DNA of 36,577 bases from an uncultured Chloroflexota bacterium (lineage in GTDB: Bacteria; Chloroflexota; Anaerolineae; Promineifilales; Promineifilaceae): contig CAADGU010000170.1 of the NCBI GenBank assembly GCA_900696625.1, forward strand, positions 1 through 36,577, read 5' to 3'. The notes under the pieces were generated by a model. The model did not search any database and was not told the origin of the DNA. It saw only the letters and a list, made by a program, of their open reading frames with translations. Both the position numbers and the translations under genes were made by a program. Of the stretch, positions 1 to 36,577 are shown one piece after another (the stretch's first letter is position 1; each line of letters starts with the position of its first letter).

Positions 1-731
1 ACCATGTGGCCGACCTGGTAACGGCCGTTTGGGTACCGCTTAAACAATGGGCCACGCATTGGCCCTACTTTGGGCAGCACCATCTGACCGCCATGGGAAT
101 GACCGGATAGCTGCAAGGCAAACCGGCCGGCAGCGGCGCTGGTGTCGGCAAAATCGGGTTCGTGCGCCAGTAAGATGGCAGGGCCGTCGGGGGGCAGCAC
201 GGCCAAAACGGCCGCCAGGTCATCGGCGCCGACTGTGATGTTGTCTACCCCGGCGATGTGCAGCACGGCCGTGCCCCGCCGCACCGTATATACGCTGTTT
301 TGCAGTTCCACCACCCCACTCGCCGCCAACGCCTGCCGCACACGGGCCACATCCATCCAATGGTCGTGGTTGCCCATGACGGCCGTGATCACATCTCTGG
401 CCTGTAACCGGCTCAGTCCGGCTGCCAGATCATCCACCACCCCATCCAGCACATAGGAAACAAAGTCGCCGGTCAGGGCGATGGCATCCGGCGATTGAGC
501 ATTGACCAACCCGACAATGCCTTGCAGCCGTTCGGCCGTGACCCAGTTGCCCAGGTGAATATCACTCACTTGCACCAGCCGGTAACCGGTAAACGCCGGG
601 TCTAAACCGGGAATTTCCACCGGCAGGGAGACAATCTCGAACTGATCCGGGTCAAATCGTTGGCGTCCCAACCGCTGCATCAGCCCGGTCTGGGCGCTCT
701 GGATCTGGCCGCGTAAGTAATGTTCGGCCAT
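1..731 (-). CDS. Calcineurin-like metallophosphoesterase (3' end outside window)
   Basis: This reading frame is open from an ATG at 731 to the window edge, giving 243 residues without a stop. Metal-binding motifs of the calcineurin-like phosphoesterase fold appear in order: DIH (57-59), GD (88-89), GNHDH (120-124), HEPD (190-193) and GHSHGGQ (210-216). The family uses two divalent metals to hydrolyse phosphoesters; the nearest well-known relatives are YkuE-like membrane-associated enzymes, but I see no signal peptide or membrane segment at this N-terminus. The start lies 4 bp after the stop of the aldo/keto reductase, so the two are almost certainly cotranscribed. No clear Shine-Dalgarno is seen, which would fit translational coupling. 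The substrate cannot be told from sequence. Only the C-terminal tail is missing. Confidence 0.9.
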   Translation of the reverse strand, partial: MAEHYLRGQIQSAQTGLMQRLGRQRFDPDQFEIVSLPVEIPGLDPAFTGYRLVQVSDIHLGNWVTAERLQGIVGLVNAQSPDAIALTGDFVSYVLDGVVDDLAAGLSRLQARDVITAVMGNHDHWMDVARVRQALAASGVVELQNSVYTVRRGTAVLHIAGVDNITVGADDLAAVLAVLPPDGPAILLAHEPDFADTSAAAGRFALQLSGHSHGGQMVLPKVGPMRGPLFKRYPNGRYQVGHM

Positions 732-735
732 CTGG

Positions 736-1707
736 TTACGCTTTTTCCCAGGCGGTGAGGGCGTCCAGCGATTCTTTTTCTACGGCCGTCAATTGGATGC
801 GCTCACTACCCAGGATGTCCATCAATTGTTGGCTGGAGTTGGCGCCGATGATGGCGGAGGTAACGGCCGTGTTTGCCAGCACCCAGGCAATGGCCACCTG
901 GGCAATAGTTGCCTCATGCGCCTGGGCAATCTCCTCTAATTTGTCTATGACGGCAAAACCGCGTTCGTTCAGGTAACGCCTTTGCACACCGGCAGCGCGG
1001 GCCGAATCGGGCAATGGCGTATCGCGGCGGTATTTGCCGGTGAGGAAACCGCCACCTAATGGGCTGTAGGGAATAACACCAATGCCTTGATCCAGGCATA
1101 ATGGTTGCAGTTCCCGTTCAAATTCGGCGCGGTGCAGCAAATTGTAATGGGGTTGCAAACTGTCAAAACGCACCAACCGCTGCACGTCGCTTACCCACAG
1201 CGACTTCATCAACAGCCAGGCGGGATAGTTGGAGCAGCCTACATAACGCACCTTACCGGCCCGCACCAGATCATCAAGGGCGCGCAAGGTTTCGTCCAGC
1301 GGGGTTTCCTCGTCATACCAGTGCATCTGGTACAGGTCAATATAATCGGTTTGCAGGCGGCGCAGGCTGGCTTCAACGGCGTGGAGGATGTGGTGGCGGG
1401 AAAGACCCTGGTCATTCGGACCGCTGCCCATTTCGCCCCGTACTTTGGTGGCGATGATGATCTGATCGCGCGGGATGCGCCGGCCTGTCAGCCATTCGCC
1501 AATAATCTGTTCGCTGACGCCACCAGGGTTATCTTGCGCCCAATTCGAGTACACGTCGGCGGTGTCAAAAAAGTTAATGCCCTGTGACACGGCCGTGTCC
1601 ATCACCGCAAATGATGCCTCTTTAACGGCCGTCCAGCCAAACTGCATCGTCCCCAAACAAATTGCAGAAACCTTCAAACCGGTACGTCCTAATCGTCTGT
1701 ACTCCAT
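736..1707 (-). CDS. Aldo/keto reductase
   Basis: A 323-residue NAD(P)H-dependent oxidoreductase of the aldo/keto reductase superfamily, expected to be a cytosolic TIM barrel reducing aldehydes or ketones. The opening [14 protein letters not shown] is the classic family N-terminus, followed by FFDTADVYS (catalytic Asp and Tyr), IIIATKVRG (Lys) and YQMHWYD (His), and late in the chain [17 protein letters not shown], the cofactor-binding end. The start at 1707 is preferred over an upstream in-frame one at 1761, because AAGGAG sits just upstream and the first 18 codons of the longer frame fall in repetitive spacer DNA. It lies between a beta-lactamase-like gene and a phosphoesterase on the same strand. 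The substrate is unknown. Confidence 0.93.
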
Positions 1708-1732
1708 TTTTCTCCTTGCCCTTTTTCGTAAT

Positions 1733-1796
1733 CCGTAATCCTTAACCCGTAATCCGACCACCGATTACCGGCCACCGATTACCGATTACCGATTAC
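1733..1796 (-). repeat. Period-7 spacer repeat (CGTAATC / CGATTAC words)
   Basis: The spacer between the aldo/keto reductase and the upstream gene is made of heptamers in register: CGTAATC, CGTAATC, CTTAACC, CGTAATC, then after a short break CGATTAC, CGGCCAC, CGATTAC three times. The first half is roughly the reverse complement of the second, so the transcript could form an imperfect long hairpin. The repeat supplies the TAA stop of the upstream gene. Similar heptamer spacers occur elsewhere in the window with other words. Confidence 0.8.
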
Positions 1797-3361
1797 GGCT
1801 CCGGCGTCGCCGTTGCTTCCGCGGCCACTGCCTGGGCGGTAGCCGTCGCTAAAGCCTGCTCTCGCTCCAGAGCCGCCGCCTCTGCCCGGATCATCGGATC
1901 ATCCAGATAGGGGTCGGTGTAATTAAAATAGTTATATGTCAGCCGCGATAACTCCCACAAAATGGGAAACGTGACATCCGAGAGGATAAACCCTTCGTTT
2001 TGATGTAAATAGGTGACAATGACGTAATCATCATCCGGTGAAAACACAATGCCGGCATCACCGTGCGTCAAGTTGTCACCCCAGCCATGTTTGTGGGAAA
2101 CAGGCACATTTTCGGGCACTCCCAGGCGAATGAGATTACCTTCCGTGTTTAAGATCATCAGATCAATAATGGCCTGGCACTCTTCAGGCGTAATTTCGCC
2201 GGGATAAACGGCCAACAGTGTACCACCGCCTTTAGAACAGTAGTAAAGCATGGAGAGCAGCGTACCAATGTCTTCGGCGGTGGTCTGGCGGGCTATGTCA
2301 GGCGTGGTGGGAATGTCAGGCCGCGAATTGGCAGGGGTAACGTAAGTTCGAGGCCGAGTATCCACAAAGTCAGCATCGTAGGGAATAGCCATGAAAGTAT
2401 TAACCAACCCCAAACGCTGCACGAATTCAGTGAGTTGGGCCGCGCCTTCATATGTATTGTTTTCGCCGGCAACAATATGCAACAGTTGGTTGGCGCCGTA
2501 ATTACTGGACTGTACGGCCGTGCTATAAAACAACCCTTGCTCATACTCATTGGGCGGCTGGTCTAAAGCGCGGTAAGCCGCAATAAAAATAGCAATCTTC
2601 AAAATGCTCAAACCAGAAATCACCACATCGGCGTTAATACTCACTTCCTCCCCCGTCTGCAAATCCATGACAAAGACACTGCCAAACAGGCCCAAACTTT
2701 TAGCGCGCTCCACCTCGCGGCGTAACTGTTCTTCCAACACATGGATGGTCAATTCTTCTGGCTCCTGCGTTTGCAGCACCAGATTGACCTGGCGCGCTTC
2801 CGGTTTGGCCTGGAAGAGCGCCTTTTCAGCCAGCGGTAGGCTGGCTTCAATATCGGTGACATATCCCGGCTCGCCCGGTTTGTAATCTCCTTGCGCTACC
2901 ACAAGTTGGGGTAATGTTGCCGGTTTGTCCAGGTAAGAGGCGATTGTCTCTATTTGTTGGCGCAGCGCCGCCTGATCGTAGGTGGCCTGTAACGCAATGT
3001 TGGCCGGTTCCAATGAGCGCCCCAATACAAATTGCACATACCCCTGCCAGGGGGTTAACTGCGCTTTATACGCTTCTGCTTCGGCCAACATCAGTTCCAT
3101 ATCCAGGGCAAAACCGGCGTCGGCAGGATTGATGGCGACCTGCTCGGCCTTGTGGTGTAACACCAGCGGGGCGCTATAAACCTGCTGCACCTGGGCGGCA
3201 GCTTCCTCCTCATTCAGACCACCTACATCTACACCGGCAATGGCCAACCCCTTGGGTAGTTCGTCTTGGGCCAGCCAGTATTGCAGCGCCCGGTAGCCTA
3301 AAAACAACAACAGCAAAAGGAGCAAGATACCTGTGAGGAATTTTTGAATAGATTTGAGCAT
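1793..3361 (-). CDS. Exported class A beta-lactamase-like serine hydrolase, active-site motifs present
   Basis: This 522-residue protein starts with a membrane anchor (about residues 6-26, leucine-rich) followed by LAIAGVDVGGLNEEEA, typical of the VanW-associated peptidoglycan-binding-like domain (PF12229 type). The C-terminal half resembles the Beta-lactamase2 fold: SxxK is present as SILK (Ser252, Lys255), the SDN position reads SSN in QSSNYGANQLL, and the KTG position reads KHGW followed by HGDAGIVFS. A serine acyl-enzyme is therefore plausible, with a cell-wall peptide or beta-lactam as substrate. ATG at 3361 is chosen because the 12 residues before it in the open frame come from repeat DNA. 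It ends TATATPEP after an Ala-rich tail. It is paralogous to the next gene upstream, whose equivalent residues are lost. Confidence 0.85.
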   Translation of the reverse strand: MLKSIQKFLTGILLLLLLLFLGYRALQYWLAQDELPKGLAIAGVDVGGLNEEEAAAQVQQVYSAPLVLHHKAEQVAINPADAGFALDMELMLAEAEAYKAQLTPWQGYVQFVLGRSLEPANIALQATYDQAALRQQIETIASYLDKPATLPQLVVAQGDYKPGEPGYVTDIEASLPLAEKALFQAKPEARQVNLVLQTQEPEELTIHVLEEQLRREVERAKSLGLFGSVFVMDLQTGEEVSINADVVISGLSILKIAIFIAAYRALDQPPNEYEQGLFYSTAVQSSNYGANQLLHIVAGENNTYEGAAQLTEFVQRLGLVNTFMAIPYDADFVDTRPRTYVTPANSRPDIPTTPDIARQTTAEDIGTLLSMLYYCSKGGGTLLAVYPGEITPEECQAIIDLMILNTEGNLIRLGVPENVPVSHKHGWGDNLTHGDAGIVFSPDDDYVIVTYLHQNEGFILSDVTFPILWELSRLTYNYFNYTDPYLDDPMIRAEAAALEREQALATATAQAVAAEATATPEP

Positions 3362-3365
3362 AATC

Positions 3366-3417
3366 AAAAAAGAGATTAAAGATTGGATAATCTCCAATCT
3401 CTAATCTCCAATCTCAA
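3366..3417 (-). repeat. Period-7 spacer hairpin (AATCTCC words)
   Basis: Heptamers of the AATCTCC/AATCTCT type fill the space between the two beta-lactamase-like genes. Arms 3372-3387 and 3393-3408 are 16-bp inverted repeats with one mismatch and a 5-nt loop. The upstream gene's stop codon lies at the edge of the repeat. It could act as an RNA processing or attenuation hairpin; no T-run follows, so an ordinary terminator is less likely. Confidence 0.75.
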
Positions 3418-4892
3418 TTACTCCCTAAAAATGGAGCGTCAAAGTTAAAGTAGTTATAGGTGGCGCGGGACATGTTTGCCAACAGCGGCGAACTTACTTC
3501 CCATTCCAACCAGTCAGGTTTGTAAAGGAACTGCACGATCACATAATCACCGCCAGGTGAGAAAACAATACCGGCGTCACCATGTGTATCGGCAATCCAG
3601 CCATGACGGTGAGCAATGGGTACCTGGGAAGGCACCCCCTCTTGGATGAGGCTGCCGATATTGTTTTGGGTCATAAAAGCCAGAATGGTTTTACATTCAT
3701 CGGCGGTAATGGCATCGCGGTAAACGGCCGTAAATATCCCCCCCGCCCCTTCAGCACAATAATAAATCATGGAAAGCAGCGTACCCATGTCTTCGGCCGT
3801 TGTCTGGACGTAGGGAGATGGCCTGGTGCGCACATCTTCCGCAGCGTTGGCTTCGGTTTCTGGCCGGGGGGCGCCGGGACGTGGCTCCTCATCATAGGGC
3901 ACGGTAATAAACGTGTTTGCCAGACCCAACTGCCGCATCGAGTTCGTTACCTGCTGCGCCCCCAAATAAGCGTCATCCTGACCACTAATGAACTTAAGCA
4001 GTTCGTTGGCGCTGCTGTTATCTTGAGTGGCCGTCAGGGTATTGGAGATGTGCTGTCGCTGTGTCAACGTAGGTGGTTGGTCTAGCACCCGATATATTTC
4101 CAACACGATAGGCACCTTCAGCATGTCCATGCCCGACATAGGTGCTTTTTCGTTGATGGCAATCTCCCGGCCAGAGGCTAAATCCATAATGAACATGCTG
4201 GCGACGCCGTTGTGCAACTGCTCAAAGTCTTGCAAGCTGTTTACCAGCAAGCGCACCAACAGATTTTTCTCCGGCGGCGTCACCTGACCGGGTCGCACCA
4301 CCAGACGTGATTCGCGGTTGGTAGGCCGGTAAAAGGCAGCCTCAACATCGGCAAAACTGGCCTCAATGTCGGTACGCGTACCCGCTTCGCCATATTGAAA
4401 GCTAAGACTTTGGGGCACCGGCTGTGGCGGTTGGGAAGGTTTATCCATGAGCGTGGCAATATCTAGCAAGACATCGCGCAGCGCTTCCCGGTCATGGGTG
4501 GCAGCAATGGGCACCGGATGTACTTCGATGGGGCGACCCCATAAAAACCCCCAAAAGCCGGCCCAAAAGTCTTGTTGTGCCCGTTCATAGTCGGCCTGGT
4601 TGAGCATGGTAGTCAGGTCTAGCTGGAATTTGGCCTGGCTGGGGCTGATTTCAAAGCGGTCTTCACGATGGTAGATGAAGATGGGCGCTTCGATGAATTG
4701 GTTGGTCAGCACTTCACTGGTCTGCTGTTTAGACAGGCCACCCACATCCACCCCGGCAATTACCAGGCCGGTGGGGTAATTGCTGCGTATGGTGGCATAT
4801 TGGAAGAGTTTTACCAACAAGAAAATGCTGGCGGCTACGAGTAAGGTCACGGTGACCCATTGTCCAGCGCCGGGTGTTGATCGTCTGTTCAT
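3414..4892 (-). CDS. Exported beta-lactamase-like protein with degenerate active site (probable pseudoenzyme)
   Basis: A 492-residue paralogue of the adjacent 1793-3361 product with the same plan: N-terminal membrane segment (about residues 12-30), LVIAGVDVGGLSKQQT domain, and C-terminal beta-lactamase-like domain with HGWIADTHGDAGIVFSP. The three catalytic motifs are altered: the SxxK serine is Asp (MDMLK, Asp256, codon GAC at 4127-4125), the SDN position reads QDN, and the KTG position reads RHG. The fold looks conserved but acylation chemistry should be lost, suggesting a binding or regulatory role on peptidoglycan. The ATG at 4892 is preferred to an in-frame TTG at 4925, which lies inside a hairpin. 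It probably belongs to one transcription unit with the NUDIX gene. Confidence 0.83.
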   Translation of the reverse strand: MNRRSTPGAGQWVTVTLLVAASIFLLVKLFQYATIRSNYPTGLVIAGVDVGGLSKQQTSEVLTNQFIEAPIFIYHREDRFEISPSQAKFQLDLTTMLNQADYERAQQDFWAGFWGFLWGRPIEVHPVPIAATHDREALRDVLLDIATLMDKPSQPPQPVPQSLSFQYGEAGTRTDIEASFADVEAAFYRPTNRESRLVVRPGQVTPPEKNLLVRLLVNSLQDFEQLHNGVASMFIMDLASGREIAINEKAPMSGMDMLKVPIVLEIYRVLDQPPTLTQRQHISNTLTATQDNSSANELLKFISGQDDAYLGAQQVTNSMRQLGLANTFITVPYDEEPRPGAPRPETEANAAEDVRTRPSPYVQTTAEDMGTLLSMIYYCAEGAGGIFTAVYRDAITADECKTILAFMTQNNIGSLIQEGVPSQVPIAHRHGWIADTHGDAGIVFSPGGDYVIVQFLYKPDWLEWEVSSPLLANMSRATYNYFNFDAPFLGSN

Positions 4893-4906
4893 GCTATGAA
4901 GTATAG

Positions 4907-4940
4907 AGACCCTAAGGGCTTCCAAAAAACCTCAGGGTCT
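4907..4940 (-). terminator. Hairpin AGACCCTAAGG / CCTCAGGGTCT at the NUDIX gene end
   Basis: Arms 4907-4917 and 4930-4940 pair over 11 bp with one mismatch or wobble, and the loop carries an A-run that reads as a T-run on the minus strand. The NUDIX stop codon lies inside the right arm. The same word recurs in a perfect hairpin at 23106-23138. It may partly terminate NUDIX transcription before the next minus-strand gene. Confidence 0.5.
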
Positions 4941-5414
4941 TATGCGGGTAACGGCCGTAGTAATGGCTTTTTTTGTTATCGCCGTGAGTGGCTGGGGCAA
5001 GGCATCTGGATCAAACCAGCGCGCTTCGATGATCTCACTACTCAGTTGTAGAGGCTGTGTCTGGGCGAATGCCAGGTAAATGGCGCCCAATTGGGGCATC
5101 TCTGAATTCCTTTGCAAAACAAGCACCTGGTCCAACACGGCCGTTAACCCCGTCTCTTCTCTTAATTCCCGCAAAGCACAATCCTGTGGAGCTTCTCCCC
5201 GATTCAGCCAGCCGCCGGGCAATCCCCAGGGCGCATAAGGATGGAACACATGTTTGAGCAGCAAAATTTGCCCGTGTTCATTCAGCACCACCAGGTTAAT
5301 ACCCACCCGATGCCGGGGCACTATCAGGTAGATAGCCCACACCATCAACCAATGTAAACCGGGGATGTGCATCCACCGGGCCATTTGCCGCTTCCATGCC
5401 TGTGGTATGTGCAT
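4932..5414 (-). CDS. NUDIX hydrolase
   Basis: A 160-residue protein with a complete Nudix box at about residues 68-90: GWLNRGE, seven residues, then RELREETGL, matching Gx5Ex7REUxEExGU. The glutamates bind Mg2+ and the enzyme would cleave a nucleoside diphosphate linked to another moiety; the substrate cannot be read from sequence. Residues about 18-33 are hydrophobic (LHWLMVWAIYLIV), unusual for a cytosolic Nudix enzyme and possibly membrane-associating. The ATG at 5414 is chosen over a TTG at 5435, because the TTG overlaps a good extended -10 box whose predicted start of transcription lies only a few bases before the ATG, so the mRNA may be nearly leaderless. Confidence 0.9.
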   Translation of the reverse strand: MHIPQAWKRQMARWMHIPGLHWLMVWAIYLIVPRHRVGINLVVLNEHGQILLLKHVFHPYAPWGLPGGWLNRGEAPQDCALRELREETGLTAVLDQVLVLQRNSEMPQLGAIYLAFAQTQPLQLSSEIIEARWFDPDALPQPLTAITKKAITTAVTRIRP

Positions 5415-5425
5415 TGCAGCCGGGC

Positions 5426-5454
5426 AGTATAACAAAAACGGCCGTAACTGGCAG
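5426..5454 (-). promoter_or_regulatory. Extended -10 promoter for the NUDIX gene
   Basis: On the minus strand TGTTATACT (5434-5426) matches the extended -10 consensus, with CTGCCA 17 bp upstream as a weak -35. The ATG at 5414 is about 11 bases beyond the -10, predicting a very short leader. An ACGGCCGT octamer lies within the -35/-10 spacer. Confidence 0.5.
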
Positions 5455-5482
5455 GCAGATCAAATCCGGTTCTCATCTCAAG

Positions 5483-5551
5483 AGGTGTTTACGTATTCAC
5501 ATGAGTACGTAAACACCTGAAAACCAAAACACTTGACACTTAAACACTTTC
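5483..5551. repeat. 13-bp perfect hairpin and heptamer repeat in divergent spacer
   Basis: Arms 5483-5495 (AGGTGTTTACGTA) and 5506-5518 are perfect inverted repeats with a 10-nt loop. They are followed by heptamers ACACTTG, ACACTTA, AACACTT. The spacer lies between the divergent NUDIX and dynamin genes. Related words (TACGT, TATTCAC, CGTAAACA) recur at 29882-29930. Confidence 0.65.
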
Positions 5552-5560
5552 ATTCACAAT
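5533..5560 (+). promoter_or_regulatory. Candidate promoter for the dynamin-like gene
   Basis: TTGACA (5533-5538) is a perfect -35, with CACAAT (5555-5560) 16 bp downstream as a moderate -10. Transcription would begin a few bases before the ATG at 5570, implying a leaderless message. The -35 itself is formed by the heptamer repeat. Confidence 0.4.
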
Positions 5561-5569
5561 AGGCAGCCT

Positions 5570-7330
5570 ATGAAAGCCATTCTCACCCCTGAGCAAGAAG
5601 AGATACTCAACCGCACACGGGAGACCCTCGCCCACCTGCGCGAGACGTTGGCCGACGCCAACGCATCCCCAGAAGACCGCACCACGCTGGCAGACTCCAT
5701 TCGCCAGCTTGATGACCTCTTTTTGCTGGTTGTCGCCGGGGAGTTCAATGCCGGTAAATCAGCCTTTATCAACGCTCTGCTGGGCCAGTCTTTGCAAGAA
5801 GAAGGCGTGACGCCCACCACCAGCCAGATATTCCTGCTCAAGTATGGCGACGCGGGCGTACAAATCCCTGGCCCAAAAGGGGTGTGGATCAAAACAGCCC
5901 CGTTTGACCTGCTGCAAAAAATCAGCATTGTGGACACACCCGGCACCAATGCCATCATGCGCGAACACGAAACGCTGACGGCCGAATTCATCCCCCGCAG
6001 CGACCTGGTGCTGTTCATCACGTCGGCCGATCGGCCGTTTACCGAAAGTGAGCGGGCCTTTCTGACGCAAATTCGGGATTGGGGCAAAAAGATCGTCCTG
6101 GTGATCAACAAGGTGGATATCTTGTCTGGTGAAGCCGAACGGGAACAGGTGATGACGTTTGTGACCCAGGCCGCCAACAACCTGGTGGGGGAAATTTCGG
6201 GGTTGTTTGCGGTGTCAGCACGGCAGGCCAAAGAAGCCAAGGCGGGCAAACCACAATTGTGGGCCACCAGTGGGTTTGAGGCGCTGGAGACCTTTATCCA
6301 TGACACGTTGGACGACGACGGCCGTTTCCGCCTGAAACTGCTCAATCCCTTGGGTGTGGGTCTCAAGTTGGCCCGCCAACAGTTGGAAAGTATCGGCCAT
6401 GACCTGGCTTCGTTGCAGGCTGACCGGCAGTTGCTTGATGACATCCAGCGGCAAATGGTCTATTACGATGACGATATGCAGCGCAACTTCCGGGCGCGCA
6501 TGAGCGAAATTGATAATACGCTCTATGAGATGGAAAAGCGGGGTAATGCCTTTTTTGACGAGATGCTGCGCCTGGGGCGGATTCCTGACCTGGTGCGCGC
6601 CAAAAAGGTGGAGAGCGCCTTTGAAGAGCAGGTGATAGCAGACACACCCGACCAGATTGAACGCCGGGTGAGTGAATTGGTGGATTGGATGGTGGAGCAA
6701 GATTTACGCCAGTGGACGGCCGTTGCCGACCATATGGCCCAGCGCAAAGACGCCCACCAAAACCGCATTGTCGGCCAGGGTGGCGCCAAAGATGGCGCAT
6801 TGGCCTATGACCGCGCCCGTTTGCTCGACTCCATCAGCACCGCCACCCACCGCGCCGTAGACAGCTATGACAAAGAGCGGGAAGCAGCGCATCTGGCCGA
6901 TGCCGCGCGCACGGCCGTAGCCGGCGCGGGTATTGCCGGTGTTGCCTCAGTAGCCACCTTAGGCGCTGTGATTGCCGGTGGTATTACGGCTTCCATGCTG
7001 GACATCACCGGTATCATTGCCGGCATCACGCTGGCAACTGTTGGTGTACTCATCCTGCCCTCGCGCAAACGTAAAGCCAAAAACGAGTTGGAAACCAAAA
7101 TTTCCGACATGCGCCAGCAGCTAGTCACCGGCCTCACAGAGCAGTTTGACCGGGAAATGCGGCGAGGCGCGCAGCGCATTGAAGACACCATAGCCCCCTT
7201 TGCCCGTTTTGTTCGTGCCGAAAGCGACAAGTTAACCAATCAGCAAAACCAACTCATCGAGCTAGAAGCACACATCACCGGCCTCCAGGCGCAGCTTAAG
7301 CTGAGAACTTTGGCAGAACCTGACGGATGA
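5570..7330 (+). CDS. Bacterial dynamin-like GTPase
   Basis: A 586-residue large GTPase. The G-motifs are clear: P-loop GEFNAGKS (57-64), switch TPTT (81-84), DTPG (122-125) and NKVD (180-183). The P-loop form and DTPGTNAI are typical of bacterial dynamin-like proteins (mitofusin/BDLP type), which bind membranes and polymerise to remodel or protect them. A helical stalk follows (about 250-440), then an alanine/glycine-rich hydrophobic pair (about 447-498, ending VLILPSRKRKAK) serving as membrane paddle, then a coiled C-terminus. There is one copy only, whereas such proteins often come as tandem pairs. The ATG lies just downstream of a perfect TTGACA; the ribosome site is weak. Membrane stress or phage defence roles are known in the family but not shown here. 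Confidence 0.9.
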   Translation: MKAILTPEQEEILNRTRETLAHLRETLADANASPEDRTTLADSIRQLDDLFLLVVAGEFNAGKSAFINALLGQSLQEEGVTPTTSQIFLLKYGDAGVQIPGPKGVWIKTAPFDLLQKISIVDTPGTNAIMREHETLTAEFIPRSDLVLFITSADRPFTESERAFLTQIRDWGKKIVLVINKVDILSGEAEREQVMTFVTQAANNLVGEISGLFAVSARQAKEAKAGKPQLWATSGFEALETFIHDTLDDDGRFRLKLLNPLGVGLKLARQQLESIGHDLASLQADRQLLDDIQRQMVYYDDDMQRNFRARMSEIDNTLYEMEKRGNAFFDEMLRLGRIPDLVRAKKVESAFEEQVIADTPDQIERRVSELVDWMVEQDLRQWTAVADHMAQRKDAHQNRIVGQGGAKDGALAYDRARLLDSISTATHRAVDSYDKEREAAHLADAARTAVAGAGIAGVASVATLGAVIAGGITASMLDITGIIAGITLATVGVLILPSRKRKAKNELETKISDMRQQLVTGLTEQFDREMRRGAQRIEDTIAPFARFVRAESDKLTNQQNQLIELEAHITGLQAQLKLRTLAEPDG

Positions 7331-7393
7331 CAAAGCGCAGCCGCAGCAGTACAATCTCCTTGCTATTGGTATCGTTCTCAAACAGGTAAAACT

Positions 7394-8140
7394 ATGTTAA
7401 GGACAGCGCCCACAAGCGAAATTGAATATCCCGAATCGGACGGAATGCCCATGGCCGAAACTGATGAACACCGCATTCAAATGACCGATGCCCTCATACA
7501 CCCGCTGCGCGCCCGGTATCGCGCTCAGGGCAATGTGTACGTTTCTGGCAACCTGTTCTTCTATTATGAAGAGGGCAACCGGGACGCAGTTGTGGCCCCA
7601 GATGTATTAGTGGTCTTTGGCGTATCTCCACAGAAACGGCGCACCTACAAATTATGGGAAGAGGGACGTGCGCCAGACGTGGTCTTTGAACTCACCTCGC
7701 GCAAAACGTTTGAAACAGATTTGGGCCGCAAGCGCCTGATTTATGAAGACCTGGGGGTGCGTGAATACTTCCTATTTGACCCCTTGCGTGAGTACCTGCG
7801 CCCGCCCCTGCAAGGCTTCCGGCTTACAGACGAGGGATATTACGATCCCTTGAAGCCACAATCACTTTCTACCGGGGAATGGCAGCTTGAGAGCCAGGTC
7901 TTGGGGCTGGTTCTACATACAGAAGGGCCAAATTTGCGGTTATACGATCCAGAAACGGATGCTTATTTGCGGATGCCGGAAGAAACGGAATCTATGCTGG
8001 CAGAAACGGAATCTATACTGGCAGAGACGGAATCAGAACTGACGAAAACGGCTGCCGCCCTACAGGCAGAACGGGAAGCACGCGCCGCAGCGGAAGCAGA
8101 AATTGCCCGATTGAAAGCGTTACTAGACCGGAACAGTTAG
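7394..8140 (+). CDS. Uma2 family (DUF820) PD-(D/E)xK nuclease-like protein with coiled tail
   Basis: A 248-residue protein. Residues about 60-160 carry the Uma2/DUF820 pattern: APDVLVVFG, WEEGRAPDVVFELTSRKT, then DLGRKRLIYEDLGVREYFLFDP, matching the usual PD...E.xS...D..K...Y..GV.EY..DP order of this restriction-endonuclease-like fold. Catalysis has rarely been shown for this family, which is very numerous in Cyanobacteria and Chloroflexota. The C-terminus has three near-identical (L)AETES segments followed by an Ala/Glu-rich coiled coil ending in IARLKALLDRNS. AGGT lies a short distance before the ATG. It is 63 bp downstream of the dynamin gene and may be cotranscribed with it. Confidence 0.85.
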   Translation: MLRTAPTSEIEYPESDGMPMAETDEHRIQMTDALIHPLRARYRAQGNVYVSGNLFFYYEEGNRDAVVAPDVLVVFGVSPQKRRTYKLWEEGRAPDVVFELTSRKTFETDLGRKRLIYEDLGVREYFLFDPLREYLRPPLQGFRLTDEGYYDPLKPQSLSTGEWQLESQVLGLVLHTEGPNLRLYDPETDAYLRMPEETESMLAETESILAETESELTKTAAALQAEREARAAAEAEIARLKALLDRNS

Positions 8141-8155
8141 TGACATAGTGAGTGG

Positions 8156-8668
8156 TTACGTTTCGCCAGACGGCCGTCGCCGGTAGTTACGGTAAACAAA
8201 AAATCCCAGCAGCAAAACGAGCAGAAACAGCGCCAGTTCATCTACCACGCCGGGAACCCAATCACGACCAAACCAGGCATAGAGGCCGGTGACGACAACA
8301 GCCAGCAGCACATAACTGGGTGCTATTTTTTTAACCAGCAAGGTCAGCGTGAAAAAAGCGCCGACAGCGACGACAACGGCGTCTTCCACCGGCCCCGGTA
8401 CAAAATCGGGCGCAATGGTGTAAACGAAACTGGACAATAAGGGGAGGAAAGTGAAGAGCCAACTCAGGTTTTCGATGGTGAAGGCAATGAGTACGGCCGT
8501 GCCCATCAGCAGCACAAATATCCCCCCGCCGATGATGGCCCCCGTCTGCGCATCCCATCGCCCCCACCCTACCGCAAACCCGATCAACGGCAAGACAAAG
8601 GCCAACACCATAAAAGCACAGGAAAAATAACCTTTGGTACGATCACGAGAAGCGCGGGTCTCATTCAT
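8156..8668 (-). CDS. Small polytopic membrane protein of unknown function
   Basis: A 170-residue protein with five or six hydrophobic segments and little else. Two short motifs resemble each other: APDFVPGPVEDAVVV and GRDWVPGVVDELALF, both like the DxIPDFIPxxGxxDD core of DUF1232/YkvA-type membrane proteins, so an internal duplication is possible (inference). The ATG at 8668 is used; a GTG at 8674 is also possible and would sit 4 bp from the stop of the upstream regulator. It follows the ArsR-type gene on the same strand and is very likely in its operon, so it may be part of what that regulator controls. Confidence 0.72.
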   Translation of the reverse strand: MNETRASRDRTKGYFSCAFMVLAFVLPLIGFAVGWGRWDAQTGAIIGGGIFVLLMGTAVLIAFTIENLSWLFTFLPLLSSFVYTIAPDFVPGPVEDAVVVAVGAFFTLTLLVKKIAPSYVLLAVVVTGLYAWFGRDWVPGVVDELALFLLVLLLGFFVYRNYRRRPSGET

Positions 8669-8678
8669 TTTCACTTAC

Positions 8679-9770
8679 TCAATCGGGCTGCTCCCCACTC
8701 ACAAACTGATGCAGTAAACCACAAGTGGCCTCAATTGCCTCCTGACGGGCGGCATAACGGCGCCCTTGTTGGCTGAGCGTTACATGCACCAGCCGCGCCA
8801 GCCGCAGTGCATCCAGGTGATGAATGACAGTGGGTGGGCGCAGCCGCAGCCGGCGGGCTAACTCCGCCGGCGTTAGCGGCCCATCAGACAGATGTTTGAG
8901 AATACGCAAACGGGTTGGGTCAGCCAACGCCTTCAGGGTGTTATACAGCAGTTCCGGCACTACTTCACCCGGCACCAGCGACATATCATTGGGTCGTCCG
9001 CCGTATAAAAATGCCCATTTCTCATTTCCCTGCCCAATTGGGCCAAAATAAGAGAGCGGCGTTGTCCAAAATGAAGGAATCATGACCACTTCTTTCACTT
9101 CTTGCACATCTTCATAATCAAACCGCAAACCCTGAGACAATTCCGTCAGAAGGTCAGCCAGCACCAGCGAACCGGCCAACTCTTGCGCCCTGGCGACGCT
9201 CTGGGTCAGCGCCGGTAATATGCGCTCCTCCTCTTCATGGAAAAAAACTTCGTAATAAGATTTTAGAGCGTCCAGGTATTTCAGACCAAATTGCTCGGTA
9301 TTGGCCCACGCATTCAGGGTCGCCTGCACTTCCTCCTCCGACACCTTTTTTTTGCTCATCCCCTCTTTGCGGTGCTTCTCAGTGTACAGGTCTGTCAACT
9401 GCCGCTGCTCGGTATCACTCCAGGCGCCTTGTGCTGCCACCCCGTACAAGAGTGTCTTGAAGCTGTCATCCATGTAGAAACCGGCGATTTCCGGCAAACG
9501 GCGCGCTGCCGGAATTTCGGCCAGACGCTCCAGAATGGTATTGCTGTCTTTGGGCGCCGGCAAAGCAATGAGCCAGGGCATAGGCCAGACATGGTGAAAT
9601 TTGATGACCTCTTGCAGAAACTCACGCTGTTCCACCGGCAGGCGTGAACGAACACCAGCCGCCCAGTTTCCTCGCAAAGCAAAGCGATCCGGCGTATGCA
9701 ATACATCCAGACTGATGAACAAGTCATAGGCTGTGCCAACTTCCCATGATAACTGTGGCATTGGTTCCAT
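8679..9770 (-). CDS. ArsR-type winged-helix transcriptional regulator with large N-terminal domain
   Basis: A 363-residue protein. The C-terminal ~90 residues are a typical ArsR/SmtB winged helix: LKALADPTRLRILKHLSDGPLTPAELARRLRLRPPTVIHHLDALRLARLV. Typical ArsR proteins are about 100-120 residues, so the first ~260 residues form an extra domain that I do not recognise; it is mostly alpha-helical with few Cys or His, so a classic metal-sensor site is not evident. The ATG at 9770 has no clear Shine-Dalgarno. It is followed 10 bp later by the small membrane protein and preceded by a DinB-like gene, all on the minus strand. DNA binding is confident; the ligand is unknown. Confidence 0.85.
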   Translation of the reverse strand: MEPMPQLSWEVGTAYDLFISLDVLHTPDRFALRGNWAAGVRSRLPVEQREFLQEVIKFHHVWPMPWLIALPAPKDSNTILERLAEIPAARRLPEIAGFYMDDSFKTLLYGVAAQGAWSDTEQRQLTDLYTEKHRKEGMSKKKVSEEEVQATLNAWANTEQFGLKYLDALKSYYEVFFHEEEERILPALTQSVARAQELAGSLVLADLLTELSQGLRFDYEDVQEVKEVVMIPSFWTTPLSYFGPIGQGNEKWAFLYGGRPNDMSLVPGEVVPELLYNTLKALADPTRLRILKHLSDGPLTPAELARRLRLRPPTVIHHLDALRLARLVHVTLSQQGRRYAARQEAIEATCGLLHQFVSGEQPD

Positions 9771-9807
9771 GTTGTTTTGTCTCTTTTTCCATACCTGCCG
9801 GTGGTGA

Positions 9808-9847
9808 TCCGTTGTCCGCAGCCGGAAGGCCGGGGCCGGATAACGGA
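9808..9847 (-). repeat. Imperfect hairpin between DinB-like and ArsR-type genes
   Basis: TCCGTTGTCCG (9808-9818) and CGGATAACGGA (9837-9847) are inverted repeats with one mismatch around a G+C-rich loop. The stretch also shows a loose 7-bp periodicity. It fills the 86-bp gap between two minus-strand genes and could be an attenuator or regulator binding site. Confidence 0.45.
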
Positions 9848-9856
9848 CTTCACGTC

Positions 9857-10438
9857 TCAGGCTGGTTCAAATGCGGCTTGCGCCTGGCGCACAATTTCTT
9901 GAATTTGCCCCAGATGGCTATCGTCATGGGAAAGGCCAAGTGCAAAGCGAATAACGGCCGTCAATTCCACCCCACCCGCTCGCGCCTGATAATAATTGTC
10001 CAGGTACGGTTCATCCGGCCACATGTCCAGGCTGGCTAAGCGCATACGGCGGCTTTCCTCCAGGCGATGGTGGCATTGGGCGATGGTGGTGATGGTGAGC
10101 CACGGCCGTTCACTGCGTGACCGCCGTGGTTGAACAACGACACCTCGCGCCAGTTCCGCTGCCAGCGCCGCGCTTTCTTCAGCCGAAGCAGTGGTATGCA
10201 CAATCACATGACTCAACGTCCAGGGCATATTCACTTCATCCTGATTCACCGCATACGTATCATGCGCCAATGGGTCATCTGGCACAAATGTCACACAGGC
10301 ATCAGTACAGCCGGCAATCAGTACCAGCATAGTGTCCACCATCTCATTGGTTAAATCGCGCAAATCGTCTACCACGAGACCGGCGGTTAATTCCGCCCAG
10401 GTCGCCTCTTTTTGGCGCACTTTGGCAAAATCAAGCAT
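9857..10438 (-). CDS. DinB-like / maleylpyruvate-isomerase-like helical bundle protein
   Basis: A 193-residue mostly helical protein. [15 protein letters not shown] near residue 80-95 and [12 protein letters not shown] near the C-terminus match the spacing of the metal-binding histidines in DinB-superfamily four-helix bundles (one His on helix 2, HxxxH or HxxSH late), a group that includes mycothiol- and bacillithiol-dependent enzymes. The exact thiol cofactor and reaction cannot be told. The start at 10438 is chosen because AAGGAG lies 9 bp upstream; a longer open frame begins at 10543 but runs through hairpin DNA. It sits upstream of the ArsR-type regulator on the same strand. Confidence 0.72.
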
Positions 10439-10523
10439 TAACAAATACTCCTTCATAAAAGCTATATCACATATGCGCTCTATTGGAAAGGCATTCTCAC
10501 CAAACCTGCGCAAAAAAGGGAGG

Positions 10524-10595
10524 AGGGGTGTTGGTTCCCTCAAACCAACACCCCTACCCAGAGATTTGGAGAAGACTGACGCAGAACGTCAGTCT
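10524..10595. terminator. Two adjacent perfect hairpins
   Basis: Arms 10524-10536 and 10543-10555 (AGGGGTGTTGGTT and its complement) make a 13-bp perfect stem with a 6-nt loop. Arms 10573-10581 and 10587-10595 (AGACTGACG and complement) make a 9-bp perfect stem with a 5-nt loop. Both lie in the 184-bp gap after the MBL gene stop and before the DinB-like start. Neither has a long T-run, so they may be attenuators or RNA-stability hairpins rather than intrinsic terminators. Confidence 0.5.
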
Positions 10596-10622
10596 GGAGA
10601 AACCTATCATCAAGTGAACCCG

Positions 10623-11252
10623 CTACATATCCCAGGTGGCATCGCCAAAGAAATTTCCGTGATCTTTGGCCACAAAAGCCTCAATTTGCGCTCGCCTGTC
10701 ACCCAGTCGGAAAGAAGGCCCATGCCCCGGATAACAAACGGTATCATCCGGCCAATGTAAGACCACATGCTGTAACGTCTGCAACGTCGTCTGAAACCCT
10801 TCAGCCGCCCATGTTTTGCCAGGGCCGCCATCAAAAATGGTATCGCCCACAATGGCCCGCCGGTCATTTTCTAAAACAAAACAGATCTGATCACCAATAT
10901 GACCAGGCGTGTAATACACCCGCAGCAAATGAAGGCCAACGGACACCACGTCACCGTTACGCAGCACCCGATCCAGCCCTACGTCCTGCCCATTTGGTTC
11001 ATGCGGCCCATCGTTCCCGGCTACGGGCACGCCCAGGCGTTGGCGCATCTCCGCCAACGCCCCAATATGATCCACATGGGTATGTGTGAGCAAAATGGCA
11101 ATTGGGCGGCTGTTGCCCAGCATCGCCTGTAGAACCTCCGGCTCATCGCCCGGATCAATCAATACACTTTGGTTGGTGTCCGGGCAGATCAGCGCGTAGG
11201 TATTCATACCCCAGGGGCCAACCTGTCTTGTTACCAGTTCCAATAACGCCAT
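10623..11252 (-). CDS. MBL-fold metallohydrolase (glyoxalase II-like)
   Basis: A 209-residue metallo-beta-lactamase-fold enzyme with the zinc motif THTHVDHIG (H57, H59, D61, H62), later YYTPGHIGDQ (His), GDTIFDGGPG (Asp) and CYPGHGPS (His), which together give a full two-metal site. Length and motifs fit the glyoxalase II-like group that hydrolyses thioesters such as lactoylglutathione, though many relatives have other substrates. The start at 11252 follows AAGGAG with a 6-nt spacer, better than an upstream frame start at 11303. It is cytosolic, with no signal peptide. It is the first of a run of minus-strand genes and is divergent from the SPFH-like gene. Confidence 0.9.
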   Translation of the reverse strand: MALLELVTRQVGPWGMNTYALICPDTNQSVLIDPGDEPEVLQAMLGNSRPIAILLTHTHVDHIGALAEMRQRLGVPVAGNDGPHEPNGQDVGLDRVLRNGDVVSVGLHLLRVYYTPGHIGDQICFVLENDRRAIVGDTIFDGGPGKTWAAEGFQTTLQTLQHVVLHWPDDTVCYPGHGPSFRLGDRRAQIEAFVAKDHGNFFGDATWDM

Positions 11253-11287
11253 CCTGCACTCCTTTACTGCGCCTGCCATAACAAATG

Positions 11288-11317
11288 ATGACAAACTTAC
11301 CAACTATTTTGTATAAT
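11288..11317 (+). promoter_or_regulatory. Promoter for the SPFH-like gene
   Basis: ATGACA (11288-11293, five of six to TTGACA) is followed after 18 bp by a perfect TATAAT (11312-11317). This is the best full-consensus promoter I see in the window. Transcription would begin near 11324, leaving a leader of about 190 nt before the ATG at 11514. Confidence 0.7.
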
Positions 11318-11329
11318 GCGTTCTGGTTA

Positions 11330-11365
11330 TTAGACTGAAATCTAACGTATTAGATTATTATCTAA
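11330..11365 (+). promoter_or_regulatory. Tandem operator-like dyads TTAGA-N6-TCTAA
   Basis: Two identical dyads, TTAGA-N6-TCTAA, lie at 11330-11345 and 11350-11365. They are offset by exactly 20 bp, about two helical turns, and begin just downstream of the predicted transcription start. This is what a dimeric repressor pair would need. The regulator is not identified; the region is otherwise AT-rich. Confidence 0.55.
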
Positions 11366-11513
11366 CACACTTCATTTGTCAATTCAGCCATCCCACCTCA
11401 ATATCTATGCAATCTGAATCATAGTACACCTAACCTATTCACCAACCAGCCCCTTTGCCGGAAACTGTAGATGCAGGTAAATGAACCTGTCTGTATTGTG
11501 GAGGTGTATCAAT

Positions 11514-12572
11514 ATGACACGAAGCGAAAAAATCATCACGGCCGTGATCATTGTCCTGGTCGCCCTTATCGTTGTGCCTATCGGCTACCTCATCGCGGAA
11601 GAAATCGGGGCGCTGATCGCGCTAGGTCTTGTTGCCCTGGGCGCTTTATTTGCTGCCGGACTCTTTGAAAATTACGTTGTGTTGAATGAGATGGAAGTAG
11701 GGGTGGTGTTCGACCGGCACGGCAATTTTGTCTGTTTTCTGGACAATGAGTACGGCCGTATCCGCCGTCGTTACGACACAGAAGACGAACCCTGGTATGG
11801 AGACACGAATGGTGACGGTATAGATGAAACTCCTGTAAAGGAAAAACGCCTGGCCAAACCGCTCAACCGCCATCGCATCAACCGGGCTACTGAGGTACTC
11901 AAATCCCGGCTGCGCAAAGGCTCCTTCGAGGCCAGCGGTACCGCCAAAGACGTGCGTACCTGTGAAGGCATCCCCATCACCATCCCCTGGACAGTCTCGT
12001 TTCGGATTGAGGTGTGGCGCATCAAACCGGGCATTGATTACAAATTGGCCCGTGCTTTACCCGACTATGCCGACAAAATGGTCGGGGGCCGGATGCTGCA
12101 AATTTTGCAGCATGTGGTGGGGCAAAAAAGCATTCAAGAGCTGTATGCAACGGCCGGCAATAACAGCGCCATCCAGCAGCTAGAAGACGAAGTCCGCACC
12201 CAACTTCTCAACCGCGCCAGAGCCATTGGCATTACCGGCATCGCCGGCAATGACTTGAAAATTGGCCCCATTGAACTGCCGGGCAAAATTGAAACGACAT
12301 TGCGAGACGCCCACCAACGCCTCTTATACGCCGACACATTAGCCACCGCGTTGCAGCGGCTGCAACAAGCAGTCCACGCTTTTTCACCGGAAGATATGGA
12401 AAGGCTCACGGAATTGGAACGGCTGCGCATTATTGACGAAAAGACGCAGTCACTTGTTCTGTCAGAATCCTTTGTCAGCACCCGCAAACAGAAACATGTG
12501 AACTTTTTCGAGGAAATGGGGCAATCAAATGGCAGTGGTTCCAAACACATTGAAGCAGATGACGAGGCGTAG
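11514..12572 (+). CDS. SPFH/band-7-like (stomatin-type) membrane protein
   Basis: A 352-residue protein. Residues about 7-55 contain two closely spaced hydrophobic segments (IITAVIIVLVALIVVPIGYLI and IGALIALGLVALGALFAAGLF), then a region starting VVLNEMEVGVVFDRHGN, typical of SPFH domain openings, and further SPFH-like strands (IPITIPWTVSFRIEVW), and a long amphipathic helix with IQQLEDEVRTQLLNRARAIGI as in stomatins. A calcium-loop-like GDTNGDGIDE sits at about residues 98-107, unusual in this family. GGAGGTG lies 8 nt before the ATG, which decides this start over one at 11481. It probably forms membrane-associated oligomers; its client is unknown. It stands alone, with a strong promoter and two operator-like dyads. 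Confidence 0.75.
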   Translation: MTRSEKIITAVIIVLVALIVVPIGYLIAEEIGALIALGLVALGALFAAGLFENYVVLNEMEVGVVFDRHGNFVCFLDNEYGRIRRRYDTEDEPWYGDTNGDGIDETPVKEKRLAKPLNRHRINRATEVLKSRLRKGSFEASGTAKDVRTCEGIPITIPWTVSFRIEVWRIKPGIDYKLARALPDYADKMVGGRMLQILQHVVGQKSIQELYATAGNNSAIQQLEDEVRTQLLNRARAIGITGIAGNDLKIGPIELPGKIETTLRDAHQRLLYADTLATALQRLQQAVHAFSPEDMERLTELERLRIIDEKTQSLVLSESFVSTRKQKHVNFFEEMGQSNGSGSKHIEADDEA

Positions 12573-12621
12573 AAGATGTGTACCGGAGCGCGTTTTGGCT
12601 TCATTGCCCTCCGTTACCCAA

Positions 12622-13242
12622 TTATTGGCCGATCACGGCCGTGCCCCCCTGCCACAATTGATACAGTCCAAAACCTAACAAAGCCGCCGCCGAAAAGAGC
12701 GCCAACAGCCGGCTCACACGAGGGTCTAGCTGTTTTGCCACGGCAAACAAAACCACAAAAGCCATAAAACCGCCGATCAACGCCCCATAGAAGCCCACCA
12801 AAAAGCTAAGACCCAAATCAGCCGACTGCCGCCAGCTTGTGAGCAAAATGGGGCCGGCGATAGTAGCCCAAAAAATATAGGGGCCTGGGCCAAGCGCATT
12901 CATCAGCGCCGCTTCAAAGATGTTAAATCGTTTGGTTTCCAGAGGTTCTGCCACAGGCACGGCCGTGTGGCGCAGCGCCAGGAACGCCTTGCGCGCCAGA
13001 TACAACAGGAAAAACCCACCCACAATCTGCAACCCCACCAGAAAACCATCCGGCAGCCGCGTCAACACAAACAACACCAGGAAAATGATCGGGCCGTCAC
13101 TTAACAAAGGGGCAAACGCCGCCCAAAGCGTACCCCGCCACCCATTCTGTAACGTTTGTGAGAGCAAATAAGCCTGGAAAGGCCCCGGCTGCGCTGCCGC
13201 CGCCCCGCCTAACAACAATCCCTGCGATAAATAAACCAGCAT
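12622..13242 (-). CDS. LysE/RhtB family amino-acid exporter
   Basis: A 206-residue polytopic protein with about six membrane segments. The N-terminus reads QGLLLGGAAAAQPGPFQAYLLSQTLQNGWR, matching the conserved PGP loop of LysE/RhtB translocators, which export amino acids and related metabolites by proton exchange. Length fits the family (about 200-210). AAGGG lies shortly before the ATG at 13242, which is 10 bp after the stop of the kinase-FGE gene, so the two are likely one transcript. The gene converges on the SPFH-like gene with a 49-bp gap. Confidence 0.88.
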   Translation of the reverse strand: MLVYLSQGLLLGGAAAAQPGPFQAYLLSQTLQNGWRGTLWAAFAPLLSDGPIIFLVLFVLTRLPDGFLVGLQIVGGFFLLYLARKAFLALRHTAVPVAEPLETKRFNIFEAALMNALGPGPYIFWATIAGPILLTSWRQSADLGLSFLVGFYGALIGGFMAFVVLFAVAKQLDPRVSRLLALFSAAALLGFGLYQLWQGGTAVIGQ

Positions 13243-13252
13243 ATGGCGACCC

Positions 13253-15517
13253 TTACGGCTTGCCGACCAAATCTTCCAGAGTTACCACACAACGAATGCC
13301 TACATAATTGAGATGCACGTCCGGCGCATACACCAATGTGGAATAAAAAGGAATCGTAGCCGAAATCTGCTGCGGCAATGAATTCCAACCGCCGCCGCGC
13401 AGCACACGCCCCGGCCCGGTCATTTTGCTCACCGTCCACTCCCACACATTGCCACACATATCGGTGCAGCCATAGGGGCTATCTCCCTCCGGCGAATAGG
13501 TGGCTACCGGCGTAGGGCCACGGCTGAAAAAGTTGCAGCGTTCCGGTGATGGCGGCTGATTGCCCCAAGGATATTCACGGCCGTCTGTCCCCCGCGCCGC
13601 CAATTCCCATTCCTCTTCCGTGGGCAGCCGTTTGCCAGCCCAGCGAGCATACGCCACCGCATCCTGCCAGCTTACCAACGTCACCGGGTAATTGGCCCGT
13701 CCCGCCGGATAGGTACGCCGTTTGCGATCCCAGTTATACGGCCGTACCGCCTTATCCGACGAGTAGGGCACCGCGTGATCCGGATTGGCGTCAATAAAGC
13801 GCTTATACTCCGCATTTGTCACCAACGTCCGGTCAATCCAAAACTCCGGCACCAACACCCGCTGGTGCATCTGTCCAAAATCATAATCCGCCGCCGGAAT
13901 CCGCACCATCACTTTATGGTCTTTCCGCCAGGTTAGCCGGTCATGCGCCCAGCCCAACATTTTATACGCCTGCTCCAGCAGCCCTCGTGTAATAGACAAG
14001 GTGGGCATCAGGCTTGCCACCGTCTCCCCCATCTCTACCACCTGCTGCCACTCACCGGCCTCCATCGCCGTCCCCATCCCCTCACAGCAAGACAGAATGC
14101 GCCGGTAACGGTTGATTGTTTCCCGCGCCGAGCGCAAATCGCGCTGCTGCTGCTTAAACAGGCGAATCATCTCATCATACCGTGTCACCACCGGCGAAAT
14201 AACATTCAACATCTGCATCACCGCCTCGCCTTCACGGTAATCGTAACGGTCACGCAAAATGTCAATCCACGTCCGCCCGGCCTCTACCAGATCACCAGCC
14301 TGGCCTGCCTGAAACGCCTTATCGTACAAACCTGCCAGGCGCAGTTCTTCGCGCGCCTGTGCCAGTTTCACTTGTACATCCCGAAAAGCCGGCTCACTAT
14401 TCACCACCTCGGCAAAAGCCTCCGCCGCCAACAACCATTCCCCCTCGGCCATCAGGCGCACACCATCTTCATACTGCTTTTCACGCCACTGCCGGGTCAG
14501 CGCCTCATCCGTCTCATGCTGCAATCCTTGCGTGGCCTCGGCCATCAAGCGTAAGGCATCGGTATGATTGCGCTCAATGTGGATGATCTGCAAACAAAGC
14601 ATTTGCACACGCAGCCACTCTTTAGCCTCATATGCGTCATGCATCTGCACCACTAACTCTTCAAGGGTAAGCTGCTGCATCCCCTTGTGTTGTTTGCTGT
14701 CGGCCACTTCCGCCAACGCCTTAACCATGAAACCGGCGCTTTCGTATCGTTGCGCAGGCGATTTCGTCAGGGCATTGAGCAGCACTTCCGATAGTTCATC
14801 ATCCAGGTCTGGCGGCGGCGGCGGTGTATCACTGTGTGCCCGCAGCAGCGCCACCAATTGCCCCTCAAAGGGAAGCTGCCCGACCAACATTTCATAAGCC
14901 ATCACTCCCAGCGAATACACATCGGTGAGGGGGGAAATTTCGCCCCACTGCTTGGAATCTACCTGCTCCGGCGCCAGATAGGCGGGTGTACCCAGGATGC
15001 CATCACTTTGGGTAATGGCTACGCTGCGCTCCAGCGAGCGCACCAGACCAAAGTCTGTCAGGGTCACAGCCAGGGAGTTGGCCTTTTCTTCCAACATGAC
15101 ATTGCCCGGTTTGAGGTCACGGTGAACCAGGCGCCGGTCTTTCAAATAGTCCAACGCCTCCGCCAGTTGGCGTAATATGGGCAGGGCTTCATCCAGCGTT
15201 AACCGTCGGTGTTCGTCCAGATATTGGCGCAATGTCACCCCCCGGATGAGGCGCATGGCCAGGTAAGACATACCGTCGGCATTGCCATAGTCATAAATGG
15301 TGACGATATTGGGGTGATGCAAGGAAGCGGCAGAGTGTGCTTCTTGCTCGAATCGTTTATTGAACGAGGGGTCTTGGGAAAATTCACCGCGGATGACTTT
15401 GAGGGCAACCCGCCGCCCCAGGCGCGTATCTTGGGCTTCGTAAACCGTGGCAAATCCGCCGCGACCAATTTCGGATAAGATGGAATACCTTGCCAGGCGG
15501 TCTGGTACATCAATCAT
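13253..15517 (-). CDS. Ser/Thr protein kinase fused to a formylglycine-generating-enzyme-like (SUMF1) domain
   Basis: A 754-residue protein. The N-terminal Hanks-type kinase is complete: GRGGFATV glycine loop (18-25), VALK with Lys40, HRDLKPGN catalytic loop, DFG, and GTPAYLAPEQ. It is followed by a helical, TPR- or coil-like region (about 285-520). The last ~210 residues are an FGE-sulfatase/SUMF1-like domain: PEFWIDRTLVTNAEYKRFI, GKRLPTEEEWELAARG, PYGCTDMCGNVWEW, RVLRGGGWNS. Authentic FGE carries a cysteine pair near the C-terminus; after RVLRGGGW no Cys is seen until one residue near the end, so oxidase activity is unlikely and the domain is probably ligand-binding. No membrane segment is visible, so it appears cytosolic. 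It is followed by the LysE-type exporter. Confidence 0.9.
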   Translation of the reverse strand: MIDVPDRLARYSILSEIGRGGFATVYEAQDTRLGRRVALKVIRGEFSQDPSFNKRFEQEAHSAASLHHPNIVTIYDYGNADGMSYLAMRLIRGVTLRQYLDEHRRLTLDEALPILRQLAEALDYLKDRRLVHRDLKPGNVMLEEKANSLAVTLTDFGLVRSLERSVAITQSDGILGTPAYLAPEQVDSKQWGEISPLTDVYSLGVMAYEMLVGQLPFEGQLVALLRAHSDTPPPPPDLDDELSEVLLNALTKSPAQRYESAGFMVKALAEVADSKQHKGMQQLTLEELVVQMHDAYEAKEWLRVQMLCLQIIHIERNHTDALRLMAEATQGLQHETDEALTRQWREKQYEDGVRLMAEGEWLLAAEAFAEVVNSEPAFRDVQVKLAQAREELRLAGLYDKAFQAGQAGDLVEAGRTWIDILRDRYDYREGEAVMQMLNVISPVVTRYDEMIRLFKQQQRDLRSARETINRYRRILSCCEGMGTAMEAGEWQQVVEMGETVASLMPTLSITRGLLEQAYKMLGWAHDRLTWRKDHKVMVRIPAADYDFGQMHQRVLVPEFWIDRTLVTNAEYKRFIDANPDHAVPYSSDKAVRPYNWDRKRRTYPAGRANYPVTLVSWQDAVAYARWAGKRLPTEEEWELAARGTDGREYPWGNQPPSPERCNFFSRGPTPVATYSPEGDSPYGCTDMCGNVWEWTVSKMTGPGRVLRGGGWNSLPQQISATIPFYSTLVYAPDVHLNYVGIRCVVTLEDLVGKP

Positions 15518-15671
15518 AAACCCACCTACGATGCATATACTGGCTGTTTTACTTCAATTGTTTGTTGGCACAGGGTTTTCTTGTTACCACATACCGATGC
15601 TAACTCTACCATAAAAATAGCATAATGGCGAGAGGAAGTAAGAGGTTTAACCCTTTACGCCGCTTTCTTTC

Positions 15672-15680
15672 TGTTATAAT
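15672..15680 (+). promoter_or_regulatory. Extended -10 promoter of the DtxR-type gene
   Basis: TGTTATAAT is a perfect extended -10. The -35 region is poor (CCTTTA), as expected when TGn is present. It lies 44 bp before the ATG at 15724, in the 206-bp divergent spacer with the kinase gene, in which I see no other gene. Confidence 0.6.
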
Positions 15681-15723
15681 CGCATGATGACACAAACATA
15701 TATCAGGCTATAAGCGGTGAATA

Positions 15724-16434
15724 ATGCCCAAAATTGAACTTCTGCCCGAAGGCACTTCCCTCCAACGACATAATCTCAATCATCAGGCTGTTGAAGACTA
15801 CTTGAAAACGATCTATATGCTGGCGCAGGAAGAATCGCCGGTTTCTACCTCTCGTATTGCCGAGGCGCGGGGCGTGAAGCCGGCGTCAGCCACCAGTATG
15901 ATCCAACGGCTGGCTAAATTTAAGCTGGTGAATTACGAAAAACATTACGGCGTGACATTGACGGATGCAGGCGAAAAAGTGGCGCTGGAAGTGATTCGCC
16001 ATCACCGGCTGATTGAGCTTTATCTGATTGAGGCGTTGGGTTTTACCTGGGATGAGGTACATGAACAGGCAGACATTCTGGAGCATTTCATCAGCGAGAA
16101 GTTGGAGGAACGTATTGCCGCGGCATTGAATCATCCGAAGTTTGACCCCCATGGCGACCCGATTCCCAATAGAGAAGGGGCGATGGTCTGGGTGGATGCA
16201 CGGCCGTTAACGGCCGTGCCCCCTGGCATCGAGGCAACCATCACCCGAATTCTGGAAGATAGCAATGCCGAACTGCTGCGTTATCTGGCTGATCTGGGGC
16301 TCATTCCCGGCGCTCAGGTTCGTGTGGTAGCCATAGCCCCCTTTCAAGGCCCGATTACTCTTGAAATTGATGGCGCTGCCAAAGTGATTGGGCAAAATGT
16401 AGCCAACGGTATCCTGGCAACCGTGGAAAATTAA
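15724..16434 (+). CDS. DtxR/MntR/IdeR family metal-dependent transcriptional regulator
   Basis: A 236-residue regulator. Residues about 20-80 form the family's winged helix: VEDYLKTIYMLAQEESPVSTSRIAEARGVKPASATSMIQRLAKFKLV, followed by the GVTLTDAGEKVALEVIRHHRLIELYLIEALG dimerisation and metal-binding helices and HEQADILEHFISEKLEERI. The C-terminal ~75 residues are a FeoA/SH3-like domain (LADLGLIPGAQVRVVAIAPFQGPITLEI). Family members sense Fe2+ or Mn2+ and repress uptake genes or activate export; which metal is used cannot be read here. The stop codon overlaps that of the convergent rfbC by 4 bp. An ACGGCCGT pair spaced by TTA lies inside the gene. Confidence 0.92.
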   Translation: MPKIELLPEGTSLQRHNLNHQAVEDYLKTIYMLAQEESPVSTSRIAEARGVKPASATSMIQRLAKFKLVNYEKHYGVTLTDAGEKVALEVIRHHRLIELYLIEALGFTWDEVHEQADILEHFISEKLEERIAAALNHPKFDPHGDPIPNREGAMVWVDARPLTAVPPGIEATITRILEDSNAELLRYLADLGLIPGAQVRVVAIAPFQGPITLEIDGAAKVIGQNVANGILATVEN

Positions 16435-17006
16435 CGCCTGACTGCTCTGCCTTGCCAAACAAAGGGGTTAACGGCTTCGGCCAACGAGGGTAGCTGGCTA
16501 TCTCTTGCGGAAAGAATCGGGTCGGATACCGGCCAATTGATACCAATAGCCGGGTCGTTCCAGGAAATGCCCTGTTCATATTCGGGGACATAGACGTTGG
16601 TGACTTTGTAAGTCAGTGTAGCCGAGTCACTGGTGACACAGAAGCCATGGGCAAAACCGGGGGGGATATAGAGCATACGGCCGTTGCGCGCCGACAGCAA
16701 CTCCCCCACCCACTGCCCATACGTCGGGGAGCCAACACGAATATCCACCGCCACATCAAAAATCTCGCCCTGCACCACAATGAGCAGTTTCCCCTGCGCA
16801 TAAGGGGGAATCTGATAATGCAACCCACGCACCACACCCTGGGCAGAATGAGAACAGTTATCCTGCACAAATGGGCCCGGAATTCCATTGGCGGCAAATT
16901 CTTCTTGCCGGTACGTCTCCATAAAAAAACCGCGATCATCTCCATAGCGCCTGGTTTCAACGAGGATCAGGTCAGGAATTTCCAGCGGGGTAAATTGAAA
17001 TGGCAT
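16431..17006 (-). CDS. rfbC: dTDP-4-dehydrorhamnose 3,5-epimerase
   Basis: A 191-residue RmlC-type cupin that isomerises dTDP-4-keto-6-deoxyglucose at C3 and C5 on the way to dTDP-L-rhamnose. The family's sequence marks are continuous: DDRGFFMETY, QDNCSHS, VVRGLHYQ (catalytic His), QGKLLIVVQGEIFDVAVDIR, LYIPPGFAHGF, and TYKVTNVY (catalytic Tyr). Length is normal. AGGAG stands 6 nt before the ATG at 17006. The other rhamnose genes (rfbA, rfbB, rfbD) are not in this window, so it is an isolated copy. Some relatives of this fold act on other dTDP sugars, so 3,5-epimerase is the best but not the only possibility. Confidence 0.93.
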   Translation of the reverse strand: MPFQFTPLEIPDLILVETRRYGDDRGFFMETYRQEEFAANGIPGPFVQDNCSHSAQGVVRGLHYQIPPYAQGKLLIVVQGEIFDVAVDIRVGSPTYGQWVGELLSARNGRMLYIPPGFAHGFCVTSDSATLTYKVTNVYVPEYEQGISWNDPAIGINWPVSDPILSARDSQLPSLAEAVNPFVWQGRAVRR

Positions 17007-17016
17007 CAAAAGCTCC

Positions 17017-17053
17017 TATGTCAATGGTGACTGGTGGCTTGCACCAGCCACTA
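17017..17053 (-). repeat. Short heptamer spacer (GTGACTG / GTGGCTT words)
   Basis: Heptamers GTCAATG, GTGACTG, GTGGCTT are followed by the inverted GCCAC, giving a small hairpin GTGGCT-N6-AGCCAC between rfbC and the next upstream gene. The same word family appears at 17789-17834. Confidence 0.45.
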
Positions 17054-17073
17054 TTTTTGTGAGTTCAGCGGCG

Positions 17074-17574
17074 TCAGTGGTGGTCTCCATTGCCATTGAC
17101 TAAAAATTCCATGGAAGATTTCGCCCGTCCCGCGCCACGACTGGTATGGTACAGCACCAGTCCCACAATAATCATGCCTACCGCCAACAGCAGACCCCCA
17201 AACTGGAATGGGCCCACAAACGGCCGTTCAAAACGCGGATTCACATGTGTACCAATACCGATCAAATCAGCCAGCCCCACCACATAGGCAAAAACCAGCC
17301 CTGTCGCCGCCAGCCGCACGCCAATATCGGCCTGCAACGAGTGTGACGCGCCATCTGTTCGCAGGGAACGGGCATACAAAAATGCCGCCAGCGTCAGACA
17401 CGTAATGCCCACCAATAGTTGGAACATTTGGGCAATGCCAAAGCCGGGCGTCAGGTCCAGCCCCAATGCATCCGCGCCTAATGATAAGACAATGAGCAAT
17501 GCGCCGAGAATTAACAAAAGTAGGGTCAAAGCCATCTGCACTTTGTGTAGTTTGTTATCACCGTTTATCCTCAT
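17074..17574 (-). CDS. Four-helix membrane protein of unknown function
   Basis: A 166-residue protein with four hydrophobic segments: MALTLLLLILGALLIVLSLG, MFQLLVGITCLTLAAFLYA, GVRLAATGLVFAYVVGLADLIG and FGGLLLAVGMIIVGLVLY. The ATG at 17574 is chosen because the longer open frame starting at 17706 runs through the tRNA and its terminator, so its first 44 residues are spurious. No family is recognised. It is downstream of tRNA-Pro and upstream of rfbC on the same strand. The C-terminus is cytosolic-looking and short, ending NGNGDHH. Confidence 0.75.
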   Translation of the reverse strand: MRINGDNKLHKVQMALTLLLLILGALLIVLSLGADALGLDLTPGFGIAQMFQLLVGITCLTLAAFLYARSLRTDGASHSLQADIGVRLAATGLVFAYVVGLADLIGIGTHVNPRFERPFVGPFQFGGLLLAVGMIIVGLVLYHTSRGAGRAKSSMEFLVNGNGDHH

Positions 17575-17620
17575 TCCCAATTTCCTGGCGTCCTTGGCGC
17601 CATGATGCCCCCTCAAAGAA

Positions 17621-17650
17621 AAACGCCACGTAGAATCCCACGCGGCGTTT
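17621..17650 (-). terminator. Terminator after tRNA-Pro
   Basis: Arms 17621-17631 and 17640-17650 form an 11-bp stem (AAACGCC outer part, one G-T pair) with an 8-nt loop. T-rich tails follow on both strands, TTTTTCTTT on the minus side and a run of seven T at 17652-17658 on the plus side. It lies immediately downstream of the tRNA and is a classic intrinsic terminator, potentially bidirectional. Confidence 0.8.
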
Positions 17651-17664
17651 CTTTTTTTACCCAG

Positions 17665-17738
17665 TCGGGGCAGCGGGATTCGAACCCACGACCTCTTCAA
17701 CCCCATTGAAGCGCGCTACCAAGCTGCGCCATGCCCCG
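17665..17738 (-). tRNA. tRNA-Pro (anticodon GGG)
   Basis: The 74-nt cloverleaf is complete on the minus strand: acceptor CGGGGCA pairing with TGCCCCG, D-stem GCGC/GCGC, anticodon stem CTTCA/TGAAG with loop ATGGGGT (anticodon GGG), five-nt variable loop, and T-arm GTGGG-TTCGAAT-CCCGC. The C1-G72 pair is characteristic of bacterial proline tRNA. The CCA end is not encoded. A promoter lies just upstream and a terminator just downstream, so it is a single-gene unit. Confidence 0.97.
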
Positions 17739-17748
17739 AACGGACGGC

Positions 17749-17757
17749 ATTATAACA
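17749..17757 (-). promoter_or_regulatory. Extended -10 promoter of tRNA-Pro
   Basis: TGTTATAAT on the minus strand ends 10 bp before the tRNA 5' end, placing transcription start about 4 nt upstream of the mature tRNA. It is the same extended -10 as at 15672 and 21055. Confidence 0.65.
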
Positions 17758-17788
17758 AAACGATAGGGGGGGAGCAACAAACATTTAA

Positions 17789-17834
17789 GTGGTTGGGGGC
17801 TGGTGATTTGTGGCTGGTGGCCGGTGATGGGGGC
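17789..17834. repeat. Heptamer spacer repeat (GTGGCTG / GTGATGG words)
   Basis: GTGGTTG, GGGGCTG, GTGATTT, GTGGCTG, GTGGCCG and GTGATGG follow each other in 7-bp register in the gap upstream of the tRNA and downstream of the CPBP gene. No inverted partner is seen. Confidence 0.65.
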
Positions 17835-17858
17835 ATGAACCGGGCGATGGTCACGCCA

Positions 17859-18866
17859 TTAACCGACGCCCAGGGCAGTCGCCAGCAGCGCCAGCATGCC
17901 CAGGGCAAAGTTGTAACCGGCGTGAACAAAAATTGCCAGGGTGGTATTGTGCCGCTGCCGCAGGATGCCCAAAACCAGCCCTATGATGAGCAGCGCCACT
18001 GTGGCCGGCGTCAGCAGGCCATATTGAATATGAACCAGGGCAAAGAGTACGGCCGTAACCCACACCCCCAACACCGGCTGCAATGCCCCCCGGAACAAAA
18101 TCTCCTCGCTTACACCGGTTGCCAGCGCCAATATCAGCCACGCCCACACCGAATCCAACCCCGCCTGCAACTGCAAATTGAGGCTCTGGATTTGTTCAGA
18201 CTCATCCGGGTTTAGCCAAAACCAGACAGCGCCGGCCACCCACTGCACCAGCACCAAAATCACAATCCAAAACAGGCCAATCAACACCTGTGGCCCGGTC
18301 AACCTTTCCAGACCCAAGCGGGTTATCGTCTGTTGTGGCGAACGGCGGATGAACAGTCCCACGCCAGCCACGGCTACCAGGATAAATAGCAATGCCTGCC
18401 ACACCAGACTGCTAATTTCAATGGAGCCAATAGCCTCTACAATTTCGGCCACACTGCTTTGGGTAAGCTGAATGATGGAGGCAGCTACCAGCCAACCGGC
18501 GCACACCAGCGCCAGCGTATGCACGGCCGAAGCCGGATTCAGCGGCAGGAAACGGGCCAGGAAAACACGGCTGGAACGCAGGCTGACGATAATTTGCCAC
18601 ACGGCCGTGACCTGCAATGCCACTCCCAACGCTACCGCATTCGTCACAAACGGAAACAGCAATTCTCCGTTGGGGGCGCGCAACTGCGCCACCTGTGCAT
18701 CCCCCCCCAGCACAAAAAAGATACCCACCAGCAGCACCGGCAGCCCCAAAACTAGCAGCCCCACGTCAAACAACTGGCGCAGCCGCTCATCCTCCAACCG
18801 CACAATCACGTTCGCCAGCAGGATAAAAAACAAAACGAATATCAGATTTACAATCGCATCAACCAT
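17859..18866 (-). CDS. CPBP family intramembrane metalloprotease (CAAX protease-like)
   Basis: A 335-residue polytopic protein. The C-terminal ~90 residues carry the CPBP/Abi signature: SEEILFRG (EExxxR), FALVHIQYG (His) and HAGYNF, the residues that form the membrane-embedded active site in this family. The N-terminal ~200 residues add several membrane helices. The start is placed at MVDAIVNLIF (18866) because an extended -10 (TGTTATAGG) lies 26-34 bp upstream and the earlier in-frame stretch to 19037 does not look like protein. A frame start at 18887 would lie too close to that promoter. The substrate is unknown; relatives act in prenyl-protein processing or peptide maturation and immunity. 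Confidence 0.82.
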   Translation of the reverse strand: MVDAIVNLIFVLFFILLANVIVRLEDERLRQLFDVGLLVLGLPVLLVGIFFVLGGDAQVAQLRAPNGELLFPFVTNAVALGVALQVTAVWQIIVSLRSSRVFLARFLPLNPASAVHTLALVCAGWLVAASIIQLTQSSVAEIVEAIGSIEISSLVWQALLFILVAVAGVGLFIRRSPQQTITRLGLERLTGPQVLIGLFWIVILVLVQWVAGAVWFWLNPDESEQIQSLNLQLQAGLDSVWAWLILALATGVSEEILFRGALQPVLGVWVTAVLFALVHIQYGLLTPATVALLIIGLVLGILRQRHNTTLAIFVHAGYNFALGMLALLATALGVG

Positions 18867-18891
18867 GAAAACAACCCCATAAATCATTGAG

Positions 18892-18900
18892 CCTATAACA
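18892..18900 (-). promoter_or_regulatory. Candidate extended -10 promoter of the CPBP gene
   Basis: On the minus strand TGTTATAGG matches the TGn and first four -10 bases. Just upstream of it lies an inverted repeat ATTGGC-N9-GCCAAT (18905-18925) that could bind a regulator. The rest of the 284-bp divergent spacer to the next gene holds only the plus-strand promoter at 19063. Confidence 0.35.
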
Positions 18901-19062
18901 AACCATTGGCGAAGTATATGCCAATCCTCCGCCTGCGCCATCTGCGTCTGGCACAAGGAGTGGGGTCTCGCCAGCCACACAACATCTCGTTTCATCCATT
19001 GTGCGGACTGAAAAACGACCCCATTCTCTGGATACAAAAAGCAGGTTGCCCTTGAGAAATTA

Positions 19063-19071
19063 TGTTACAAT
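19063..19071 (+). promoter_or_regulatory. Extended -10 promoter of the 19151 gene
   Basis: TGTTACAAT matches the extended -10 with one change. The local sequence is AT-rich. The -35 is weak. The ATG of the next gene is 80 bp downstream. Confidence 0.45.
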
Positions 19072-19150
19072 TTTTATCTTGTTCTTCATTCAATGATGCA
19101 AAAGGAATACGCATACGGCCGTATACATTCCGCTAAATCAAGGAACACAA

Positions 19151-19789
19151 ATGGAGAGTGAAAGACGGCAACTATTAGGCATTGACAAAGTAATTTTGAC
19201 CGGCTGCTTGCTATTTGTAATCATTCCGTTATTGCTCTTTATAACATTGGCCATCCAGGGAACAGCCTATTTTCGGTGCCTGGTTGTCCCCATTGAAAGC
19301 TCCCGCTCTCTCAACCCTTTTTTCAATATCTGGCCTGTTTCAATTGTCTGCGGGGTCATCATAGCCCCACTCATGACCTATGATAACTGGCGTCAAGAAC
19401 CCGGTCTGAAGAAGGCGACCCAAACCTTTTTGCAAGGGTTTTTTGGTGGCCTGCTGCTAGGATTTATTGCCTTTAGCGCCCTGCTGCCTGTGGGCGCATG
19501 GGTCAATGCCCGCTTCGATAACAGCCCGACCACCATTCACCAGGCGGTGGTGATGGACAAAATAGTGCGCTCAGAAAAGTTTGCCAGATATACCTATCTG
19601 GTATTGGCAGATTGGCATCTTCCTGGGGAGGAACAGGTACGGGTTTGCACAAACAATCCTCACGCAGGCTTCGCCTTAAAGCCAGAGGCAGAAGTGGGAA
19701 CGCTGGTTCAAGTAACCGTGCGCGCCGGTTTTTTGGGAATGGCATGGGTAGAAGAGATGGAATCTGGTTCTATCGTAGACAGCCCGTGA
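19151..19789 (+). CDS. Membrane protein of unknown function
   Basis: A 212-residue protein with three hydrophobic segments: VILTGCLLFVIIPLLLFITLAIQ (about 14-36), PVSIVCGVIIAPLM and a third, LQGFFGGLLLGFIAFSALLPVGAW. A soluble ~90-residue domain follows with beta-rich character (TYLVLADWHLPGEEQVRVCTNN, LVQVTVRAGFLGMAWVEEM), probably outside the cytoplasm. I recognise no family. It is 18 bp upstream of the MazF-like gene on the same strand; it is too long and too hydrophobic to be a typical antitoxin. Confidence 0.72.
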   Translation: MESERRQLLGIDKVILTGCLLFVIIPLLLFITLAIQGTAYFRCLVVPIESSRSLNPFFNIWPVSIVCGVIIAPLMTYDNWRQEPGLKKATQTFLQGFFGGLLLGFIAFSALLPVGAWVNARFDNSPTTIHQAVVMDKIVRSEKFARYTYLVLADWHLPGEEQVRVCTNNPHAGFALKPEAEVGTLVQVTVRAGFLGMAWVEEMESGSIVDSP

Positions 19790-19807
19790 GGAAACGGCCG
19801 TACCCTT

Positions 19808-20176
19808 ATGACCACAACCAGAGTAATCAATCAAGGTGATATTTTTTGGATTCGGCCAGAAAATGTGCATGAGGCCGAACCGGGCGATTACCCCCATCCC
19901 TATGTCGTTATTCAAGACAACCTCTTTAATCACAGTCGCATCCACACCGTCATCGTCTGCGCCCTCACCACCAACCTGAAACAGGCACACGCGCCGGGTA
20001 ATGTCTTGCTTGAGGCCGGCGAAGCCAACCTGCCCCGGCAAAGCGTCGTCGTTGTTTCCAAAGTTTCTACCGTCACAAAAGCACAACTGGGAGAATACAT
20101 CGGCTCCCTAAATGAGCAGCGGATCGAGCAAGTGTTGGCCGGTATGCGGTTTTTGCAATCTTCATTTTTCGCTTGA
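19808..20176 (+). CDS. PemK/MazF-type endoribonuclease toxin-like protein
   Basis: A 122-residue protein of the MazF/PemK fold: INQGDIFWIRPEN, GDYPHPYVVIQDNLFN, TVIVCALTTNLKQAHAPGNVLLEAGEANLPRQSVVVVSKVSTVTK, and a C-terminal helix. These match the conserved GDI, PVVV, T and Q...K blocks of the family, which cleaves RNA. No antitoxin-like small gene lies directly upstream or downstream; upstream is a membrane protein, downstream a non-coding stretch. The ribosome site is weak (GAGGAAA far from the ATG), consistent with low or coupled expression. Whether it is active without a visible partner is uncertain. Confidence 0.83.
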   Translation: MTTTRVINQGDIFWIRPENVHEAEPGDYPHPYVVIQDNLFNHSRIHTVIVCALTTNLKQAHAPGNVLLEAGEANLPRQSVVVVSKVSTVTKAQLGEYIGSLNEQRIEQVLAGMRFLQSSFFA

Positions 20177-20196
20177 TGAAGCGTACCCCACCCATC

Positions 20197-20239
20197 CTCT
20201 CACGGCCGTAAACCAACAGGCGCATGGGTTGACGGCCGT
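20197..20239 (+). repeat. Direct repeat copy 1 with two ACGGCCGT octamers
   Basis: This 43-nt segment starts CTCTCACGGCCGTAAAC and ends GGGTTGACGGCCGT. It matches the segment at 20963-21006 with a few substitutions and one indel. The two copies bracket the AT-rich gene at 20393-20920. Confidence 0.75.
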
Positions 20240-20284
20240 GACCCCTTCATAACACTGGCAAACAACAGATAGACTGCGCTAAAC

Positions 20285-20314
20285 TTGTGGTTACTTCAAT
20301 CGCTGGATTATGAT
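20285..20314 (+). promoter_or_regulatory. Possible promoter of the 20393 gene
   Basis: TTGTGG (20285-20290) and TATGAT (20309-20314) are spaced 18 bp. The -10 is five of six and the -35 weak. The leader would be about 70 nt. Confidence 0.3.
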
Positions 20315-20392
20315 GATTCATTGTGTAACAAGTCAGCATCAAACAACAAAACGAAGTTAATCATATCCGCCTAATCATTTGGAGATCAACCA

Positions 20393-20920
20393 GTGAAATC
20401 AAAACTATATTCTCTTGTCCTTATTGCTATCTTCCCATTTGTGCTTGCCCACTGTACAAAATCTAACGCAGTTATTGGAGAGGGAGAACCTAACTCCGGC
20501 CTTACAATATCAGAAGCTATACAAGGCATGTGGACAGGTTGCCAGGTGTATGATCGCGAGAAAAACTTATCCGAAAGAGAATGTGAACAAATTGGTCAAA
20601 TTGAAATTCGGGACGGTTTGTATCACTTCTATGCAAATCCAGATATTAAAGGACCGTCAATTCAAGGCACACTTGACTTTCTTTTTGATGAGCCAACCGG
20701 AAAAGTGAACATTGAATACTATGATGATACTGAAGCCAATGACCCCTTTACAGCATATTCTGACAGTGACATCATAGCTACCATTACATTTGAATCAGAT
20801 TCAGGGGAAATTGGAAATGGATTTTATATCAGGGCCAATAGAACGGATAATTCTTTATATTTCCACAGCCTAAGAAGTGAGTGGAGTATGTGGGGGGCCT
20901 GGAAAGGAATTGAAGAGTAA
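20393..20920 (+). CDS. Exported small protein or lipoprotein-like, unknown function
   Basis: A 175-residue protein starting with GTG, with GGAG 8 nt upstream. The N-terminus is a clear signal peptide (KSKLYSLVLIAIFPFVLAHC) ending in a cysteine, but His before the Cys departs from the usual lipobox, so lipidation is uncertain. The mature part is acidic and beta-rich, with GMWTGCQVYD near the start and MWGAWKGIEE at the end. Codon use and base composition are distinctly more AT-rich than all neighbours, and the gene is bracketed by a 44-bp direct repeat, both hints of later acquisition. No family is recognised. Confidence 0.75.
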   Translation: MKSKLYSLVLIAIFPFVLAHCTKSNAVIGEGEPNSGLTISEAIQGMWTGCQVYDREKNLSERECEQIGQIEIRDGLYHFYANPDIKGPSIQGTLDFLFDEPTGKVNIEYYDDTEANDPFTAYSDSDIIATITFESDSGEIGNGFYIRANRTDNSLYFHSLRSEWSMWGAWKGIEE

Positions 20921-20962
20921 GTGGGGAGTTTTAAAACAAACAAGAGGACACCCCCACCGACT

Positions 20963-21006
20963 CTCTCACGGCCGTAAACAAACCGGCGCTTTGGGTTGAC
21001 GGCCGT
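20963..21006 (+). repeat. Direct repeat copy 2 with two ACGGCCGT octamers
   Basis: This 44-nt segment is the partner of the copy at 20197-20239, with the same octamer spacing and the shared core GGGTTGACGGCCGT. It lies immediately before the heptamer repeat and promoter of the S9 peptidase gene. Confidence 0.75.
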
Positions 21007-21011
21007 ACCCC

Positions 21012-21054
21012 CACCCCCCATTGCCCATTGACCATTAACCATTCCCCATTCCCC
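21012..21054 (+). repeat. Heptamer repeat (CCCATTG / ACCATTA words)
   Basis: CCCATTG, CCCATTG, ACCATTA, ACCATTC, CCCATTC follow in 7-bp register. They overlap the -35 region of the S9 peptidase promoter. Confidence 0.7.
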
Positions 21055-21063
21055 TGTTATAAT
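21035..21063 (+). promoter_or_regulatory. Promoter of the S9 peptidase gene
   Basis: TGTTATAAT (21055-21063) is a perfect extended -10, with TTAACC (21035-21040) 17 bp upstream as a moderate -35, itself part of the heptamer repeat. Transcription would start near 21070, only about 20 nt before the start codon. Confidence 0.6.
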
Positions 21064-21090
21064 CCCCTGCAAACCAACCACTGAAGGAGA

Positions 21091-23103
21091 ATGATCTTGC
21101 CCGCGCCAAACCTGATTACTGCTGAAGACCTGTACCAGTTTGAACTGATCACCGACGCCCGCATCGCGCCCAACGGCCGTACCACCATCGGCACCATCCA
21201 ACGCGTAGACCGCAAAACGGAAAAGAAACACAGCAACCTGTGGCTGGCCGATACCCAAACCGGCCAACTGCGCCAGTTCACCTATGGCGACTGGTCAGAC
21301 AGTTCACCCCGCTGGTCGCCCGACGGCCGTACCATCGCCTTCCTCTCCAACCGCGCCGACGAAAAACAGGCCCAACTCTACCTCATCCCCCTGGACGGCG
21401 GCGAAGCCCGCGCCCTCACCAGCCTCAAAGACATGTCCATTGGCAGCCTGGAATGGTCGCCCGACGGCAAACAAATCCTCTGCGCCATCCGCCGCAAAGA
21501 CCAGGAAGCGATTGAACGCGACGCCGACGAACAGAAGAAAAAGCTGGGCATCGTCGCCCGGCACATCACCACCACCCGCTACAAAGGGGACGGCCGTGGC
21601 TACCTGCCCGCCGAAAAATGGCACCTCTGGCTGGTCAACGCCCGCAGCGGCAAAACCAAACAACTCACCAACGGCCGTAACGACGAATTTGAATCCGCCT
21701 GGTCGCCCGACGGCCAATGGGTGGCCTACACCAGCAACATCCAGCCCCAGCCCGACCTGACGCCAGAGATGGATGACCTGTTCATCATCCCCGCCGGCGG
21801 CGGTGAAACCCGCCAATTAACCACACCGCCCGGTTACAAATTTGCGCTTTCCTGGTCGCCAGACGGCCGTTGGCTGGCCTACCTCGGTTCCGACAAACCG
21901 GGTGAATGGTGGCGCAATACCCATGTGTGGCTGACGGCCGTAGACGGCCGTACCCCGCCCCGCAACCTCACCGCCCACGCTGACCTGAACGCCATCGGCG
22001 GCAGCGGCAGCGATACCGGCGGCGGCCAAATGAACCCACCTGCCTGGTCGCCCGACTCCCAAAAACTTACCTTCCAGGCCGAACACAAAGCCGACATCTC
22101 CCTCCTATCCGTCACCCTGGATGACGAGCCGGTCGTCGAGCGCGTCATCCCTCATCAAGGGTTGGTAGGTGCGTTCACCTATGATGCCGCCCACCAAAAA
22201 CTGGCCTACACCTTAGCCACACCGCAGCACCCGGCGCACCTCATTGTCCACGACCTCGCCAGTGGTAGAGAAAAACAGTTGACCCGCTTCAACGGCTGGC
22301 TGAAGCGCAAAAGCCTGGGCCAGCTTGAAGAAGTCTGGTTCAAAGCCCGCGACGGCTACCCCCTGCACGGCTGGATACTCACCCCGCCCGATTTTGACCC
22401 CAGGCAACAATACCCCTCCATCCTGGAAATTCATGGCGGGCCACAAACGCAGTATGACCGGGGCTTCATGCACGAATTCTACTATCTGGCGGCACAAGGC
22501 TACGTGGTCTATTGGAGCAATCCACGCGGCGGGCAGGGCTACGGCGAAGCCCACTGTGGCGCAATCTGGAACAATTGGGGCAGTGTAGATTTGACGGATG
22601 TGCTGGATTGGGTGGCGTTTGTGCGGCAACGGCCGTACATTGATCCGCAGCGCCTGGGTGTGACCGGCGGCAGCTACGGCGGCTATATGACCGCTCTGCT
22701 CATCGGCCGTGAACCAGATTTATTCCAGGCCGCCGTCACCCAACGCTGCGTCAGCAACCTGATCAGCATGTGGGGCAGCAGTGACGCCAACTGGCAGTTC
22801 CAACAAACCATCGGCGAAAACAAACCCCCTTACGCCAACCTGGGCAGGTATTGGGACCAATCCCCTATGAAATACATCGGCGCCGCCAAAACCCCAACCC
22901 TGGTCATCCACAGCGAGCAGGATTTACGCGCTGATCAGGAACAGGGGGAGCAGGTGTTTGTGGCTTTGCGGCAAAAAGGGGTAGACACGGAACTGGTGTT
23001 ATTCCCAGACGAACCGCATGGCCTCTCGCGTGACGGCCGTACCGACCGCCGCGTCGCCCGCCTGCAACACATCTTGCGCTGGTTTGATAAGTATCTCAAA
23101 TAG
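21091..23103 (+). CDS. S9 family prolyl oligopeptidase-like peptidase
   Basis: A 670-residue serine peptidase. The N-terminal ~380 residues form a beta-propeller with repeated WSPDG blades; the C-terminal alpha/beta hydrolase holds GGSYGGYM (nucleophile Ser), HSEQDLRADQEQ (Asp) and DEPHGLSR (His), which complete the S9C-type triad. It would cleave short peptides or release acyl amino acids, and with no signal peptide it is cytosolic. AAGGAG (21084-21089) is only one base from the ATG but seven bases from an in-frame TTG at 21097, so translation may start at that TTG; the difference is two residues. It is the sole gene after its promoter and is followed by a terminator. Confidence 0.94.
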   Translation: MILPAPNLITAEDLYQFELITDARIAPNGRTTIGTIQRVDRKTEKKHSNLWLADTQTGQLRQFTYGDWSDSSPRWSPDGRTIAFLSNRADEKQAQLYLIPLDGGEARALTSLKDMSIGSLEWSPDGKQILCAIRRKDQEAIERDADEQKKKLGIVARHITTTRYKGDGRGYLPAEKWHLWLVNARSGKTKQLTNGRNDEFESAWSPDGQWVAYTSNIQPQPDLTPEMDDLFIIPAGGGETRQLTTPPGYKFALSWSPDGRWLAYLGSDKPGEWWRNTHVWLTAVDGRTPPRNLTAHADLNAIGGSGSDTGGGQMNPPAWSPDSQKLTFQAEHKADISLLSVTLDDEPVVERVIPHQGLVGAFTYDAAHQKLAYTLATPQHPAHLIVHDLASGREKQLTRFNGWLKRKSLGQLEEVWFKARDGYPLHGWILTPPDFDPRQQYPSILEIHGGPQTQYDRGFMHEFYYLAAQGYVVYWSNPRGGQGYGEAHCGAIWNNWGSVDLTDVLDWVAFVRQRPYIDPQRLGVTGGSYGGYMTALLIGREPDLFQAAVTQRCVSNLISMWGSSDANWQFQQTIGENKPPYANLGRYWDQSPMKYIGAAKTPTLVIHSEQDLRADQEQGEQVFVALRQKGVDTELVLFPDEPHGLSRDGRTDRRVARLQHILRWFDKYLK

Positions 23104-23105
23104 CC

Positions 23106-23138
23106 AGACCCTAAGGGTTTTTGAAACCCTTAGGGTCT
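23106..23138. terminator. Bidirectional terminator hairpin between convergent genes
   Basis: Arms 23106-23120 (AGACCCTAAGGGTTT) and 23124-23138 form a perfect 15-bp stem with a 3-nt loop. The stop codon of the minus-strand gene lies in the right arm and the S9 stop is 2 bp before the left arm. The word AGACCCTAAGG is shared with the hairpin at 4907. Confidence 0.75.
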
Positions 23139-25319
23139 TCTTGCCAACTGCCGAATAGCCAACAGACCAACGATGATCATGCCTGCCGTCACCGCCCATT
23201 TACCCCGGTTGGAATTTGAGGAACGCACCCCCTTCGCCTGCACCGGCATGGCCGCCAGCTTTGCCCCGCTCTCCTGCTGCACACGGGCCAGGGCAGCCGG
23301 GTCGCGGCGCAGTTGATCGGCCAGCGCCCGCTTTTGCGCCGCCATCTCGTCCGTTACGTGTTCGCCAAAGGAACGCAGCCCGGCAATCTGAAACTCGTGC
23401 TTTTTGAAGAGGCGGTATATTTCCTTGACCCGCTCCATACTGATGTTACGGCCAAGCGTGTAATCCTCGAAACGGCCGTCCATGGCCAGCAGCGCCGTCT
23501 CCGCCAGGCAGGCATAGGCCGTCTTTGGCGGCAGACCGATGTCGTAGCCAAAATCAATGTCCCCCGGAATCAGCACCTCGCCGCTTTCAATCACCAGCAC
23601 ATCCGGCCGTAAGGCCGCCTCCTCTTTGCTGATGTCCGGCGGCCGGGCCACGTCACAAATCACCGCCCCTGGCTTGCACTTGCTGATGTCTACAATGCGC
23701 TGCCCAAAGGCCGACGTGGCCGTCACAATCAGGTCACACAATCCCACAAATTCATCGGGACGGGTAGCAATGGTCACCGTTGACCCCGGCGTTTCTGCCT
23801 GAATGGTTCGTTTCAAGTCAATCAGCTTTTCCGGCTCAATAGAGACCAGCACCACGTCATAAATCGCCTGGGCCAGCAGCCGCGAACAGACTGAGCCAAT
23901 GGAACCGGTTGCGCCAATGATCATCACCTTGCCTTTGGTCAGGTCAGTGGCGCCCATTTTCACCACCGCCTGTTTGGCCGCTTCCAGTGTCGCCGCCACC
24001 GTCAGGCTGTTGCCGCTGGTGATGGCGATGTCTGCTTCGTGGGCGACGGTGATGCCGGCATCGCCGATGACGCTGGTAAACGCACCCAATCCCATAATCC
24101 GCGCCCCTTTGCGCTCGGCCATGAGCGCGGCCTGGCGCAGCCGGTTATAGGTAAAGCGCTCGTTGTGGCGCATCATCTGGCGCGGCGTGGCCCCCAGACT
24201 GATGAGAATGCCTTCCACGCGCTGCCCGGTGTTGGGCGATTGGCCGCCGGTAATACGCGAGAGATACAGCGGCGGCAGATAGGCGGCGACGGCTTCTACC
24301 AGGCTGTCTGGCAAATAGCGCGTCCAGCGGAAGTATTTGTGTTTATGCACAAAGCCCAGATGCAGGGGGTGAATGACAAAGGCGAAACGGTTGATGCCGG
24401 TTTCTTCGGGCTGCAAGGTGTGGATGGCCGGCGTCCATTCAATGTCGGCCATCAGGTCAAGGAAGGCATCTTCGTTAAGGGCGGCTTCGGGGTCTGGTTG
24501 GAGAGTGGTGAGGATGGCTTCCAGGGTGGCAGCGGAGGCGGGAATACGGCCGTATTCCCCCACCAATCCCGGCATCAATTCCACCACCAATGCCACGCCC
24601 CGCATCTGCAAATCGGCCAGGTCTTCGGCGGTGGCATATTCCACTACCACCGTCTTGTGCTTCAGTTGTGGCGGGGCAAAACGGCGAATGACGCTGATGT
24701 CCCCGGCAACCACATCCGCCCAGACAAAGGGGGCGCCGCTGCTTTCCGGGGCTACGCCGTTGGGGGTGGGGTAAAGACGGCCGTACTCCATTTCCTTCAG
24801 CCGGTCCAATGACGGCGGCGCGGCCTGGTTGCGGCTGCGGCGACCACCAATACCCGGCGCACCGGGCAGGCCAAAATAGATGAATGGGTCAGCGTAGCGT
24901 AAATCACAACCACGCTTTTCCAGGGCCTGCGCCAGCCCGTTGTGGTTCAGGCCGGGCGTCATTAGCACGTGTTTGCGGCTGAAGATGCCCGGTTGGGCGC
25001 GGTCGGCCAGGATGACGGCCCACCGTTCTAGCCCGGCGCGAATGATACGGCCGTCCAGCACCGGTGTGGTTTGTACGGCCGTAATTACTTGCTGCCCCCA
25101 GGCATGTTCCCGACGCGCCGGCCCCAACTCCAGCGTCAGGGGCATATCGTTCAGGGCAATGGCGGTGGCACGGCCGTCGTATTCAGCCAGCAACGCCTGC
25201 GCCTGCGCCATATCACCATCACAACTTTTATGCTGCAAAGCAAAAGACTCCCCTAAAAATGAAACCGTCTCGACCCGCTCCTCTTCCGCCTGCCAGTGTA
25301 AAACCAGAATTTCCTTCAT
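23130..25319 (-). CDS. Acyl-ACP/aldehyde reductase-like dehydrogenase with extra N-domain and C-terminal membrane tail
   Basis: A 729-residue protein. Residues about 312-650 align by eye with cyanobacterial long-chain acyl-ACP reductase: [12 protein letters not shown] opening, LGAFTS (411-416), TSGNS (434-438), Rossmann GATGSIG (469-475), and [14 protein letters not shown] with Cys604 where the catalytic cysteine lies in that enzyme, then TLGRNIS. Residues 1-310 have no match I recognise, and about 705-725 form a single membrane helix ([15 protein letters not shown]) followed by basic RQLARRP, a tail-anchor layout absent from the cyanobacterial enzyme. The likely activity is NADPH-dependent reduction of an acyl thioester to an aldehyde (inference). 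The start at 25319 follows GAGG; an earlier in-frame start at 25358 is less likely. No aldehyde-deformylating oxygenase is visible nearby. Confidence 0.78.
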
Positions 25320-25342
25320 ACCGCCTCTCTCTTCGTTTGTTC

Positions 25343-25368
25343 GTAGTAGGCGATTCATCGCCTATTAC
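25343..25368 (-). repeat. Hairpin in leader of the acyl-reductase-like gene
   Basis: GTAGTAGGCGA (25343-25353) and TCGCCTATTAC (25358-25368) form an 11-bp stem with one wobble and a 4-nt loop, extended by TTTGT/ACAAA flanks. It lies 24 bp upstream of the start codon. The remaining spacer to 25464 shows no gene. Confidence 0.5.
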
Positions 25369-25464
25369 AAACAAAAACAACAAACATCACCAGCATAGGC
25401 GAAGTGAGGTGGTCAGCGGTAGGAAGTTTGGCACGTTTCGCGGGTGAGGGGTGTCACCAAATGG

Positions 25465-28437
25465 TTAGCGTTTCATCACTACCAGGGTGATGTCGTCAAA
25501 TTGGGGGGTGTCACCGGCGTGGACGTGAATGGCCTGGGTCACGGCCGTGACAATATCAACGGGCTGGCGCTGCCGGGCTGCCTCCACCGTCACCCGCAGC
25601 CGGTCCAGGCCAAATTCGTCAAAATCCTCATTCATCGCCTCTGTTACCCCATCGGTATACAAAACCAGCGTATCCCCCTGACGGAATACCGTTTCCCGCC
25701 GTTCAATTTGCACCTGCGGCAGCACCCCCAGGGCAATACCCTGCGTGGTCAGCATTTGCACCTGACCATCGGCGCGCAGCAGCAGCGGCGGATTGTGCCC
25801 GGCATTAGCATAGGTCAGCACTTCCTTGTGCGCGTCCCAGACCGCATAAAACACGGTCACAAACAAGTCAGACTGGGCGTCTTTGTCAATGATCTCGTTG
25901 GCGCGAATCAGCGTATTGGCCGGATCGGTGCGGTTAAAGGCAATGGTGCGCAAAATGGTGCGGCTGAGGGCCATAAAGATGGCCGCCGGTACCCCCTTGT
26001 CGGCCACGTCGGCAATAAGAATTCCCCACTTACCATCAGACAGTTCCATAAAATCATAAAAATCACCGCTCACCTGGCGCGCCGCCTGCCAATAACCGGC
26101 CACCTGGCAGCCGGTAATGGCCGGGTTGTCACGTGGAATCAGGCTCGCCTGAATTTCACGGGCCACGTCCAATTCCCGCTCCAGCCGATCCCGTTCGGCC
26201 GCTTCCTGGTAAAGCTGGTGGTTGACCACGGCCGTGGCCGCCTGATGGGCAATACCGGTGAGGATGTTCAAGCGGCGGTGTGGCAACTGTGGCTGCGCCC
26301 CCACCAACATCAGCCCCACCAGTTCACCCCGCGCCGTCAGCGGAAAAGCGCAGGCCGACGAGGTGCGGAACACCCGCTCCAACCAATGGGGCAGGCCAAT
26401 TGTCTTAAAATCGCCCGTGGCAATTTCCGTATGCGTCAGCAGGCCAGGGGCTAACGATTGCATCTCATCATGATCCACTGCCAGCGTTTCCAGCAGCCCG
26501 CGCTCCATCTCACCGATGCCGTAGCTGGGGCCGGGGTGAAAAAGGTGGCGCACATTGTCCCAAATGAGAATGACGGCCGATTCCACTCCCACCAGCAAGG
26601 GAATGAGGCGCACAATGGTGGAGAGGATTTCGTTCAGGTCGGTGAGACTGTTCACGGCGGCAGCTACCTGAAAAAGGGCGGTGTTTACCCAGGCTTCCTC
26701 CTGTTGGGCCGTGCGTAGTTGGGCATTTTCCAGCGCCCGCGCTGTTTGCCCGGCAATATCTTGCAGCAGTTCATTCCGGCGGGAGAAAGCGGCTGCGCCA
26801 TGGCCCGCCCCGGCCACGCCATCCACCAGCATCACGCCTAACATTTGCTGTCCGGTCGCCAACGGCTGGATGGTGATCCGGGTAAGGGGCAGATCATGGG
26901 GCTGGTTCACGGCCGTTTGCAGCCAGGCCGGTATTCTGGATGTGGCAATCGGCTCCTGACATTCAAGCACGGCATCCAACATCGGCCATTCACCCAACCG
27001 CACCCGCACCGGGCACACCTGGCGCCCTGCCTGGGCTTCATGGCCGTAGACGGTCATGCAGTTGTACGCCTGTGCCTCTTCATCCCATAAGAGCGTGGCG
27101 CAAAAAGAGACGCCCAGCAGCATCACAGCCAGCCGGGTCACACTTTCCAGCATTTCATCGGGGGAATCGGCGTGGCCGATGGCTTCGGCCACCTGTAACT
27201 GCGCCGTGGTCAGCCAGGCCTGCTCCCGCTGCCGCGCCAACTGCTGCGTTTTGTGGATGGCAATGGCAGTTTCGGCCGCCAATGTTTCCAGCGTCATTTT
27301 TTCAATACTGGTGAAAAAACCAGGCTGTGGGCTTTGTACGTCTAATACACCCAGCAATTCGTCATCCACCTGCAAAGGGATAGCCATTTCGGCGCGGGTG
27401 CTGTCTTCCAGCACTCCCCAGCGGTAAACAAAACGATCATCATGGCGGGTGTCGTTGCTGATGACGGTCTGGCGGGTAGCCACGGCCGTGCCCACCAACC
27501 CTTCGCCAGAGGCAACTTCCAGATGAAGGTTCATCAATTCGGGCCGGCTGCTGGCCTGCATGACAACAGTGGCGTCATGGTCATCTGTACGGCCGTTGCC
27601 GTCTGTACGGCCGTTGCCGTCTGTACGGCCGTTGCCGTCTGTACGGCCGTTGCCGTCTGTACGGCCGTTGACACCAAAAATCGTCACCAGATGAAAACCA
27701 AAGGTCGAAGCCGTCAGATTCACCACCTGCTTGAAAATCTCATCCTGGCTCTGCACCCGGCCAATTTCGCGGCCAATTTCCCCCACCAGTTCCAACTGCG
27801 CTGCCCGCTTTTCTGCCTGGGCAAAGAGGCGGGCATGGGCGATAGCCGCCGCCGCCTGGTTGGCCAAAATCATCAACCGGCGTAAATCTTCCTCGTTAAA
27901 CCGGTTGGGCTGGTCGCTTTGGGCAGCAATCACCCCCAATGCCTCTTCACCACTAATCAAGGGGATGAAGATGCCGGAACGCGGCGGCGTATCGCTGATG
28001 TAACGCGGGCGGGCGGGCAGGCGGGACATCTCCTTCTCAAAATCATGGATGAGGAGCGGTTGTTTGCTTTCACGCACCCAACCGACAATGCCCGTGCCTT
28101 CGCGCAGGTCAAAAGTTTGCGGTGTGGGTTGTTGACGGCTGTTGATGCACCAGTAATAGATGTGATACAACGACTGCTCAAAAAGGCCAATTTGCAGCGT
28201 GCCATTATCAATCACCTTGCCACTTTCGGTGGCAATCAGGGCACATAAGGCATCTACATCCAGTTCGGCTTCCACAATGGCCCGCCCCGCCTCGCTCAGG
28301 GACTCTAACTCAGCTACCCGCGCCAGCAGCAGTTGCCGCGAGCGATAGCGGCGCACGGCAATATAGGTTGCCAGTAACATGGCCCCTAGAAAAATGCCCA
28401 GAGAGAGCAGCGGCATGGAAACAGAGCCGGTGTCCAT
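25465..28437 (-). CDS. GAF-domain SpoIIE/RsbU-type PP2C phosphatase
   Basis: A 990-residue protein that would dephosphorylate the STAS antagonists encoded upstream. There is one membrane segment (about 8-28), then a linker helix and roughly four GAF-like sensor domains (about 55-190, 210-385, 400-560, 575-730). A coiled stretch LERELDVAREIQASLIP leads into the SpoIIE phosphatase (about 760-985) with SGDFYDF, IADVADKG, AGHNPP, YTDGVTEA and DDITLVV, containing the metal-binding aspartates. A five-fold NGRTD repeat (257-285) interrupts GAF domain 2, made by an in-frame 18-bp tandem repeat. The ATG at 28437 has no clear ribosome site. It is the last gene of the partner-switching operon. GAF ligands are unknown. 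Confidence 0.9.
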   Translation of the reverse strand: MDTGSVSMPLLSLGIFLGAMLLATYIAVRRYRSRQLLLARVAELESLSEAGRAIVEAELDVDALCALIATESGKVIDNGTLQIGLFEQSLYHIYYWCINSRQQPTPQTFDLREGTGIVGWVRESKQPLLIHDFEKEMSRLPARPRYISDTPPRSGIFIPLISGEEALGVIAAQSDQPNRFNEEDLRRLMILANQAAAAIAHARLFAQAEKRAAQLELVGEIGREIGRVQSQDEIFKQVVNLTASTFGFHLVTIFGVNGRTDGNGRTDGNGRTDGNGRTDGNGRTDDHDATVVMQASSRPELMNLHLEVASGEGLVGTAVATRQTVISNDTRHDDRFVYRWGVLEDSTRAEMAIPLQVDDELLGVLDVQSPQPGFFTSIEKMTLETLAAETAIAIHKTQQLARQREQAWLTTAQLQVAEAIGHADSPDEMLESVTRLAVMLLGVSFCATLLWDEEAQAYNCMTVYGHEAQAGRQVCPVRVRLGEWPMLDAVLECQEPIATSRIPAWLQTAVNQPHDLPLTRITIQPLATGQQMLGVMLVDGVAGAGHGAAAFSRRNELLQDIAGQTARALENAQLRTAQQEEAWVNTALFQVAAAVNSLTDLNEILSTIVRLIPLLVGVESAVILIWDNVRHLFHPGPSYGIGEMERGLLETLAVDHDEMQSLAPGLLTHTEIATGDFKTIGLPHWLERVFRTSSACAFPLTARGELVGLMLVGAQPQLPHRRLNILTGIAHQAATAVVNHQLYQEAAERDRLERELDVAREIQASLIPRDNPAITGCQVAGYWQAARQVSGDFYDFMELSDGKWGILIADVADKGVPAAIFMALSRTILRTIAFNRTDPANTLIRANEIIDKDAQSDLFVTVFYAVWDAHKEVLTYANAGHNPPLLLRADGQVQMLTTQGIALGVLPQVQIERRETVFRQGDTLVLYTDGVTEAMNEDFDEFGLDRLRVTVEAARQRQPVDIVTAVTQAIHVHAGDTPQFDDITLVVMKR
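27589..27668 (-). repeat. 18-bp tandem repeat inside the phosphatase gene
   Basis: Five ACGGCCGT octamers start at 27589, 27607, 27625, 27643 and 27661, exactly 18 bp apart, with the intervening TGCCGTCTGT identical. On the coding strand each unit encodes NGRTDG. The unit is a multiple of three, so copy-number changes keep the frame. Confidence 0.95.
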
Positions 28438-28453
28438 AGAGTGGAAGTAATTG

Positions 28454-28487
28454 GGTAATTGAGTAATTACCCAATTACTCAATTACC
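28454..28487 (-). repeat. Hairpin repeat between STAS and phosphatase genes
   Basis: Arms 28454-28468 and 28473-28487 are 15-bp perfect inverted repeats (GGTAATTGAGTAATT) with a 4-nt loop. The words recur every 7-8 bp. The STAS stop codon adjoins the arm. Confidence 0.8.
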
Positions 28488-28834
28488 TATTTACCTTTCT
28501 TCACCGCCCGTTGCGCGGCTATGAGTGTCGGGTGAATTTGAAAGACTTTATCAAACCCAACCATGGTAAAAACTTCTTGCAGGCGATCATTCAAGCCACA
28601 CAATAAGACATCGCCATCTTGCTGTTTGGCGCGCCGCCAGGCAGAAACCAGGCAGCGCAGCCCACCGCTGTTAATGTAACTGGCCTGAGAGAGGTCTACA
28701 ATGAGGACGGTACGGCCGTCATCCAACAATTGATTGAGCGCCGTCTCCAATAATGGGGTCTGGCTCTGGTCTAAACGGCCGTCTGCCCGCACCAGCCATA
28801 CATCACCGTGCAAAGATTCTTGTTGAATTGCCAT
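28487..28834 (-). CDS. STAS-domain anti-sigma factor antagonist
   Basis: A 115-residue single STAS domain. VLIVDLSQASYINSGGLRCLVSAWRRA is the conserved helix-loop with the phospho-acceptor position at Ser56. In such proteins the anti-sigma kinase phosphorylates this serine, and a PP2C phosphatase restores the active form. The start at 28834 leaves the upstream repeat uncoded; an in-frame start at 28882 lies in the hairpin and is unlikely. No ribosome site is visible, so translation may be low or coupled. It lies between the anti-sigma kinase and the phosphatase in one operon. Confidence 0.9.
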   Translation of the reverse strand: MAIQQESLHGDVWLVRADGRLDQSQTPLLETALNQLLDDGRTVLIVDLSQASYINSGGLRCLVSAWRRAKQQDGDVLLCGLNDRLQEVFTMVGFDKVFQIHPTLIAAQRAVKKGK

Positions 28835-28843
28835 AGTGTGATG

Positions 28844-28897
28844 CGTGAAACGTGATGCGTGATGCGTGAAAAGACGCATCACGCATCACGTTTCACG
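28844..28897 (-). repeat. Perfect 24-bp hairpin built of heptamers
   Basis: Arms 28844-28867 and 28874-28897 are perfect 24-bp inverted repeats with a 6-nt loop. Each arm is built of GTGATGC and GTGAAAC words every 7 bp. It fills the gap between the anti-sigma kinase stop and the STAS start within the operon, with no T-run. Confidence 0.9.
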
Positions 28898-28898
28898 T

Positions 28899-29321
28899 TT
28901 ATTCGATCACCTTCACCAACACCAACGTATTGCCATCATCTTCAAATTGGTAGCGAACCTCATCCATTAGCTTGCGCATGAAATGAACACCCAGGCCGCC
29001 CACGCGGGGAAAATCGGAGGTACCGTTGGCAACATCTTCGGGAATGGGGACCGGAACCTCGTCGGGGTCAAAGCTACGGCCGTTGTCGTGAATGGTAATG
29101 ACAAACCGGCCCGCCTGCACTTCCCAACTGAGGCGAATCTGCCCCACATCTTCCGCGCCATAGGCGTGTTCGATGACATTTGTACAGGCTTCATCACAAG
29201 CCAGTTCTACGTGGAACACGGCCGTGTCATCCAACCCGGCCTGCGCCGCCCCCGCCGCCACAAACTGGCATGCCTGTTGAATCCTATCGTAACGTCCGGG
29301 AATGATGAGGGTATCACCCAT
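28899..29321 (-). CDS. Anti-sigma regulatory factor, RsbW-type Ser kinase
   Basis: A 140-residue GHKL-ATPase-fold protein. The N-box ELACDEACTNVIEHAY (39-54) carries Glu44 and Asn48, DNGRSFDP (79-86) is the G1 box, and GGLGVHFMRKLMD (108-120) is the G2 box. Members of this family bind a sigma factor or other partner and phosphorylate the STAS antagonist. Flanking STAS genes on both sides support the role. Start ATG 29321 has no obvious ribosome site; the preceding sequence is pyrimidine-rich. The partner sigma factor is not encoded in this window. Confidence 0.92.
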   Translation of the reverse strand: MGDTLIIPGRYDRIQQACQFVAAGAAQAGLDDTAVFHVELACDEACTNVIEHAYGAEDVGQIRLSWEVQAGRFVITIHDNGRSFDPDEVPVPIPEDVANGTSDFPRVGGLGVHFMRKLMDEVRYQFEDDGNTLVLVKVIE

Positions 29322-29331
29322 GGGGAGGAGG

Positions 29332-29401
29332 TAATCCGTAATCAGTAATCCGTAATCGGTGGTCGGACTTCGGATTACGGGTCACGGATTACGGGTTACG
29401 A
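29332..29401 (-). repeat. Heptamer spacer between STAS and anti-sigma genes
   Basis: GTAATCC, GTAATCA, GTAATCC, GTAATCG, GTGGTCG, GACTTCG, GATTACG, GGTCACG, GATTACG, GGTTACG run in perfect 7-bp register. The first four words pair imperfectly with the last four, giving a long hairpin. It fills the operon junction between the first STAS gene and the RsbW-type gene. Confidence 0.85.
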
Positions 29402-29403
29402 CG

Positions 29404-29751
29404 CTAGAAACTGCCAACGGCCGCCGTTACATCATCATACACTGTAAAAATAGAATCCAGGCCGGCCAACGAAAACACTTCTGATACTCGTTCAGACGGG
29501 GCTGCCAGAACAAGCGACCCTTTCTTTTTGGCGCACTCACGATGAGCAGCCACAATTGCCCGTAAACCGGCGCTGCTCATATAACTGATTTCCGAAAGGT
29601 CGAGGACGATGTTTTCATGCCCACCGGCCAACACATCTTTCAATGCGGCGTCAAACTGGGCGGCGTTACTGCTGTCTATACGCCCAGACGCTTTCACCAA
29701 CACCGCTCGTTTGAATATCTCTGTGGTCACGTTCAAATTGGTTTCGCTCAT
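29404..29751 (-). CDS. STAS-domain anti-sigma factor antagonist (first gene of operon)
   Basis: A 115-residue single STAS domain with VLDLSEISYMSSAGLRAIVAAH; Ser60 is the expected phospho-acceptor. AGGAGG lies about 8 nt before the ATG at 29751, the best ribosome site in this operon, fitting a gene that must be made in excess. It heads the run STAS, anti-sigma kinase, STAS, phosphatase. Sequence differs from the second STAS gene well beyond recent duplication, so the two may serve different inputs. Confidence 0.93.
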   Translation of the reverse strand: MSETNLNVTTEIFKRAVLVKASGRIDSSNAAQFDAALKDVLAGGHENIVLDLSEISYMSSAGLRAIVAAHRECAKKKGSLVLAAPSERVSEVFSLAGLDSIFTVYDDVTAAVGSF

Positions 29752-29860
29752 CAAATTTTCCTCCTAATGTGTTTTCTCAACGCAAAGGCGCAAAGTGGCA
29801 AAGGGACAAAGAAAAGATAAAAAGTGTTCGATGCCATCCGCCTGCTGCTTAACGGCGGTG

Positions 29861-29869
29861 ATTATATCA
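29861..29869 (-). promoter_or_regulatory. Extended -10 promoter of the partner-switching operon
   Basis: TGATATAAT on the minus strand is a perfect extended -10 about 110 bp before the first STAS start. The -35 is weak. Confidence 0.5.
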
Positions 29870-29881
29870 CAAGTATAAAGT

Positions 29882-29930
29882 GCTTACGTGTTCAAGTATT
29901 CACGTAAACATTGGCGCCCTTGAACACCTG
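29882..29930 (-). repeat. Overlapping hairpin words after the GGT gene
   Basis: TTACGTG/CACGTAA and GTGTTCAAG/CTTGAACAC are perfect inverted pairs that overlap and exclude each other. They lie downstream of the GGT stop and upstream of the operon promoter. The words resemble those at 5483-5518. It may end GGT transcription. Confidence 0.5.
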
Positions 29931-29939
29931 AACAGGTAC

Positions 29940-31547
29940 TCACCATCCCACCGCTGCGCCATCATTACGTGGTTCGCTGCCGCCAATGAGGGCGCCGGTT
30001 GCCGGGTCTCGCACAATCACCTGCCCACCACCAAAGGACATGGGATGTTCGTTGTCCCTGACCATATGACCGCGCCGGGTCAATTCGGCATGGACATGAG
30101 CAGGCACGGCCGTTTCCAACCCCACATCCATCCTTTGCAGCCAGTTAAAACGGGGCGCGTCTAAGGCTGTTTGTGGGTCCATACCCCACAGCGCCAGGTT
30201 CAGCCCCACCTGTAAGTGACCCTGCGGCTGCATAAACCCGCCCATCACGCCAAAGCTGCTCCACGCCTGCCCGTTGTGGGTGATAAAACCGGGGATGATG
30301 GTGTGGTACGGCCGTTTGCCCGGCGCCACTTCATTGGGATGTCCCGGCTCCAGGCTGAAATTAGCCCCGCGATTCTGCAACTGCACCCCGGTTGTACCCG
30401 CCGTCAACCCACTGCCAAAACCCATGTACAGGCTTTGAATCCAACTGACCATATTGCCGTTCCCGTCCGCCACTGTCAGGTAAACGGTATCGCCGTGACG
30501 CGGCGGCTGCCCGGCAGCGGGTGGCTGCGCCTGCGCCATATTCACCTGCGCCGCCCGTGTCTGGGTGTACGCGGCGCTCAGCAGCCCGGCGACCGGCACA
30601 TTTACCTGGCGCGGGTCGCCAATATAGGTGTGGGCATCGGCAAAGGCCAGCTTCACCACCTCAATCAGGGCGTGATAATAATCGGCCGTGCCGTACCCCA
30701 ATGCCTGCAAATCAAACTGCGCGGCCAGATTCAGCGCCAGCAGCGCCGTTAAACCCTGCCCGTTGGGTGGGATTTCGTAAAAGGTAAACCCGTCGCCAAA
30801 ATCTACCGAAATCGGCTCTATCCATTCCGCCTGATACTGCGCCAGATCGTCCTGGGTCAATACGCCGTCGGCTGCCTGCACACAGTCGGCAATCTGGCGG
30901 CCAATGTCGCCCAGATAAAAGGCGTCCGGGCCTTCGTCAGCAAGCGTGGTCAAGGTTTGGGCAAATTCAGGGTTTTGGAAACGTTCGGCGGCGCGGGGGG
31001 CACGGCCGTGTGGCAGCCATACCCGCCGTGAATCAGGATGCCGGCTCATCTTCTCTGTGGAGCGCGCCCAGGCAGTGGCAATCCGCTGGCTCAGCGGAAA
31101 ACCGTCTCGTGCATACTGAATCGGCCGCACCAGCAGCCTGTCCAGCCCCATGCTGCCAAAACGGGATAGCGCCAGTTCCCAGCCGCGCACTGCGCCCGGT
31201 ACCGTCACCGGCAGCGCGCCCAAAGCGGGGAATTGGCTGTGTCCCTGGCCGCGTACCCGATCGGCCGTCAGTCCTTGCGGGGCAGGGCCGCTGGCATTCA
31301 ATCCGTACAATTTGCCCTCGTCTGCCTGCCAGATGAGGGCAAAGGCGTCACCGCCAATGCCGGTGGAGGTTGGCTCCACCACGCACAGCGTAGCCACGGT
31401 GGCAATGGCCGCGTCTATGGCATTGCCACCCGCCTTCAAAATATCCAATCCGGCCTGCGCCGCTAATGGTTGGCTGGTGGCTACCAGCCCGTTCAGTGCC
31501 ACCACGTTGGAGCGGCGGCTGGGGAAGGTGTAGGGTTCAAAGTTCAT
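29940..31547 (-). CDS. Gamma-glutamyltransferase family protein
   Basis: A 535-residue N-terminal-nucleophile hydrolase of the gamma-glutamyltransferase family. Conserved stretches include ILKAGGNAIDAAIATVATLCVVEPTSTGIGGDAF and PNGQGLTALLALNL; HGDTVYLTVAD places the nucleophile at Thr354, where the precursor would cleave itself into large and small subunits. The C-terminal part contains ASFxxx-type substrate strands (MGGFMQPQGHLQVGLNL). No signal peptide is present, so it is probably cytosolic, unlike periplasmic Ggt. GAGG stands before the ATG. Substrate may be gamma-glutamyl compounds other than glutathione; several family members act on acyl or cephalosporin amides. Confidence 0.93.
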   Translation of the reverse strand: MNFEPYTFPSRRSNVVALNGLVATSQPLAAQAGLDILKAGGNAIDAAIATVATLCVVEPTSTGIGGDAFALIWQADEGKLYGLNASGPAPQGLTADRVRGQGHSQFPALGALPVTVPGAVRGWELALSRFGSMGLDRLLVRPIQYARDGFPLSQRIATAWARSTEKMSRHPDSRRVWLPHGRAPRAAERFQNPEFAQTLTTLADEGPDAFYLGDIGRQIADCVQAADGVLTQDDLAQYQAEWIEPISVDFGDGFTFYEIPPNGQGLTALLALNLAAQFDLQALGYGTADYYHALIEVVKLAFADAHTYIGDPRQVNVPVAGLLSAAYTQTRAAQVNMAQAQPPAAGQPPRHGDTVYLTVADGNGNMVSWIQSLYMGFGSGLTAGTTGVQLQNRGANFSLEPGHPNEVAPGKRPYHTIIPGFITHNGQAWSSFGVMGGFMQPQGHLQVGLNLALWGMDPQTALDAPRFNWLQRMDVGLETAVPAHVHAELTRRGHMVRDNEHPMSFGGGQVIVRDPATGALIGGSEPRNDGAAVGW

Positions 31548-31560
31548 GGGTTCCTCGTGA

Positions 31561-31600
31561 TTCGTAATCGGTAATCGGTAATCGGTAATCGGTAATTGGT
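31561..31600 (-). repeat. Heptamer direct repeat in GGT leader (GTAATCG)
   Basis: Four GTAATCG words and one GTAATTG follow in 7-bp register, with no inverted partner. They lie between the predicted transcription start and the GGT start codon, so they would form most of the 5' leader. Confidence 0.8.
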
Positions 31601-31603
31601 GGG

Positions 31604-31612
31604 ATCATAACA
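31604..31612 (-). promoter_or_regulatory. Extended -10 promoter of the GGT gene
   Basis: TGTTATGAT on the minus strand matches the extended -10 with one change. It is 57 bp upstream of the start codon, beyond the heptamer repeat. Confidence 0.5.
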
Positions 31613-31627
31613 CGATGGTGGGGGTTT

Positions 31628-31656
31628 TTGGCAAATACGGCCGTATCTCGGAAAAT
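31628..31656 (+). promoter_or_regulatory. Candidate promoter of the agmatinase-like gene
   Basis: TTGGCA (31628-31633) and GAAAAT (31651-31656) are spaced 17 bp. An ACGGCCGT octamer occupies the spacer. The -10 is weak. Confidence 0.3.
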
Positions 31657-31682
31657 GTAGCTTGATTTGAATGAATGTGAGG

Positions 31683-31720
31683 AAATTCATAATTCATCCT
31701 TCATAATTCATAATTTTCAC
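31683..31720 (+). repeat. Heptamer direct repeat (ATTCATA)
   Basis: ATTCATA, ATTCATC, CTTCATA, ATTCATA and ATTTTCA follow in 7-bp register immediately before the ribosome site of the agmatinase-like gene. Confidence 0.75.
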
Positions 31721-31730
31721 AGGAGACACT

Positions 31731-32693
31731 ATGCCCCAATCAAACCCCAACCCCGCTTTTGGCGCCCATTTAATGGCGTATGCCGGTATTCCCAGTTTTA
31801 TGCGGCTGCCTGTCAGCCGTGAATTGGATGGCGTGGATGTGGCCATCCTGGGCGTGCCCTATGACAGCGGCGCGGCAAGCTGGCGCAGCGGCACGCGCTT
31901 TGGTCCGCGCCAGATTCGCGCCAATTCGCTGCAATTGTGGGGCTATAACCGGCTGCTGGACGTAGACCCGCTGGCGGTGCTGCGGGCGGTAGATTATGGC
32001 GATGTGGAGGTGGAGCCAACCAGTATTGCGGTGACCAGTGAACGGATCACGGCCGTGACCGCCGAAATCCTCGCCACCAACACCCACGTCATCGCCCTGG
32101 GTGGCGACCATTCCATCACATACTCGCTGCTCAAAGCACACGCCGCCCACTATGGCCCGTTGGCCGTTGTCCACTTCGATTCCCACACCGACACCTACCA
32201 GCGCGTGGGCCACCTGGAACACGGCACCCCATTTTTGCTGGCATTAGAGGAAGGGTTGATTGATAAAACAGCCTATGTTCAGGTGGGAATTCGTGGCCCA
32301 ATGGAGGAACCAACCGACCTGGAAGATGCGCGTGGCCTGGGGGCAAATGTATTGACAATAGAAGAATGTTTTGAGATGGGCATGACGGCCGTGAACCAAC
32401 ACATCCACCACCTCATCGGCCAACGCCCCACTTACGTCTCCCTGGACATTGACGCCGTAGACCCCGCCTTTGCCCCTGGCACCGGCACGCCGGAGGTAGG
32501 TGGCCTGAGCAGCTTCCAGATTTTGCAGTTGGTCCGTGGCCTGGCCGGGCTAAAGCTGGTCGGCTTTGATCTGGTAGAGGTCAGCCCGCCCTACGACCAC
32601 GCCGACATCACTTCCATCCTGGCGGCCAACCTGGTGTTTGAATTCCTGTCCCTCCTGGCCTCGGCGCGCCAAAAGGCCGTACCCCACCAATGA
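31731..32693 (+). CDS. Agmatinase/arginase family ureohydrolase
   Basis: A 320-residue manganese ureohydrolase. All six metal ligands are present: His127 in GGDHSIT, Asp150, His152 and Asp154 in FDSHTDTY, and Asp239 and Asp241 in SLDIDAVDPAFAPGTGTPE. Length and the GTGTPE loop fit agmatinase (SpeB) better than arginase, but other guanidino substrates are possible in this family. AGGAG lies 5 nt before the ATG. The enzyme is cytosolic and would release urea and, for agmatine, putrescine. It is followed by the 234-bp repeat element. No other polyamine gene is visible here. Confidence 0.92.
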   Translation: MPQSNPNPAFGAHLMAYAGIPSFMRLPVSRELDGVDVAILGVPYDSGAASWRSGTRFGPRQIRANSLQLWGYNRLLDVDPLAVLRAVDYGDVEVEPTSIAVTSERITAVTAEILATNTHVIALGGDHSITYSLLKAHAAHYGPLAVVHFDSHTDTYQRVGHLEHGTPFLLALEEGLIDKTAYVQVGIRGPMEEPTDLEDARGLGANVLTIEECFEMGMTAVNQHIHHLIGQRPTYVSLDIDAVDPAFAPGTGTPEVGGLSSFQILQLVRGLAGLKLVGFDLVEVSPPYDHADITSILAANLVFEFLSLLASARQKAVPHQ

Positions 32694-32927
32694 CGTAGGG
32701 GCGGGACGGACGGGGCGATACCTGGCAGGTCCACCAAAACGTTTGTTCCCGCCCGTCTCGCCCCGTTTTTGCGGGACGGGCGGGGCGACACCTGGCAGGT
32801 CCACCAAAACGTTTGTTCCCGCCCGTCTCGCCCCGTTTTTGCGGGATGGGCGGGTGGGGGGCGAGACGGCGCGGAGACCAGGCCCCACGTTCCCGCCAAG
32901 GCCATACCGCGCCGTCCCGCCCCTACG
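32694..32927. repeat. 234-bp repeat element with 70-bp tandem repeats and terminal inverted repeats
   Basis: The element is bounded by perfect 16-bp inverted repeats, CGTAGGGGCGGGACGG (32694-32709) and its complement (32912-32927). Inside are two 70-bp tandem units (32701-32770, 32771-32840) differing at two positions and a partial third. The first end starts at the base after the agmatinase stop. Internal words GGGGCGA/TCGCCCC and ACCTGGCAGGT allow strong secondary structure. No transposase is present; a MITE-like or structured RNA nature is inference. I see no convincing gene in the rest of the stretch to 33201. Confidence 0.8.
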
Positions 32928-33064
32928 ATGTACTGTTTCCCCAGAAACAACAACTTTTTTCTACTTTGGGATATGTGCGCCCCGCGATCATGGGGCTGGG
33001 AATTCCATTCCCAGGTCAACATGCCGATTGTCCTTGTACATCTTTCCCCCCACACGCACAAATT

Positions 33065-33098
33065 CCCGGCGATTGTGACATTTATCACAATCGCCGGG
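33065..33098 (+). promoter_or_regulatory. CRP/FNR-like site inside a perfect hairpin
   Basis: Arms 33065-33078 (CCCGGCGATTGTGA) and 33085-33098 are perfect 14-bp inverted repeats with a 6-nt loop. The core TGTGA-N6-TCACA (33074-33089) equals the CRP consensus half-sites. A weak extended -10 (TGTTACTTT, 33106-33114) would put the site about 40 bp upstream of transcription start, the class II activator position. No T-run follows, so it is not a standard terminator. Confidence 0.5.
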
Positions 33099-33146
33099 TG
33101 ACACGTGTTACTTTCTTCGCGTGATCCCCGCGGTTATGCTCAGAAC

Positions 33147-33181
33147 GGTTGGAATGTTTTGCCCAACCTGCACAAGGTTGG
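33147..33181 (+). promoter_or_regulatory. Alternative-pairing segments in the transporter leader
   Basis: GGTTGG (33147-33152), CCAACC (33163-33168) and GGTTGG (33176-33181) can pair in two exclusive ways, the second one adding a base to make CCAACCT/AGGTTGG. The last segment is just before the ribosome site AAGGAGG. This could be a small translational switch; no riboswitch class is recognised. Confidence 0.35.
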
Positions 33182-33201
33182 CTGTGAAGGAGGATATTCA
33201 C

Positions 33202-34665
33202 ATGACGAGCATAGCTCCCCCTACCAAAAAACCAGGCAAAGATGTCCTGGCCCCATTTAGTTATGACTATTTGTTACGCTGGCTGATCCCGCTGGCCATT
33301 GGCCTTTTCATCTGGTTCATCCCACCACCAGAAGGCGTGACCCAGGAAGCCTGGCACATGTTAGCCATTTTTGTAGCCACCATCGCCGGCATCATCGCCA
33401 AACCGCTGCCCATGGGGGCAGTGGCGATGATAGGTATTACGCTCACGGCCGTGACCAAAACCATCTCCCCCACCGACGCCCTCAGCGGCTTTGGCAATAC
33501 CACCATCTGGCTCATTGTCATCGCCTTCTTCATCTCGCGTGGTTTCATTAAAACCGGCCTGGGCGCCCGCATCGCTTACCTCTTTATGACCGCCTTAGGC
33601 AAAAGATCGTTGGGACTCAGCTACGGGTTGGTCGCCAGTGACCTGGTGTTAGCCCCGGCCATTCCCAGCAATACCGCCCGCGCCGGTGGCGTCGTTTTCC
33701 CCATCCTGACCTCCATCGCCAAAGCATATGGCAGCAACCCCGATGATGGCACCCACCGCAAACTGGGCGCATACCTGACCAAAGCCGCCTTCCAGGGCAC
33801 CATCATCACCAGCGCCATGTTCCTGACGGCCATGGCCGCCAACCCGTTGGCGGCCCAGCTTGCCGCCGATCAGGGCATCACCATCACCTGGGGCACGTGG
33901 GCCGTTGCCGCATTGGTGCCCGGCATCATCTGCCTCATCCTCATCCCCCTGCTCCTCTACAAAATCTACCCACCAGATATCAAGGAAACCCCCGCCGCTG
34001 CCCAGATTGCCAGAGATAAACTGACCGAAATGGGCAAAATGAAAGGCAGCGAATGGATCATGCTGGGCGCGTTTTTCCTGCTGCTGGTGTTGTGGATTTT
34101 TGGCCCGAACCGGTTGGGCATGGATGCCACCACCGCCGCCCTGATTGGCCTGGCCTTCCTGCTGCTCACCACCGTCCTCAACTGGGGTGACATCCTCAAC
34201 GAACGCGGCGCCTGGGACACACTGGTCTGGTTCGCCGCCCTGGTAATGATGGCCACGCAGTTGAACAAGTTAGGTTTCATCCCCTGGTTTAGCGAGCAAA
34301 TGGGGGTCATGGTGGAGGGGTACAACTGGGTGCCGGCCTTCCTGGTACTTTCGCTGGTTTATTTCTACAGCCATTACCTCTTTGCCAGCAATACTGCCCA
34401 TGTCAGCGCCATGTATGCCCCGTTTCTGGCGGTGGCTTTAGTCGTGGGCACACCGCCGCTGCTGGCGGCGCTGGTGTTGGCCTTTTTCAGCAATCTGTTT
34501 AGCAGCATGACCCACTATGGCACCGGGCCGGCGCCGGTTTTATACGGCTCCGGGTATGTGCCCATGAGCGACTGGTGGCGGCTGGGGTTGATCATTAGCG
34601 TGATCAACATCGTCATCTGGTTAGGCATTGGCGGCGTGTGGTGGAAGATATTGGGTCTGTGGTAA
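33202..34665 (+). CDS. DASS family (SLC13-type) dicarboxylate/anion transporter
   Basis: A 487-residue polytopic protein with about 12 hydrophobic segments. LPMGAVAMIGITLTAV, FGNTTIWLIVIAFFISRGFIKTGLGARIAYLFM, APAIPSNTARAGGVVFPI and FASNTAHVSAMYAPFLAVAL are characteristic of the divalent anion:Na+ symporter family, here close in pattern to the 2-oxoglutarate/malate and citrate/succinate carriers (CitT, SodiT1, TtdT). The SNT motifs bind the carboxylate. AAGGAGG lies 8 nt before the ATG at 33202, which decides this start over an in-frame GTG at 33121. Downstream is the succinate dehydrogenase/fumarate reductase flavoprotein, suggesting coupled C4-acid use. Confidence 0.92.
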   Translation: MTSIAPPTKKPGKDVLAPFSYDYLLRWLIPLAIGLFIWFIPPPEGVTQEAWHMLAIFVATIAGIIAKPLPMGAVAMIGITLTAVTKTISPTDALSGFGNTTIWLIVIAFFISRGFIKTGLGARIAYLFMTALGKRSLGLSYGLVASDLVLAPAIPSNTARAGGVVFPILTSIAKAYGSNPDDGTHRKLGAYLTKAAFQGTIITSAMFLTAMAANPLAAQLAADQGITITWGTWAVAALVPGIICLILIPLLLYKIYPPDIKETPAAAQIARDKLTEMGKMKGSEWIMLGAFFLLLVLWIFGPNRLGMDATTAALIGLAFLLLTTVLNWGDILNERGAWDTLVWFAALVMMATQLNKLGFIPWFSEQMGVMVEGYNWVPAFLVLSLVYFYSHYLFASNTAHVSAMYAPFLAVALVVGTPPLLAALVLAFFSNLFSSMTHYGTGPAPVLYGSGYVPMSDWWRLGLIISVINIVIWLGIGGVWWKILGLW

Positions 34666-34668
34666 AAG

Positions 34669-34737
34669 AGTGACGAGTGACGAATGACCAAAGACCGCCC
34701 ACGCATCACTCGTCACTCATCACTCGTCACGCATCAC
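34669..34737 (+). repeat. Heptamer inverted repeat between transporter and SdhA-like gene
   Basis: GTGACGA, GTGACGA, ATGACCA, then after a short gap GCATCAC, TCGTCAC, TCATCAC, TCGTCAC, GCATCAC run in 7-bp register. The two halves are complementary with a few mismatches. It occupies almost all of the spacer between two genes that look cotranscribed. Confidence 0.8.
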
Positions 34738-34754
34738 AAAAGGAAACCAGGTAG

Positions 34755-36577
34755 ATGACCTACATTACAGGGCTTGCCCACGAGGAAACCATTACCCACG
34801 ATGTGCTGGTGGTGGGGGCGGGGTTGGCCGGTTCCTGGGCAGCGATGACTGCCAGCCAACAGGGTGTGCGCGATATTGGCGTGTTGTCCAAGCTGCATCC
34901 CTTACGCTCACACAGCGGCGCGGCCCAGGGCGGTATTGCCGCCGCACTCAACAATGTGCGCCCGGTCGCCGATTCCGGGTCCAGGGGGCCGTTGGAACCG
35001 GTGCCGCCCGGTGACGAACCGCCGGATAGCTGGGAACTGCACATGTTCGACACCATTAAAGGGTCGGACTGGTTGGGTGATCAGGATGCCATCGAATTGA
35101 TGGTGCGGCAAGCGCCGGAGATTATCTATGAATATGAGCGGATGGGCTGTGTGTTTAGCCGGCTGGCCGACGGCCGTATCGCCCAACGCCGTTTTGGTGG
35201 TCACAGTATGCCCCGCGCCAACTATGCCGCCGACTATACCGGCCACGTGCTGCTGCACACCATCCACGAGCAGGCGCTCAAACAAGGCGTCACCTTTTAC
35301 AGTGAATGGTACTGTATGGACCTGGTGGTGGAAGACAACGTGTGCCGGGGGCTGGTGGCGCTGGACGTGGTCAGCGGCAAGCTCCATTTGATGCGGGCCA
35401 AGGCGGTGGTATTTGCTACCGGCGGCTACGGCCGTGCCTGGAAAATCACCTCCAACGCCACCGCCAACACCGGGGACGGTGTGGCTATTGCTTACAACGC
35501 CGGTGTGCCCTTGATGGATATGGAGTTTGTGCAGTTCCACCCCACCGGGTTGTATGGCAAAGGCATTTTGATGAGTGAAGCGTGTCGCGGTGAAGGCGGC
35601 TATCTGCGCAACAAAAGCGGCGAGCGTTTTATGGAGCGGTATGCGCCGGACAAGATGGAGTTAGCGCCGCGTGACCTGGTGAGCCGTTCCGAACAGACGG
35701 AAATTGAAGAAGGGCGCGGTGTGGGCGCAGACGGGCAGGGCGTCTTTCTTGACCTGACCCACCTGGGCGCTGAGAAAATTATGCAGCGGCTGCCACAGGT
35801 GCATGAACTGGCGCTGGATTTTACCGGCGTGGACATTATTGAAGCGCCGGTGCCAATTCAGCCAACCGCCCATTACAGCATGGGCGGCATTCCCACCGAC
35901 GCCCGCTGCCAGGTGTTGGCCGACGCGGCAAATACGCCGGTGGTGGGGTTTTATGCGGCGGGGGAATGTGCCTGTGTGAGTGTGCATGGCGCGAACCGGT
36001 TGGGCACCAACAGCCTGTTGGATGCCTCGGTGTTTGGGCGGCAGGCGGGCACGGCCGTGGCCGAATTTGTCCTGGGCGGCGCACCCATGCAGCCGGTGGA
36101 TGGCGACCCGGTGGCGCGGAATAAGGCGCGGATTGCCCGGTATGTGAACGGCCGTACAGCCCATAACCCCCAGCCCGTAACCCCCATCGCCGCTGAACTC
36201 AAAGAGACCATGACCAAAAACGTGGGTGTTTTCCGCCAACAGGCGCGGTTGCAGACGGCGCTGCACACCATCAAAGAATTGCAAGACCGCTTTGCCGACG
36301 TGCAAATTATGGACAAAGGCGCGCGCTTCAACACCGATCTGCTGGCGGCGCTGGAAACGGAACATCTGCTCACCTTCAGCGAAGTCATTGTGGTCAGCGC
36401 CCTGGCCCGCACCGAAAGCCGAGGCGCCCATTTCCGCACCGACTACAACAAACGGGACGATGAGAAGTGGCTCAAACACACGCTGGCCCACAAAGACGGG
36501 CCGCATGCGCCGCGCCTCAGTTACAAAGATGTCACCATTTTTTATGACCGCTTTCCGCCGCAGGAGAGAAAATACTA
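34755..36577 (+). CDS. sdhA: Succinate dehydrogenase/fumarate reductase flavoprotein subunit (stop codon cut by window end)
   Basis: The frame is open for 607 residues and the last one and a half codons read TAC TA; flavoproteins of this family normally end ERKY, so the stop is probably the next base and the chain is complete. Marks: [10 protein letters not shown] nucleotide-binding loop, HSGAAQGG with His53 as the expected covalent FAD site, [68 protein letters not shown], and a C-terminal SdhA-type region. A proline-rich insertion of about 22 residues (67-90) precedes [24 protein letters not shown]. Iron-sulfur and membrane subunits would be expected nearby, outside the window. Direction of the reaction cannot be told. 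Confidence 0.93.

Follow-up and report, generated by a model that had tools for sequence, protein, structure and literature searches.

The stretch of DNA analysed here, a Chloroflexota contig piece of 36,577 nucleotides (the window), carries a gene for a 729-aa protein in which an N-terminal domain, a reductase core of the acyl-ACP reductase (AAR) type and a hydrophobic C-terminal tail are joined, an architecture that we confirmed to be real (Table 1). The protein is probably a membrane- or lipid-granule-associated acyl-thioester reductase that feeds wax-ester or related neutral-lipid synthesis. That the core reduces thioesters is predicted with good confidence, while a role in wax-ester or neutral-lipid supply is favoured on balance.

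The open frame, of 729 codons plus stop, is on the minus strand. A program-made ORF offers a longer start upstream at 25358; the ATG at 25319 was preferred because the purine-rich AGAGAGAGGCGG lies just upstream of it and because it agrees with the start in most relatives. The window is contig C170 of a Chloroflexota draft genome (6.95 Mb, 641 contigs, 95% complete). Dozens of full-length orthologues (53-94% identity) show that the fused gene is not a product of chance, and near-identical copies came from MAGs labelled Chloroflexi/Anaerolineae. In a quick tree the fused proteins formed essentially one clade (SH-aLRT 100), within which one member (L096) represents a secondary loss of the N-domain and another (L036) a truncated contig. 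Fused genes were also present in genomes that may be those of Chloroflexus aurantiacus, Roseiflexus RS-1 and Herpetosiphon. The fusion is conserved and widespread across Chloroflexota, in line with the non-cyanobacterial lineage proposed by an earlier note on this DNA. A plasmid collection yielded matches only to PigE/TamH-like and other core-only proteins. Two MAGs labelled Myxococcales (L030, L034) carried a fused form lacking the hydrophobic tail, by transfer or mis-binning.

Table 1 Features of the fused gene and its upstream neighbour (window coordinates).
Feature	Position	Strand	Basis or remark
Whole gene: N-domain, AAR-type thioester reductase, C-terminal membrane tail	23130..25319	-	729 aa
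N-domain (residues 1-305) with a Cys-less AAR-like fold and homologues in a standalone ~300-aa family	24405..25319	-	model, homology search
N-domain loop PGLNHNG (122-128), where the dinucleotide loop would lie	24936..24956	-	alignment; topological equivalence from DSSP
Ala-Ala at residues 263-264, where the topological counterpart of the Cys604 helix begins	24528..24533	-	putative equivalence
AAR/PigE-type thioester reductase domain, residues 306-660	23340..24404	-	sequence profiles and fold
Dinucleotide loop GATGSIG, residues 469-475	23895..23915	-	alignment to AAR GATGDIG
Cys604, equivalent of catalytic AAR Cys294 / PigE Cys296	23508..23510	-	alignment
C-terminal hydrophobic helix, residues 702-726, then basic C-terminus	23142..23216	-	model and relatives
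Upstream neighbour, GAF-SpoIIE phosphatase, not thought part of the enzyme	25465..28482	-	kept within genus only

The whole protein was modelled with good confidence (pLDDT 91.5, pTM 0.87; AlphaFold2, input of 65 sequences from the window and loci). The core model superposed on AAR 6jzq with a Z score of 33.5 (rmsd 2.6 Å, 326 aligned residues) and on the Carmabin TAD 9e4s with a Z score of 33.4 (rmsd 3.6, 352 aligned; both VIA-align). Its dinucleotide loop and Cys604 aligned with GATGDIG (162-168) and Cys294 of Synechococcus AAR, and among relatives 37 of the 39 fused and all 13 standalone AAR-like proteins retained the Cys. The AAR fold, a GxxGxxG loop and a Cys at the 294 position were therefore all found in the core, so that the Rossmann motif and active-site Cys named in the earlier note both held up. 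Its assignment to the AAR family stood as far as fold and Cys are concerned, although the nearest relatives proved to be PigE/TamH and standalone Chloroflexota AAR-like genes and not the cyanobacterial enzyme. In profile searches, the PigE N-domain model matched the core with an E value of 6.8e-55, while the AAR model TIGR04058 gave the proposed family match (E 1.7e-19) but stayed below its curated cut-off (70.3 against 449.7 bits). The PigE equivalog NF053554 scored 186.8 bits compared to the 850 required of a full-length hit, and a Pfam search found no class III aminotransferase domain (Aminotran_3) in the protein. A PDB sequence search with the core ranked likewise (PigE 8e-33, AAR 3.5e-14). 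As judged from these comparisons, the core is nearer to the PigE/TamH thioester reductases than to cyanobacterial AAR; thioester reduction has been shown for PigE (PMC8341465).

Residue roles and numbering were taken from work on AAR, which forms an acyl-Cys (PMC7089970). The three Arg residues that make up the NADPH 2'-phosphate pocket of AAR (R189, R193 and R314) correspond to I494 (lost), K498 (conservative) and R624 (kept) in the fused protein. Arg at 494 was kept in 12 of 13 standalone Chloroflexota AARs, and position 495 was acidic in 31 of 39 fused proteins. Loss of the AAR Arg189 together with an acidic residue after the second Rossmann strand suggests NADH as the cofactor in many fused lineages; in its solved structure, the Carmabin TAD binds NADH. 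Both the Cys604 and the Gly loop were lost in one genus (g6; L061/G030 and L062/G010) in which the N-domain persists, and these two proteins with a degenerated reductase domain are possible pseudo-enzymes.

The C-terminal membrane-type helix of the earlier note was found in the model and is near-universal among Anaerolineae relatives. A hydrophobic helix of about 20 residues, followed by R/K-rich residues, closes nearly all fused proteins of the Anaerolineae type, and both the hydrophobic character and the R/K residues were kept while the sequence of the tail drifted. A tail-less branch comes from other families and classes of the phylum.

The window gene itself does not lie beside lipid genes, as SpoIIE and a convergent S9 peptidase adjoin it. 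The neighbouring SpoIIE, STAS, HATPase and S9 peptidase genes were rejected as functional partners, since their conservation stops at the genus. The GAF-SpoIIE phosphatase, STAS and HATPase anti-sigma-like genes stand in a row (25465-29321) as a partner-switching regulatory module.

Across relatives, SCP2, PhaR/phasin, SDR, PlsC, Fe-ADH or patatin genes were found within 8.5 kb at 12 of 44 distinct fused loci, with two or more such neighbours at 8 of the 44 loci with flanks, compared to none of 17 standalone AAR loci and one of 34 standalone N-domain loci. A WS/DGAT gene directly follows the fused gene at one locus (L178, ATGA overlap) and adjoins it by coordinates at another (G357:C54). Among 59 relatives, WS/DGAT was present in 25/25 genomes with the fusion and in 9/34 without it and, outside the window's family, in 2/2 and 0/22, respectively, although none of these counts is independent of descent; the standalone AAR showed no association with WS/DGAT in the same 59 relatives. 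In a sample of the phylum, WS/DGAT occurred in 6/6 genomes with tailed fusions and 0/13 with only the tail-less form; for five of the 13, and for the tailed copy of G357, frame length or neighbours served to judge the tail, and these counts, too, are not independent of descent. The fused gene keeps company with wax-ester-making genes and is therefore a good candidate for a missing storage-wax step; its gene company speaks more for wax-ester or neutral-lipid metabolism than for alkanes or the wholly undescribed chemistry that had been suggested before. A PhaR-type regulator having phasin-like neighbours also occurs in the window's own genome (G000:C498, L163), far from the window gene.

The same neighbourhoods could be read differently, with the aldehyde or alcohol going into ether lipids or another membrane lipid instead of wax esters. 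Most clusters have a PlsC-type acyltransferase and an SDR without WS/DGAT, FarA- and FcrA-type reductases are tied to ether lipids elsewhere, and WS/DGAT is missing from the genomes with only the tail-less form; however, the WS/DGAT adjacency, the tight co-occurrence and the phasin/PhaR neighbours favour a storage lipid, and we consider the ether-lipid route unlikely, if worth keeping in view.

For the preferred wax-ester or neutral-lipid reading, we propose that Cys604 of the core would accept the acyl group of acyl-ACP or acyl-CoA and that the acyl-enzyme would be reduced with NAD(P)H to the fatty aldehyde, as the fold, loop and Cys imply, while the hydrophobic tail would anchor the protein to the membrane or to a lipid body. 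Judging from the gene company, the aldehyde may be reduced onward by neighbouring Fe-ADH or SDR enzymes, with the N-domain as another possible agent, before WS/DGAT or PlsC-type acyltransferases would esterify the product to a wax ester or related neutral lipid. Wax-ester storage has been reported for Chloroflexus and Roseiflexus (PMC4400912), and among the papers that we found, none assigns wax esters in Chloroflexota to an AAR-type enzyme.

Other acyl reductases were considered for the same step. FcrA, an HMGR-like alcohol-forming acyl-CoA reductase, has been tested from Ca. Promineifilum breve (PMC11948995), another member of the Chloroflexi. The window's own genome encodes a 530-aa PF00368 (HMGR-family) protein whose likeness to FcrA is one of length; the fusion is consequently not the only acyl-reductase candidate there, and the idea that it was the sole one was dropped. 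PF07993 reductases were absent from the window's genus at E<=1e-20. Five WS/DGAT genomes have an intact fusion and neither a PF07993 reductase nor an HMGR homologue of FcrA length, and both genomes whose fusion lacks the Cys and Gly loop (2/2) carry one of these alternatives.

The added N-terminal region of the earlier note was confirmed as a domain of ~305 aa with no match among Pfam and NCBIfam models. Modelled in isolation (pLDDT 89.7, pTM 0.89), it matched AAR best (Z 13.5, rmsd 4.3, 248 aligned; residues 3-301 on AAR 1-341), followed by TAD (Z 13.4) and glutamate dehydrogenases (Z 10.6). The DSSP strand and helix order corresponds, in our own reading, one-to-one with that of the core, including the hairpin before the Cys helix. 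When profiles of the N- and C-domains were compared with each other, whether or not secondary structure was included and with controls reversed, nothing significant emerged, and hhalign gave the N-domain a probability of <1% for sequence homology with AAR. One apparent profile match was discarded as an overlap artefact, as one row extended into the C-domain. In the model the protein resembles two AAR-like folds in tandem, a reading drawn from the fold since the sequence profiles show no significant homology between the domains.

Within the fused proteins, P122, N125, H126 and G128 of the PGLNHxG loop were invariant, the standalone family having a DRxG-type loop, and the position equivalent to the catalytic Cys was Ala, compared to Asn in the standalone family (Thr-Asn at 263-264). 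The N-domain has neither the catalytic Cys nor a canonical GxGxxG and so lacks the marks of an active AAR. The further invariant residues (W100, G206, P216, K222, R240, W295 and P297) indicate, together with those of the loop, that it is under selection, even though its mean pairwise identity was lower than that of the core (53.5% vs 72.9%). The suggestion that it delivers or activates the acyl group was rejected, as no activating, delivery or carrier domain of a known kind was found but a second, Cys-less AAR-like fold. The N-domain most likely serves as a conserved partner domain with a binding or regulatory role.

A more ambitious reading is that the fusion is a one-chain four-electron alcohol-forming reductase, which would do the work of FarA/AcrB without being homologous to them; the aldehyde made by the C-domain would then be reduced to the alcohol by the N-domain, which has no Cys. 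The dehydrogenase-type fold over the full length of the N-domain and the strict conservation of polar residues in fused N-domains (D89, R99, N125, H126, D144, D207, K222 and E267) argue that the domain is not decaying and are consistent with such a role, as are the five WS/DGAT genomes devoid of the alternative reductases. On the other hand, the loop is not canonical, the domain evolves faster than the core, and the second step could fall to the Fe-ADH or SDR genes in the clusters, which makes a four-electron enzyme quite unlikely. That a tandem membrane-tailed four-electron reductase unrelated to FarA/AcrB/FcrA serves wax esters across Chloroflexota is decidedly doubtful.

Both halves also occur apart. 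The own genome has a standalone N-domain homologue (C626; 28% identity, E 1.9e-27) and a separate core homologue (C273), and the ~300-aa N-domain family stands alone in many Anaerolineae, the domain being present, alone or fused, in 98 of 249 genomes. This unnamed family (L003, L068-L087, L139-L158) often adjoins a MobA-like NTP transferase, a dNK-MazG fusion or a subtilase. No shared function emerged from these neighbours or from NAD synthase, PAP2, aminotransferase and amidohydrolase genes found beside other members. The standalone AAR-like gene (L088-L104; e.g. L097, own genome C273) belongs to a conserved operon whose other genes encode DUF4388, small GTPase, alpha/beta hydrolase, V4R, hexapeptide, response regulator and histidine kinase proteins. 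A 1538-aa frame elsewhere (L102:1560-6173; G033:C19) joins AMP-binding, PP-binding carrier, class III aminotransferase and AAR-like reductase domains, the single-chain equivalent of the TamA-TamH pair, which converts a fatty acid to an amine.

That the core might instead be a relative of shikimate/quinate dehydrogenase or glutamyl-tRNA reductase with another chemistry draws on a Pfam Shikimate_DH (PF01488) score of 22.7 bits, near but short of the gathering score of 24.3. Matches to hemA (E 5e-4) and to glutamyl-tRNA reductase TIGR01035 (19.1 bits, curated 209.55) were poor, and the next folds after AAR and TAD were amino-acid dehydrogenases (Z 14.2 and below), glutamyl-tRNA reductase (13.6) and shikimate dehydrogenase (13.1). 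With AAR and PigE far stronger by sequence and fold and the Cys at the AAR position, this relationship, which the earlier note had named as the outcome that would overturn its proposal, is very improbable. A cyanobacterial-style alkane pathway from aldehyde to ADO, for which the AAR-type core could speak, is barely credible, as PF11266 (ADO) had no match in the 59 relatives, the control Synechococcus being positive, and N386, N392 and H427 stand where AAR has its ADO contacts R73, R79 and R118.

If the preferred wax-ester or neutral-lipid reading is true, tandem AAR-like folds with a tail would form a new architecture through which Chloroflexota, among them lineages from mats and activated sludge, obtain fatty aldehyde or alcohol for storage lipid. 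This work points to a gene open to deletion in culturable Chloroflexota and defines a ~300-aa family beyond the current Pfam and NCBIfam models.

Among known systems, cyanobacterial AAR (TIGR04058; 6jzq, 6jzy) shares the core's fold, GATGxIG loop, catalytic Cys, Arg314 and core length. At ~23% identity, the fused protein differs by its AAR-like N-domain and tail, by having neither ADO nor the ADO contacts nor Arg189, and by an alignment in which Tyr247 is not kept. PigE (prodigiosin) and TamH (tambjamine) are the curated family closest to the core, have the same Cys and are likewise domain-fused reductases, but their partner is a PLP aminotransferase, absent from the Chloroflexota protein, which has another partner and gene context. 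The TAD of the Carmabin pathway (9e4u, NADH-bound) is as close in fold as AAR, including the helices after the core, but belongs to another biosynthetic pathway and has ~20% identity. The standalone Chloroflexota AAR-like gene (G000:C273, L002) has a homologous core (40% identity, Cys and loop) but no N-domain or tail, and sits in a different conserved operon. FarA/AcrB and FcrA resemble the fused protein in the proposed role and the association with WS/DGAT, but are not homologous by Pfam, as neither PF07993 (FarA-type) nor PF00368 (HMGR-type) was among its matches.
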